Assembly: GCF_017115165.1 (NCBI RefSeq)
Contig: NZ_JABXKF010000139.1
Span: 123,638 to 187,637, forward strand
Source of the DNA: Nostoc sp. LPT
Lineage (GTDB): Bacteria; Cyanobacteriota; Cyanobacteriia; Cyanobacteriales; Nostocaceae
Reading direction: 5' to 3'
Length of the DNA stretch: 64,000 nt
Positions within the stretch are counted from its first letter, which is position 1. Each line of letters starts with the position of its first letter. Made by a program: the position numbers and the translations under genes. Under the pieces are notes generated by a model, which was not told the origin of the DNA, did not search any database, and saw only the letters and a program-made list of their open reading frames with translations. Positions 1-64,000 of the stretch are shown here, piece by piece.

Positions 1-150
1 AGGCGATCGCTTATGCTCAGGTTTGGGAGTGCTTGGAGAATTTCTTTAGTTTCCATATTAATTCAGAGAGCAACTTATATTACTAATGGTAGTGAAATTA
101 TGATAAGCGATCGCCTACAAAAATCTCCACAGTGCGTAGGTGAAGCCTGC
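1..150. repeat. Copy 1 of a ~150 bp direct repeat, including the first 18 codons of the METKEILQALPNLSISDRL gene
   Basis: Near-identical to 1117-1266. Confidence 0.9.
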
Positions 151-244
151 CGTTCGCGGAGCGTCTCGTAGAGAAGGCATCGCCTGCAAAATCTTCACCG
201 TGCGATCGCTACGGTAAGCTACACTAACAAATAATCAACTTAAC

Positions 245-607
245 TTATATCGGTAATCGCCTTATCCGGAAAGTTTCGTTACTGACAGAAATAATCGCCC
301 CTAGTTCTAAATCTGCCTGACATTCCCTTAAAACTTCTGTCAAACGCTCATTAATTGCGTTGTAATTTTCATTTCCTAATCTAAACAAAATTACACTGGG
401 TAAATTATCCCCACTAGTGGCTAAAAGTTGGGCAAAATCCAAGTCTACAGTTAATAAAATCCTCTCTTCTGTACGAGCTTTCACTAAAATCTGATCATCT
501 GGTAGTTTTTGCAATCCTTCATCGCGCAAATGTACCACATCATAACCAGAACTACGCAACCAAAACACAGTGCGTAGAGAAATTCCCATATCAGCTAAAA
601 ATTTCAT
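245..607 (-). CDS. DUF5615-type PIN-like toxin
   Basis: MKFLADMGISLRTVFWLRSSGYDVVHLRDEGL...LLTVDLDFAQLL pattern; directly downstream of a DUF433-type gene on the same strand. Confidence 0.8.
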   Translation of the reverse strand: MKFLADMGISLRTVFWLRSSGYDVVHLRDEGLQKLPDDQILVKARTEERILLTVDLDFAQLLATSGDNLPSVILFRLGNENYNAINERLTEVLRECQADLELGAIISVSNETFRIRRLPI

Positions 608-616
608 TTTACTGAA

Positions 617-847
617 TTAAGCGGTTTTGAAGGGATAAACCCGTTCTTGAGTTAACCAAGCTGCGTAAAGTAAAGATTGACGAATATCCTCTAGTTCTAA
701 ATCAGGATATTCTTCTAAAATCTCTTCTACAGATTTGCCATTAGCTACCAAATTAACCACCAATGAAACTGGAATCCGCATCCCGCGAATACACGCTTGT
801 CCCGCCATAATGCGAGGATCAAATGTAACTCTTTCCAAACCTAACAT
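617..847 (-). CDS. DUF433 family antitoxin-like protein
   Basis: ITFDPRIMAGQACIRGMRIPVSLVVNLVANGKSVEEILEEYPDLELEDIRQSLLYAA is typical DUF433. Confidence 0.85.
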   Translation of the reverse strand: MLGLERVTFDPRIMAGQACIRGMRIPVSLVVNLVANGKSVEEILEEYPDLELEDIRQSLLYAAWLTQERVYPFKTA

Positions 848-983
848 AAATTATTTTTTGTAATATCTTCTAGTTTCTCATAAATTTCCTGAGCATAGAG
901 GGGATGCCTCCAGTTCACCTCTGTACATAATTCTTTGAGTTGTGGAAGTCTTCATCTGGATAGTCACAAAAGTCTTCTCCTTC

Positions 984-1172
984 TCAGTCAGAGAATATAT
1001 CTAATTCACTACCAGGTGCATAGTCTACAATTGCTGTGATTGCGGCTAGTGCTAATTGGCGTTTTTGCTCATCTTTAGCTTGAAGAACCAATTGCAGGGC
1101 TGATTCAGCTATCTTCAGGCGATCGCTTATGCTCAGGTTTGGGAGTGCTTGGAGAATTTCTTTAGTTTCCAT
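984..1172 (-). CDS. Small antitoxin-like hypothetical protein, possibly C-terminally truncated by a stop
   Basis: METKEILQALPNLSISDRLKIAESALQLV; reading continues past the TGA as EGEDFCDYPDEDF, suggesting a decayed longer ORF. Confidence 0.45.
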   Translation of the reverse strand: METKEILQALPNLSISDRLKIAESALQLVLQAKDEQKRQLALAAITAIVDYAPGSELDIFSD

Positions 1173-1266
1173 ATTTATTCATAGAGCAACTTATATTAGT
1201 AATGGTAGTGAAATTATGATAAGCGATCGCCTGTAAAAATCTCCACAGTGCGTAGGTGAAGCCCGC
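1117..1266. repeat. Copy 2 of the ~150 bp direct repeat
   Basis: Near-identical to 1-150; same HIP1-bounded segment. Confidence 0.9.
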
Positions 1267-1445
1267 CAAAGGCATCGCTCTCTTCTTACTCTGTATCCTC
1301 TGCATCTCTGTGGTTGGCTAAAAAGAGCGATCGCATAACCTACTTAATTAAAATACGTTCGCCCTAAACTCGTTTTGGAGTATCGCATTCCCCGATTTGC
1401 TGTAAGTGCGATATCTTGGGATTAATTAAGCGTCTAGACCTGACA

Positions 1446-1676
1446 ATGCCAAAGAAAATCAGGGAACTTAAACAAATGTTGGTAAGAGCGAATTTTACAG
1501 AAATTCCAGGTAAAGGAAGTCATACAAACTGGATACATCCTTTATATGCAGGAAAACTCACGGTTTCTGGTAAAGACAGTTCAGACGCGAAACGCTATCA
1601 AGAGAAAGACGTTCAACAAGCAATTCAAGAAGTAGAAGAAAAACAGCGAGAGAATCAAGAAGATGAGCAAATTTAA
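1446..1676 (+). CDS. hicA: HicA-type mRNA interferase toxin (start probably the internal ATG at 1446)
   Basis: MPKKIRELKQMLVRANFTEIPGKGSHTNWIHPLYAGKLTVSGK; GKGSHxxW motif; overlaps a HicB-like gene. Confidence 0.85.
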   Translation: MPKKIRELKQMLVRANFTEIPGKGSHTNWIHPLYAGKLTVSGKDSSDAKRYQEKDVQQAIQEVEEKQRENQEDEQI

Positions 1677-1881
1677 ATATCAAATGCTAATTCAATGGTC
1701 TGATGAAGACAACTGCTTTTTAGTCGGATTTCCCGATTTCCCTGGACAGCCTTTTCGGACACATGGCGATACTTATGAGGAAGCTGTTGCAAATGGTGCT
1801 GAAGCATTGGAGTCACTGATAATGGCTTATGAAGCCACCGGGGAAGCACTTCCAAAACCGACTGTTTGTAAGGCGGCTTAA
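1663..1881 (+). CDS. hicB: HicB-type antitoxin
   Basis: FKYQMLIQWSDEDNCFLVGFPDFPGQPFRTHGDTYEEAVANGAEALESLI; 14 nt overlap with hicA. Confidence 0.9.
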   Translation: MSKFKYQMLIQWSDEDNCFLVGFPDFPGQPFRTHGDTYEEAVANGAEALESLIMAYEATGEALPKPTVCKAA

Positions 1882-2150
1882 ATGGGTAGTGCGTTGACAA
1901 AGTGACTTGCTTGTTTTGTCTTGTCTAACCTGACTTTATAAGCTAGGCGATCGTTTGCTTTTTCTTGAAATGCGTAGGCAAAGCCCGCCGTACCCCTACG
2001 GGGAAGCAAGCTACACGTAGCGTCTGGTAGAGAAGGCATCGCCTCTTCTTCTTTGTGTCTTAATGTCTTTATGGTTCATTAATAAACAATCTGGTAACAG
2101 AGAAAAACCAGTTGTAAGACGCAAAAACGTAGTGATGTGATTATACAAAA

Positions 2151-2192
2151 CACCCCACTCCACATTAGCCTCAGCCAAAGTGAAATGAGGTG
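2151..2192. terminator. Possible bidirectional hairpin terminator
   Basis: CACCCCACTCCAC...GTGAAATGAGGTG stem with G-U pairs, flanked by AAAA and TTTT tracts, 3' of the 2226-2981 gene. Confidence 0.5.
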
Positions 2193-2225
2193 CTTTTATT
2201 ATTGGTAATTAAACAGACTTTAAAA

Positions 2226-2981
2226 TTAATCCAATGACTTGCCAGCTTTACTTAAAAGCTTACCCAATCTTTGAATTGGCCCCTTAAATCCCCTTGGGGC
2301 TTCAGTTGCAGCTTGTTGAGTTTGTTCACTCAGTTTTGTCAGCACCTCGGCAAAGTCAGCACCTTTAGCGGTTTTGCGCTTCAAGAGTTGCTTAAGTTCT
2401 TTAAGTCCATTAGCAACTTCTTGGAGATTCTCGTTTTCAGACTTATGCAATAAGCTGTACCACGTATCAATTGCACCTTGCGCCGCCTCAGGTTCAATTT
2501 TAGTCAAGTCTCCTTCAAGGGTTTCTATTACTGATTCTATGTATTCAATCTGTTCGCGGTCTTCCGCCTTACCTAGTGAAACACCTATATTGCGAAGTTG
2601 CTTACCCAACTTCTGTAACGGAGTTTTTAGTTCCTTATCAGTATCAGAAGCAACATTACTTGTTTGCTCACCGATTTCAGTTAGCACTTCACCAATTTCA
2701 TGACCTGTGGCCTTACCGCTTTTCACCAGTTGCTTGAGTTGCTTGAGGTTATCGGCAATTTCTTTGATTTCTGGCTCTTTAGTTTTGTGTAAATAAGTAT
2801 ACCACTCCTCGATTAAGCCAGTGGCAGTTTCGCTATCAAGAGCAGTCAAGTCTCCTTCTAGTGCAGAAACAAGTGAATCTAAATCCAAGTTATCAGCTTT
2901 ATCAGCTTTTTTAGCTGCTGTGCTTTCTTTCTTGGCAGCAGTTTCCCCTTGTTTACTATTGGGTTTTTGTTGAGAACTCAT
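2226..2981 (-). CDS. Hypothetical protein with two tandem ~110 aa helical repeats
   Basis: LVSALEGDLTALDSETATGLIEEWYTYLHK and VIETLEGDLTKIEPEAAQGAIDTWYSLLHK align. Confidence 0.7.
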   Translation of the reverse strand: MSSQQKPNSKQGETAAKKESTAAKKADKADNLDLDSLVSALEGDLTALDSETATGLIEEWYTYLHKTKEPEIKEIADNLKQLKQLVKSGKATGHEIGEVLTEIGEQTSNVASDTDKELKTPLQKLGKQLRNIGVSLGKAEDREQIEYIESVIETLEGDLTKIEPEAAQGAIDTWYSLLHKSENENLQEVANGLKELKQLLKRKTAKGADFAEVLTKLSEQTQQAATEAPRGFKGPIQRLGKLLSKAGKSLD

Positions 2982-3321
2982 GGTGTAATTTCCGTAACAA
3001 AATTAAATAAGTGTACAGGTATCACTTTATAAATACTCTACGGAATTGCCCTCATTCTTAGGTAAGACTTACGCACTATATAAATCTATAATTATGTATA
3101 TTAATAGGAATCAAACTTTTCAGACCTTTAGTGAAAGCCTAACGACAAGTAGTATTCACTTTTTCTGTAAGCTTTCCTATAGAGTAGCTGTTCTCGAAAC
3201 TAGGGGCTGATTGTAGCATAGGTGTAAAAGTACTAATAAATATTTCTACCTTTGAGCGAAATATAAAAAAATTATCGTCGTCTGACAGTGCTGTGTTGGG
3301 CTTAGAGTTCTTCTAGCTAAC

Positions 3322-6300
3322 TCACAGTTTGCTCGGAATTTGGATACAGAACTCAGAGCCATTACCAGGTTCAGAAACATACTTGAGTTGACCGCCGTGT
3401 TTTTCTACAATAATTTGGTAGCTAATAGATAACCCCAAGCCAGTGCCTTGTCCAGGTTGTTTGGTGGTAAAGAAAGGTTCAAAAATGCGCGATTGCACAA
3501 TCTCTGAAATTCCACAACCATTGTCAGCAATCGTAATCAGAACAGTATTCCCTTCTATGATTTCTGTACGTATGCAAATTTTAGGATTATTAATTATTTT
3601 TCCACTAGTTACTGAGTTTTCCAGTGCATCGATTGCATTGTTGAGAATATTCATAAACACCTGATTCATCTGGGCTGCATAGCAGACTACTGGGGGCAAT
3701 TCACCATATTGCTTAACTACCTCAATGGCAAAAGAATTAGTTTGTGGTTGCAGGCGATGTTGTAAAATTAGCAAAGTACTGTCGATACCTTCATGAAGGT
3801 CAACAGGCTTCATTCCTGCTTCGTCAAGTCGAGAAAAACTTCGTAACGACAAGATTAATTGAGAGATCCGCTCTGCCCCCATCTTCATGGAAGTCAGAAT
3901 TTTGGGCAAGTCATCACTAATGAAATCTAAATCCACTGCTGCTATTTGCTTTTGAATTTCTCCTGTTGTTATAGGATACTGTTTCTGATAAAAGCGCAGT
4001 AATTTAAATAAGTTTTCGCTATGTTCAGTAACATAAGTGATGTTGCCATAAATGAAACTGATCGGGTTATTAATTTCATGTGCTACACCAGCAACTAACT
4101 GCCCTAAGCCCGCCATTTTCTCACTTTGAATTAACTGGCTCTGAGTGTGCTGTAATTCTTTAAGAGTCTGGGTCAGCTCTTCTTTTTGATGTTGAGTTTG
4201 TTCGAGTAATTCCGCTTGCTGAAGTCCTACCCCTAACTGAGTACCGATCTGCATCAGCAAATCTACCTCATCTTCTTGCCAATCACGGGGTTTAATATTT
4301 TGATAAGCTGCTAGTAATCCCCAAAGTTTCTCACCTTGAAAAATCGGCACAATCATATATGCCCTAGCCTCCATTCGTTCAATCAAGGCAATACAAGGAA
4401 TAGAATCATCTGTGCTGTAAATATCCTTAATGACCAGAGTTTTACCATTAGCAAAGTTTCCTACTTGATTTTTTTGCAAGTAATCATCTGCATGGGCGTA
4501 GCCCGTCGTAGACATCGCGGGTACAATTTTCTTTACTGATGTCCAACCTTGGGCTAAAGACTCAGCAACAAATTCGCCACTCCAATCAGCTCGGAATCGA
4601 TAGATTGTCACTCGGTCAACTTCTAATAACCGTCGGACTTCTTCTGTACTAGTAGCAAAAATGGTGTCAATATCAAGAGAGTGGCGGATTTTCTCTACGG
4701 TTGCAGCCAGGGCCTTCTCTCTTTCGGCTGCTTTCCGTTCTCGTTCGGCGGCTTGAGCCAGTTTTTGGGCTTGCACCTGCATCTGTGTCAAGGATTCAGC
4801 TTGCTGTAATGCTACTCCCAATTGAACGCCAACTTGTGCTAGCAAGTTGATTTCTTCATCTTGCCAATAACGAGGCTGGGAGTTTTGATAGGCTACTAAC
4901 AATCCCCAGAGTTTTTCGCCTTGAGAAATTGGGACAAAAACTTCATTACGTGCATATTTACCTGCTTGTTTTCCTTGCACAAGTACGCGTTCTGTCACTG
5001 GCTGCGGCTTAACCATTGGTGTCCAGCCATCAACGATGGAATCAGCCACAAATTCCCCACTCCAATCAGGATAGAAGCGATAAATTGCGACTCGTTCCAC
5101 TTCTAATAGCCGACGAACTTCTTGAGTAGTGGTTTTAAATATGGCTTCAATTTCAAGAGACTGACGAATTTTTTCTACTGTGTGCGCCAACGCCCTTTGC
5201 CTTTCAGCAGCTTTACTGATATCTGCTGCTTGGATTTGCATTTGTTGGATAAATTCTGCTTGCTGCAAAGCTACACCTAGTTGGGTGCCCACTTGAGTAA
5301 GCAAGTAAACCTCATCTTTTTGCCAATCACGATATTCAGCATTTTGGTACGCTGCTAGCAAGCCCCAGAGCTTTTGACCGTGGTAAATGGCAACGATCGC
5401 ATAAGCTCTTGCTTGATATATCTCTAAAATTTTAATGTAGCAGTCACTAAAGCCTGAATTGTAAATGTCATTACAAATTCGATACACTTCACACTGAGTG
5501 AAGTTACCACCCTCTGTATCTTGTAAGTAGGTATCAGCGACTGGGGGGTTAGCTAAATCTTTAGTGCTACATTCGCTGACGTTCTCTTTCAATTCTGGCC
5601 GTTGCGACTGTCTCTCTATAAGGGAAACCCAACCCTCTGCGACTGATTCAAACACGAATTCACCACTCCAATCGGAATTGAAGCGATAAATAGCCACGCG
5701 ATCGGCATTTAGTAGCTGCCTAAGTTCTGCGGTGGTTGTGTGAAAAATACTTTCCAAATCGAGGGACTGACGAATTTTCTCAATGGTAATGGCTACGGTT
5801 TTCTGCCATAGGGCTGCTTTTTCTCTGGCTTTTGCTTGTGCTAGTTCTGCTGATTGTAGTTTGACTTGTTCCAGGAAATCTGATTGCTGTAAAGCAACTG
5901 CTAGATGTTCGGCGATTAATTGCACAAACTCAATTTCTGATGCTTCCCATTGTCGAGGATTACCACACTGATGAATACATAACAATCCCCATAAATCTTT
6001 ACCTTTGATCAAGGGGGCAGTTATATTGGCACGTACTTGGAATTTTTCCAGAATCTGGATGTAGCAATCACTAGCATTAACTTGATAAATATCAGCTATT
6101 GCTCTAATCCGACCTTGCTGATACAAGTGTGCGAACTCTTCGCTAAAGCAGTGGTCGCACACTTTGGCTGCTAATGCCGAATTCCATTCTGTTGCTACAT
6201 CTTCGTAGATAAATTCTCCTTCCCATGCCAAATCAGGATAAAAACGAAACACGCTAACCCGATCGCTTTTCAGAAGTTGGCGAACTTCAGTGACTGTAAT

Positions 6301-6462
6301 TTTGAAGATAGTTTCTATGTCTAGAGACTCCCGAATGCGGGCAATAACTCTAGATAAGGCTTTTTGTTGCTCATTCTGACGCAAGGAGAATGTCACGTCT
6401 GAATAAGATTCTTGCGGTTCTGAATTTGGTTGTGTGGGTTGAGTAGTAGAGGAGTTTTCCAT
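3322..6462 (-). CDS. Sensor histidine kinase with four GAF-type domains
   Basis: Four repeats of (V)xxIRxSLxIxxIFxxTxxEVRxLLxxDRVxxxRF; H-box GVAHEINNPISFIYGN; ATPase boxes DNGCGISE and GTGLGLSISYQI. Confidence 0.9.
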   Translation of the reverse strand: MENSSTTQPTQPNSEPQESYSDVTFSLRQNEQQKALSRVIARIRESLDIETIFKITVTEVRQLLKSDRVSVFRFYPDLAWEGEFIYEDVATEWNSALAAKVCDHCFSEEFAHLYQQGRIRAIADIYQVNASDCYIQILEKFQVRANITAPLIKGKDLWGLLCIHQCGNPRQWEASEIEFVQLIAEHLAVALQQSDFLEQVKLQSAELAQAKAREKAALWQKTVAITIEKIRQSLDLESIFHTTTAELRQLLNADRVAIYRFNSDWSGEFVFESVAEGWVSLIERQSQRPELKENVSECSTKDLANPPVADTYLQDTEGGNFTQCEVYRICNDIYNSGFSDCYIKILEIYQARAYAIVAIYHGQKLWGLLAAYQNAEYRDWQKDEVYLLTQVGTQLGVALQQAEFIQQMQIQAADISKAAERQRALAHTVEKIRQSLEIEAIFKTTTQEVRRLLEVERVAIYRFYPDWSGEFVADSIVDGWTPMVKPQPVTERVLVQGKQAGKYARNEVFVPISQGEKLWGLLVAYQNSQPRYWQDEEINLLAQVGVQLGVALQQAESLTQMQVQAQKLAQAAERERKAAEREKALAATVEKIRHSLDIDTIFATSTEEVRRLLEVDRVTIYRFRADWSGEFVAESLAQGWTSVKKIVPAMSTTGYAHADDYLQKNQVGNFANGKTLVIKDIYSTDDSIPCIALIERMEARAYMIVPIFQGEKLWGLLAAYQNIKPRDWQEDEVDLLMQIGTQLGVGLQQAELLEQTQHQKEELTQTLKELQHTQSQLIQSEKMAGLGQLVAGVAHEINNPISFIYGNITYVTEHSENLFKLLRFYQKQYPITTGEIQKQIAAVDLDFISDDLPKILTSMKMGAERISQLILSLRSFSRLDEAGMKPVDLHEGIDSTLLILQHRLQPQTNSFAIEVVKQYGELPPVVCYAAQMNQVFMNILNNAIDALENSVTSGKIINNPKICIRTEIIEGNTVLITIADNGCGISEIVQSRIFEPFFTTKQPGQGTGLGLSISYQIIVEKHGGQLKYVSEPGNGSEFCIQIPSKL

Positions 6463-6589
6463 TCCCAGTGGAACTTTAAATATTGAAAGTCTTCTATTTC
6501 ATGATTCCCGTTGCGATCGCAAAGGTAACAGTTATTTCCTGGGAATGTCATAAAAAACAGTCTAGGGACACGATAGTATCCTTTTGACT

Positions 6590-6727
6590 CAATCTCAGGG
6601 GTTTAAAACTCAGAGGCGATAGCAATGTGTAGATTTTTTGCTCTATTTCCTCTATTGGCGGCATCGGTACTTGTTTTTGCTGCCGCAGGTCTGGATTTCC
6701 TGTTTGCGCTGGTCGTTTTCTTGCCAT
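6590..6727 (-). pseudogene. Possible N-terminal remnant of a transposase-like ORF
   Basis: Reads MARKRPAQTGNPDLRQQKQVPMPPIEEIEQKIYTLLSPLSFKPLR from the ATG at 6727, then stops. Confidence 0.35.
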
Positions 6728-6959
6728 GATGTATCTCTAAGAACATCATTATTCATGTTCCTAGATTACATCTTTTGCTTACTTTTTGCTTAAGTTGACA
6801 CCAATGGATAGTATCGCGTCCCTACGGGTGTACCTCACGCAAACAAAAATGCTATATATATTACTTTGTTAATTAAGTAATTATTCTGAATTTAGCAGAG
6901 GACATATTGTTGACTTGCCCTGTTAGAAGTAAGAAACCTTTTTAAAGTCGGATGAGTAT

Positions 6960-7364
6960 TCACTCCAAACTAATTTTCCACAACCCATCTAGCGGATTAG
7001 ACAGTTGGAATTGATTATCATTGCTACCGAGCCAATTATTGTCATACACCAACCCAACACTGAATGTTCTATTTAGAGGATATTGTCCTAGTTTTCCAAA
7101 ACCTTCAATATTCTTTGAGTCAGCGATCGCTTGCTGGTTCAACTGTATAGTTGTTTGGTTGCCGTCGTCAAAGTAAATTGTGGCTCGTTTGTTGTGAAAG
7201 CGCACCTGAACTTTGTAGACTCCACCAGTTGCATAGTAATAAGCTCTAGCAGGCAGCTTTTGACCATCAATATTTTGTCCTTTAAGCTCAACTGCCATAG
7301 CAGGACTGCATAGCAGCAACAGGACTGGCAAGATTAACCCTAAAACTTTCATTGGTAGTAACAA
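6960..7364 (-). CDS. Small secreted hypothetical protein
   Basis: N-terminal signal peptide LLPMKVLGLILPVLLLLCSPAMA; intact ORF. Confidence 0.6.
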   Translation of the reverse strand: MLLPMKVLGLILPVLLLLCSPAMAVELKGQNIDGQKLPARAYYYATGGVYKVQVRFHNKRATIYFDDGNQTTIQLNQQAIADSKNIEGFGKLGQYPLNRTFSVGLVYDNNWLGSNDNQFQLSNPLDGLWKISLE

Positions 7365-7568
7365 ACACTTTCAATCAACTATTTCTACTTTAAAACATAA
7401 GTAGAGCGACTTAAAAAAAGCAGACTATGTGAAGATAAGTAAATACGGGTCGTGATCGCAGGAAAAAACAAGAAGCATACATTTCCGATTTTGACATCCA
7501 GCGATCGCTAAAAGATGAAATAAGTTTCACAGCCAATGCTAGAAAGTCGTCTTTCCATACTCTTGTAG

Positions 7569-7592
7569 AGAGACGCGATATATCGCGTCTCT
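7569..7592 (-). terminator. 24 bp perfect palindrome downstream of ilvD, possibly acting as terminator
   Basis: AGAGACGCGATATATCGCGTCTCT, 11 bp past the ilvD stop. Confidence 0.45.
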
Positions 7593-7603
7593 AACCTTAC
7601 TCC

Positions 7604-9328
7604 CTACTCATGAAATAAATCCAAGTCTGTGACAGCACCAACACTACTAGAGGAAACTAACTTAGCATATTTTGCTAAGATGCCTTTTGTATAACGGGGT
7701 GGACGGGGTTGCCATTTAGCGCGGCGACTAGTTAATTCTGCATCAGAAATGTTGATTTGTAACAAGCGAGAATTAGCATCGATAGTGATGCTATCACCTT
7801 CTTCGACCAGAGCGATCGCACCGCCAACGGCGGCTTCGGGAGCAACGTGTCCAACTACCATCCCGTAAGTACCGCCTGAAAAGCGTCCATCAGTAATTAA
7901 CCCGACTGCATCACCTAAACCCGCACCAATAATTGCTGAGGTGGGTGCTAGCATTTCCCGCATACCAGGGCCACCTTTGGGCCCTTCATAACGGATGACA
8001 ATCACATCACCGACTTTAATCTTACCTGCAAGGATGGCATCTAAGCATTCTTCCTCGGAATCAAAAACCCGTGCAGAACCGATAATGCCGGGATTTTTTA
8101 TCCCTGTAATTTTTGCTACTGCTCCCTCTGTAGCGAGATTCCCTTTGAGGATGGCTAAATGACCTTGGGCATACATCGGGTTATTCCAAGGACGAATCAC
8201 ATCTTGATTGGTGGGTGGTTCATCGGGGACATCTGCTAAAATTTCGCCGATGGTTTTACCTGTGATGGTGATACAGTTACCGTGAAGTAATCCATGTACC
8301 AATAGCATTTTCATCACTTGGGGAATACCACCAGCTTGATGTAAGTCTGTGGCGACATATCTACCACTGGGTTTTAAATCACATAAAACAGGGACACGAT
8401 CGCGGATAATTTCAAAATCATCTAGATTAAGTTCTACACCAGCCGCACGAGCGATCGCCAGAAAATGTAACACGGCGTTAGTTGAACCACCCACAGCCAT
8501 AATTACAGAAATAGCATTTTCTATAGATTTGCGCGTGATAATGTGCCGGGGTAAAAGTTGATTACGAATTGCTTCTACTAATACCTTGGCTGATTCTTCG
8601 GTGCTATCGGCTTTTTCATCATCTGACGCCGCCATTGTGGAAGAATAGGGTAAACTCATGCCCATCGCTTCAAAGGCCGAAGACATAGTATTGGCTGTGA
8701 ACATCCCACCGCAAGAACCAGCACCAGGACAAGCGCGGCGTTCTAATTCCATCAGTTCGGTGTCGTCAATTTTACCAGCACTGTATTCACCCACAGCCTC
8801 AAAGGAACTCACAACAGTCAAGTCGCGACCCTCATAGTGTCCGGGTTTAATTGTCCCACCGTAAACAAAGATAGCCGGGATATTCATCCTTGCTATTGCA
8901 ATCATTGCCCCTGGCATATTTTTATCACAGCCACCGATGGCAATCACGCCATCCATACTTTGACCATTACAGACGGTTTCAATGGAGTCAGCAATCACTT
9001 CTCGTGACACTAGGGAATATTTCATCCCCTCAGTTCCCATCGAAATCCCATCACTAATAGTAATTGTGCCGAACATTTGCGGCATTGCCCCAGCTAGTTT
9101 AATTCCAGCTTCAGCGATGAATGCTAGTTTATTAATCCCCATGTTACAGGGAGTGATGGTGCTGTAGGCATTAGCCACACCGACAATTGCTTTTTTAAAG
9201 TCTTCATCTTGAAAACCTACTGCACGCAGCATAGCGCGATTTGGCGATCGCTGTACTCCTTGTGTGACAACTTTACTTCTAAAATTATCTGAGGTTGTTT
9301 TTTCACTCATTGCTCTGGCCTCAATCAA
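7604..9328 (-). CDS. ilvD: Dihydroxy-acid dehydratase
   Basis: [71 protein letters not shown] motifs; true start probably [13 protein letters not shown]. Confidence 0.97.
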
Positions 9329-9536
9329 ATCTCTGTACGAGTATGATATGTAGCCTTTTTTGAGATGTCCAATATATATTTATTTAAAATTGAGACCTAT
9401 AAAGTATCAAAAATATGGGACTATGACACCTGCGCTACTTCATTGCTGTAGCTGAGGAATTACATTTCAGCAGGACTTACACAAACGTATAATTTTATTC
9501 AGCAATAAATCGAATGGCTCTCTGCGTTAATATTAC

Positions 9537-9824
9537 TCACCCGCAGAAATTATCAACCCTCAACTCGCGCCACACATCAGACGGTTGCCAGCCAGAGTTA
9601 CCAACAGAGCGCAAAGGGCGATAATCTTCCCAGGTGTAGTCCGATTCGGATGCTTCGATGTACACAGGTGGATTTGGTTCAACCACCGATTCAGGAATAT
9701 CTCGACTCTCAGGCATCTCAATGGGTTCAGTCGATGATGGAGTTACTTCTGTTTTCTTGCGAATTGGGTTAGAGGTTTTTTTGATGAGTCGTTGCATATT
9801 CATAGTCATCATTTGGCTCTCCAC
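9537..9824 (-). CDS. Hypothetical protein
   Basis: ORF only, acidic/proline-rich. Confidence 0.4.
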   Translation of the reverse strand: MESQMMTMNMQRLIKKTSNPIRKKTEVTPSSTEPIEMPESRDIPESVVEPNPPVYIEASESDYTWEDYRPLRSVGNSGWQPSDVWRELRVDNFCG

Positions 9825-10164
9825 AAGGTAGGATATCCCAGAATACAGTAAGTTATCAGAAAATCCGAAATATTTTGTCGAAAAATTTCATCAAAAATTC
9901 CATACTAAAAGATAATCGTTCACAGAATCTGACTGGAAAGTGCTGTTAGCGGTAGCGGGGCGTTTAGCCCGTGCTGTTAGCGGTAACGCTCTTTTGGTTC
10001 TACCGCTCCCTTTATGTAAAAAAAATAAATAAGACGAATAAAACAAAATAAATATATAAAAAATAAACACCTGAAAGTCTTGCTATGTAACCTTTTTTAG
10101 CATTGAGAATTAAGTGCGATCGCTAACTAGTATCTAATCAGAATAGCATAAATTAAATTCGGGG

Positions 10165-10640
10165 GTGCTAATAATGACATTAGCTATTGAAAAAATTCTG
10201 AATATACCAGGAATAAAGGTATTAAATTGTCAGGAATTTGAAGGTATAGGAATAATTATAGAAATCGAGGCAGAAACGAATTCTTGTAGTTGTCCTAAGT
10301 ATGGGACTAGAAGTCAAAGCATATACCAAAACCACTGGCACATAGTTCAAGATTTACCAAGCCCCGTTGGGGCGGGTGTGGGGGTGTGGGGTTGCATGGT
10401 GGTAGGGGATATCTAGCCCCAACCACCCGCATGAGTCAAAAGCCCAGCTATAAGTTGGGCAACCGTGAAGTCCTTTAATCTCAATCCAAAGGACTTCACC
10501 TTACACTCTTAAACCCTTACACCCTTACACCCCTAATGAACCTGGAGCGGCAAAACAGTATTACTCCGAATAAATCGCCGTCAGTTTCGATGTAAAAAGT
10601 GTCGTAAAGCCGAAGCGTGAGAATTTAAATTTTGCAAAAT
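10165..10640 (+). pseudogene. ISL3-family transposase remnant (zinc-finger N-terminus), interrupted by an inserted repeat segment
   Basis: MTLAIEKILNIPGIKVLNCQEFEGIGIIIEIEAETNSCSCPKYGTRSQSIYQNHWHIVQDLPS..., resuming about 180 bp later as WSGKTVLLRINRRQFRCKKCRKAEA-stop. Confidence 0.75.
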
Positions 10641-10961
10641 TTAAATTGGTATTGTCCCCAATTGTGTAAAAAGGCGCTAATTTCCTAAAAGCACGAAATG
10701 AGAAATTTGTACAGTACCTAAATCCTATTTATAACAAAGAGGTAGGAGGATAAGAGTAAAAATGATTATTTATGAGATTATTATACGTTGTTAACGTATT
10801 TAGTATTGATAAAAGCATCATACTTAAGAAAAAAACATGACGTATTTAATACTCATTAAGATAGATATTCACGCGAAAATAAACCAGTATTTTATTATTA
10901 ATTCTACAAAGTATTAATTGTACCAATTAACAACAAATTAACAACAAAAATACGTCAAGCT

Positions 10962-12164
10962 ATGATAAAACTGATTGACTCTGCCATTGCAGCCCGTGAT
11001 AGTGAAGACAAAGTTAACTCAAAAAGTACAGATGATAAACAAGCAGCAAATATCATTACCAGAGAATTTGTCTTCGATTACTTAATTGTCGGCGCTGGTT
11101 TCTCTGGTAGCGTTATTGCTGAACGTTTGGCAACTCAGTCTAGTAAAAAAGTGCTGGTTGTAGATAAGCGCAACCATATCGGTGGCAATGCTTACGATCA
11201 TTATGATCAACATGGCATCCTCGTACACAAATACGGCCCCCACATCTTTCACACCAACTCCCGTGAAGTCTTTGAATATCTCTCACGCTTTACTCAATGG
11301 CGGTCTTACGAACATCGCGTCCTTGCAAGTGTAGACGGGCAACTTGTTCCTATTCCTATCAACCTCGACACCATCAACAAGCTGTATGGTATGAATCTCA
11401 ATTCCTTTGAGGTAGAGGAGTTTTACAAATCGCTTGCTGAACCAATAGAACACATTAGCACTAGTGAGGATGTGGTAGTAAGTAAAGTTGGTCGAGTACT
11501 GTATGAAAAGTTTTTCCAGGGTTATACCAAAAAGCAATGGGGACTCGACCCGTCGGAACTTGATAAATCAGTAATTGCCAGAATTCCTACACGTACTAAT
11601 CGTGACGATCGCTATTTTACTGATACCTACCAAGCGATGCCCCTACACGGCTTTACGCGGATGTTTGAGAATATGCTTAATCACCCGAACATCAAGATAA
11701 TGCTCAACACAGATTATCAGGAAATTGAAAAAGCAATACCTTGTCGCGAGATGGTTTACACGGGGCCTGTTGACGAATTCTTTGATTATCGCCACGGCAA
11801 ACTACCATATCGTTCGCTTGATTTCAAGCATGAGACGCACAACACCACTGTGTTTCAACCAGCGCCAGTAATTAACTATCCCAATCAACACCTTTATACT
11901 CGTGTTACAGAGTTTAAATATTTAACTGGTCAGGAACACTCTAAAACTAGTATTGTTTACGAGTTTCCGAAACCTGAGGGAGACCCTTATTATCCTATAC
12001 CGCGTTCTGAGAATCAGGAAATTTATAAGAAATATAAGGCGCTGGCAGATGAAACTCCAGGGATCTATTTTGTGGGACGATTAGCAACCTACAAGTACTA
12101 TAACATGGATCAATGTGTCGCTCAGGCTCTGTCTGTGTATAAACAAATCGCGGTCAAGGCTTAA
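10962..12164 (+). CDS. glf: UDP-galactopyranose mutase
   Basis: FDYLIVGAGFSGSVIAERLA, VVDKRNHIGGNAYDHYD, KYGPHIFHTNSREVFEYLSRFTQW, GYTKKQWGLDPSEL. Confidence 0.95.
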   Translation: MIKLIDSAIAARDSEDKVNSKSTDDKQAANIITREFVFDYLIVGAGFSGSVIAERLATQSSKKVLVVDKRNHIGGNAYDHYDQHGILVHKYGPHIFHTNSREVFEYLSRFTQWRSYEHRVLASVDGQLVPIPINLDTINKLYGMNLNSFEVEEFYKSLAEPIEHISTSEDVVVSKVGRVLYEKFFQGYTKKQWGLDPSELDKSVIARIPTRTNRDDRYFTDTYQAMPLHGFTRMFENMLNHPNIKIMLNTDYQEIEKAIPCREMVYTGPVDEFFDYRHGKLPYRSLDFKHETHNTTVFQPAPVINYPNQHLYTRVTEFKYLTGQEHSKTSIVYEFPKPEGDPYYPIPRSENQEIYKKYKALADETPGIYFVGRLATYKYYNMDQCVAQALSVYKQIAVKA

Positions 12165-12169
12165 ATGAT

Positions 12170-12562
12170 TCGTAATTCGTGAGGGAGTCGGAGTCTTGGT
12201 GAGTCCACTTGCCGTCTTGGCGCTTTGCGTCGTTAGCGCAGCGTTAGCGAGTCTTCTCCCTTGGCAGTTAGCCTCTCCCTTTGGGAGAAGCTAACGCCAA
12301 GGGCGAACGAGCGTCTGGCAAAGTGGCGAACCCGTTAGCGCAGCGTTAGCGACGAAGGAGCGTCAGGGCGGTTCCCGTCGAGTCCGAACTCCCGTTAGCG
12401 AGCTTGCGTACTCTGTAAGAGTTGCAAGCTACGCGCAGCGTCTCGTAGAGAGCGTCACCCGAAGGGTAATTCCGAGGGGGAATCGTAGCTTTTGCGTCCC
12501 GTGAGGCAGGCGATCGCATTCCTGCTGGTGCAAAGTGCGATGTCTACGACGGGCTACGCCTA
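12170..12562. repeat. Dense cluster of small dispersed palindromic repeats
   Basis: GTTAGCGCAGCGTTAGCGA twice; hairpin CCCTTGGCagTTAGCctCTCCCtttgGGGAGaaGCTAAcGCCAAGGG; GCAAGCTACGCGCAGCGTCTCGTAGAGA; GCGATGTCTACGACGGGCTACGCC. Confidence 0.9.
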
Positions 12563-12607
12563 CGCACCACAACAAAATTTAGAAAAGTAATACTTCTTGA
12601 TTAAAAA

Positions 12608-13525
12608 ATGTCTAATTATCCGAGTAATGCCATAGGTTTTATCTTACTAACTCATAATAAGCCTTTACAAACTTACAGGCTAATTAATAAGTTAAATAGT
12701 ATGTTTAATTATCCTCTAATTGTGTGCCATCATGATTTTTCAAAATCTGATTTATCTGTAAACAGTTTGTCAAAAAATGTTTTATTAGTACGCCCTCACA
12801 TAGAGACGAAGTGGGCAGATTTTTCTGTTGAAGAGGCTACAGTGAAGGCAATTAAAGTAATGTACGAAAATACAGAACCACCGGATTGGTTTGTATACCT
12901 TAGTGGAGCAGACTATCCTATTAAAACTGCAAGAGAAATATTAGATGAGCTAACCTCAAGTTCATATGATGCTTATGTTGAGCATGAGCAAATCACATAC
13001 GAAAATTATATATCTGATGTAATACCACCAGATATGTTGTGGCTAAAAAATTCCTATCAAAGATACTGTACGAAGTCGTTTTCTTTTCAGTTTTTAAGAA
13101 AATACTTTGCTCAACTGAATATAGAAATACGCTTAGAACATCCTTTATTAACGAAACCTTTTCTTCCTTTTTCAAAGAAACTTGCTTGTTTCAGTGGAAG
13201 TCAATGGTTTAGTGCCAATCGCAAAGCTGCTGAGTACATTATCGATTTCCACGAACAAAGAAATGCCGTAACCTTACATTACAGTCAGGTCAGGTATACA
13301 GAAGAGGGGTATATTCAAACTATACTTGGTAATTCACCTCACCTTAAACTAAAAAATGACTGTCGGCGATATGTCGATTGGTCAACTGGAGGCCCTCATC
13401 CAAAAATATTACTTACGGAAGACCTGCCAAATCTGCTTGCATCATCTGCTCATTTTGCTCGGAAATTTGACATTGATATAGATAGCAATATTCTCGATGA
13501 ACTTGATAGAATTACATCTGAATAG
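12608..13525 (+). CDS. Core-2/I-branching-like (GT14-type) glycosyltransferase
   Basis: GFILLTHNKPLQTYRLINKL, WFVYLSGADYPIKT, FSGSQWFSANRKAAEYI, YTEEGYIQTILGNSP pattern. Confidence 0.8.
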   Translation: MSNYPSNAIGFILLTHNKPLQTYRLINKLNSMFNYPLIVCHHDFSKSDLSVNSLSKNVLLVRPHIETKWADFSVEEATVKAIKVMYENTEPPDWFVYLSGADYPIKTAREILDELTSSSYDAYVEHEQITYENYISDVIPPDMLWLKNSYQRYCTKSFSFQFLRKYFAQLNIEIRLEHPLLTKPFLPFSKKLACFSGSQWFSANRKAAEYIIDFHEQRNAVTLHYSQVRYTEEGYIQTILGNSPHLKLKNDCRRYVDWSTGGPHPKILLTEDLPNLLASSAHFARKFDIDIDSNILDELDRITSE

Positions 13526-13533
13526 GCATCAAA

Positions 13534-13710
13534 ATGCAGTTAACAATTGCTTCAGAGAAGGTGATGGCAGAGCAAGCAAAGCAATTAACTCAGCGCAGTT
13601 TAGAACCAAGCGATACAAGAACTCATCGAATATTTTTAAACAGCAACCAAATGCAGCGCATTTATTTGGATGAGTTAGGCACTCCCAATACTCTTTCGCC
13701 ATTTTTATAA
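13534..13710 (+). CDS. Short hypothetical ORF (58 aa), possibly a gene remnant
   Basis: ORF MQLTIASEKVMAEQAKQLTQRSLEPSDTRTHRIFLNSNQMQRIYLDELGTPNTLSPFL. Confidence 0.3.
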   Translation: MQLTIASEKVMAEQAKQLTQRSLEPSDTRTHRIFLNSNQMQRIYLDELGTPNTLSPFL

Positions 13711-13993
13711 TTTTAGATTGCGAGCTTTATTCAAGTGGCATTTTAATATGAATTATTCATAAAGGGAACGGTAGAACCAATGATATTTTAGTGATTCTGA
13801 TGGCACAGGTATTAAAAGAGCTTTCTGTATATTATCAGATTGATACTGCCTTAGATTGGCTGGAAGAACATAAGAAGGAAGTTATAGATGTGGTCGAGGG
13901 AATAGATTTTAAATACAAGAATGTTTAACAAATATTGCACTTTGTGCTATCTACATCTATCCTACGGGTTCTGCTTGCAGTATGCGCGAAACA

Positions 13994-14023
13994 CAAAAAA
14001 AGGATAAGCTAAAAAGCCTATCC
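13994..14023 (-). terminator. Rho-independent terminator of ahcY
   Basis: Minus strand GGATAGGC-TTTTTA-GCTTATCC followed by TTTTTTT, about 30 bp past the stop codon. Confidence 0.8.
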
Positions 14024-14052
14024 CCTCAAAAAAAAATCAACTAATCAGTGTA

Positions 14053-15336
<1,284 letters not shown>

Positions 15337-15718
15337 TTACCTCAAAAAATTAAGAAAGCTGCGTAAAGTTTACGCACTCTACTAGGTTATTCTACTACTG
15401 GCGATTTTTGCTTGTATGAAAGCAAATCACTAGTGAATAGTCTTCAGGACTAGCTTGACGTTTGATCGGCAGAATGTCAACTTCCTCCCCAGCTTCTTCC
15501 TTTTTGTTTTATCTTTGGTAAGAGTAAGATTCTAATCAGCCTTATCTGCTAATTTTCAATATTTTGTCATCTGTCCAAAGATAGAGGATAAAAAAATCTC
15601 AAAATTTCATCGTCTAAAGGGAAAACCCCAACTTTAGATAGGTACATTTACCCAAAATAATTGCGGAGGATAGTTATAGAAGTAGTCACTAGTAGATTTG
15701 ATTTAAGGAGGTGTTTGA

Positions 15719-17365
15719 GTGCGTTTTCAATTTTTGGCGATCGCCAGTTCAATGGCCATATGCGTTGTATCTGTGCCAAAAGCCACAGCCCAGATTCCTT
15801 TTTTACCGCAACTGCAAGCTCCTAGCAGTGTGAGTAATGATTCAGATAACAGAGTTGTTTCGGGCTGGATTTATTTAGATGGTCGTCGGTTATTTCAAAT
15901 AGCGGCAACAAGAACCAATTTTCCTGAGCGTTCAGAAGATATTCAAAAGAAGTTGCAGAAAATTGGCCAAAATTACTTTCAATCACCAGTAAAAACAGCA
16001 GTTAAGGTAGAAGTTCGCCAAGTAAACGAATTACCAGTAATTTATGTCAACGGTCAATATCTGATGACCGTTACTTCTGAAGATGCTGCACTGCGACAGG
16101 TAGATGTATCGACATCGGCAAATCAAGTCAAAGAATCGTTAGAAGAAGACTTACAACAAGCAAAGCAAGAAAGACAAACTCCATCTCTAATCGACCAAGG
16201 TAAAATTGCTGCTGGTACCGGAGTGGCAATGGTGATTATCAGTTTGGGGCTATATGGCTGGCAGCGGCGTTCCCAAGAGGATTTAGAACGCTCTATTGCC
16301 TCCCAACCGCAAAGGGAACTCTTCAACTACCCAAAACCAGCAGATCAAGCAATTACAACACAACTCAATCAACGGCAACAGCAACATCTCCAAGAAGCCA
16401 AGAGACGATTATTTCAGCTCGGTCAAGCCGGAATTTGGGGAGGTGGAAGCTTCTTTATATTGGGTCTATTTCCCTATACACGAGCTTTTCAGGTAGCAAT
16501 TCTCATAGCCGCCCAATTTCCTTTGCGATTAGGTGTCGTATGTCTAGGTATCTATGTAACAATTCGTTTGACCTACGCCCTAATTGACCGCTTCGCCTCC
16601 ACTCTGATTAGCAGTGGTGCCTTCCTCACCCCAGAAAGTTCTGAACGGCTGCAACTGCGAGTTTCCACATTTTCTGGTGTAACTAAAAGTATCACTACTG
16701 TTATCTGGGTAGGAGTAGGTTTCTTGATAGCGCTGATATCCTTGGGTATAGATATCGTTCCCTTGCTAGCGGGTGCGAGTTTAGTTGGTGTTGCGGTGTC
16801 TTTGGCGTCGCAAAACTTAATTAAAGATGCGATTAACGGTTTCTTAATCATTTTAGAAGACCAGTATGCTTTAGGCGATGTGATTAGTGTGGGAGACGTA
16901 GGAGGCTTAGTAGAAAATTTGAATCTGCGGATGACCCAACTGCGGGATTCTGAAGGACGCTTGATCACAATTCCCAATGGTGAAATTAAAGTTGTTGCCA
17001 ATCTTTCTAGTCGTTGGTCGCGAGCCGATTTAACAATTCCCATCGCCTACCAAGCCGATACAGAAGAGGCTTTGAAGTTGATTGCAACTATTGCCGATAA
17101 GATGAATCAAGAAATGCAATGGCAGAGTCAAATTTTGGAACCGCCGCAAGTTTTGGGAATAGATCAATTTGGCGATCGCGGTTTGATTATTCGTGTCTGG
17201 ATTAAAACACAGCCCCTCAAACAATGGGATGTCGCACGGGAATTTCGCCGCCGCCTGAAAGTTGCCCTAGACGAAGCTGGAATTTCCATCTCTGTGCCTC
17301 AACAAGCAATTTGGGTCAATGACGATCAGTTGTTAAATGTTCCGAGTAATGGCAAAGATAATTAG
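15719..17365 (+). CDS. MscS-family mechanosensitive ion channel
   Basis: VPLLAGASLVGVAVSLASQNLIKDAINGFLIILEDQYALGDVI; GTG start with AAGGAGGTG upstream; signal peptide. Confidence 0.92.
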   Translation: MRFQFLAIASSMAICVVSVPKATAQIPFLPQLQAPSSVSNDSDNRVVSGWIYLDGRRLFQIAATRTNFPERSEDIQKKLQKIGQNYFQSPVKTAVKVEVRQVNELPVIYVNGQYLMTVTSEDAALRQVDVSTSANQVKESLEEDLQQAKQERQTPSLIDQGKIAAGTGVAMVIISLGLYGWQRRSQEDLERSIASQPQRELFNYPKPADQAITTQLNQRQQQHLQEAKRRLFQLGQAGIWGGGSFFILGLFPYTRAFQVAILIAAQFPLRLGVVCLGIYVTIRLTYALIDRFASTLISSGAFLTPESSERLQLRVSTFSGVTKSITTVIWVGVGFLIALISLGIDIVPLLAGASLVGVAVSLASQNLIKDAINGFLIILEDQYALGDVISVGDVGGLVENLNLRMTQLRDSEGRLITIPNGEIKVVANLSSRWSRADLTIPIAYQADTEEALKLIATIADKMNQEMQWQSQILEPPQVLGIDQFGDRGLIIRVWIKTQPLKQWDVAREFRRRLKVALDEAGISISVPQQAIWVNDDQLLNVPSNGKDN

Positions 17366-17429
17366 AAATTTAGATTCATTACCGCATTTTTCAGTTGATT
17401 AGACCCAACTGTGACTTCTCCTAGCAGGA

Positions 17430-17580
17430 GAGCAGGGGGGACTCGGGGCCCCCTCTGGGGATAGGGGGGAGAGGGGAGCAAGGGAGCAAGGGAGCAGAGG
17501 AGAAATTGCAGTAAGTTTTTCCCCTCTGCACCTCTGCACCTCTGCCTCTCTGCGCCTTTGCCCCTCTGCCTCTTGTACCC
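17430..17580. repeat. Polypurine/polypyrimidine low-complexity repeat tract
   Basis: GGGGGGAGAGGGGAGCAAGGGAGCAAGGGAGCAGAGGAG ... CCCCTCTGCACCTCTGCACCTCTGCCTCTCTGCGCC. Confidence 0.85.
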
Positions 17581-17689
17581 AATCGCCAATTTCCAATCTT
17601 GCGCGATCGCCGACACTAAACCTTAATAAATTCTTATATTAATAAAAAGCTACTATCTCACTAACAAGTATTGAACTTTTCCTTGATTT

Positions 17690-20600
17690 ATGTTTGTCAA
17701 TACCTTCATCAAACGTCCAGTCCTGACGACGGTCTGTACGTTCATCATTTTGTTGCTGGGAAGTATCTGTATTCCGATCCTGCCTATTTCTCAGCTACCA
17801 GACCTCGCTCCGGTGCAAATCACCGTTAGCTCCAACAATATTGGTGCGGATGCTCAAACAACAGAAAGCACTGTTACCAACATTATTGAGCGACAAATTA
17901 ATGGTGTTAAAGATGTATCTTATATATCTTCTAACACGGGTAATGATGGTTCCAGTAATATAACTGTCTCCTTCCCAACTAACGTTAATAGCGATATTGC
18001 TCAAGTAAACGTTCAAAATAAACAATCACTTGCCGATCCTCAACTGCCAGATGTTGTTCAACGAACAGGTGTCACTGTTGAAACGGCATCGAGCAGTCTG
18101 CTTCTGGTTTATGGGTTTTACTCAGAAAATAATGAGTATGACAACATTTTTATCAGTAACTATGTTGACCTGTATATTTTCGATCAGATCAAACGGCTTC
18201 CTGGTGTAGGAAAAGCCACAATTTTTGGGGAGCGCAAATATGCCATGCGTCTTTGGCTCGATCCCAACAAGCTTGCCCAACATCAACTAACTCCTCAAGA
18301 TGTGACAACTGCCCTGCAAGAACAAAATATTCAGGTGGGTGCAGGGGCGATTGGTAAGGAACCAGCACCAGATAATCAAAGCTTTGAATTTGCTTTACGG
18401 GCAACCAGTCGATTTAAAGATGCGGCTGAATTTGAAGACATGGTGCTGAAGGTGAGTCGAGGTGGCACTAATAGCACCACTAATAGCACCGACACCACTA
18501 ATAGCACCACTAATAGCGCCACTAATAGTACCCTAGTTAAGGTCAGAGACATCGGTAGAGTTGAACTGGGAGCAGAGAACTATCTTGCTGATGCCAAATT
18601 CACCATCCCAGGAAATGCTCCCAAGGCAGCCGTGGGTTTGGGTATATATCAACTTCCGGGTAGTAATGCCCTGAACGTTGCTCATGCTGTTGAAAACCAG
18701 ATCAAAATATTAGAGAAGAATTTTCCACCTGGACTAAAAGCACAGGTGGCATTTGATACCACTCCATTTGTAGAAATTTCTTTAGAAGAAGTTCTGCACA
18801 CTCTAGTTGAGGCGATTGTCTTGGTGGTCTTGGTAATTTTTGTCTTTTTGCAAGACTGGCGTACCACGATTATTCCTACTGTTGCGATCCCCGTTTCCTT
18901 GATTGGGACGTGTGCGGCTTTGTTGGTTTTAGGATTTCAAATTAATACACTGACCTTATTTGGTTTCGTTCTCGCGATCGGGATCGTCGTCGATGATGCG
19001 ATTATTGTAGTGGAGGCAGTTGCGGTCAAACTAGAGGAGGGCATGAGGCCCTTTGAGGCGGCTGTCGAAGCCATGAAGGAGTTAACTGGGGCAATCATTG
19101 CCACTTCACTTGTGCTCATGGCGGTATTCATTCCAGTTGCATTTATTCCGGGCACTACTGGGATTGTCTACAAACAATTTGCGTTAACGGTTGCTTGCTC
19201 GATTGGCATCTCGACCTTCAATGCCTTAACCTTCTCTCCGAGTATGGCAGCCATTCTCATGCGCCCAGCTCAGACTCCACGGGGCCCTTTAGGTTGGTTC
19301 TTTACGCAGTTTAATCGGGGATTTAGCTGGTTCACGCGCCGATATGTCGGGTTTGTTAGCTACCTTACCCATGTCAAGCCGATTGTAATTGGGGTTTTCA
19401 TTACTGGTTTAGTCGCAACGGTTTTGATGTACAGAGCAGTGCCTACCGGATTTATTCCAGAGGAAGACCAAGGTTACTTCTTTGTCATTGTCCAAGGGCC
19501 AGACGGGGTTTCTTTGAAATACACTGAATCTGTTATGGATCGGGTTGTCAAGGAAGTCACATCGCTTCCCGAAGTTCAAGCTAGTTTTATGATCAGTGGG
19601 TTTGGTTTCGATGGTAATGCTTCTAATTTAGGCATTGCCTTTGCTAACCTGAAACCCTGGAAAGAAAGAACTGAAGAATCTCAATCTGTCTATGGAATAC
19701 TTCAGAGACTGAACAAAAAGCTCTCTGCAATTACAGATGCTAGAGCGATCGCAGTGAATGCTCCTCCAGTGAGAGGATTAAGTACTACGGGTGGTTTTGA
19801 GTTTATCATTCAAGACAAAACTGGAAGTGCGCCGATTGAAACCCTAATTGAGAATGCTCAAAAATTGATTGGGGCGGCAAATAAAAATCCTGTTCTCCAA
19901 AGAGTCTTCACTCAGTTCACCGCAGACACTCCTCAATTTGATATTCAGGTAAACCGCAATCAAGCCAAAGCTCTCAACGTCGAACTCAACGATATCTTTG
20001 GAACGTTGCAAAGTTACTTGGGGTCGCAATATGTGAATGACTTTGTGCAGGGACAGCGACAGTATCGAGTGTATGTCCAAGCAGATGGGGTGTTCCGCTC
20101 TAATCCAGATGATATTAGCAAGCTGTATGTTCGCTCTGCAAATGGTGCAATGATTCCGTTGAGCAGTTTGGTGAAAATTACTCCCTTTGTGGGGCCGAAA
20201 ACCATCTCCCATTACAACTTGTACAGGTCAATCAAAGTACAGGGCGCTCCTGCTCCCGGTGCTAGTTCTGGACAGGCAATTAAAGCGATGGAGCAAATTG
20301 CAGCAGAAGTCTTGCCTCAAGGATTTGGTTATGAGTGGACAGGGACTTATCTCCAAGAGAAGACATCTGGGGGAGCTACGGGCTTGATTTTTGCCTTAGC
20401 GATCGTGATTGTCTTTCTGGTGCTATCGGCTCAGTATGAAAGCTACGTTGACCCGATTATTATTTTGCTGACGGTTCCTCTAGCAGTCTTGGGAGCGATG
20501 ACAGCCCTTTGGCTACGATCAAATATTTTCATGGTAGGTAGCCTCTTCCCCAAAGTGGTGGATGATATCTATTGCCAGGTAGGTCTGGTGACTTTGATTG

Positions 20601-21037
20601 GTCTAGCTGCAAAAAACGCAATTCTAGTCGTAGAATTTGCCAATCAGCTGCATGAGCAGGGCATGAGCTACACAAGGGCAGCAGTGAAAGCGGGGCAAGA
20701 ACGTCTGCGACCGATCTTAATGACTTCCTTTGCAGCGCTGTTAGGATTTTTACCCTTGGTAATCTCTCAAGGGGCTGGAGCTAGCAGCCGTTGGTCTTTA
20801 GGAACAGCGCTCTTTGGGGGGCTGCTGCTTTCGACGTTCTTGAGTTTGTTCTTAGTGCCAATTCTTTACATCTTAGTCAAGACTCTGGCTCAGGCTATAT
20901 TTTCTCGCAAGCGATTAGGAGGTTCAAAACCTCCAGATTCTCCAAATGGAACTTCGGGATCAAGACATGAGGCTCTACCTGCTGGCTCAAGTCAGCCAGA
21001 GACGCAACTTAGGTCTCAGCAGGATGGGATAACCTAA
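17690..21037 (+). CDS. RND efflux transporter, HAE1/AcrB-like inner-membrane pump
   Basis: MFVNTFIKRPVLTTVCTFIILLLGSICIPILPISQLPDLAPVQITVSSNNIGADAQTTESTV; FGFVLAIGIVVDDAIIVVEAV; GLAAKNAILVVEFANQL. Confidence 0.95.
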   Translation: MFVNTFIKRPVLTTVCTFIILLLGSICIPILPISQLPDLAPVQITVSSNNIGADAQTTESTVTNIIERQINGVKDVSYISSNTGNDGSSNITVSFPTNVNSDIAQVNVQNKQSLADPQLPDVVQRTGVTVETASSSLLLVYGFYSENNEYDNIFISNYVDLYIFDQIKRLPGVGKATIFGERKYAMRLWLDPNKLAQHQLTPQDVTTALQEQNIQVGAGAIGKEPAPDNQSFEFALRATSRFKDAAEFEDMVLKVSRGGTNSTTNSTDTTNSTTNSATNSTLVKVRDIGRVELGAENYLADAKFTIPGNAPKAAVGLGIYQLPGSNALNVAHAVENQIKILEKNFPPGLKAQVAFDTTPFVEISLEEVLHTLVEAIVLVVLVIFVFLQDWRTTIIPTVAIPVSLIGTCAALLVLGFQINTLTLFGFVLAIGIVVDDAIIVVEAVAVKLEEGMRPFEAAVEAMKELTGAIIATSLVLMAVFIPVAFIPGTTGIVYKQFALTVACSIGISTFNALTFSPSMAAILMRPAQTPRGPLGWFFTQFNRGFSWFTRRYVGFVSYLTHVKPIVIGVFITGLVATVLMYRAVPTGFIPEEDQGYFFVIVQGPDGVSLKYTESVMDRVVKEVTSLPEVQASFMISGFGFDGNASNLGIAFANLKPWKERTEESQSVYGILQRLNKKLSAITDARAIAVNAPPVRGLSTTGGFEFIIQDKTGSAPIETLIENAQKLIGAANKNPVLQRVFTQFTADTPQFDIQVNRNQAKALNVELNDIFGTLQSYLGSQYVNDFVQGQRQYRVYVQADGVFRSNPDDISKLYVRSANGAMIPLSSLVKITPFVGPKTISHYNLYRSIKVQGAPAPGASSGQAIKAMEQIAAEVLPQGFGYEWTGTYLQEKTSGGATGLIFALAIVIVFLVLSAQYESYVDPIIILLTVPLAVLGAMTALWLRSNIFMVGSLFPKVVDDIYCQVGLVTLIGLAAKNAILVVEFANQLHEQGMSYTRAAVKAGQERLRPILMTSFAALLGFLPLVISQGAGASSRWSLGTALFGGLLLSTFLSLFLVPILYILVKTLAQAIFSRKRLGGSKPPDSPNGTSGSRHEALPAGSSQPETQLRSQQDGIT
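18467..18534 (+). repeat. In-frame microsatellite ACTAATAGC-ACC encoding (TNST)n in the RND pump
   Basis: Protein GGTNSTTNSTDTTNSTTNSATNST. Confidence 0.9.
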
Positions 21038-21093
21038 TTGCCCTTAAGTCTCCTAGCAAAGTGCAGATAACCTGAGAATGCTTGCCAGTGTTA

Positions 21094-21126
21094 GGGGACT
21101 TCTCTTAGTCCCCGCATCTTTTTTTT
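21094..21126 (+). terminator. Rho-independent terminator of the RND gene
   Basis: GGGGACT-TCTCTT-AGTCCCC hairpin followed by TTTTTTTT. Confidence 0.85.
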
Positions 21127-21266
21127 AGCGATTTGAACTATGCAGGTTATAAAGCGTATCAGCTTATCCACAACATCCTCTAACTCTGATACCATTTTCT
21201 GTAATTTCCTGCTTGCTAAAAAAATTAGTCGAATAGAAATTAAGTACTTAGATAAGGAAGAGTGAA

Positions 21267-21704
21267 ATGGGACTTAGCGACGGACTTTTGAACCCGACCA
21301 AAAAGACTATGGTCATAGAGGACTGTTGCAACATGATCGAAGGACAGCTTGCATCCAAGTCAGGGATGAGTGGTATCGCTTTGAAAACTGCCTTTGCTGC
21401 TTTGAAGGGGGTTAAACCAGGGTACATTCCCTATGTCGTTGAGCAGATATTACCGCAATGCTTTACCGCTCTCGATCCCATCTGGAGTCAAGGCCTAGAG
21501 AAAGGCGACCCAGTTGAATATCTAAGTGCAAATCGCTCTAATACAGCAGATGCACTACTGAGTGTTACTGATGCGAGAGTCAAGAACTCAAACCGCCAAA
21601 TCGTACGAGGAACTTATGAAAAACTTCGCGGTTCAGCCAAAAAGCACGTAGAAGAAGCAGTGCCAGACTTAGCCAAAGTAATCGATAATTACACTAAGGT
21701 CTAA
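21267..21704 (+). CDS. Conserved hypothetical protein (145 aa)
   Basis: Intact ORF with GAGTGAAATG upstream; no recognised motif. Confidence 0.6.
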   Translation: MGLSDGLLNPTKKTMVIEDCCNMIEGQLASKSGMSGIALKTAFAALKGVKPGYIPYVVEQILPQCFTALDPIWSQGLEKGDPVEYLSANRSNTADALLSVTDARVKNSNRQIVRGTYEKLRGSAKKHVEEAVPDLAKVIDNYTKV

Positions 21705-21717
21705 GCCAGAGAAGTAG

Positions 21718-21740
21718 AGACGCGATTAATCGCGTCTTTT
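21718..21740 (+). terminator. Palindrome plus T-tract downstream of the 21267-21704 gene
   Basis: AGACGCGATTAATCGCGTCT perfect 20 bp palindrome followed by TTT. Confidence 0.55.
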
Positions 21741-22052
21741 AGATTAATCGATCGCGCAGTGTCTCTTCTGGAGAATCGCCTTTTTATATCAGTCGATCGA
21801 TTAGTTCAATTGTCTCGTCTGGCAAGGTGATGTTAATCTGGCGATGCATAATTTTTCACTCAGTTTTGCCCATCAAATTTAATATAGACATCTAAAGCAA
21901 TACAGTTCAGACCACCTCAAGAAAGTATCTAAAAATACTGCCTAACGCTTTTGCTCTCACTCATTTCTCTGGTTGTTCGACATGAAGTCAATGGAATCCA
22001 CTGTCGAGCTATTTTCGTTTGCTTTAGTACTGGAGTTTAGATAAAACTTTAA

Positions 22053-22856
22053 TTATTTTCTGTAACATCTGGTAGAACCACTTACACCAAATTGGTCAGA
22101 ACTAACTTTAAGAAACCATTCACCAAAATTGTCATATACATTTACGTTTTCTTTACCCCCTTGAAATTTCCCTGCAATCCCTATTAAAAAACAAGCAGCA
22201 TAATTAGAACCTAAATCAACGGTAGATTCACCTTTATCTAGTGGTTGCAGCAAAGTAGTTTCGTTCGTTAATTTAGTATAATTGTAGGCAGTTGGGATAC
22301 AGTATGCACTGGCACTAACCCCACCCCCAATCTGTTTGGAATTTATTTTTAATATCCATTCTCTAGAATAAGGATCAAGAGTAACTTGTACCTTTTCGGC
22401 ACCACCCCTAAATTTGCCTGAAATGCTACCTAAGAAACAAACACCATCCCCCTCATTAAAGCCATTTAGATTTATACTAGCTTCTGTTTCGTCGTCATTT
22501 TGGCTGAGATTGTAAGGACCAAAAACTGCTCCACTTGCACCTACTAAGTCAGTCCATTGAACACAATAAGCTTCCCCCCTGACACCACCACCAGATTGAT
22601 CAGAATCCCCGTTGAGAAACCACTGACCGTTTTTTATGTTGATTTCAATCTTCTCTCTACCACCTTCAAATTTACCTTGAATAGTTTTTAGAAAACATAC
22701 CCCTTTCCTAGCGTTTATCATAGGTTTAGGATTTCTATCAAAGTCTTGATTCCATTCAAACGACTCGCCTGCCATAGCTGAAGATGGCGAAAACACCCCA
22801 GAACTGATTAAGACCACGAAACCTAGCTGCTTTCCTAACTGTTTGATAAATTGCAT
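22053..22856 (-). CDS. Secreted hypothetical protein with three tandem ~75 aa repeats
   Basis: CFLKTIQGKFEGGREKIEI..., CFLGSISGKFRGGAEKVQV..., CFLIGIAGKFQGGKENVNV...; signal peptide. Confidence 0.7.
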   Translation of the reverse strand: MQFIKQLGKQLGFVVLISSGVFSPSSAMAGESFEWNQDFDRNPKPMINARKGVCFLKTIQGKFEGGREKIEINIKNGQWFLNGDSDQSGGGVRGEAYCVQWTDLVGASGAVFGPYNLSQNDDETEASINLNGFNEGDGVCFLGSISGKFRGGAEKVQVTLDPYSREWILKINSKQIGGGVSASAYCIPTAYNYTKLTNETTLLQPLDKGESTVDLGSNYAACFLIGIAGKFQGGKENVNVYDNFGEWFLKVSSDQFGVSGSTRCYRK

Positions 22857-23669
22857 TACTTAATCTCCATTAACAACAAGTGAACTGTACAGTTTCGCTA
22901 TTGAGGATGTTGATTTTTCCAAACTACCTAAGACAGCCATAGTTTGAACCTCTGTAGTTTCAAAGGATTAATTGTGTTGCAGAGTGTATTATTGCTCTTA
23001 CAACTTGATATTAGCAGTATACAAAAATTTTAGATAGTACTTAGACTGCATAAAATTTAGAACTTACGCACTGTACAAATTTATAATTTTGTGTGTTAAC
23101 GAAAATACGTTGTTACAGGCTGCGATTAATCATCCTTTGATAAATACTGGAATTTATACTAAAAGCCATACGAGAGAACCGCAAATCAAATAGTGGTCAG
23201 AGTTTCTACTCCATCCATTCCGCCAAAACCATGAGGTATAGCCGTAGCCACATAGTTAGGACAATGTTGATTGCTAAAAGCCTTGATTTCACGCTTGTTT
23301 ATACTCAGCACGGGCTAAACGCCCCGCTGACGCTAACAGCACTTTGCACTTTGCTATAAATCTCCTGACTGGAAGACCGGACAGTCGCGGGCTAGTAGAA
23401 TTCGCTATTCAATCGTTAAAAAGCGTACTAGTACTTCACGTAAGACTGAGCAAAAACCTGCTTGATTTCTAATTTTTTTAATTTTTCTTTTTGCTTCTGC
23501 TCAACTCAGCTTCCCTGAGTCATTTTGTGCTTTTTAGTCTAAAGTCCAGTTAGTATCGTTACGCAAAAAAAGCGATAATGCTATAGTAGTATGGAAATCC
23601 AGCAAGATTTCCCTAAATTTATCGCATTTGAGTGTAGAATAAATACTCAAATGTCTGAATAATATAGTT

Positions 23670-23754
23670 GGAGAGGTGTCCGAGCGGTTCATGGTGACGC
23701 ACTCGAAATGCGTTTTGGGGAAACTCAACGGGGGTTCGAATCCCCCCCTCTCCG
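23670..23754 (+). tRNA. tRNA-Ser (anticodon CGA)
   Basis: GGAGAGG acceptor arm paired with CCTCTCC; anticodon loop CTCGAAA; long variable arm; GGGGGTTCGAATCCCCC T-arm. Confidence 0.95.
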
Positions 23755-23777
23755 TCCAAAAGATTACTGAAAATTTA

Positions 23778-23901
23778 GGCGTTGCTGAATCAAGGGATGA
23801 TTCTTGTAGGGTGGGCGACACGAGAGCCCTGAAATACAAGGGACGGGCTTTTCGGCCCATCCCACAAAACTAGCAAAATCATCCCGCAAATATGCAACGC
23901 C
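23778..23901. mobile_element. 124 bp MITE-like element with terminal inverted repeats and an 8 bp target duplication
   Basis: Ends GGCGTTGC...GCAACGCC with extended homology GGGATGATT/AATCATCCC; flanked by AAAATTTA at 23770-23777 and 23902-23909. Confidence 0.9.
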
Positions 23902-24095
23902 AAAATTTACTACAATGTGGCTGAAATTTGCCTACCTTTAACAATAATCTTGAGCAACTTGTCTGTTTATTTGCAAGTGAAATAGGATTATCGCTTAATA
24001 ATTACGTAGTCAAATATTTGCTAATAAGCACTAAAATATACATCACTAACACAGATTTTTGGGATAAACTAATGCCATCGTGTGAGGAGTGAACG

Positions 24096-25280
24096 ATGGT
24101 AGATCGCAGCTTGAAGCAAGTATTCTCATTTAGTCTTATTAGCATTTGTTTATATCTGGGTATTAGTATAGGAGTCATTATCCGGCTTGGGCAATCACAG
24201 CGATTAAACGCTGCTACTACACCTACTGAGCCTGGGCAATTTCCATTAGCTATTCCTGAACTTACGCCATTAATAACAGAACAACAAACCTTTCCAGATA
24301 CTATTACCATCAAAGCCGTTGGAGATATTATTCCCGGCACTAATTTCCCTAACTATAGATTACCCCGCTTTCAAGATCAATTATTACCAAAGTCAGTGAG
24401 AACTCACTTGCAAGGAGCTGATATCTTGTTTGGTAATTTTGAAAGTAGCCTAACTAATTATCCCTATACTGCCAAAGATATTAGCCGAGGACAAGTCTTT
24501 GCCTTTCGCTCTCCACCTGGATATGCTCGGTTTTTTGCTGAAGCTGGTTTTGATGTGTTCAATATGGCAAATAACCATGCAATGGACTTCGGCCCGATAG
24601 GGTTCAAAGATACAATGAAAAATCTTCAGACTGTGGGTATTGCAACATTAGGTCATAAAAATCAAATTCTTTATTTGGAAGCTAACAATATCCCCGTGGC
24701 AATGGTCGGGTTTTCTCCTTATGAAATGTATAATTCCATCCATAATTTAGGAGCAGCTAAAGCACTCGTGGCAGAAGCCAAAAATAAAGCCAATATTGTA
24801 GTAGTATCGATGCACGCTGGAGCGGAAGGAACGGGGGCACTACACGTTAAGAATCAAACAGAGTTTTTTTATGGAGAAAACCGAGGTAATGCGATCGCCT
24901 TTGCTCGAAACATGATTGATGCAGGAGCAGACTTAGTACTAGGACATGGACCTCACGTTCCCAGAGCGATGGAAATTTATAAGGGAAAAATCATTGCCTA
25001 TTCTTTAGGAAACTTTTTGGGATATCGGACTTTATCTACAAATGCCCAAACAGGTGACTCAATGATTTTAGAAGTCAAACTCAACTCAGCAGGAGATTTG
25101 GTTTCAAGTAAAATTATTCCCGTTCGGATGGATCGGCAGGGAATTCCTCATATTGATCGGAGTTTTCAAACTGTGAGACTTATGCGTTATTTGAATAATC
25201 AAGCTTTTCCCAAGAATCCGGTAAAGATTAATAAGAAGGGGGAAGTTGTTATACAGACTAGTACAGCACGGCGTAAATAA
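24096..25280 (+). CDS. CapA/PGA_cap family protein
   Basis: TIKAVGDIIPGTNFP, GADILFGNFESSLT, NMANNHAMDFGPIGFKDT, GADLVLGHGPHVPRAMEIYKGKIIAYSLGNFLG. Confidence 0.92.
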   Translation: MVDRSLKQVFSFSLISICLYLGISIGVIIRLGQSQRLNAATTPTEPGQFPLAIPELTPLITEQQTFPDTITIKAVGDIIPGTNFPNYRLPRFQDQLLPKSVRTHLQGADILFGNFESSLTNYPYTAKDISRGQVFAFRSPPGYARFFAEAGFDVFNMANNHAMDFGPIGFKDTMKNLQTVGIATLGHKNQILYLEANNIPVAMVGFSPYEMYNSIHNLGAAKALVAEAKNKANIVVVSMHAGAEGTGALHVKNQTEFFYGENRGNAIAFARNMIDAGADLVLGHGPHVPRAMEIYKGKIIAYSLGNFLGYRTLSTNAQTGDSMILEVKLNSAGDLVSSKIIPVRMDRQGIPHIDRSFQTVRLMRYLNNQAFPKNPVKINKKGEVVIQTSTARRK

Positions 25281-25489
25281 ACATACCATTTCAAATGGTG
25301 TAAAAGCCCGAAATACAATTATGCGTGACTTTTGACTTTTGACTTCCGCCTTGCGGTACTAGGCTCGATCCTTCCTAAAATAATTACTAATTCGGAATTC
25401 GGAATTCGTAATTAGTTAATAGGAGTCAGCGCTGTGCTGGACTCACCGCGCTGCTTCACCAAAATCCCAAATTGAAAATCTCAAATTGA

Positions 25490-27112
25490 CTAGTTATTGT
25501 CATCCTGTGGCTTTTCCTCAAACTTTTGAATATTCTGGGATTGACTATTAGTCGGTGAATTTTGCTTTTCCAGTGTTGGTACTACCACAGCAGAAGGATC
25601 TGATTGTTTGGATTCTGTTGGTGGTGCTGGTGGTATAAGTACGGGTTTTGACGGACTTACGGGTTGAGGGGAGGCAGGATTTTGACTAGAAGCGGGTAAG
25701 TTATTTTGTGGAAATGGCAATGGTGCGGGGGAAGCATTTCGAGATGAGCGGATTGCCCGTAGTTTCTCCACTAAGGAGGGTGTGGGTGAAACGCTAGGCG
25801 AAGGTGTGGATTGTTCGGAATTACCGCGTTGCGATTCTCTTGTAGGGCTGCTGGTAGATTCTTCTTGGGAAGAACGACGATTGCGGCGACGCTGCTTGGA
25901 ATTAGAGCCAGATCCTGTTTCCGTTCTTGAGGTAGTGTTAGTCTTTTCACCTGAAGGTGAAGATGTAGTATCAAAATTAGGTGCTTTCGCGCCTGATTCT
26001 TGAGTTGGCTTTTCAACAATTGGCTTTGCGGACGGCTGCTGAGATTTGGGTAATATACTCGCGATCCCAAAACCTGCTGTAGCAGCAACTAGGGCTACAC
26101 CCATACCAATAAATATCTTAGACGATCCTAGCTTTTTAGCCAGTACGGTTTCCTTGGCGATGCCTGGGTTGGGTTGCGCCAACACAGATGGTCTATGAAT
26201 AGAATTTTGGGCTGTTTTCCCAATTAAAGTTGCTGCTTGCTGGGCTGATAAATTGACAGTTGGCACTGCGTAAGTGGGTAAAACTTGCGATGTCCCATTC
26301 ACCTCATTTCCAGGTAGCAATTGCAGCCATTCAGCAACTGTCGCTGGCCGAAAACGAGACTCTACCGCCATCCCACGCATTACTGCCTGGTTGACAACAG
26401 CACTCAAGTGTGGTTGCAGTTCGCGGGGGGAAGGCATTTGTTCGCGATCGCGCAATAATGCTGGCATAGGAACTTGGGCTGTCAACAGTGCATACAAAGT
26501 TGCTGCCAAACCATAAACATCCGTGGCGGGTGTACGCGCCGCTTGCGTCATATACTGCTCAATGGGAGAATAACCCTCAGAAACCAGACCTGTGTGAGTC
26601 TGTCTGACACCGCCATTAAATTCTCTGGCAATACCAAAATCAATCAGTACTACTTCCTGTGTTCCTTGGCGAAGAATGATATTATCTGGTTTGACATCGC
26701 GGTGTAACAAACCGTTGTTATGTACTACCTGCAACGCTGCTCCAATTTGCCGGATGTAATGAATTGCTGTGGCTTCAGGCAAAGTTATCCCTGGTAATAC
26801 AAATGCGTCTCCCAAGGTTTCGCCAGGAATGTATTCCATCACCATATAAGGCAGTCCGGCTTCCACAAAAAAGTCACTAACTCGGACTATATTTGGGTGA
26901 ATACACGTCGCTAATCGTCTGGCTTCATCTTGGAATTGGCGCTCGAATTTGGCAAAATCAGGATGTTGTCGCAGCCGTTCATTGATGGTTTTCATCACCA
27001 CCTTCTGACCCAAGTAGTGATGTGTAGCTTTAAAGGTAATGCCAAAGCCACCCCGCCCTATTTCTTGAATTAAGGTATATTTTCCATCCTGCAAAATTGT
27101 GCCTGCTAACAT
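25490..27112 (-). CDS. Serine/threonine protein kinase with a Ser/Pro-rich C-terminus
   Basis: [54 protein letters not shown]-region [10 protein letters not shown]; one TM segment. Confidence 0.95.
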
Positions 27113-27594
27113 AAAGAGTCCTGAGTCCTGAGTGAGCAGATAAGTACCGAGTCCTGAGTTTTAAGAGATTTCTCAAAAATTTTCCCATATTTTTATCAGG
27201 CAGGGTTCTTGCCTGTCTATTTTACGGGATGATTTAGTTGTTGAAATTCCTGAAGTGAGAAAGACCTCCCCACGATCGCAACAGTTTTATCTTTCTCAGA
27301 TGATAGCGCGGGAGTGCGGCAAGCTTAAAGCGGAAGACGGGCTAAGGCTATTTTTTAGGTTTTATAGAAAAGTAGGCTAAAGTTTCGTGTCACGCAATAG
27401 TTTTGTTATTAAAACAGAATTCAGGAGTCAGGAGCAAAGCCAAAGACGCTCCGCCAAAGCGTCAGAATTCAGGATGAATTCTTTACAACTAGCGAATTTT
27501 GTTAAATTTCTGTTTCAACTCACTAGAATCTTGCTTAGTTTTGGATTTTAGATGTATCTGAAATCTAAAATCCAAAATCTAAAATCCAAAATTC

Positions 27595-28308
27595 TTACAG
27601 TTGCCGCACTAATGGCTGACCATCTTTGACTTCACCAATCAAAACTAAATCGACACAGTTAACGAAGATGCCATTTTCCAGAACGCCGGGAATGTTATTC
27701 AATGTCTTTTCTAGTCCGGCTGGATCTTCAATAGAGTCAAATCTGACATCTAAGACAAAGTTCCCTTGGTCAGTGATTACTGGCCCAGCTTTTTTTACAC
27801 CCATGCGGAGTTCTGGTTGACCACCGAGTTTTTTGATGGCACTGGTTACAGGAGTAATTGCCATTGGAATTACTTCCACGGGCACAGCGAAACTAGAACC
27901 TAAGCGGTCTACTAACTTACCACTGTCTACTACGACGATGAACTGTTCTGCTAGGTAGTCTACGACTTTTTCGCGGGTATGTGCTGCACCACCGCCTTTA
28001 ATCAAATTCTTCTGCGGATCGACTTCATCTGCGCCATCAATGGCAATATCGATGCGATCAATAGCATCTAAGGTGGCCAGAGGAACACCGTACTGCTTCG
28101 CCAGCACTTCTGACTGAAACGAGGTAGGTATACCAATGATATCTTTGAGTTCACCAGACTTGAGGCGATCGCCCAAAAACTGAATCGTATATGCTGTAGT
28201 TGACCCCGTACCCAACCCGACAATGGAACCCGACTTGACTAGGGCGGCGGCGGCTTTGCCAACTTCTTGCTTCATCAACTTTACGGGATCTGCTGCTGTC
28301 ATTCCCAA
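27595..28308 (-). CDS. rpiA: Ribose-5-phosphate isomerase A
   Basis: [50 protein letters not shown]. Confidence 0.96.
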
Positions 28309-28494
28309 AACTCCTGAAAAACTGACTATAGTCCATAGTAGTGGGCAGATAACGTCAAAAGATAAAAGGTAAAAAACAAGTTTTTGCTAGTTTCTACTTC
28401 CTTGATTAGGGACTTCCAAAAAATAAAACATCCTAGTGTCCGGAACAAAGGAGATGACTGATGTAGAAATAATGTATATTAATATACGAATTTA

Positions 28495-28974
28495 ATGAAC
28501 CACCCCCAGTACACCGTTCCTACTTTTAAGCAACTTTTCGCTGAGATTGACCCGGAAATAGCAAATACCTTCACGGTAGAGCAATTAGAAGCGATAAAAA
28601 AGGGTTTGTCCTCTCGTGCTAGGACACGTCATTCTATAGACATAAGAGTTTCAGTACCAATTCCCGGATTAAGGTTTTATCTGGTGTTGCTAGCAGGTTC
28701 AGAACGTCGCTCTCAAGTGCGTTTACGCTCTGAAAAAGGTTTATATCCTTTTTGGACTCCTGCCAATATCTTGTTCCTCATAGGATTTCTAATCATTCTA
28801 TCGACTTGTAGCTACACTATATTTTCTTTTGCATTGTCTTCACTTACTCCCACATCTAGCTCCTATTACCCTACTTCAATTCCTTGGATTGACGATAAAT
28901 CAGAATGTGAACACACTGGTAGAATCTGGAATCATGGGAAGTGCTGGGATACTGAACACAGTCCTAATTTTTAA
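28495..28974 (+). CDS. Hypothetical membrane protein
   Basis: ORF with one TM segment NILFLIGFLIILSTCSYTIFSF. Confidence 0.5.
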   Translation: MNHPQYTVPTFKQLFAEIDPEIANTFTVEQLEAIKKGLSSRARTRHSIDIRVSVPIPGLRFYLVLLAGSERRSQVRLRSEKGLYPFWTPANILFLIGFLIILSTCSYTIFSFALSSLTPTSSSYYPTSIPWIDDKSECEHTGRIWNHGKCWDTEHSPNF

Positions 28975-29116
28975 AATTTATAGCCACACCCTGCGTAGCT
29001 AAAGCAACATTGCCCAGCCTAAATTCGTCACTAGCTGAGTTACAGGTTATTAGAAACACCAAATTTTGCGTTAACCTCAGTAACGTAGTTTTTTAAATTC
29101 ACGTTAGTAGTTAAAA

Positions 29117-29803
29117 GTGCTTATCATGATGCGTCAGCTTTCAATTTCTCTATCTTTAATGGCACTACTACAAAGCTTGCCAGCAATTGCTCAAGTACCA
29201 GAATCTACTTCTGGAATCCCATCTGATTCCATTCAACAGGTAACTGCTGTCAAATGGATGACAAACTTTCCCGATGGCAAATTTTATCCCGAAAGGTTAG
29301 TGAGTCGGGCAGAATTAGCCTCGATTATGGTAAAAGCATTTCGCCTAGATAAAAGAGAAGCTGTTACCAAAGAAAATTTAACTATTCCAGATGTTCCTCG
29401 TTCTTATTGGGCATTTAATGATATACAGACAGTCTTAAAAACTGACATCATGAAAGGCTATCGAGGCAATGAATTCTTCCCTAACCAAAAGGTGACAAGG
29501 GCAGAAGCTTTGGCTATTTTCGCCCAGGCTTATGGTGTATTTCAATTTCCTGATGCCGCTGTGAATGAGATTCTAGCTTCACATCCAGATGAAAAATCTA
29601 TCCCAGCTTGGGCTAGAAAAGCGATCGCTACAGTCGCTACTGAGGGATTTCTGAATACAGATGCTCAAGGCAATATTTCTCCATTAAAACCCGTAACCCG
29701 TGGGGATATGGCTTATGTATTGAGTAAATATTTGCAACGACAACAGCAACAACCCGAAACACCAGAAGTTCCGATGATTCCAAATAGCCCACAATCACCT
29801 TAA
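29117..29803 (+). CDS. S-layer homology (SLH) domain protein
   Basis: NFPDGKFYPERLVSRAELASIMVKAFR; GNEFFPNQKVTRAEALAIFAQAYG; signal peptide. Confidence 0.85.
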   Translation: MLIMMRQLSISLSLMALLQSLPAIAQVPESTSGIPSDSIQQVTAVKWMTNFPDGKFYPERLVSRAELASIMVKAFRLDKREAVTKENLTIPDVPRSYWAFNDIQTVLKTDIMKGYRGNEFFPNQKVTRAEALAIFAQAYGVFQFPDAAVNEILASHPDEKSIPAWARKAIATVATEGFLNTDAQGNISPLKPVTRGDMAYVLSKYLQRQQQQPETPEVPMIPNSPQSP

Positions 29804-29834
29804 CTAGACTTTATCAAGCCAACGTACTCAAAAT

Positions 29835-31100
29835 CTAGTTTTGACCCGGATTTCTATACTTGTCTTGAAGTTGACGAAGAAGATATAAGGAATTAGATTG
29901 TGTTGGTTGCTGCAAGACATTATTCCCATAATTAGTTTGTGGTGGTTGGGTCGGTTGCTGCAAGCCATTATTCCCATAATTAGTTTGTGGTAGTTGGGTC
30001 GGTTGCTGCAAGCCATTATTCCCATAATTAGTTTGTGGTAGTTGGGTCGGTTGCTGCAAGCCATAATTCCCATATCCCACAGGGTTTGTGGGTGTGACAA
30101 CACTTTGACTCGGACTTTGGCTAGAGTAAGGTACAGTATTACTTGGTACTACATTAGGCACTACTTGACCGTTATTTAAATTATTGTAGGGATTTTGCGG
30201 TAAGTTCGTACCCGTAGTTAACCCATTATTAGGCAATACCTGACCGTTATTTAAATTCCTGTAGGAATTTTGTGGTAAGTTCGTACCCGTTGACGTGTTG
30301 CCTGTCACAGGAGTTAACCCAGTGCTTGGTATAGAATTCTGACTGGTTAAGCTATTGATGGGTGGCATTAAGGTTGTTCCTGGAACGGAGACTTGCCCTA
30401 AAGCATTTGTCTGAGTTGCAGTGGTACTATTGAAGCTAGACAATTTCTGGTTTGTCGATTGATTAAGCGCTGCTTGCAGAGGGTTGATAGAGAGAGAATT
30501 TTGATTCTTATTGGTTTGATTAGTGAATCCAACATCCAGGCTAGAAGATGTTTGGTCTCCCCCTGTTGGTGCAGACGCCGCATTTAAGGTTTTAAAACCT
30601 AGAAACTGGTTACTACTATTAACTGTTCCAGTACGCAATAAATTGTCTGTTTGTTGGACAAAGGGATTTTTCGCGGTTGAGGAGGTGTCGCCGTTAACGC
30701 CTAAATCAGGATTTAATTTGGTATTATTAGCAGACTTTTGTTTGTTAATTACATCATCTAATAAGCCTTTGCTCTTTTTTGCCTCAGTCTTTTGCTCAGA
30801 CCCATTTGCGGTTGATGAGACAGTTGCTTGCTCAAAGTCATTAAATAAAACTGGCAGGTTATCAATATCTGCGGCAATAGCTTTGTTTTCTTGTGACAGG
30901 GAGGAATCAGCAGATTTTTCTAAAACGACAGGTTTTTTTTGCTTATAAACGAAAATATCTGGGTTTGACCAGTATTCCCAGGTTGCTAGCCCAACTACAG
31001 ATAAAAAAATCGCAGTTCCCCAAAAACCAGGCCGCCCTAGATTCCATAACCTGGCTTTTAGATAGCGTAAGTAGGCGGGAGGATAATGACGATTTGGCAT
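29835..31100 (-). CDS. Hypothetical membrane-anchored N/Q/P/T-rich repeat protein
   Basis: One N-terminal TM; C-terminal NYGNNGLQQPTQLPQT repeats. Confidence 0.65.
   Translation of the reverse strand: MPNRHYPPAYLRYLKARLWNLGRPGFWGTAIFLSVVGLATWEYWSNPDIFVYKQKKPVVLEKSADSSLSQENKAIAADIDNLPVLFNDFEQATVSSTANGSEQKTEAKKSKGLLDDVINKQKSANNTKLNPDLGVNGDTSSTAKNPFVQQTDNLLRTGTVNSSNQFLGFKTLNAASAPTGGDQTSSSLDVGFTNQTNKNQNSLSINPLQAALNQSTNQKLSSFNSTTATQTNALGQVSVPGTTLMPPINSLTSQNSIPSTGLTPVTGNTSTGTNLPQNSYRNLNNGQVLPNNGLTTGTNLPQNPYNNLNNGQVVPNVVPSNTVPYSSQSPSQSVVTPTNPVGYGNYGLQQPTQLPQTNYGNNGLQQPTQLPQTNYGNNGLQQPTQPPQTNYGNNVLQQPTQSNSLYLLRQLQDKYRNPGQN
29904..30080 (-). repeat. Coding tandem repeat, 48 bp unit, about 3.5 copies
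   Basis: GGTTGCTGCAAGCCATTATTCCCATAATTAGTTTGTGGTAGTTGGGTC. Confidence 0.95.
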
Positions 31101-31834
31101 GGGATTTGGTAAGTGAGATTTACTAGAAATTGATGAAATTCGACGGAAGAGGCATTGCTGTTTGATGCTTTTATCTGCCTGGGAAGGAAATGTCTCAACT
31201 AAAGTTCGATTGTGATTTCATCGTAACTTCTCAAGAAATTATTAGTCATTAGGAAGTCAAAAATTTACTATTTACGTTTTTATACTAAACATTTTAGTTT
31301 AACAGGTTTTGAGTATCTTAGCTGCGATCGCCCCAGCTTCCATTTTCGCTATCTTGATTTTCTACAGGACTAACAACTTATTGATGGTGCTTACCGAAGA
31401 ATGGATAGCTTTTACAATATCTACAATATTCACTTTGAGTAGCAGAGGTGGCATCTGTGTGGTGGAAATATTTAAAATACCCCGCTTTTGTCACTCTCCG
31501 AAAACTTTTGCCATAGAAAACTGCTGTAGTTAATAAAAAATAATTACCAACTGTAACTTTTTTGTAACGATTCAGGTGCAGGGATAGGGCAAATGCATCT
31601 CAATTTTGACAAACTGGTAAGTAGAGGTGTGTTTAAAGTAGTATAAATAGACTAAATGACTAATTAAGTGAGCGATCGCTAGTTCTACCTCTTTCAATAA
31701 ATCCTAAATATGTCAGAGATTGCTGATTTCTCGGCTTCTAAGCTTTTGTCGTTAGATTGCGATCGGGGTTTGCGGTGCAGTTTCCGAAATAAGCAGGCGC
31801 AGGGATGCGTTGATGTTTAATATAAACCTGTTTT

Positions 31835-34141
31835 TCAATTTTCAATTAATACCTTTGCCACTTTTTGTAGCAAAGATGATTGACTATTATCACTGATCTT
31901 TAAAACATTTTGAGTTAATGTACTAAAATGTAAAGCTGTGATAGGATGCTCGATAAGTTCAGATGTATGAATTGGCGTTTGGGAATATGTCTTCCCAATC
32001 AAATGATAAACTCTAAACCCTTTATTAAGAGAACTATCCATATTTTTACCAGGCGGAACATAATACTGAACAAATATTTTGTTTTGCAAATCAAAACATA
32101 TCATATTTTGTATTCGCTTAATGGGTCTAACTTCACCACTATAATACGATACCAAGGGGAATAATCTACTACTATTCTCATCTTGAATTTCTCGGTTAAT
32201 TTTTAAAGTTCCCTTTTCCATGTCTTCAATAATACCATTGCGTCCAATTAAAGTTGGTGTATAAAAGTCATTTGTATAGCAACTAATATATAACTGCTCC
32301 GATTCATCTACAAAATATTGTTGATCGTCAATTAACTTTTCTGACTTATTTTTCTGTCTTCTTAAAAATGGAAATTCCTTTTCGATCTGTTTCATATCGC
32401 GCATTATATTTTTAATATATATGCAACTATCTTTATATAAGAATTCTACTGCTACTGCTTTAGCTTTCTTTTTTCGTGGGCTACGTACATATATAGTAAA
32501 AAACTTTTTTTCGGTAAATGATTGAGGAGCAATTTGCAAGCCAAAGCTAGAATCTACAAGACTTTGCCTCATCCAATTCTTAATTCCCAATTCAATCAAG
32601 ACCTTCTGAAATTCAGGTGCAATATTTACCTTGTAATTATCGCAGAAATTTTTCCATTGTTCGCCATCTGTTTGACCTTTTAAATAGCATAAAATAGAAT
32701 CCTCTACGTCCAAAAATTTCCCATTCGTAAAAGCTTGTGTATCCTGGCGCAGAGTATCTTCATCAATTTTCTTATCTATATAATTGAGAACAGACCCAGA
32801 ATATTTTACTCCAACAGCCCTAAATTCTGTTATGTTTATCCCCTGTGTGCTAAAAAACTCTCCTGTATCCAAATATTTAAATTTTCTCTTTAACTGTGAA
32901 TAGAAATCTACTTTCACTTTATTATCTATTTGTGTTGATGGATACCAGAAACCATCGTCTTTCTGGTAAGCCATTGAACCCACTTCTTTCTCCAACTGTT
33001 TATTAAAAACTAAATAATTTTTTCCCTTATCAAGTTTAATATTCGACCAGGAAACCACTTCAGTAATTTTCCAGCAAGGCTCGTCCTCATTTTCCACTAC
33101 TTGTTCATAAGTACTAACAGTCTTTCCTGAATTATAAAATGTGAGTAAAAATATCCCTTGATGTTTAAGAAAATTTTTCATAAATTGTTTGTCAGATTCA
33201 GTCAGATCAATTCCCGTATTGTTAATAATCTCTAATAATTCTACAGATTCTATATTTTTGATAAAATGGTTTTCTAAGTAATGGTCAGCCTGAAAATGAA
33301 GGAGATTAAAATTAATACCACACTCACTTAAAAAGCTCTCAAGTTTTGTCATAAGATTTTGATAATGATAAACCTGAGTCTTTTTGAACTTGTCAAAATC
33401 TTCCTGAACTTTAGGAAATTGCATAAAATGAATAGAATTTTGGCGACGAGCATCAAGGTCACGTTCAAAGTAGTAGTTCTTATTTTTATAGACTAACAAC
33501 TCTCCCAAATCATCACTATCTGTAGTTATATACTCATCATTTGGTAACAATAGTCGCCTTTTTCGAGATAAGGTTAATGTGAGTACATTATGGTTGTTGT
33601 ATTTGATTAAAAGATTCTGTCCCCAGACTATTAGAGCATTTTCTGATTTGCTAAGACTCCTAGAATGCTGTAATAGTAATTCCTCAAATCCATTCATTGT
33701 TTCTACAGATAAACCTTGAGACAGAAGATAAAATTTAAAAACTAAGTTAAAAATTCTTTCTTGATTCTTACTAAATAACTGTTTCCATCCAGAATGACTA
33801 TTATTTGGGGATAAAAAGAACACATTTTTTTTATCATCAACGTAGGAAAGAAAGTATTGAATATCTGAATATTTAGATTTTACTCCATTCACAGAAAGTC
33901 GTTCTTGTATTTGACTTTTAATGAATTTATGCCGTTTTTTATAATAATTAGTCTGTGAATCTTCATCTTGGGAATTCTCATCTTCAGGAACTTGATATTC
34001 AGGAGTAAAATGCTCAATCCCTATATTGTTCTTAAACAGATATAGGAAAAGTTTTTCAGCAACCTCTTCTGGCTTCATTAATATCTCTAACTGGTTGGTT
34101 CTTGATTTATCTGAGAATGCTTTAGTCATTTTATCTTTCAT
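31835..34141 (-). CDS. Large protein of unknown function (~768 aa), second gene of a helicase-nuclease operon; provided ORF begins at 34210 but the ATG at 34141 is the likely start
   Basis: Intact ORF; AGGAAAATAAAATG junction places its ATG one nucleotide after the upstream TAA stop. Confidence 0.8.
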   Translation of the reverse strand: MKDKMTKAFSDKSRTNQLEILMKPEEVAEKLFLYLFKNNIGIEHFTPEYQVPEDENSQDEDSQTNYYKKRHKFIKSQIQERLSVNGVKSKYSDIQYFLSYVDDKKNVFFLSPNNSHSGWKQLFSKNQERIFNLVFKFYLLSQGLSVETMNGFEELLLQHSRSLSKSENALIVWGQNLLIKYNNHNVLTLTLSRKRRLLLPNDEYITTDSDDLGELLVYKNKNYYFERDLDARRQNSIHFMQFPKVQEDFDKFKKTQVYHYQNLMTKLESFLSECGINFNLLHFQADHYLENHFIKNIESVELLEIINNTGIDLTESDKQFMKNFLKHQGIFLLTFYNSGKTVSTYEQVVENEDEPCWKITEVVSWSNIKLDKGKNYLVFNKQLEKEVGSMAYQKDDGFWYPSTQIDNKVKVDFYSQLKRKFKYLDTGEFFSTQGINITEFRAVGVKYSGSVLNYIDKKIDEDTLRQDTQAFTNGKFLDVEDSILCYLKGQTDGEQWKNFCDNYKVNIAPEFQKVLIELGIKNWMRQSLVDSSFGLQIAPQSFTEKKFFTIYVRSPRKKKAKAVAVEFLYKDSCIYIKNIMRDMKQIEKEFPFLRRQKNKSEKLIDDQQYFVDESEQLYISCYTNDFYTPTLIGRNGIIEDMEKGTLKINREIQDENSSRLFPLVSYYSGEVRPIKRIQNMICFDLQNKIFVQYYVPPGKNMDSSLNKGFRVYHLIGKTYSQTPIHTSELIEHPITALHFSTLTQNVLKISDNSQSSLLQKVAKVLIEN

Positions 34142-34142
34142 T

Positions 34143-37100
34143 TTATTTTCCTGTTTGGAATAAAAATTTTTTGAGTATATTAGATTCGACTGGAATATTG
34201 TAGCGATCAAAGTAAATCAAATTGCCTGAAAATAAGGTTGATGAGTATTGATGATTTTTTTCTTGTTTTGCGTGCAAATTTAGAAGTAAACCTTTCACAG
34301 TAATAAATTCTGGATAGTCTGAAACAATAGCATTCAGCTTTTTTTGGGTTTTTTCCAACGTCTGATTTGAAAGGCGATTTCCCGAAGCTATACTCCATGC
34401 TTTAACATCAATACAAAACAGCGTATTGTCCTTGATATAGTACAAATCAAACCGCTCATACAACTTGGGATATTTTTTGAAATCTAACAATTGCTCAAAA
34501 CCGTAGGTGTCTTTTATAGCTTTCCAGTCTTTATCTTTGAAAACTACATCTTTAATCCAGCGTTCCGTGAAATTTTCGGTCAGTGATGGATACAACACAT
34601 CATAAAAGAAATGTGGACGCGGAATGTAATTATTAAAAATTTCCGGTTGTGGGATCAACTCGTTGTACAATCTGTAAATTGAATCAGTTGAAGGATTCAA
34701 CAAGCCAATTTCATTTCCTTCTAAGTCATAGCTTTGAGCGTTTGTTTTGAGATATTCAGGATATAACCGCTTCTGATAAGGATAGATTTTTTCTCCATTG
34801 ATGCTATCACTGATAATCTGAAACTTTTTCCCATCTTCCTTTACAGAAGCTAAATATGGGGTAAATTCAGATTGTTCAACGTTGTGATAAAATAATGAGT
34901 CAAGAAATTCATCAGGAAATAGCTTTAACTCTCTTAAATTTTTTAGATATCTATCTGGCTCTTTAAAAACAACAGGCTCGCGTAAAGCATTCCACTTTTT
35001 TGTGATAGCAAAGGTATTGTTATCTTGGTGATGGTGAAAATTATCAATTTCATCTAACATTTTTTCTCTAAAGTTTTGGAAATATAGAAAAGCATTAGCC
35101 TCATGATAAACATGCTCATCATAATCATTAATTACTCTTTTTTTCTCTTCTTCTTGAACACTTAAATAAACTTTGTAATTATTAACGGAAAATTTACGGA
35201 TTTCATTAGGTTCTTCTTGCTTCAGATATCTGTAAAAATTCACTAAATTTTTTCTGGTTTCTTCATTTACAAAAATTTTAATCGCTTGGTTGGGAAAATC
35301 ACGTCTCTCAGATCTGCCAATAGCTTGCAAAATTGCTTTTCCTAATAAAATTTGGTGTTGCTGGTCTCGAAATGCTCCAGCTTCTGGTTGACTCAGATAT
35401 TTGTTGAAATCTTTGATTTCCAGATTAGAGTCTCCCAAATTTACAATACTTTTCATCAATGCAAAATGATAACGTGTCGTAGATTTCTCAGACTCTTTTG
35501 ATTTCTTAAGTGATGGTTTCATGACTGTATAGTAACTGTCCATTAACAAAACCAAAGAGTCAAAATCTTTTTCATCGCCGTTGTGATTTTTTATGATAGG
35601 GTTCAATCCTTTTGATGCTGACTGATAAGCCGAGATAAAGAAAATTTTCTGCCCTTCTTCTTCAACAAGCTCATTCAAATATGTTTTTTTAGTTGTTTTA
35701 TCAAAGTAAAGACTATTGAAGGATGCTTCATAAAAAATTATTTTAATACGAATATTACTCTGATATTTTTTATGCCTTAAGTTGACGTAATATATGTTTG
35801 GATGTTCTGATGATTTCTCAAGTCCAAAGTTACCATGATGAAGTTTATCCCAAAAATTCATCAACTTTTTAATCCAGCGTAGGGTTTGAGTAAAAGCGAT
35901 TGTTTCTTTAATTAAATCTTCTTCAAAGAGGTAAAATAAAAAACGAATAAAATTTTTTATTTCTTGAATTTTGTAAATACTAAACCAAGTACCATCATTT
36001 TTACAATCATTAATAAAATCTTTTAAAATATTGTTTTCAAATCTTTCTGCAACTTCTTGAGTTTTGTTATTGGGAAAAGATGATAAATTTTCGTTGAAAA
36101 AACTTACTGTAATCTGTCGCTTGGAACCACGCTGATTTCTGATCTCTTCACAAAGCAATATTTCTTCTTCAACCATTGCCTTAAATGAACTTTTACCAGA
36201 TTCATTACGTAAATTATCTTCTAAATAACGCATATCATAACTTGTACTTAAATCTCCAAAGACCCCTCCTGTTGCTGAGATAAGAAAAATTACATTACTA
36301 TTATTACATAACATTGAATTTATCTTGAATTCTGGTGAGGTCAATATTGCAGTACTCCCAATAGAAACTTCCCTAAGCGTGTGATCAATCAAGTTATTTT
36401 TGGGATTTTGATAACGAGAAATTTCTTTAATATTTATGATAGACTTATAACTTTCATAGACATAGGTACGGTTTAAGTATTTTAGCAGTTGATTTGGTAA
36501 TGAGCTTTCTTCACTTGCTTTTTGGACTTTAGCTATCTGTTTTGACCAAATATCTAAAGAACGAGATTGAGAATCTTCAGCATCTAAAACATTAGCCAGA
36601 AAATCTTTGATGGTTTTGATTTGTAATCGAACAGTCAGAATGGCATAAATCAATTCTGCTACAGAGGTATTGTCTGCAATTTTTTCCTCAGTTATGTGAA
36701 CATGACCACCGGCAGGTCTGGTTAAAAACAATTTTTTCAGAGATTCAATATTGTAGATGTATAGGTTGTTATATGAGAAAATGCTCATCAATTCATCACT
36801 GATTTTGTTGTAAAGCTGCTGAGGAATCAATAAACTTCTATTGTTCTCAAATTTTGAAAAAACTCTGCATAACATTTCAAAATTTAATACAATGGGATTC
36901 TCTTGCTTGGAATCATTTAAAATTGCAATAATTTCTTCCCTTGATTTATCAAGCCCTTTTTTAATCGTTACTACCTTTTCTAAAAATTTGATAGAGTTTC
37001 CTTCCTCGAAGGTTAGCCGTTGATATACGGGGGCAAACTTTTGCAATTTTGGGTCAATATCTTTGTTTTTATCAAAATGTTCTTGAAATTCGTGGAAAGC

Positions 37101-38087
37101 TCCTTTATTCTTCTCTACAAAATTTAGAAATTCTCTGTTTTGAATAGAAAAAAGAATAGAAAGTTCCCTAGTAATAGATGATAGTGCATTATTAATTGCC
37201 AACATTTGAGGTGAGATGATATCAATTTTTTTATCTAGCATAATTTGATAACCATCTTCCTGCTCATCAAATGCAAGGATAAACTTTCTGGAGTTATTCG
37301 TGTGCTGAATAATGTATTTGTCAAGCTCGTTGCTTTTTTTTACCCATGTTTTATCTTTATAGACAAAGTATGGAATAAAGGTTTCAAATTTATCATAAGT
37401 AAGCATTAAAATACCAGATTTATCTTGCAGGAGATGAAGGGGAAAAAATATCTCAATTAACTTTAAACATTCATCAGTCCAACTTGAACGCTCCAATTTA
37501 GATTTGATTGTAAATTCTAAAAAGTCTTCAAGTAAATTATTTATTTCACGTCTTGCTTTTGTAGTCTCAGAGCTATTCAATTCCTCATCTCCAAAGCCCA
37601 CAGTTTTGATATACTCAAGACGGCTTATGACTTTTTCTACTGTCTTAAGTTTTTGTTGATTTTCCTGAACCTTTTCATGAGGATATACTTTTGGATCAAT
37701 CTTCCAAAACTGTTTATTTTTAAGGATTGAATGTATACATTTTTTGTATAATTTTATATATTTATCCGCCATTTTCATTTCTAATGAATTTAGTTTATAG
37801 ACGGGAATATCTGGATATTGAGTAACGATTGAATTTGGAACACATAAATGTTCTCTTAATGGGGCAACATATATTCCAATTATCTGAGTATTTGGATACT
37901 GTTGAATCGTTTTATAAATTGCTTGAAACAATTGGTGAGTCTTTCCTGACCCTGTACCATAATTGATGAGTTTGAGTTGGGAACGGTTTTCTCGAAAACT
38001 ATCTTCAATTGTTGTAAGGTAGGAATTCAGAATTTGGGAACGAGCAGATTCTGAATGCTGGCTAAAAGAGTTTTGTGGCTTTTGCAT
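34143..38087 (-). CDS. SF2-helicase-like protein with a C-terminal PD-(D/E)XK-like nuclease domain
   Basis: Walker A GTGSGKT; motif II-like LAFDEQED; motif III-like LISATGG; motif V-like SAYQSASKGLNPI; motif VI QAIGRSERRD; C-terminal FDLYYIKDNTLFCIDVKAWS. Confidence 0.85.
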   Translation of the reverse strand: MQKPQNSFSQHSESARSQILNSYLTTIEDSFRENRSQLKLINYGTGSGKTHQLFQAIYKTIQQYPNTQIIGIYVAPLREHLCVPNSIVTQYPDIPVYKLNSLEMKMADKYIKLYKKCIHSILKNKQFWKIDPKVYPHEKVQENQQKLKTVEKVISRLEYIKTVGFGDEELNSSETTKARREINNLLEDFLEFTIKSKLERSSWTDECLKLIEIFFPLHLLQDKSGILMLTYDKFETFIPYFVYKDKTWVKKSNELDKYIIQHTNNSRKFILAFDEQEDGYQIMLDKKIDIISPQMLAINNALSSITRELSILFSIQNREFLNFVEKNKGAFHEFQEHFDKNKDIDPKLQKFAPVYQRLTFEEGNSIKFLEKVVTIKKGLDKSREEIIAILNDSKQENPIVLNFEMLCRVFSKFENNRSLLIPQQLYNKISDELMSIFSYNNLYIYNIESLKKLFLTRPAGGHVHITEEKIADNTSVAELIYAILTVRLQIKTIKDFLANVLDAEDSQSRSLDIWSKQIAKVQKASEESSLPNQLLKYLNRTYVYESYKSIINIKEISRYQNPKNNLIDHTLREVSIGSTAILTSPEFKINSMLCNNSNVIFLISATGGVFGDLSTSYDMRYLEDNLRNESGKSSFKAMVEEEILLCEEIRNQRGSKRQITVSFFNENLSSFPNNKTQEVAERFENNILKDFINDCKNDGTWFSIYKIQEIKNFIRFLFYLFEEDLIKETIAFTQTLRWIKKLMNFWDKLHHGNFGLEKSSEHPNIYYVNLRHKKYQSNIRIKIIFYEASFNSLYFDKTTKKTYLNELVEEEGQKIFFISAYQSASKGLNPIIKNHNGDEKDFDSLVLLMDSYYTVMKPSLKKSKESEKSTTRYHFALMKSIVNLGDSNLEIKDFNKYLSQPEAGAFRDQQHQILLGKAILQAIGRSERRDFPNQAIKIFVNEETRKNLVNFYRYLKQEEPNEIRKFSVNNYKVYLSVQEEEKKRVINDYDEHVYHEANAFLYFQNFREKMLDEIDNFHHHQDNNTFAITKKWNALREPVVFKEPDRYLKNLRELKLFPDEFLDSLFYHNVEQSEFTPYLASVKEDGKKFQIISDSINGEKIYPYQKRLYPEYLKTNAQSYDLEGNEIGLLNPSTDSIYRLYNELIPQPEIFNNYIPRPHFFYDVLYPSLTENFTERWIKDVVFKDKDWKAIKDTYGFEQLLDFKKYPKLYERFDLYYIKDNTLFCIDVKAWSIASGNRLSNQTLEKTQKKLNAIVSDYPEFITVKGLLLNLHAKQEKNHQYSSTLFSGNLIYFDRYNIPVESNILKKFLFQTGK

Positions 38088-38391
38088 TACGTGTCATAGC
38101 TTGATTTAAAGTAATACATAATACCTAAGCTTGCTTAACTGACATATCTTTAGCTCAAGGCGGTTGAAATCGCTGTATATTAGGGCAAATTTGGACTGCA
38201 CTTACTATATATAAAACTTTTCTTAAATCTCAAAAATATACCAGAATCCTCCGTTGATTTACCCAATCTGTCATAAATATATAACAAATATCCGTGTAAT
38301 TCACCCTGATATTTAGAACTTTTGCGAATATCATTCACTAGCGCTACTCGACTCTATCGATAGCTGTACAGACGCGCTCCTAACTTCTTCT

Positions 38392-41307
38392 TTGCTTATG
38401 CTATACAAGCACCATCAACAAAAGCTGTTGAGATGGATTGCATTGTTTCTAATTGGAACATTTCTGCAATTTTTGTTTTACATCCCGACACCAGTCTTAT
38501 CTCAAAATTCTAATAGCTGTAGCAATATTACAACCCCGCTCACATCTGAAGAACAAACTTATGCTCGTGCGGCTTGGCAGTATTTTGTCAAAAATTATCA
38601 GCCAGCAACGGGATTTACCAATTCTACTGGGGGTTATCCTTCAGGTACACTCTGGGATATGGGTAACTACCTGATGGCATTAAATGCTGCACGATGGTTG
38701 AATCTTACCGATCAAGCAGACTTTGATTCCCGCCTCAATAAGTTTTTGACGACTCTCAACAGCCTGAAATTATTTGAAGATGCTTTGCCCAATAAAGTCT
38801 ATAACGCAGCTACCGCAAAGATGGTTGATTATGGTAACAATCCACTAGAACAAGGTATTGGTTGGTCTGCTTTGGATGTTGGGCGAATACTGGCTGCGTT
38901 TGATGTCATTCGTACCTGTCATCCTCAATATAATGACTGGCTCAAGGGAATTGTCGCAAAATGGCAGGTGGCGCGATCGCTCAAAGATGGACAACTTTTT
39001 GGCGCTACTGTTCTCCCTGACAAAAAAACCTTACTCGTGCAAGAAGGACGACTCGGCTACGAAGAATACGGCGCTAGGGGTTATCAACTTTGGGGTTTCT
39101 CAGCACCCAAGGCTATTGCTTTAGAACCGTTTAAGTTAGTTGAAATTAATGGTGTGCAAATTCCTGTTGATAGCCGTGACTTTCAAAGCACCAACGCTAA
39201 TAATTATGTTGTGAGTGAGTCTTATATCCTTGATGGGATTGAATTTGGCTTACAAGGTGAGTTAGCTGATTTTGCTGCCAGGGTTTTAGATGTGCAAAAA
39301 CGACGTTTTGATACCACAGGTCAGTTAACTGCGGTAACAGAAGATAATATCGACCAAGCACCTTATTTTCTCTACAACACCGTTTATGCCAACGGTGCAA
39401 ACTGGGCAACTATTACCGATGCCAATCAACCTTATCCACAGTTTCGCAGCATCAGTACAAAAGCTGCTTTTGGCTGGCGCTATCTGTTTCCAGATAATGC
39501 TTATGCCCAAAAAGTTTTTGATGCAGTCAAGGATCTCCGCAGTCCTGATGATAGTGGTTACTATGCTGGGATCTATGAAGAATCAAAACAACCCAATAAA
39601 GCTTTGACGGGTAATACTAATGGGTTAATTTTGGAGATTTTATACTACAAAGCTAGGGGAAATCACCCTTTAATTGCTTCCACTTCTGCGAGTGTGTCTA
39701 GTGGTAAGCCGAGTGAAAATGCTTCTGGTGTAACACCCTCAAATCAACCGAATTCTACTGGTAATCCCAGTGAAAATGCTTCTGGTGCAACACCTGCAAA
39801 TCAACCGAATTCTACTGGCAACCCCAGTGAAAATGCTTCTGGTGCAACACCTGCAAATCAACCGAATTCTACTGTTAAGACACCGATCGCAACTCCTGCG
39901 GATACTTCTAAACCTACAGAAGTGACCGTTGCACCTATTCCAGCAGTGGATAGTCCCCAGCCATCATCTAATCTGAAACTAGATCGATCGCTGACGCCTG
40001 TTGAACGGCGCTATGCAGAGGCGGCTTGGCGATACTTTCAAGCGAATTATCACGCCAAGAGTGGGCTGATAGACGATCGCAGTGATTTCAAAGGTGCAAC
40101 CCTTTGGGGATTGGGAGATTATCTCGCAGCACTCCATGCGGCGGGATCGCTCGATACAATTACTCCCAAAGAATTTGACCAGCGCACTCGCCATCTCTTA
40201 GCAGCCTTGACAAAGTTACCGTTATTTGCTGGGGAATTGCCGAGTCGGAGTTATGATACCAGAACTCTCCAACCAGTTGATTATGGTGGAAATCCAGTTC
40301 CAGAAGGAAACGGTTGGTCAGCTTTAGATTTAGGTAGAATGCTGGCAGCGCTGTACAACTTAAAAAGCTGTCATCCAGAATACACGGCTGCCGTAGATAA
40401 AATTGTGCTGGATTGGTCATACTTGCGTGTGGTGCGCGAAGGTATTCTTTCTAGTGCCACCGTTACCAAAGAGCAAGATGGGCGATATCTCACCCGCGTT
40501 AACCCCGAAACTCGCTTGGGTTATGAGGAATATGCCGCTCGTGCTTTTCAATTATGGGGGTTTAATCTTGATCGTTCTGCTGTTGGGGGTGAATATCAAA
40601 CTACCTCAGTGGAGGGATTGAAAGTCCCAATTCAACGCCATCGCACAGATACTAATTCCAAAAACCAATACACAGTTAGCAATCCTTTTGTACTCTATGC
40701 ATTGGAGTTTGGATTAGATCGACAAATGCGATCGCTCTTTGAACCAATTTTTCAAGCACAAGCTGAACGTTACCGTCGCACCGGCATCTTCACAGCCTCA
40801 GCCACCACCTTAATCGATCGTAAACCTTACACTGTCCACAGTACAATTACTGGACAAGGGAAGTCTTGGGTAGCTTTAGGAGATGACGGTAAACCTCTAC
40901 CAAAGGAGCGATTGGTAAGTACAGCAGTAGCTTTTGCCTATAATTCTCTGCTTCCAGAAAATAAGTATAGTCAACAGTTACTGCAAGGAACCACTGACTT
41001 ATATAATCCATTAGTTGGATTTTATGAGGGCTTCTATGAAACCACAGGCAAAACAGCAGTTGGTTTTACCAGCAGCACCAACAGTATGATTTTGCAATCC
41101 TTGCTATACAATGTGACAAATCGACAACCCTTAATTCGTCCGATTACCACTATGAACTCCCTTTGGTGGCAGACAGTTACTAAGGGAGATTCTGGGCGAG
41201 GTCTACCAAACAGCGCCACACAACAAACCAAGTTAACTTCTGATAGTTCTGGAAGTTACTGGGTTTCAAATAGTGAAAATACTCAACTAGTAACTGGCAC
41301 AAAATAA
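38392..41307 (+). CDS. Secreted protein with two DUF3131 domains
   Basis: Two homologous halves (YARAAWQYFVKNYQPATGF.. and YAEAAWRYFQANYHAKSGL..; GWSALDVGRILAAF / GWSALDLGRMLAAL); signal/anchor at N-terminus. Confidence 0.88.
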   Translation: MLMLYKHHQQKLLRWIALFLIGTFLQFLFYIPTPVLSQNSNSCSNITTPLTSEEQTYARAAWQYFVKNYQPATGFTNSTGGYPSGTLWDMGNYLMALNAARWLNLTDQADFDSRLNKFLTTLNSLKLFEDALPNKVYNAATAKMVDYGNNPLEQGIGWSALDVGRILAAFDVIRTCHPQYNDWLKGIVAKWQVARSLKDGQLFGATVLPDKKTLLVQEGRLGYEEYGARGYQLWGFSAPKAIALEPFKLVEINGVQIPVDSRDFQSTNANNYVVSESYILDGIEFGLQGELADFAARVLDVQKRRFDTTGQLTAVTEDNIDQAPYFLYNTVYANGANWATITDANQPYPQFRSISTKAAFGWRYLFPDNAYAQKVFDAVKDLRSPDDSGYYAGIYEESKQPNKALTGNTNGLILEILYYKARGNHPLIASTSASVSSGKPSENASGVTPSNQPNSTGNPSENASGATPANQPNSTGNPSENASGATPANQPNSTVKTPIATPADTSKPTEVTVAPIPAVDSPQPSSNLKLDRSLTPVERRYAEAAWRYFQANYHAKSGLIDDRSDFKGATLWGLGDYLAALHAAGSLDTITPKEFDQRTRHLLAALTKLPLFAGELPSRSYDTRTLQPVDYGGNPVPEGNGWSALDLGRMLAALYNLKSCHPEYTAAVDKIVLDWSYLRVVREGILSSATVTKEQDGRYLTRVNPETRLGYEEYAARAFQLWGFNLDRSAVGGEYQTTSVEGLKVPIQRHRTDTNSKNQYTVSNPFVLYALEFGLDRQMRSLFEPIFQAQAERYRRTGIFTASATTLIDRKPYTVHSTITGQGKSWVALGDDGKPLPKERLVSTAVAFAYNSLLPENKYSQQLLQGTTDLYNPLVGFYEGFYETTGKTAVGFTSSTNSMILQSLLYNVTNRQPLIRPITTMNSLWWQTVTKGDSGRGLPNSATQQTKLTSDSSGSYWVSNSENTQLVTGTK
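39703..39873 (+). repeat. Coding tandem repeat, 57 bp unit, 3 copies, between the two DUF3131 domains
   Basis: G(N/K)PSENASGATPANQPNST. Confidence 0.95.
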
Positions 41308-41333
41308 GATAACTGAAACCCTGTGTTCTAGGG

Positions 41334-41443
41334 TTGCCCTCATCCCCTAACCCCTTCTCCAATATGGGAGAAGGGGAACTAAAGTAGAGAATTTGCTCCC
41401 CTCTCCTAATTTTGGGAGAGAGAGGGGCTGGGGGTGAGGGCAA
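41334..41443. repeat. 110 bp palindromic element
   Basis: TTGCCCTCATCCCCTAACCCC ... GGGGCTGGGGGTGAGGGCAA ends plus two internal hairpins; 26 bp after the DUF3131 stop. Confidence 0.85.
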
Positions 41444-41663
41444 AACTCATACAGTCAGAAGATTTCAGCTTAAGTTGATACCAAATGATTAATAAATTGC
41501 CCCTACAGTGTGTAGTTTTGCATAAATCCTAGTAATATCAAAATTCTTGTAGAGACGTAGCTCAATAGAGCAACACAAATTTTGGGTTGGTCGAGAAAAA
41601 TTTGTTAGTTACAAATTTAACTAGGGAATACTTGTTTTGATGAGGATGCAGATACATTAACTA

Positions 41664-43670
41664 TTGAGTACTAAGATGACTTCAGTTTCTCTTACAAACT
41701 TTTCTGGTAACAGCCGCTCATTACTCAAAAAAAGAACGCTGTTATTTCGCTACCTGGCAGAAATCAATTTAATTTTTGGTATCTGGTATTTGCAATGGCG
41801 CGTCACCCATTCCATCAATTTTGATGCCCTCTGGATCTCGATTCCTTTGCTGATAGCAGAAATTTATAGCTATTTCGGTGGCATGATGTTTGTAATTGGG
41901 TTATGGCGACCTTTAGTCAGACAGATTAAGTCTCTCGACCAGATGATCCCACCTCTACCCAGATCCGACTGGCCAACAGTGGATGTGTTTGTCACCTGCT
42001 ACAACGAGCCACCAGAAATTGTCGAAGAAACTGCCAAAGCTGCTCTAGCAATGGATTACCCGCCAACAAAGTTACGGGTTTATGTGCTGGATGATGGTAA
42101 CTCGGCTGATATACGAGCTATGACAGAAAGATTGTGTATTCAGGATTTGCAATCACCACAACTACAACAAGAAGCAAATCGGATTGATGCAGAACACTCT
42201 TGTTTGTTAGAGCGCCTGAAGCAACTGGAAAATCTAACACCTAATACTCAAGCCGCAGAACAATGGCTGCAAGCATCATCAGAATCAGTGGTGAACCAGC
42301 CTGCTACTGGATTTGTGCAAAGTTTGCGACAGTTTATTCTTTGGCTACCTTCGACTCATCAAAGTATTAGCGATTCTCCTGCAAAGACGCTACGCGATCG
42401 TCTAACTACCGAACGCAAAGCTTTAGAAGAAGCTATTCGTAATAAAGAACTAGAACTAGTTGAACTCGCTCGTTTTCGCTACATTGCTCGTCCCAAACCG
42501 GCTGGTGTACCCCACCACGCTAAAGCGGGTAACCTCAATTACGCTATTTTTTCTGGAGAAACTTCAGGACAGTTTATTCTTACCCTAGATGCTGACCATA
42601 TTCCCAAACCACAATTTCTCAAGCGAGTTGTGCCTTATTTTTACACCTATAATCTTTTAACAGGGAAATATGAGCATAATCAAATTGCTTTTGTACAGAC
42701 ACCCCAAGATTTTTACAACATTCCTCCAGGCGATCCCTTTGGGCATCAAGCACATTTATTTTATGGCCCACTCCAACAGGGAAAAGATGGCATGAATGCC
42801 GCCTTCTATACAGGAACAGATGCAGTATTAAGGCGTGAGGCATTGATTAGTGTTGGACTGCAATATTTTGCTGATGAGTATGCCAAAGATGAAAAACGTT
42901 TAGATGAATTTCAATTAGTTGGGGGTGTATCCAGTAACAGTATTACAGAAGATATGAATACAGCCATGCGTCTACATGGTGCTGGCTGGAAATCTGTTTA
43001 TCATCATGAAGTTTTAGCAGAAGGTTTAGCACCAGATGACTTAAAATCTACCCTAAAACAGCGACTACGTTGGGCACAAGGTACTATCCAAGTGCTACTG
43101 AGAGAAAATCCATTGACAAAACCAGGGCTAACGTTTTGGCAACGATTGCATTACTTTAAGACAATGTATAGCTATTTTTCTGGTTTTGCTACTGTTGTGT
43201 TTATTTCTTGCCCAATCATCTATTTTTTCACAGACATTGTTCCAGTTAAATCCTACGGCCCTGATTTTGCCCTGCACTTTTTCCCAGCTTTTATTATCAA
43301 CCGGTTGACTTTCATTGCCGCTACTTGGGGCATTCCGGCTAGAGAAGTTTGGCGAGCCGAACAATATGCGATCGCTTTATTTCCCTTATTCATTCAAGCC
43401 GTATTAAGTGTGTTTTTCGGGGGTAGCCTCAAATTCCAAGTAACACCTAAGCAGCGGCAATCTGGAATTTATCTCCAATTGGTTTGGCCCCAACTGGTTA
43501 TTTTTGTCCTCACTATTCTAGGAATATTATGGAGCTTTTACCACTTTGCAATTGGCGATCTAAATAATCCTTCAGTTCACCTACTCAATGGTGCATGGGC
43601 TATCTATAACTTGTTACTTTTGTCAGCTATCATCCGCGCCTCTGTTTGGCAACCTCCAAAAGAAGCCTAA
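41664..43670 (+). CDS. Cellulose-synthase-like family 2 glycosyltransferase
   Basis: VDVFVTCYNEPPEIV, ILTLDADHIPKP, SITEDMNTAMRLH, QRLRWAQGT; multiple TM. Confidence 0.93.
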   Translation: MSTKMTSVSLTNFSGNSRSLLKKRTLLFRYLAEINLIFGIWYLQWRVTHSINFDALWISIPLLIAEIYSYFGGMMFVIGLWRPLVRQIKSLDQMIPPLPRSDWPTVDVFVTCYNEPPEIVEETAKAALAMDYPPTKLRVYVLDDGNSADIRAMTERLCIQDLQSPQLQQEANRIDAEHSCLLERLKQLENLTPNTQAAEQWLQASSESVVNQPATGFVQSLRQFILWLPSTHQSISDSPAKTLRDRLTTERKALEEAIRNKELELVELARFRYIARPKPAGVPHHAKAGNLNYAIFSGETSGQFILTLDADHIPKPQFLKRVVPYFYTYNLLTGKYEHNQIAFVQTPQDFYNIPPGDPFGHQAHLFYGPLQQGKDGMNAAFYTGTDAVLRREALISVGLQYFADEYAKDEKRLDEFQLVGGVSSNSITEDMNTAMRLHGAGWKSVYHHEVLAEGLAPDDLKSTLKQRLRWAQGTIQVLLRENPLTKPGLTFWQRLHYFKTMYSYFSGFATVVFISCPIIYFFTDIVPVKSYGPDFALHFFPAFIINRLTFIAATWGIPAREVWRAEQYAIALFPLFIQAVLSVFFGGSLKFQVTPKQRQSGIYLQLVWPQLVIFVLTILGILWSFYHFAIGDLNNPSVHLLNGAWAIYNLLLLSAIIRASVWQPPKEA

Positions 43671-43796
43671 GAGGGGAGTATGGCACAAGGAGAAAAACTC
43701 CTAACTATGCCAATTTTGGATTTTAGATTGAAGGAAAAATCTAAAATCTAAAATTGAAAAACTCCTTGTTGATAAATCTAATCTAGAAAAACACCT

Positions 43797-44510
43797 ATGA
43801 ACACTTATTCAGACTCAAACAACTTTGGTCAGCGAAATGTCTTAACAATCTATGCTCATGCTGATGATGAAGTTTTACCTGCTGCTGGTACTCTCAGTCT
43901 GATGTCCAAAGCAGGATGGAATGTTCGTTGCTTAATTTTGACTGATGGCGGTTTTTCTAGTTCGCCTATTAAGGGTACACGTCATCAAGAAGCAGATGCA
44001 GCTGGTAAAATCATCGGTGCAACTTATGAGTTTCATGCACTTGAGGAGTGCAATTTCTCCACACAAGCAGTGATTAAAGTTACTGAAGAAGCTCTTGGGC
44101 GTTGGCAACCGGATCTGATTATTACTCACGCACCACAACCTGAAAAATATGGACATAGAGATCATGAAGTGTGTGCGATCGCAGTTTCTAATGTTGCTAC
44201 CCGCAAAAATATACCCCTGTGGTATTCAGCACCACCTGTTTTTTTGCGCGGTTTTGAACCCAACTTTTTTGTGGATATCACCTCTGTAATTGAGGAAAAA
44301 GTTGCAGCGATCGGTTGTTATGAATCGGAGTTAAATAAAGCATTTATGCAACTCGATGCCATACTTGTTCTGTCTCGCTTTTGGGCACGAGAGTTAGGTC
44401 AGAAAGATGGCTATTTTGAAGCCTTTGAAATTTCTCGGCAATGGGTTGATGCTAGCTTTTTTACTGCAATAGCAAATAATAGTAATCGGCAAGTAGTAAA
44501 ACAAAGCTAA
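43797..44510 (+). CDS. PIG-L family deacetylase
   Basis: VLTIYAHADDEVLPAAGTL; DLIITHAPQPEKYGHRDH. Confidence 0.9.
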   Translation: MNTYSDSNNFGQRNVLTIYAHADDEVLPAAGTLSLMSKAGWNVRCLILTDGGFSSSPIKGTRHQEADAAGKIIGATYEFHALEECNFSTQAVIKVTEEALGRWQPDLIITHAPQPEKYGHRDHEVCAIAVSNVATRKNIPLWYSAPPVFLRGFEPNFFVDITSVIEEKVAAIGCYESELNKAFMQLDAILVLSRFWARELGQKDGYFEAFEISRQWVDASFFTAIANNSNRQVVKQS

Positions 44511-44598
44511 TTGCAGACTTTATCTATTGCGGTTTAATTAGGTCAATGCCAAAATATAACTACATAGTTTTCAAGCCAAATAATCGGAAAATAAAACC

Positions 44599-44925
44599 AT
44601 GAGTTTGAATGTAAAAGTACTAGAAATATCTGGGATTTTAGATGGTATTAGAGGTAACGAACTACGTCGTGAAGTTAGTGGTCTGCTAGCAAACGGAGCT
44701 GATATTTTGTTGATCGACATGAAAGAAGTAAAGTTTATTGATAGCTCTGGTTTAGGTGCTTTAGTATCAGCAATGCAAATGGTACGAACTGCTAACGCTA
44801 AACTGTTTGTTTGTTCGATAAGCGATCAAGTCAGGATGTTATTTGAACTAACTAAAATGGATAGAATTTTTCAAACCTTTGCTGACAAAGATGAATTTTA
44901 CCGCCAAGTGTTAGCAACACAATAG
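44599..44925 (+). CDS. STAS-domain anti-sigma factor antagonist
   Basis: ILLIDMKEVKFIDSSGLGALVSAMQ. Confidence 0.93.
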   Translation: MSLNVKVLEISGILDGIRGNELRREVSGLLANGADILLIDMKEVKFIDSSGLGALVSAMQMVRTANAKLFVCSISDQVRMLFELTKMDRIFQTFADKDEFYRQVLATQ

Positions 44926-44966
44926 GCTGTTAAACAATCTAAATTTAAGTATACATACCTGATATT

Positions 44967-46154
44967 CTAACCAAAATTAACTTTTACTAAAGATAAGTCA
45001 TCATCAAGATTATCTTGAGTATTTAAAGTGAGAATCTTCGTTAAAAGTTGATTGAGGTTACAGGTATTCTGACTATATTTGGTTAGTAAGTCAATGAAAG
45101 CATCGATCCCCCAAATTTTACCATCTGACTGATTAATTTCATAAGCACCATCACTAAAGATGTATAAAGTGCTGTTTTCTTCAACCTCAAAAACAGCATC
45201 TTCAAATTGAACTTCCGGCAAAAAGCCAATTGGTAAATCTAGAGAAGTTAGCTGTTTAACTTCGATGTTGTTCGTGGAGGTATTAGATAACAGTAAAGCT
45301 GGTGGATGTCCGGCATTGGCATAAATGAGTTGACGTTTAAGGCGGTGATAAACTCCATACCAGATTGTAAAGTATTTATCACCGTGCTTGCTCATTTGGA
45401 AGGCATGATTGAGGGCTTTTAGGACTTCACTTGGTTGAGAAAAGTTAGTGTTCGGTAGAGATTGCGATCGCAAAACATTCAACACCGATACCGATAGGAG
45501 GGCTGAACCGACTCCGTGACCAGATACATCCAACAAATAAATTGCCAAGTGATCCTCGTCAATCCAATGATGGTCGAAACAATCGCCCCCTAGTTGTGCT
45601 GAGGGAATAAACAGATTTTCTGTAGTTACTGCTCCGACAAGCGGTGAGGGTAAAAGCGATCGCACATAATCAGCAGCCTCAGCCAATTCTGCTTCTAAAA
45701 TTTGCTTTTGAGTTTGCAAATCCTGATTTAGTGTCTCCAAAGCTTGCTTTTGACTTTGTAAATCCTGATTTAGCTGGTGTAACCTTAGTCCTGCTCTTAC
45801 CCGTGCTTTCAATTCATTCATCTCTATTGGTTTAGAGATAAACTCATCCGCTCCAGCGTCAAGTCCCCTAACTCTATCTTCTTCCTCTCCTCGAGCTGCT
45901 CCCTTAGCCGTCAATAGAATAAAAAAAGTAGTTGCCAACTCTGGATCTGTTCTAATTCGACGACACACTTCTAGCCCATCTACCTGGGACATCATCCAGT
46001 CACAGATAATCAGGGCAGGATGTAGCAGTTGTGCTTTTATAATTCCTTCTTCGCCATTACTGGCTACAGTAGTCTCATAACCCTGCCTTTGGAGTGTACT
46101 TTTCAGTACTGCTCGCACTGTCGGATCATCATCAATAACCAGAATTTTAAACAT
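44967..46154 (-). CDS. Response regulator with PP2C/SpoIIE-type phosphatase domain
   Basis: REC: ILVIDDDPTVRAVLK..LIICDWMMSQVDG..LTAK; PP2C: LGGDCFDHHWIDEDHLAIYLLDVSGHGVGSALLS, LYIFSDGAYE. Confidence 0.93.
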   Translation of the reverse strand: MFKILVIDDDPTVRAVLKSTLQRQGYETTVASNGEEGIIKAQLLHPALIICDWMMSQVDGLEVCRRIRTDPELATTFFILLTAKGAARGEEEDRVRGLDAGADEFISKPIEMNELKARVRAGLRLHQLNQDLQSQKQALETLNQDLQTQKQILEAELAEAADYVRSLLPSPLVGAVTTENLFIPSAQLGGDCFDHHWIDEDHLAIYLLDVSGHGVGSALLSVSVLNVLRSQSLPNTNFSQPSEVLKALNHAFQMSKHGDKYFTIWYGVYHRLKRQLIYANAGHPPALLLSNTSTNNIEVKQLTSLDLPIGFLPEVQFEDAVFEVEENSTLYIFSDGAYEINQSDGKIWGIDAFIDLLTKYSQNTCNLNQLLTKILTLNTQDNLDDDLSLVKVNFG

Positions 46155-46303
46155 AAATTACAGTTTACTAAGTAAAACGAGCGTAAATAGTTGCTTTAAT
46201 TTAACTTATATGCAATTGAGTTTTTAATGTATAGTAAAAATACTCAAATTAAATAAACTAATTAAGGAATATGATGATTTAACAATATTTTATTAGTTAA
46301 GAA

Positions 46304-46732
46304 GTGAATAATAAAATTTCTCTCAAAGTCAACACAGACCTGACAGCTTCATCTCAAGTTTTGTCTTGGTTCGAGCAGATAAATCAACCACCTATTACCG
46401 ATAAACAAATTTGGTGGCAATGTCAAACTCTGATGATAGAAGGCTTTACTAACATTGTTGAACACGCCCACAAAAATTTACCTATTGAAACTCCGATTGA
46501 GATGGAAGCTGTGCGGTTAGATGAATATATAGAAATTCGCATTTGGTCTGAAGGTGAACCATTTGATTTAGAACAGCAATTGCGCCAAACATCTGAATTT
46601 GAGGATAACGATCAAGAGCGCGGGCGTGGTTTAAAAATCATGTCCGCCATTGCCGACAAATTGAGTTATGAGCCGACAGAAGATAATCGTTACTGTTTAT
46701 TTATTAGTAAATCGTACAAAAAAGACCTATGA
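46304..46732 (+). CDS. RsbW-like ATP-binding anti-sigma serine kinase (GTG start)
   Basis: EGFTNIVEHAHKNLP (N box), ERGRGLKIMSAIADKLSYEP (G box). Confidence 0.9.
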   Translation: MNNKISLKVNTDLTASSQVLSWFEQINQPPITDKQIWWQCQTLMIEGFTNIVEHAHKNLPIETPIEMEAVRLDEYIEIRIWSEGEPFDLEQQLRQTSEFEDNDQERGRGLKIMSAIADKLSYEPTEDNRYCLFISKSYKKDL

Positions 46733-46752
46733 TTGGAGTAGGAAGACACTGA

Positions 46753-49176
46753 CTACTGACTACTGATTAAAAACTCTTGGATGCGCTTAATAAACTCTTC
46801 TAACTCTACGATTAAGTTAGTAGTACCTCGACGTTCTTGGTTTATCGCTAATTGTTCTAGTTTTTCTGCTGCCAGGTGCATGGTTGTAACTCCCATATTG
46901 GCACTAGCACCTTTAATTTGATGGACTTGGAGCGCTATTTGCTCAAAGTCATGAGCTGCGATCGCTATTTTAATTAACTCTAGACGAGGTTGAATATCTT
47001 CAACAAACATTTGCAGTAGTTCCAATTCAAATTCTGGGTTGTTTTCTGAAAGTTGATGCAAGCGTTCCCAATCAATTGGGAGGTCAACCGAACCGACATC
47101 TGTTGTAGAAATCTGCTCTGTGGCTTCTTTTGCTCTGAATATTACACTTCCCCAATACTCTAGCGTCGCGGCCAAATTTTCTTTCATCACCGGCTTGCTC
47201 AAATAGTCGTCCATTCCGGCATCTAGACACATTTGTTTGTCTTGTTTCATTGCATTAGCTGTCATCGCAATTACCACAGGACGACGACCATTAGCAAAGC
47301 TACTTTCTTGCCAACGATGAATTTCTTTTGTGGTTTCCAAACCGTCGAGAATCGGCATTTGGCAATCCATCAGAATTAAATCATAAGGAATCTTTTCTAA
47401 TAGCTGCAATGCTTCTTTCCCATTATTAGCGACATCAGCACTGTAGCCCAGGGTTTTGAGTTGCTTCAAGGCTATTTTCTGATTCACCAGATTATCTTCA
47501 GTTAAAAGAATTCTTAATTTATGTAGGTCAGGAGACGGGGAAGAAGACGCGGGGACGCTGAATAACTCCTGACTCTTTAACACCAGTTGCTCCACTTGGG
47601 GAGACTCGATGGCTTTTGGTATCTCCTGTTGAGGGAAGACCGCACTGGCTCCTGCCGACTCCTCTGGAATAACAGAAGCGGCAATCGTAAAGTAAAATGT
47701 ACTACCTGCATTAAGCACACTTTCAACCCAAATTCTGCCACCCATTAACTCGCATAGTTGCTTGCAGATGGCAAGACCTAAGCCAGTACCGCCATATTGT
47801 CGAGTAATGGAGGAGTTAACTTGACTGAAGACTTTAAATAAACGCTTCACGCGATCGCGTGGAATTCCGATGCCTGTATCTTTAATACTAAACTGAATTT
47901 CGTCAGTATTTGCAGCAGAAGAATGATTAATATCGCTATTCTTGCGGGTTATAACTGAAACTTCTATGCTTCCAGTTTCGGTAAATTTAATCGCATTACT
48001 GATTAAATTAATCAAGACTTGGCGCAGTCTGGTGATATCTCCCACTATCGTAGTAGGAAGTTCAGGACTATCTAAAAATGTGAGTTTTAAACCTTTTTCT
48101 CTAGCTGTAGGTGCAAGCATATAAAAAGCCTCATGAATGCAATTTCGCAAAGCAAAAGGCTCCTCTTCGAGTTCTAAGTTGCCCGATTGTATTTTGGAGA
48201 AGTCAAGGAAATCGTTAATAATTTTGAGTAAAGAATTTCCACTGGTATAAATGGTTTCAACAAAGTCTTGCTGTTCAGCAGTCAATTCAGTATATTGCAG
48301 CAAACTGGCCATACCAATTACTGATGCGATCGGAGTCCGAACTTCATGGCTAATCATCGCTAAGAATTCCTGTTTAGCAAGTTCTGCCTGCTTTCGTTCA
48401 GTCATGTCTCGTAAAATGTAAACATAACCTTGAAAATGTTCAATTTCTGTTTTTACGATTGAAGATGAAAAAGCTACAGGAATTGTTTTACCACTTTTGG
48501 TATAACAAACGGTTTCTACTTCTTTTACTAAAGAATTTATGTCTGGCCTGTGGGATATATCAATATCTTCAATTATCAATGGATACTTATTGACTTCTCT
48601 AATAACTTTTGCGATCGGTTGACCAATAAGTTCTATTTCGTTATATTGCAATAAAATTTGTGCGGCATAATTCATTTTTTTTATCTCGCCTGATAGCGTT
48701 GTCACTAACAAGGCGTCTGCCATTGATGTCACAATTTGGTCAATATATTGTTTAGAAGCTTTTAAGTTACGTAGCAAAAGATTTGCTTCATTTGCACCTT
48801 GAAATAAAGATTGCTCAAGTACCATCCGTTCTGTAGCGTCTTCGACAACGATGGTTAGTCGATTGCTGGAATGGTCTTCTTGAAGATTATTAGTAATACG
48901 AATATCAATATACAAAGGAGAAGCCGTATCTTGCGATCGCATAATTCCTTTTAATTCAAAATTATCTTGTTCTCCCTGTAAAATTGCATCAAAAATATCT
49001 TCAAGTCCCTCTAATTCTGGAAACACAATCCGAACATCTTGATCGACCTTTAATTCATTAGGAATATCGACAAAATGATTTAATCCCAAAGATATTTCTA
49101 TAATCTTGAAGTTTTCATCAATTATCAAATATTCAATACTACATATAGATAACAACCTTGTCGAAAATGAATTCAT
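46753..49176 (-). CDS. Hybrid sensor histidine kinase (PAS-PAS-HisKA-HATPase-REC-HPt)
   Basis: [68 protein letters not shown]. Confidence 0.94.
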
Positions 49177-49181
49177 CTTAA

Positions 49182-49706
49182 TTAAATTAAACGAATGGCT
49201 AAAGTTTGAAATATTTTATCAACATTATTGCCAGTTTTAGCTGAAGTTACATAAGTGTCTAATATATTAGCTTGATTGGTGAATTGATACATTTGACGAA
49301 TATTTTCTAAATATTCGGCTGCAATCATATCTGATTTGTTCAGTGCAACAACAACATAACTGTTGGGATTAACAGCTAAAAAAGTTTGAATATGCTCCTG
49401 GATATGATTGAGTGTTTCTGCTTGTGTCACATCACCGACTATCACAGCACCTTTAGAACCTTGAAAATAATTGTTAGCAACTGCCTTAAACTTATTACTG
49501 CCTTCAATATCCCAAATTATCAACTGTAATTTTTGTTCACTAAGTAGATTTTTTTCGGAAACACTAACCAATTTACGAGAGATTTTTACTCCTACAGTTG
49601 AAAGGTATTCATCACTAAACTGACACTCCACAAATTGGCGAATCAGACTAGTTTTACCAACACCAAAATCACCAAATAAGCAGATTTTTTTAGAGATTGT
49701 AGACAT
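49182..49706 (-). CDS. Ras/Rab-like small GTPase
   Basis: GDFGVGKTSLIRQFVECQFSDEYLSTVGVKI; LIIWDIEGSNKF; VALNKSD; TSAKTGNNV. Confidence 0.92.
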   Translation of the reverse strand: MSTISKKICLFGDFGVGKTSLIRQFVECQFSDEYLSTVGVKISRKLVSVSEKNLLSEQKLQLIIWDIEGSNKFKAVANNYFQGSKGAVIVGDVTQAETLNHIQEHIQTFLAVNPNSYVVVALNKSDMIAAEYLENIRQMYQFTNQANILDTYVTSAKTGNNVDKIFQTLAIRLI

Positions 49707-49756
49707 AGTTGAAGAAAAATAGAGAATGTTTTATCCGAATCATAGCTACTATAAAC

Positions 49757-51937
49757 TTAAAATTGCTTGTTTATCGGTTCTAGAGCGACACAGCGGCTTA
49801 ACCACAAGGGTTGAGTTTCATCAATTCCTGGTGGTAAATTTGTCCTACCAATGACCTGTAGGCGAGATGGCTTGATGCCTAATTTAATCAGTGCTTGTTG
49901 TACAGCCTTTGCTCGCGCCAGTGCCAATTTTTGAGATTTGTTCGCACCAGTATGGTCACTATAACCAATAATTTTTAAATGCTTATTTGGGTGCCGATCG
50001 AGGAAAAACTTGACCTGTTGAATCTTATGCGCTATGTCTGCCTTCATTAAACTCGCTGAGTCGGGTTGAAAATAAAATCGAACTTCAATCTGTGGGGGTT
50101 CTACTCGCACCACACTAGACACAGATTTTACGCCTGGAATTTGTTCAAATGCATTCTTCATAATCTGAGCATCTGCAATTCGGTTGACAGTTCCTTCAAC
50201 AGCTACTTTACCAGCGATGTATTGAGCGGAAATTGCTATATCGTCAGTCTGATTTAAAACTGCTGTGACTCGTTTGACTTCAGCAGCAGCTAATACGGGG
50301 TCTGCTGGTACATCTACTAATAAAATTTGATTGTTAATCAACCAATTAGGAGAGGTGATTTTGACTGTTTGCTCGGCTTTCTGGCGAAGAAGTTGATTAG
50401 GTAATCGTCCTGTTAATTTTAATTTGTTGTGTTCTACTTTTACAGTGAGCCGATATACTGCTAGTTCTGGAACAGAAGTTAGAGCCAACAAAGTTTGATT
50501 TTCAATGGAATGTATAACCCCACTACGGTATTGCCAAATACCCCAAGGAATGAAAATGCTACTGATAGCTGTTAAACCTAATACCAGTAACGGTGAGATT
50601 TTTGTTTTCTTTTTCTCCTGAATACCTGTATTTTTCAGTTCTTCTAGAAGTGTATGAATTTCAATAGGAATTAAATCTGGGTCGCCATCATACTTTTCAA
50701 TTAAATCACCATATTTTTTAATGATTGTGCTGAAGACTTGCCGCATTTTCCCAATAAAGTTTTTGCTTGGCTCTCCGCGCACAACAATCGCTAAATAACA
50801 GTATCCTGCAACTTCTAAAATTATTTTGGATGTCCCGTATTCAATTGCATCTAATTCTGTTATGCTTCCAGATTGATTGATGCAATCATTAGCAAAGCTG
50901 CGAATTGCTGTCAGCATTCCTGCTACCATTTCAGCTTCTAACTGCTCTACATCAGAGTGCTGAATATCTGAGATCACTAAACCAGATGCTTTATGAATCA
51001 AGAAAATAGCTTGAATTGTAAATGGTAGAGCTTCTCTAAGAATTAATTCTGCTTCTGAAACTCCCTGTAGCTTGGCACGAATTTTACGTTTAATGCCTTC
51101 AACGCTGAGGGTTTCTTCAACTTGTCGGTTAATGGCACGGATTGTCTCTGCCATATATTTGGCTATGGTACTACCAATAACTGGGTAGAGTGCATCCACC
51201 ACAATATTCTGCTCAATTTCAATTTGCTTTTTTATGGCTCGTCCCATTGCCGGAGCGATCGCATCTGAAACTTCTTCTGGAGCTATAATAATCTGTTGGG
51301 AAATAGCTAGAGGGATTACAGGTGCGATCGCCTCACTCATGCTAACTTTATCCTGTTCAGTGCGACTGCGGATAGTCTCATCGATAATAGGAGCAATTAT
51401 CTTGACAATTTCCTCTTTCGACTCTGTAATCTTCAGCCTTAAAAGCTCAGAAATCAACGGGAGTAGTAGATTTATTAGCTCTTTAGGATCGTAAATTTGA
51501 TGTTCTATTTTTGTTAATTTTTGTTCGAGTTTAGCTGTAATATTGTTTACTTCTGCTAGCTCATATCCGACCAATATCTCCCGTAATTTTTGCAATGCAT
51601 CCTCTGAGTTATCTAATTTTTCCTCAAATTCTGTAAATATTTCAATAGATTCTTCTAACTCTTCTTGAGTAGTTTGTGAGTAATTAGATATATCTTGAGG
51701 AAAATTAAAATTCGATTCTAAATAAGCTTCACATACTTCTAATGTCACTGGAGGAAGTTGCAGTAATTCAATTTCTTCTGGAATATACTCATTACTATTA
51801 TCAGTTTCTGATGGTAATAAAGGAGATTGCTCAGGGGATTCGATAATTTTGAGATCGATAAGCAAATGCAGCAAATTGTCAAGCTGCATAGCTGTTTCTG
51901 ACTTCAACTCAACAGATTGAGAAACCGAATTTTCCAC
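49757..51937 (-). CDS. OmpA-family protein with BON-like domains and a Roadblock/longin-like middle region
   Basis: C-terminal IEVRFYFQPDSASL..HLKIIGYSDHTGANKSQKLALARAKAVQQAL; BON-like repeats; TM; middle region FLIHKASGLVISDIQHSD...YGTSKIILEVAGYCYLAIVVRG. Confidence 0.8.
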   Translation of the reverse strand: MENSVSQSVELKSETAMQLDNLLHLLIDLKIIESPEQSPLLPSETDNSNEYIPEEIELLQLPPVTLEVCEAYLESNFNFPQDISNYSQTTQEELEESIEIFTEFEEKLDNSEDALQKLREILVGYELAEVNNITAKLEQKLTKIEHQIYDPKELINLLLPLISELLRLKITESKEEIVKIIAPIIDETIRSRTEQDKVSMSEAIAPVIPLAISQQIIIAPEEVSDAIAPAMGRAIKKQIEIEQNIVVDALYPVIGSTIAKYMAETIRAINRQVEETLSVEGIKRKIRAKLQGVSEAELILREALPFTIQAIFLIHKASGLVISDIQHSDVEQLEAEMVAGMLTAIRSFANDCINQSGSITELDAIEYGTSKIILEVAGYCYLAIVVRGEPSKNFIGKMRQVFSTIIKKYGDLIEKYDGDPDLIPIEIHTLLEELKNTGIQEKKKTKISPLLVLGLTAISSIFIPWGIWQYRSGVIHSIENQTLLALTSVPELAVYRLTVKVEHNKLKLTGRLPNQLLRQKAEQTVKITSPNWLINNQILLVDVPADPVLAAAEVKRVTAVLNQTDDIAISAQYIAGKVAVEGTVNRIADAQIMKNAFEQIPGVKSVSSVVRVEPPQIEVRFYFQPDSASLMKADIAHKIQQVKFFLDRHPNKHLKIIGYSDHTGANKSQKLALARAKAVQQALIKLGIKPSRLQVIGRTNLPPGIDETQPLWLSRCVALEPINKQF

Positions 51938-52109
51938 CTGAGTTATCCTTTTTAGAGTGATGTTAGCAGTAGCGGGGTGTTTCGCCCGTGCTGTTAGCAG
52001 TAGCGGGGCGTTTCGCCCGTGCTAAGTTAGGGGTTATTAGTTTGGAGTTTGGAGTCATTATCTCCTTCATCTCTCTTTACTTAATTACGAATGTAATTCT
52101 GCTCTACTG

Positions 52110-52745
52110 TTAGAGTGAGTTAACACTTACTTTTGACAACTTTGTAGTTTCTAGAAGCGGTACAGCAGTATATTCGTCGCTGCGTTCATTGGCTGCTTCT
52201 CGCAATTTAGGAATAAATTCAGTTTCTTTCAAACGCATTCCTAAGGCAAACAAAGTTTCAGCCATATCGTCTTTAGAAACTTTAGTGTCTGTCAACTGCG
52301 AGAAGCGTCGCTCTATTTCTTCTAAAATCAGATCGCGTAATGCCGTAACATCATCTTGTAATTGAACTTTAGTTTGAAATATTTCATCTCGAATCGAGGT
52401 AGTTTGGCTATCTAAGGTTTCATCAAGCGACTGAACGCTGCTAGAAAACTTTTTATTAAGTCTATCAACCTGTTGCCGTAAGTCAAGAGTTTCTTCTTGA
52501 GTTGCGAGGCTAAATGACTTCAGCTTTTTATCCAGGGACTCAAACCCCGCTTTTAGTTCAGCCGAAAAGTTGGACTTGAGTTGCTCGACATGCAATCGCG
52601 TCTGTTGTTGCAGGAGAGATATATCAGACTCCAGCTTGCTAAATCGATTTTCGTACTCTCTTAGCTGTGTTCCAAGAATAATATCGCGGATCTGATCGAT
52701 ATTGCCAAGTCTTTCTCGTACATCGTCTCTACTCATCTGACTCAT
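52110..52745 (-). CDS. Coiled-coil hypothetical protein
   Basis: Long heptad-like region LESDISLLQQQTRLHVEQLKSNFSAELKAGFESLDKKLKSF. Confidence 0.6.
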   Translation of the reverse strand: MSQMSRDDVRERLGNIDQIRDIILGTQLREYENRFSKLESDISLLQQQTRLHVEQLKSNFSAELKAGFESLDKKLKSFSLATQEETLDLRQQVDRLNKKFSSSVQSLDETLDSQTTSIRDEIFQTKVQLQDDVTALRDLILEEIERRFSQLTDTKVSKDDMAETLFALGMRLKETEFIPKLREAANERSDEYTAVPLLETTKLSKVSVNSL

Positions 52746-52990
52746 TAGTAAAACCTCACTTTTCAGGAATCAATTGGGAATAAGAGGTGATGCATTTAAC
52801 TGACATTTAGGCTAAAAATTCTTAGCTTATGATGCAGCTAACTCACCGAATATACTTTGTTAGTATTCCCAATCGTTCACGCTTTCTATCTGAAAAATAG
52901 GAAATGAGTAATGAGAAATGGAAAATCAGTGTTTTTCATAACTTACTCAGAAAAAATGCTCCAGTTAATTTATTAATAAATATTATTTTT

Positions 52991-55900
52991 TCAGTTTTTG
53001 GCGTTACTATCTTTACAGTTCAAAAATTCTTCGATGCGTTTAACAAAGTCTTCTAACTCTACGATTAAGTTACTAGAACCTCGACGCTCTTGGTTTATCG
53101 CTAGTTGTTCTAGTTTTTCTGCTGCCAGATGCATGGTTGTAACTCCCATATTGGCACTAGCACCTTTAATTTGATGCCCTTGGAGCGCTATTTGCTCAAA
53201 GTCATGATCTGCGATCGCTATTTTAATTAACTCTAGACGAGGTTGAATATCCTCAACAAATATTTGCAGTAGTTCCAATTCAAATTCTGGGTTATTTTCC
53301 GAGAGTTGGTGTAAGCGTTCCCAATCAATTGGGAGGTTAACTGCACCGACATCTGTTGTAGAAACTGTTTGCTCTGTGGCAGCTGTTTCTTTTGCCTGGA
53401 ATATCACATTTCCCCAACGCTCTAGTGCTCCCGCCAATTTTTCTTTTATTACTGGCTTGCTCAAATAGTCATCCATTCCGGCATCTAGACACATTTGCTG
53501 GTCTTCTTTCATGGCATTAGCTGTCATTGCAATTACTACAGGACGATAACCACTGGCAAAGTAGCTTTCTTGCCAACGATGAATTTCTTTTGTGGTTTCT
53601 AAACCGTCGAGAACTGGCATTTGGCAATCCATCAGAATTAAATCGTAGGGAATTTTTTCTAATAGTTGCAAAACTTCTTTCCCATTACCAGCAACATCAG
53701 CACTATAACCTAGACTTTGGAGTTGCTTCAAAGCAACTTTCTGATTCACCAAATTATCTTCAGCTAAGAGAATTCTTAATTTATGGGAGTTAGGAGGTGA
53801 GAACCGCGAACTAGGAGAATAATAGTTGCGGTTGTTTTCATAATTTTTCAGTTTTAAGTCCTGAATTCTGACTTCTGACTCTTCTTCGAGCTGCTTTCCT
53901 AAAATAGTCATGATGGTATCGAGGAGTCGGGACGGCTTAATAGGTTTGACTAAATAAGCTGCAAATCCTATTTTTAGCGCTCGTTGGATTTCATCGCGTT
54001 GATTAGTAGAGGTAAGCATAATCAAGGGTAGCCCAGCGATCGCTGAATTTGCCTTAATTTGTTCTCCTAAAGTCATACCATCTACTTCTGGCATCTGCAT
54101 ATCAATTACAGCTATGTCATAGAAATTTTTTTGCTTGGCGGCTTCCTGAATAGCTTTGAGGGCAGTAGTAGCCGAAGCAGCCTGATCCACTAGCATCCCC
54201 CAACGGGTAGCTTGATGGTGGATGATTTTGCGATTAGTAGCATTATCATCTACTACTAACAAGCGCCGATTCAGCAAAAGTTCGCGTTCGCCTTCTAAGG
54301 AAATAGGGTCAAGTTGCTTGGCGAGAGTTACTTCAAACCAAAACTTAGATCCTTTCCCCAAGCGACTTTCTACGCCCATTTCTCCTCCCATCAAGCTTAC
54401 CAGTTGCTTGCAGATGGCTAATCCCAAACCTGTGCCGCCATATTTACGGGTGGTGGAAGCATCTACTTGAGTAAATGGCTTAAAGAGTTTGGATTGATCT
54501 TCAGGGGTAATGCCAAGACCGGTATCTGTAATCGCAAAATAGATAGTGGCTGTAGTCAGGGAAAGCGTACGCAATTCTGCTCGTAATACTACCTCTCCCT
54601 TGCTGGTAAACTTGATCGCATTGCCAATCAGGTTCATGAGAATTTGTCGCAAGCGGCCAGCATCGCCTTGGAGCTGGGTGGGGACGTTGCTGTAGATTAA
54701 TCCTGCAATTTCTAATCCCTTATGATGAGCTGAGGGAGCCAATAATTCCAACACCTCTTCTACACAGGTAGATAAGTCAAAATCTAGAGTTTCTAGTGCC
54801 ATTTCCCCAGCCTCTAGTTTGGACAGATCCAAAATTTCGTTAATCAGGCTTAAGAGAGCATCGCCACTAATGCGAATTGTTTCCATAAAATCCCGCTGCT
54901 CGGAGTTTAGGGGAGTTTCTAACATTAAGCTTGTCATTCCCAACACAGCATTCATGGGAGTCCGAATTTCATGGCTCATGTTGGCCAAAAAGGCACTTTT
55001 GGTTTGAGAAGCTAATTCAGCTTGGTGACGAGCAATTTCGAGTTCTCGTCGCTGTTGAGTTTCTGCATCTAACATTTGGGCTTGGGCTAAAGCAATACCT
55101 ACTTGGTCAGCTATTTGTCGTAAAAGATGAGTTTCAAAGCTAGACCATTGGCGAGAACTGCCGCACTGATGGACAATCAGCAAACCGCAAAGTTCTTCTT
55201 TGACAAGAATGGGTATGACTAAATTACACTGGACTCCAAATTGTTGCAGTAATTCGAGATGATTTTTTTGGACTTCAGCTATATCTAAGTCAGCAAGCCC
55301 CAGATTCGGTTTTTGACGGTACTGTTGTAGATAGTACTGCTGGATGTATTCGGCTTGAAAGTAAGTATCAGTAAGCTTTTTATCTTTAATTGCCAGCCAG
55401 CCAGAAATTACTGCCTCAACCACGGTGGCTCCAGAGCCATCAGCCTTTGGCTGATAAATCAAAACTCGGTCGCTATGGAGAATTTTTTGCACCTCGGTTA
55501 CAGTAATTTGGAGAATTTCTTTGATTTGCAAAGACTGACGAATTTTGAGGGTAATTTCAGTAAATAGTTGCGATCGCAAGTTTTGGCGTTGAAGTTGTTC
55601 TTCTGCCTGCTTGCGCTCAATAAACTGCCCTACTTGCTCACCAATCGAATTCATGACTTTTGCCAAATCTGGGTCAGCTTGCTGGATCTTATGGCTAAAG
55701 CAGGTAATGACACCGATAACTTTTTTACCACTACGGATCGGAAAACCGAAAGCTCCGTGCAGTTCTGCTTCGGCAGCGATTTGAGAGCGGATGAAACTTT
55801 GATCTTTAGCGACATCAGCAATCCAAACAGGTTCAAGACTAGCCCAGACACGACCAGGCAGCCCAATTCCTGGTGCAAACGTAATCTGCCGACTGAGGAT

Positions 55901-57685
55901 GTCAAATTCTTGCATCTCGAAGGAGATTTTATACCATGAATTTAACAAAGACAGTAGATTTGATCGCGGATCTAGCATCCAAAATTCACTTAAATCCCAT
56001 CCCAAACTTTCGCAGATTCCTTGCAGGATTTGGGGCATGGCTTCGTTGATTGTAGTTGACTCTGCCAAGACGCGGGTTGTAACATACTCAGCTTTCAGAT
56101 GTTGTTCAGCTCGTTTGCGTAAGCGCAGCTCCTCGAAGACATCGGTGATATCGATACCTGTAGCAACAATGTATTCAACGTAGCCCTTATGGTCTTGCAA
56201 GGTAGTGTTAGTCCAGGCAATCAGCCGCCGACTGCCATCCTTAGCTACCCAATAGTTTTCGTACTCATTGGGCCCTTCACCAATTCGCAACTGCTCAAAA
56301 ACTGCCTTAACTTGCTCTACCTCTTCAGGAAGTAAAAACAGGTTCCAGAAATGCCTTCCTTTCACCTCATCAAATGAGTAACCAGTTATTTGTTCACAAG
56401 CTTGATTGAAGCGAACGATTTGTCCTTGTGTGTCAATAACTATTACCAAAGCGCTGGCTGTATCAAGGACTGCTGAGATAAAGTTGCGTTCTTGGTTTAG
56501 TGTTTCCTCTGTTAATTTACGCTCTTTTACCTCACGAGAAATTAAATAGTAGACTATAGCCAGAATCAGAAAACTTAGAAAAATAGCAAAAGCCAGTGTC
56601 AAAAGCGTGGTGTTAGCACTGGCTTTTGCAGCTTGTGACTGCTGTTGGAGCAACCTTTTATCCTCACTCTCTATCTCATGTATGACCTTACGGATATCAT
56701 CCATGAGATGTTTTCCCTGATTTGTCTGGATTAACTGCAACGCTGCGTCGAATCCCTGATTTTGACGCAGGTCTATAGTCTTCTTGAGTATGGCAAGTTT
56801 TGCAGCTATCAGAGATTCAAGGGTTGCGAACTGCTTTTGTTGGTTAGATTGATCTGCGATTAAATCCCTCAGTTCGACAATTTTGCGATCAATGTTTTTA
56901 ACTACTGCTTGATAGGGTTCTAGATAACTTTCTTGTCCAGTGAGGATGTAACCGCGTTGTCCAGTCTCAGCATCTTTCATCTCGGACAGTACTTCTTCTA
57001 GTTTATTGATTTTATCTTGGGTTTTTTGTACTTGCTTATTTGTATCAATCAATATACGTGTGTTTTGAGAAGAAATCACGCCAATCAAAATTAAAATTGC
57101 CGATGCTAATCCAAACCCTCCGGCTATTCTTTGAAAAAATTGTTTGCGTGTCTTCTGCGCCTGTTTGCGTGTATCACTTGCCAATACCAAACTTGCTAAA
57201 GTGCGGCGCATTTCTAGTTGTTTAATTACCTGGCGACCGAGAATTCGTAATGCTTCAAGTTGTTCTGGAGAGAGGTTTCTTGGTACATGGTCAATTACAC
57301 AAAGTGTTCCTAGTGCATATCCTTCAGGGTTCGTCAGCGGGACACCAGCATAAAACCGAACATTTGGGTCAGAGGTAACAAACGGGTTTGTCGCAAACCT
57401 TTCATCTTCTGTGGCATCAGGCACAACAAAAACTTCAGGTTGCAGAATAGCATGGGCACAGAATGCCAAATCGCGGGGTGTTTCTAGGGCATCCAAACCA
57501 ACTTTTGACTTGAACCACTGACGATTAGTATCAATTAAGCTGATTAAGGCAATGGGAGTTCCACAAATATATGAGGCTAAACGGGTGAGGTCGTCAAAGG
57601 CAACTTCCGACCGAGTGTCGAGTATTTTATACTCCAAAAGAGATTCGATTCGCTGTGTTTCGTTATCAGGTAATGGTGCTTTCAT
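52991..57685 (-). CDS. Giant hybrid sensor histidine kinase (GAF-CHASE3-PAS-GAF-GAF-HisKA-HATPase-REC-REC-HPt)
   Basis: [30 protein letters not shown]; two REC domains ([10 protein letters not shown] / [10 protein letters not shown]); HPt [16 protein letters not shown]-terminal GAF and CHASE3-like region with [23 protein letters not shown]. Confidence 0.94.
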
Positions 57686-57917
57686 TCTTCAGCCTTATAC
57701 CATTTTGGATTTTAAAAAACAGAATTCAGAATTCAGAATTCAGAATTCTGAATCCAGGAGTTAGGAGTCAAAATTAAGAATACTTTGATAGTCAAAGTTT
57801 ATAATTTGAAGAAAATCAAAAAATCAAAAATGTATAGTGCGCTTGATTCTATATTCATTCTGAATTCTGACCGGAGCAACGGAAACGTCTCCGGCTCCGC
57901 TCCTGAATTCTTTTTTG

Positions 57918-59231
57918 TTAAAACTTGACCCGCAACTGTCCTGTGAAGGAATTACCACCGTAGGTACTTCCGCCGGTTTCTTGATTGCGGACATTACTAA
58001 AGCTATAGCCCAAGTCTGCTTCTATACTGGGCGACAGTTTTACCGTACAACGCGTTTGATAGGTATTGGCATTGTCAAATTCTCCTTTAAGTCGCTGCCG
58101 TCCTAAATTGGCAGCGAGGCGACAGCGTAAGAAATTAGTAATATCTCCCTCCCAAGCTACCTCACCGTTGTAAACTAGAAAATCTGGTGGAGAAAAATAA
58201 CCGCTTGTGCGTTCTAAATCGCGATCGTAACTCCAAGTAAATAAGTTAGCTGCCAAAGAAAATTGTCCGAATTTGCGCTCTAACCTACTAAAAGACTGCA
58301 CATCTGAATTACCATCGTTGTAACTACCCAAACGCAATGATGAAAACAAGCTAGTGTCACGGTCAATCTGCCAGTATAAATCAGGCCCAAATCGCCAAGC
58401 AGTAATTTGATTGTTTAAAGTTCGAGCATTGGATTTATAAGGCCCTTGTTCTAAATTACCTGATAGTACTACTACCGATAGCAATCGACCTGATGACGAA
58501 ACTCGCGGCGGCGAAATAGGAGCCTCCACCTTAGCATTGAGATTGATAGCTGTGGGTAAACGATTGAACACATCGACTCCAGCTGCTGTTTGTAGAGTCA
58601 CTTGTCCAATTTTTCCTTGCCATCCAACTTGCAAGGGAAAATTGGTTACTGATTCAACACCCCGTTGCTCAAATAAGTTAAAACCTGTCTTGAAAAATAC
58701 TTTATTGCCATTTCTCAATCGAAACTGAACTGTTGGCTCAAGGAAAAAATTAGTTTGACCAAAGTTGTCTGTCTCATAGTGATAGTCTGTATCAATACTT
58801 TCCAAAACTGCATCCGGCGTTTTTGGTTTGGTGGAAGTTGTTGGTGGACTAGGATTCTGCTGCGGTGGTTCGGGTAGCGATGGTGGACTAGAATTCTGCT
58901 GCGGTGGTTCGGGTAGCGATGGCGGTAATCGCAAATCAGGATTGAAGTTTTCGGGTGCCACCAGCAAAATAGGTGTTGGCTCTAACCGATAGGGGAGTGG
59001 TTTTGAGTATTGCTCTGCTAACTCAGGATTAACTGTGGTGACTTGCTCAGTCAATTTTAAAGGTGATTTCCAGGTCTGATGTGCTTGGGCTGCTTGTAAT
59101 TTAGCTGCTGATAATATCCAAATACCTACGCTACAGATTACTCCCAATTGAATCTGTAGGCATCCCAAAAGAAACATAGTGTACAAACTATATCGAGAAA
59201 CAAAGAGATAAGGTCTAAAACTATATACCAT
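57918..59231 (-). CDS. Hypothetical outer-membrane beta-barrel-like protein with a proline-rich linker
   Basis: Alternating barrel-like C-terminus ending FTGQLRVKF; repeat SLPEPPQQN(S/P)SPP. Confidence 0.55.
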   Translation of the reverse strand: MVYSFRPYLFVSRYSLYTMFLLGCLQIQLGVICSVGIWILSAAKLQAAQAHQTWKSPLKLTEQVTTVNPELAEQYSKPLPYRLEPTPILLVAPENFNPDLRLPPSLPEPPQQNSSPPSLPEPPQQNPSPPTTSTKPKTPDAVLESIDTDYHYETDNFGQTNFFLEPTVQFRLRNGNKVFFKTGFNLFEQRGVESVTNFPLQVGWQGKIGQVTLQTAAGVDVFNRLPTAINLNAKVEAPISPPRVSSSGRLLSVVVLSGNLEQGPYKSNARTLNNQITAWRFGPDLYWQIDRDTSLFSSLRLGSYNDGNSDVQSFSRLERKFGQFSLAANLFTWSYDRDLERTSGYFSPPDFLVYNGEVAWEGDITNFLRCRLAANLGRQRLKGEFDNANTYQTRCTVKLSPSIEADLGYSFSNVRNQETGGSTYGGNSFTGQLRVKF

Positions 59232-59514
59232 CGGTTGATACTACATTTATAAATGAAAAACTGGCTGCCAAATAGTTTTCTGGCTGCTAGCTGATGTATT
59301 CGGACTGGGATTATGATGCCCATAATCGATGCTTGTTAAGACATGAGAAAAGGCAAAAGGCGTAAAGACCTTAATTTGGCGGGATATAGAAGTTCCCAGG
59401 TGCATGAAGTACATATTAAAACCTCACCCCCAACCCCTTTTTTTATCAAGAGGTTGAGGGTGAGGCTAAGTTGTACCTCATTCTGATTAGGAAACACTAT
59501 ATTCGAGTCGATAG

Positions 59515-59727
59515 TTAGTGTGATTTTGACCAACTACCAACAGTGATTTTTGAGTCTGCTGTTTCCATCTCAGAGTTTTCAGCATTGTCAACCTCAAGAC
59601 TTCGGAGCAATTCTCGAATTACATCTGTTGCTGGTCTTCCTGTGAGAGTACAGTATTGTTCAAGTTTCTTCATTTCCTCGGTTGTGAGATTTACTGTCAA
59701 TCGTTTAACAGCCCATTTTTTCTTCAT
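59515..59727 (-). CDS. Ribbon-helix-helix (CopG-like) protein
   Basis: KRLTVNLTTEEMKKLEQYCTLTGRPATDVIRELLRSL. Confidence 0.7.
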   Translation of the reverse strand: MKKKWAVKRLTVNLTTEEMKKLEQYCTLTGRPATDVIRELLRSLEVDNAENSEMETADSKITVGSWSKSH

Positions 59728-59809
59728 AATTTTCTTTGATCTTCAATATGTTGCTTTTTCTTGAAATCACCAAGTCATTACAATTACTCCCGTAGTCCAT
59801 AGCCTACAC

Positions 59810-60295
59810 CACGGACTTATAAATCAAACATCTTTCATTATTTTCTTCCAACTTGAGCAAAGGAATGCCATAACCTTTGTCACAAACTTGAATAATCGCC
59901 CGTTATTGAAGCCGATCTAACTTAAAAATTATGGGTGTGTCAACATCAGAATACTTAATGGCATTATCAATTAAATTTAATAACACTTGTTTAAAGCGGC
60001 TATAATCTGCTTTTATTTCAAGTGGAGAAATCTCTGACTCGATTGTAATTGTGCGATCGCTATATTTTTTTGCGATTATTACAACTTCTTCAACCAAGTT
60101 ATTCAGCACATAAGATTTCATTTGAAAATATAAATAACCGCTATCCGCACGTGCTAAATCAAGGAAATCTTGTAGCAGACGGATAGTGCGTTCAGCTTCT
60201 GATGCCGCAGTTTATAAAGCTTCTTGTTGAGTTTGGGTTAAGTTATTCTGCCTTCGCAAGACACTTTGCAAATAACCATGTAAGTAGATAGACAT
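59810..60295 (-). pseudogene. Histidine kinase pseudogene
   Basis: GYLQSVLRRQNNLTQTQQEAL*TAASEAERTIRLLQDFLDLARADSGYLYFQ...SRFKQVLLNLIDNAIKYSD...KLDRLQ*RAIIQVCDKGYGIPLLKLEEN; two in-frame TAA stops; H box and G2 box missing. Confidence 0.88.
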
Positions 60296-60538
60296 GAAAA
60301 ATTATAAGATAAGAGTATGGATCACTGGAGTTTAGACTAAATGGTGAAAAAAAGCGGTCAGTCCTGTTGAACTGACCACGTTTTGGTCAATGCTGAGATT
60401 TAGGGAAAAATACACAGATTGACTATGATATTTGATAAGCGTAAAACTTTTCCGAGGTGGAGTGTACAGCCTCTTGGGTAACGGCAAAGACGCACTATTT
60501 GACTTGATGGATGCAGTGTTAGTCACACGTAGCGCTAG

Positions 60539-61205
60539 TCAGCCAGTCGGTTGCTTGCCAGTGAAAAGCTCTAATTGAGCGGCGAAAGCACGCTTGAAGG
60601 CGGGCCGCGCTTCGCCACGGGCGACATAGGTAGAGAGATTCGGATAGTCGTCCAGCATACCCGAGTCTTTCAACCTGAGCAGCACTTCCACCATCATCAG
60701 GTCGCCTGCGCTGAATGCGCCATCGAGCCAGTCGGCATCTCCAAGGTGACTGGAAAGTTCTCCCAGCCGGTTACGGATGCGACCTTCGACGACACGCAAG
60801 CGCTGCTCGTACCAGGCCTGATCACGCTCTAAGTACGTGGCGATTTCCCGATCAACGATTGGCGGCTCCATCGTGTTAAGTGCGGCAAACATCCATGTGA
60901 TCGCTCGCGCTCGACTATTCGCATCGTCTGGCAACAGCCCTGTATGGCGCTCCGCGATATGGAACACTATCGCCCCCGACTCGAACAGGGCGAGATCACC
61001 TGACTCATAGGTTGGAATTTGCCCGAAAGGATGAAGCACACGGTGTGCGGGTTGCTTCATCTCACTGAACGAAACAAGACGAACGTTGTAAGGTTGGCCT
61101 ACTTCTTCGAGCGCCCAGCGAACGCGCATGTCACGCGCCAGTCCCTTGCCGCTATCAGGCGACCGTTCAAAGGCGGTAATGGTGGGTGTCATTGTCAGGG
61201 TCATG
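60539..61205 (-). CDS. Glutathione S-transferase family protein (start probably at 61205)
   Basis: RVRWALEEVGQPYNVRLVSFSEMKQPAHRVLHPFGQIPTYESGDLALFESGAIVFHIAE; ATG at 61205 preceded by GGAGAAATCACC. Confidence 0.9.
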
Positions 61206-61331
61206 GTGATTTCTCCTTTCGGTCCAATTTTCTGCTTTGGGTGTGTGTTCTGTCCGGCAAGAACAGCAACTCTAGATATCAGCGTCAAAGCTGGCATTAA
61301 AAGCACCGGCGGAACTATCGCAAAAAGACAG

Positions 61332-61360
61332 ATGTAACACTATTGGTAATAGTGTTACAT
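61332..61360. promoter_or_regulatory. Operator-like perfect inverted repeat, site 1
   Basis: ATGTAACACTATT-GGT-AATAGTGTTACAT, 13 bp arms. Confidence 0.75.
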
Positions 61361-61438
61361 TTTGCGCGGCTGATGCTGCCGGCATCAGTTGGCCGCGGTC
61401 GCTCATGACCGCCTTGCCAACACTGGCGCTTGGTGGCA

Positions 61439-61468
61439 ATGTAACAGTTATTTACGGCATTGTTACAT
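61439..61468. promoter_or_regulatory. Operator-like inverted repeat, site 2
   Basis: ATGTAACA...TGTTACAT, same half-site as site 1, abutting the ATG at 61469. Confidence 0.65.
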
Positions 61469-61579
61469 ATGAGCGAAAACGACCTTTTCGACCGGCATGG
61501 CAACCGCCTCTACAATCTTCAGCGGAAATCACAGAAGCCATTTGATTTAGCTGGCGCAGAGGTTGCAGAGAACGCTTAA
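61469..61579 (+). pseudogene. Truncated divergent ORF, possibly the 5' end of a lost regulator
   Basis: MSENDLFDRHGNRLYNLQRKSQKPFDLAGAEVAENA-stop; GC-rich start then abrupt composition change. Confidence 0.35.
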
Positions 61580-61972
61580 TATAAAATGCGATCGCAGGAG
61601 TTAAAACAATAATTGCCAAAACAAATCCACGAATTATTGTCTAATAATAATATAAATGCATTTACTAGTAATTAAAATAATTTCTGCTGAGAATTACCTT
61701 AATATTTTGAATCCTCGAAATTGATTCTGAGCCGGGGTAGTAACAACAAGGCTTTATTCCCTGATGTAAATATTTGAAGCATTTTCATAAAGGCGACAGA
61801 GAATCTGATTTGGATGTTGTTATGTTAAAGCGATCGCGTCTTTATCCTTGATAATTTTTTACTTCTTTAAACAGGTCTTTATACTCTGCACAATATTCAT
61901 CTATGATGGAAACTGTTGGGTGAGCATAAGAAAGCCAAATGTTTCAAAATTTGTAATTATACATCCATTGCC

Positions 61973-62511
61973 CTACTTACCTTTTTGTAGCGCTTCGTGA
62001 AAACCCTGAAATGAAGCATCAACGATCAGGCAAACTTCGATATGCATACCATCAAGATCGGAAAATACAAGTTACAGCTATTTTCAGGTAAATAGATCCA
62101 CGCGGTAGGGGCGCAAGGCCTTGCGCCCCTACGACAGGTGTGGTTCAAATACATGAAAATTGCTGTAAGTACTGGGCCAAGGTCGGCAATCGCGCCATCA
62201 CTCACACCTCGTCGATCTATGAGTTTGCGGCGGATAATCTGAAATGCTGATTCTGTTGGGGCATTCAAAGCTAAGTGGTCGATGTGTCCTCGCCCAAACA
62301 TATCCGGCAATCCAGAACTATGAATATTATTAGGCATCTCTGCTGCGTGAAGCACGCTTTGCAATCCAGCTAGCAGAAGTGCGTGACGAAAGGCTGGGGT
62401 CGTCTCTTGAAAGATTACTGGCATCTTGAATACATCAGTATAGAAGCCGATAAACCGGTCGATATCTGCTGTCACCACTGCAACATGGTGGATACCTGAT
62501 ACAAGATTCAT
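61973..62511 (-). pseudogene. VOC/glyoxalase-family gene disrupted by a 95 bp MITE
   Basis: IHHVAVVTADIDRFIGFYTDVFKMPVIF...HIDHLALNAPTESAF; downstream FSDLDGMHIEVCL in another frame, restored on excision. Confidence 0.88.
62073..62167. mobile_element. 95 bp MITE with TIR TACAGCwATTTTCA, internal 28 bp perfect palindrome and 3 bp target duplication (AGT)
   Basis: TACAGCTATTTTCAGG ... CATGAAAATTGCTGTA; core GTAGGGGCGCAAGGCCTTGCGCCCCTAC; AGT at 62070-62072 and 62168-62170. Confidence 0.88.
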
Positions 62512-62617
62512 GGTGTTACTCCAGTTGGATTGTGCAATTTCTTTTCTATGAATAGGCAGCGGTAACTTCTCTACGAGACGCTGCGCGTAGCTTGCTTAAG
62601 AGTAGGGGTACGTTAAG

Positions 62618-63589
62618 CTACACCTTAGTGAAGCGCTGGCGATCGTGCCGTTGGTCAAAATCAATAATCGGCCCCTTCGGCACAATTCGATTTGGATTAA
62701 TATCAGTCATACTCATGTGATAGCCGCGCTTAGTATAGTCTAGATTGCAAGTCGCTTTGAACTCAGGACGCTGATATAGGTCTAGTAGATAATTCCAGAG
62801 ATTTGGATAGTCGATAATTCGCCGCAAATTGCACTTAAAGTGACCGTAATACACTGAGTCGAAGCGATACAGAGTTGTAAACATACAAATATCGGCTTCG
62901 GTGAGTTGATTGCCGCATAAATACCGCTGCTCGTTCAGAATGGCTTCCCATCGATCTAAACTCTTGAAGAGTTCAGTTACCGCATCTTCGTAGGCTGCTT
63001 GCGAAGTCGCAAAACCAGCGCGATATACACCAGCATTGATTGGCAAATAGATTGCATCGATCGTTTCATCAATCTTATGCTGTAGGTCGTGTGGGTATAA
63101 GTCTATTTTTTGTGTTGCCAATTCCCCAAACTCTACATCAAACATCCGCATGATTTCGCGAGATTCGTTATTGACGATCGTTTGAGTTTGCTTATCCCAC
63201 AACACCGGAACAGTGACTCGTCCTGTGTATTTGGGATCGGCTTTCAGATAAATCTCTTGCAAATATTGAGTGTGATTCACCCAGTCAGGAATAGCTCCCG
63301 GTGCTTCAGTAAACATCCATCCCTTGTCGCTCATAATCGGATCGACGATAGAGACTGAGATTACATCATTCAAACCTTTGATTTCTCGCATAATTAAGGT
63401 GCGATGCGCCCACGGACACGCCAAGGAAACATAGAGGTGATAGCGTCCTGCTTCTGCCTTAAACCCACTAGAACCATCGGCGGTTATGCAATCGCGAAAC
63501 GTTGTCGGCGTTTCATTGAACTTACCGCTGGGATCTGATTTATTCCCATCGGTTGTCCATTTGCCTTCGATCATCATTCCTGACGGCAT
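62618..63589 (-). CDS. Glutathionyl-hydroquinone reductase (YqjG/ECM4-type GST)
   Basis: YHLYVSLACPWAHRTLIMREIKGL; VPVLWDKQTQTIVNNESREIMRMFD; RYLCGNQLTEADICMFTTLYRFDSVYYGHFKCN. Confidence 0.94.
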   Translation of the reverse strand: MPSGMMIEGKWTTDGNKSDPSGKFNETPTTFRDCITADGSSGFKAEAGRYHLYVSLACPWAHRTLIMREIKGLNDVISVSIVDPIMSDKGWMFTEAPGAIPDWVNHTQYLQEIYLKADPKYTGRVTVPVLWDKQTQTIVNNESREIMRMFDVEFGELATQKIDLYPHDLQHKIDETIDAIYLPINAGVYRAGFATSQAAYEDAVTELFKSLDRWEAILNEQRYLCGNQLTEADICMFTTLYRFDSVYYGHFKCNLRRIIDYPNLWNYLLDLYQRPEFKATCNLDYTKRGYHMSMTDINPNRIVPKGPIIDFDQRHDRQRFTKV

Positions 63590-63757
63590 AATTTCCTCCT
63601 AACACTAACACTAGGGCGTGTCTATAAACTTTTGAAGATTACTTCAGCATTACGTCTTTCCTTTTCTGAAGGATGTTAATTTCTTAAAAATTCTTGACAA
63701 AATCGACTTTGTAGACAATCTCCCAATACGATTCGGATAAACAGGAGATTCGCCGTA

Positions 63758-64000
63758 TCAACTCGTTGTCGCCAACCAAGCACGCAAAACCTCTGCTACT
63801 GTCCACGCTTGCGCAATACATCCCCGTGGAGTCATCGGAGCATCACCATCAAAAATTTCGCTGAGACTACCAACACCGTGCGTGTTGAGGTGATTAGCCA
63901 TTGGTTCCAAAAATTGACGAGCCTGCTCAGGATTTTTGTAGACGCGCAAGTGTGCTAAGACGAACGGCCCCAACAACCAACCCCAAACTGTCCCCTGGTG
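63758..64000 (-). CDS. C-terminal part of a glycogen-debranching-enzyme-like protein, continuing beyond the window
   Basis: [21 protein letters not shown]...[34 protein letters not shown]. Confidence 0.85.

What the first reader, a model, noticed from the sequence alone, without database searches (positions are those of the whole stretch)
31835..38087. Two-gene operon: SF2-helicase plus PD-(D/E)XK-like fusion, translationally coupled to a large unrecognised protein - candidate undescribed defence module
Seen: the 1314 aa protein has Walker A GTGSGKT, DEQE, SATGG, a motif-V-like SASKGLNP and QAIGRSERR, plus a C-terminal FDLYY..LFCIDVKAW signature of a restriction-type nuclease. The downstream ~768 aa ORF starts one nucleotide after the helicase stop (TAA-A-ATG) with AGGAAA as RBS, so the two are probably made together. 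I cannot place the 768 aa protein in any family. The pair is visibly AT-richer than its neighbours and sits between unrelated surface-protein genes. Known: helicase-nuclease fusions paired with a large second subunit recur in anti-phage systems (for example DISARM, Hachiman and pPIWI-RE modules). Inference: this is a two-component nucleic-acid-targeting system. The pPIWI-RE comparison rests on architecture only.
Basis: partly seen in the sequence, partly recalled or inferred. Interest (0 to 1): 0.9.

Follow-up and report, generated by a model that had tools for sequence, protein, structure and literature searches.

The report
Cyanobacterial ApsAB-type plasmid defence pair
This is a two-gene bacterial defence system, a DNA-unwinding-and-cutting enzyme plus an Argonaute-like guide protein, that belongs to the already described ApsAB family, which destroys plasmids in E. 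coli; the cyanobacterial copy is a new example rather than a new kind of system.

Summary
In detail: two adjacent, co-directional genes on the minus strand encode a 1314 aa SF2 helicase fused to a PD-(D/E)XK nuclease, and a 768 aa protein starting one base after its stop. No library hit either protein (Pfam, PADLOC, NCBIfam, PDB sequences), but it is not undescribed. Relatives in E. coli match the published antiplasmid system ApsAB (Zongo et al. 2024, PMC11096173) at every published residue position, and every ApsAB key residue is kept in the window pair. All 49 loci with both full-length genes carry them adjacent in the order A-B; the two trees agree (distance correlation 0.98). An AlphaFold model of the 768 aa protein has DdmE, the plasmid-targeting Argonaute of DdmDE, as its six best PDB matches. 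The ten significant matches of the helicase's C-terminal half are all DdmD. The pair lies in a ~7.0 kb, 31.6% GC insertion; two relatives have the flanks joined by about 135 bp, and only 2 of 53 genomes of the genus carry it. Most likely mechanism: Argonaute-like, probably catalytically dead ApsB finds plasmid DNA with a guide and recruits ApsA to unwind and cut it. Verdict: new member of a known kind, antiplasmid rather than proven antiphage.

The parts
34143..38087 (-). apsA-like gene, 1314 aa: SF2 helicase with C-terminal PD-(D/E)XK nuclease
   Evidence: Foldseek of residues 540-1314: all ten hits with E<=1e-3 are DdmD
37938..37958 (-). Walker A GTGSGKT, residues 44-50 (K49 = ApsA K221)
   Evidence: alignment A5, K invariant in 37 of 37
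37257..37268 (-). Walker B DEQE, residues 274-277 (E275 = ApsA E533)
   Evidence: D and E invariant in 37 of 37
36264..36278 (-). motif III SATGG, residues 604-608
   Evidence: SAT invariant in 37 of 37
35301..35327 (-). motif VI QAIGRSERR, residues 921-929
   Evidence: Q, G, R, E, R invariant in 37 of 37
34338..34577 (-). PD-(D/E)XK nuclease core E1171, D1214, D1227-x-K1229, K1250
   Evidence: all invariant; D1214, D1227, K1229 = ApsA D1420, D1433, K1435
31835..34141 (-). apsB-like gene, 768 aa, DdmE/Argonaute-like protein
   Evidence: AF2 model pLDDT 78.5, pTM 0.78; best PDB folds DdmE
34139..34152 (-). coupling junction: AGGAAA ribosome-binding site and TAA-A-ATG
   Evidence: one-base gap also in L012, L015, L017, L023
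32840..32908 (-). MID-type guide 5'-end pocket, D412-x-Y414-x3-K418-x14-Q433-G434
   Evidence: Y, K, Q, G invariant in 38 of 38; same as ApsB Y409, K413, Q431
32579..32593 (-). fourth pocket residue, E517-L-x-x-K521
   Evidence: E[LI]xxK in the homologues, = ApsB K489 read without the aligner's gap
31838..31840 (-). invariant C-terminal residue N768 (= ApsB N743)
   Evidence: N is the last residue in 38 of 38 aligned proteins
31375..38374 (.). about 7.0 kb AT-rich insertion that holds the pair; empty site in two congeners
   Evidence: L058 and L059 join window 31374/31352 to 38375/38376 with about 132-140 bp between

Best explanation
The pair is a cyanobacterial ApsAB system, a branch of the ApsAB/DdmDE group of Argonaute-helicase-nuclease plasmid defence. 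Inferred mechanism: ApsB (768 aa), an Argonaute-fold protein that keeps the guide 5'-end pocket but lacks a recognisable full PIWI catalytic tetrad, loads a short guide and pairs with plasmid DNA. It then recruits ApsA (1314 aa), which loads on the displaced strand, moves along it using ATP and cuts it with its C-terminal nuclease, so that the plasmid is lost. Shown here: gene architecture, invariant active-site and pocket residues, fold matches to DdmE and DdmD, consistent pairing, recent horizontal gain. Shown by others for E. coli ApsAB: plasmid elimination that needs the ATPase, the helicase lysine and the ApsB pocket lysine, with partial need for the nuclease. Inferred for the window: guide type, recruitment and that this copy is active.
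For: E. coli relatives L005/L006 carry GFGKS218, DELH532, SAT823, QAVGRVER1140, D1420, D1433, K1435 and (L005) ApsB Y409, K413, Q431, K489, N743 exactly as published. Each maps to an identical residue in the window pair (K49, E275, S604-T606, Q921-R928, D1214, D1227, K1229; Y414, K418, Q433, K521, N768), invariant in 37-38 homologues apart from the fourth pocket lysine, which is read as an ungapped ELxxK motif. A profile-guided scan found 45 loci from cyanobacteria to Enterobacterales; all 49 loci with both full-length genes have them in order A-B, most with gaps of a few bases. ApsA and ApsB trees share their main clades, r = 0.98 over 41 pairs of rows. Foldseek: ApsB model best matches 9bgk, 8u3k, 9ezy, 9ixm, 9iw3, 8u0j, all DdmE, E 4e-13 to 4e-9; ApsA residues 540-1314 match only DdmD at E<=1e-3. 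PMC11096173 itself reports ApsAB-like systems in cyanobacteria. Defence context: Shango SngABC beside the pair in 7 loci; AbiE also in the L009 island.
Against: No direct test of the window copy. It is only about 20% identical to E. coli ApsA/ApsB. Profiles of either family do not hit DdmD or DdmE by sequence in the PDB, and TM-scores are moderate (0.39-0.51 for ApsB against DdmE, 0.30-0.33 for the ApsA fragment), so membership in DdmDE proper is not shown. Zongo et al. judged ApsB to lack a PIWI fold and to differ from DdmE. No guide nucleic acid is known for any ApsB.
Confidence: 0.9

Rival explanations
1. The pair is primarily an antiphage system in cyanobacteria: the same Argonaute-helicase-nuclease machine aimed at phage DNA rather than plasmids.
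For: Homologues sit in defence islands beside Shango, AbiE, type I restriction and TIR genes. Phage replication intermediates could be targeted by the same chemistry.
Against: E. coli ApsAB had no effect on eight phages, while it removed several plasmids (PMC11096173). DdmDE likewise targets plasmids (PMC12409362). No cyanophage data exist.
Confidence: 0.12
2. It is a fused variant of the pPIWI-RE three-gene system (REase, DinG helicase, pPIWI-RE).
For: Same three functions: restriction-type nuclease, SF2 helicase, PIWI-like protein (PMC3702460). One of 35 homologues has a weak PADLOC hit to pPIWI_RE_REase, E 0.03.
Against: No Pfam pPIWI-RE, MID_pPIWI_RE, Y or Z domain in any of 35 ApsB-like proteins. 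Gene order and number differ. Solved-structure matches are DdmD and DdmE, not DinG.
Confidence: 0.03
3. The pair is a degenerate or silent remnant that does nothing in this genome.
For: Relatives with truncated copies exist (L003, L004, L010, L026-L028, L030). Zongo et al. note many partially deleted systems.
Against: Both window frames are full length without stops and keep every invariant residue. The sister locus L011 keeps both genes at 84-87% protein identity.
Confidence: 0.05

Closest known systems
ApsAB antiplasmid system of E. coli ST38 (Zongo et al. 2024, Nat Commun 15:4093, PMC11096173)
   Same: Same two genes in the same order, same helicase and nuclease motifs, same Y-x3-K...QG...K pocket and terminal Asn, continuous family of homologues that connects the two. 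The paper already lists cyanobacterial members.
   Different: About 20% identity. Cyanobacterial ApsA is about 250 residues shorter, largely at its N terminus; ApsB carries a longer stretch between Q433 and K521. Activity of the cyanobacterial branch is untested.
DdmDE of Vibrio cholerae and Lactobacillus casei
   Same: Two-gene plasmid defence with a DdmD SF2 helicase-PD-(D/E)XK nuclease and a catalytically inactive Argonaute DdmE (PMC12409362); best fold matches of both proteins.
   Different: No detectable sequence similarity by profile search. DdmE is reported to lack the Y-K-Q-K MID motif that ApsB has.
pPIWI-RE three-gene systems
   Same: PIWI-like protein with helicase and REase (PMC3702460).
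   Different: Separate REase and DinG helicase genes, different domains, no family match.

Membership tests
ApsAB | apsA-apsB operon, A before B, overlapping or nearly so | tested here: met
   TAA-A-ATG in the window; all 49 loci with both full-length genes
ApsAB | ApsA SF2 helicase motifs GxGK(S/T), DE, SAT, QAxGRxER | tested here: met
ApsAB | ApsA C-terminal nuclease D...D-x-K | tested here: met
   D1214, D1227, K1229 align with D1420, D1433, K1435
ApsAB | ApsB Y-x3-K-xn-QG-xn-K motif and C-terminal Asn | tested here: met
   38 of 38 for Y, K, Q, G and N; fourth K in the ELxxK motif
ApsAB | homology to the characterised E. coli ApsA and ApsB | tested here: met
   joined through profile searches, alignments and trees
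ApsAB | plasmid destabilisation | not testable with these tools
   shown for E. coli members only (PMC11096173)
DdmDE | DdmD-like helicase-nuclease fold | tested here: met
   ten of ten significant Foldseek hits, residues 540-1314
DdmDE | DdmE-like Argonaute fold | tested here: met
   six best Foldseek hits, prob 1.00, TM 0.39-0.51
DdmDE | sequence relationship to DdmD or DdmE | tested here: not met
   profile hmmsearch of PDB chains finds neither; no PADLOC hit
DdmDE | DNA-guided recruitment of an autoinhibited helicase dimer | not testable with these tools
   known for DdmDE from PMC12409362
Argonaute (catalytically active) | PIWI DEDX catalytic tetrad | tested here: inconclusive
   only D612 is an invariant acid in the PIWI part; first strand ends in invariant R553; no structure superposition was possible
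pPIWI-RE | pPIWI-RE, X, Y or Z Pfam domains | tested here: not met
   no match in 35 ApsB-like members
pPIWI-RE | three genes: REase, DinG helicase, pPIWI-RE | tested here: not met
   two genes; REase fused to the helicase

The most novel reading that the evidence does not exclude
ApsB is a distinct Argonaute clade that shares DdmE's fold but, unlike DdmE, keeps a complete 5'-phosphate-type guide pocket and an invariant C-terminal residue. It may therefore load a different kind of guide (for example 5'-phosphorylated RNA) while handing the target to the same DdmD-type helicase-nuclease. That would make ApsAB a second, differently guided solution to plasmid destruction.
Probability: 0.3. Interest if true: 0.6.

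Novelty: new member of a known kind. Interest (0 to 1): 0.32.

Why it matters
It places an unannotated cyanobacterial operon in a plasmid-defence family with published mutants, and supplies a broad, well-aligned set of homologues. Modelled with that set, the second protein has DdmE and other Argonautes as its nearest solved folds, whereas the founding paper judged ApsB to lack a PIWI domain and to differ from DdmE. Two systems described as separate are therefore probably one structural group, which makes the guide question for ApsB directly testable. Practically, such loci may be a barrier to plasmid-based genetics in cyanobacteria.

Tried and rejected
PADLOC, Pfam, NCBIfam and PDB-sequence scans of the pair and its homologues gave nothing above noise. 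A viral-contig scan with four ApsB sequences found no relative. pPIWI-RE was tested and rejected. Target-site duplications, terminal inverted repeats or an integrase at the edges of the 7 kb insertion were looked for by a short exact-match scan; only 9-12 base matches were found, so the route of gain is unknown. Sequence-level comparison with a DdmD/DdmE family alignment was not done because no such sequences were at hand.

Full report
What is there. On the minus strand of a cyanobacterial contig (own genome G000, 8.6 Mb), gene 1 (34143-38087) encodes 1314 aa and gene 2 (31835-34141) 768 aa. They are joined by AGGAAA...TAA-A-ATG. The one-base gap recurs in L012, L015, L017 and L023, so it is a conserved arrangement.

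Why the libraries are silent. Neither protein has a significant match in PADLOC (2023), Pfam, NCBIfam or the sequences of the PDB, nor have their homologues. In a spread of 386 cyanobacterial genomes gene 1 occurs only in the window's own. The first useful lead was tblastn against plasmids: very distant hits in Acidovorax, E. coli and Comamonas, each for one gene; the other gene lay next to it in Acidovorax and E. coli.

The family. The E. coli pair is held at 80% or more of its length by 142 of 5,426 complete genomes, all on chromosomes, annotated as hypothetical. An alignment of three helicases found 45 more loci in cyanobacteria, beta- and gammaproteobacteria. All 49 loci with full-length copies of both genes have gene 2 directly downstream of gene 1, most with gaps of -4 to +50 bases (gaps outside this come from over-long mechanical starts or one broken copy). 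Trees of the two proteins give the same main clades and a distance correlation of 0.98 over 41 loci; both are FastTree trees and deep joins are unsure.

What it is. Folded with 35 homologues, the 768 aa protein gives a model of pLDDT 78.5 and pTM 0.78. Its six best PDB matches are all DdmE from DdmDE work (E 4e-13 to 4e-9), followed by Piwi and Argonaute structures. Residues 540-1314 of gene 1 (pLDDT 76) match DdmD in all ten hits with E<=1e-3. Literature then led to ApsAB, an antiplasmid system of E. coli ST38 (PMC11096173). The E. coli loci fetched here are that system: GFGKS218, DELH532, SAT823, QAVGRVER1140, D1420, D1433, K1435 of ApsA and Y409, K413, Q431, K489, N743 of ApsB fall on exactly those positions. 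In the window these are K49, E275, S604-T606, Q921-R928, D1214, D1227, K1229 and Y414, K418, Q433, K521, N768, conserved across 37-38 homologues. The fourth pocket lysine needs one alignment remark: MAFFT opens a gap after E-L, so K489 is printed opposite R525, but the ungapped E-L-x-x-K motif is shared.

How it probably works. Published for E. coli ApsAB: it eliminates high- and low-copy plasmids and reduces conjugation of pOXA-48; K221A and E533A abolish activity, K1435A is partial, ApsB K413A abolishes it; no effect on eight phages (PMC11096173). Published for DdmDE: DdmE, a catalytically inactive Argonaute, uses DNA guides to find plasmid DNA and recruits DdmD, which moves along the displaced strand and cuts it (PMC12409362). 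By homology and fold the window pair should work this way. The guide, the recruitment step and activity of this copy are inferred. In the PIWI part only D612 is an invariant acid and the first strand ends in invariant R553, which fits a dead PIWI domain and leaves cutting to ApsA; this is inference without superposition.

An amendment to the literature. The ApsAB paper concluded from predicted models that ApsB lacks a PIWI fold and differs from DdmE. With a broad alignment and the DdmE structures released since, ApsB's nearest solved neighbours are DdmE and then Argonautes. Later papers outside the held library may already say so.

How it got there. The pair has the lowest GC of all ORFs of at least 300 aa in the window, 0.31. 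Two congeners (L058, L059) carry the left flank to 31374/31352 and the right flank from 38375/38376 with only about 132-140 bp between, so some 7.0 kb was inserted. L011 has the pair with the same right flank. One other genome of the genus has it in surroundings without similarity to the window's flanks, within the short stretch fetched; 51 of 53 lack it. This is the patchy pattern of a mobile defence gene. No integrase or clear repeats mark the ends.

Context elsewhere. Shango genes (SngABC, PADLOC) lie beside the pair in seven loci from several genera, upstream, downstream or inverted; the ApsAB paper describes this for E. coli islands. Betaproteobacterial loci have one or two ~560 aa genes directly upstream, the nearer overlapping apsA by four bases in three loci.

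Verdict. Real, correctly read, and biologically meaningful, but a new member of the ApsAB family and the wider ApsAB/DdmDE structural group rather than an undescribed system.

Noticed in passing
L002:6954-10543, L054:6342-9926, L032:6350-9926, L029 upstream of apsA: Betaproteobacterial ApsAB loci carry one or two paralogous ~540-580 aa genes directly upstream; the nearer one overlaps apsA by 4 bases in L002, L054 and L032 and has a short Glyoxalase_8 (PF20066) match of about 40 residues. They may be an extra subunit or regulator of this branch.
   Followed up: partly
L009, L031, L033, L037, L038, L041, L044: Shango genes are adjacent to the ApsAB pair in seven loci of several genera, on either side and in either orientation, which suggests repeated co-selection of the two systems.
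   Followed up: partly
L021 (Thiotrichaceae MAG): A copy from a gammaproteobacterial MAG branches with the cyanobacterial clade in both trees; either horizontal transfer or a mis-binned contig.
   Followed up: no
L034:13747-16029 and L036:4598-7267: Pseudomonas loci have a PifA-like protein downstream (PADLOC E 1e-69) and a GajB-like UvrD helicase upstream, further defence neighbours.
   Followed up: no
window:29835-31100 (-): The 421 aa protein downstream of the pair has a long C-terminal repeat (QPTQLPQTNYGNNGL type); alignments with congeners suggest that the repeat number varies.
   Followed up: no
L003:9000-13706: In the E. coli plasmid pSTEC639_1 copy apsA is broken into three frames while apsB is intact; chromosomal copies are whole.
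   Followed up: partly
L038:7507-9495: A SecA-like DEAD protein of 662 aa (PF07517) lies just upstream of a betaproteobacterial ApsAB pair, unusual in such a neighbourhood.
   Followed up: no
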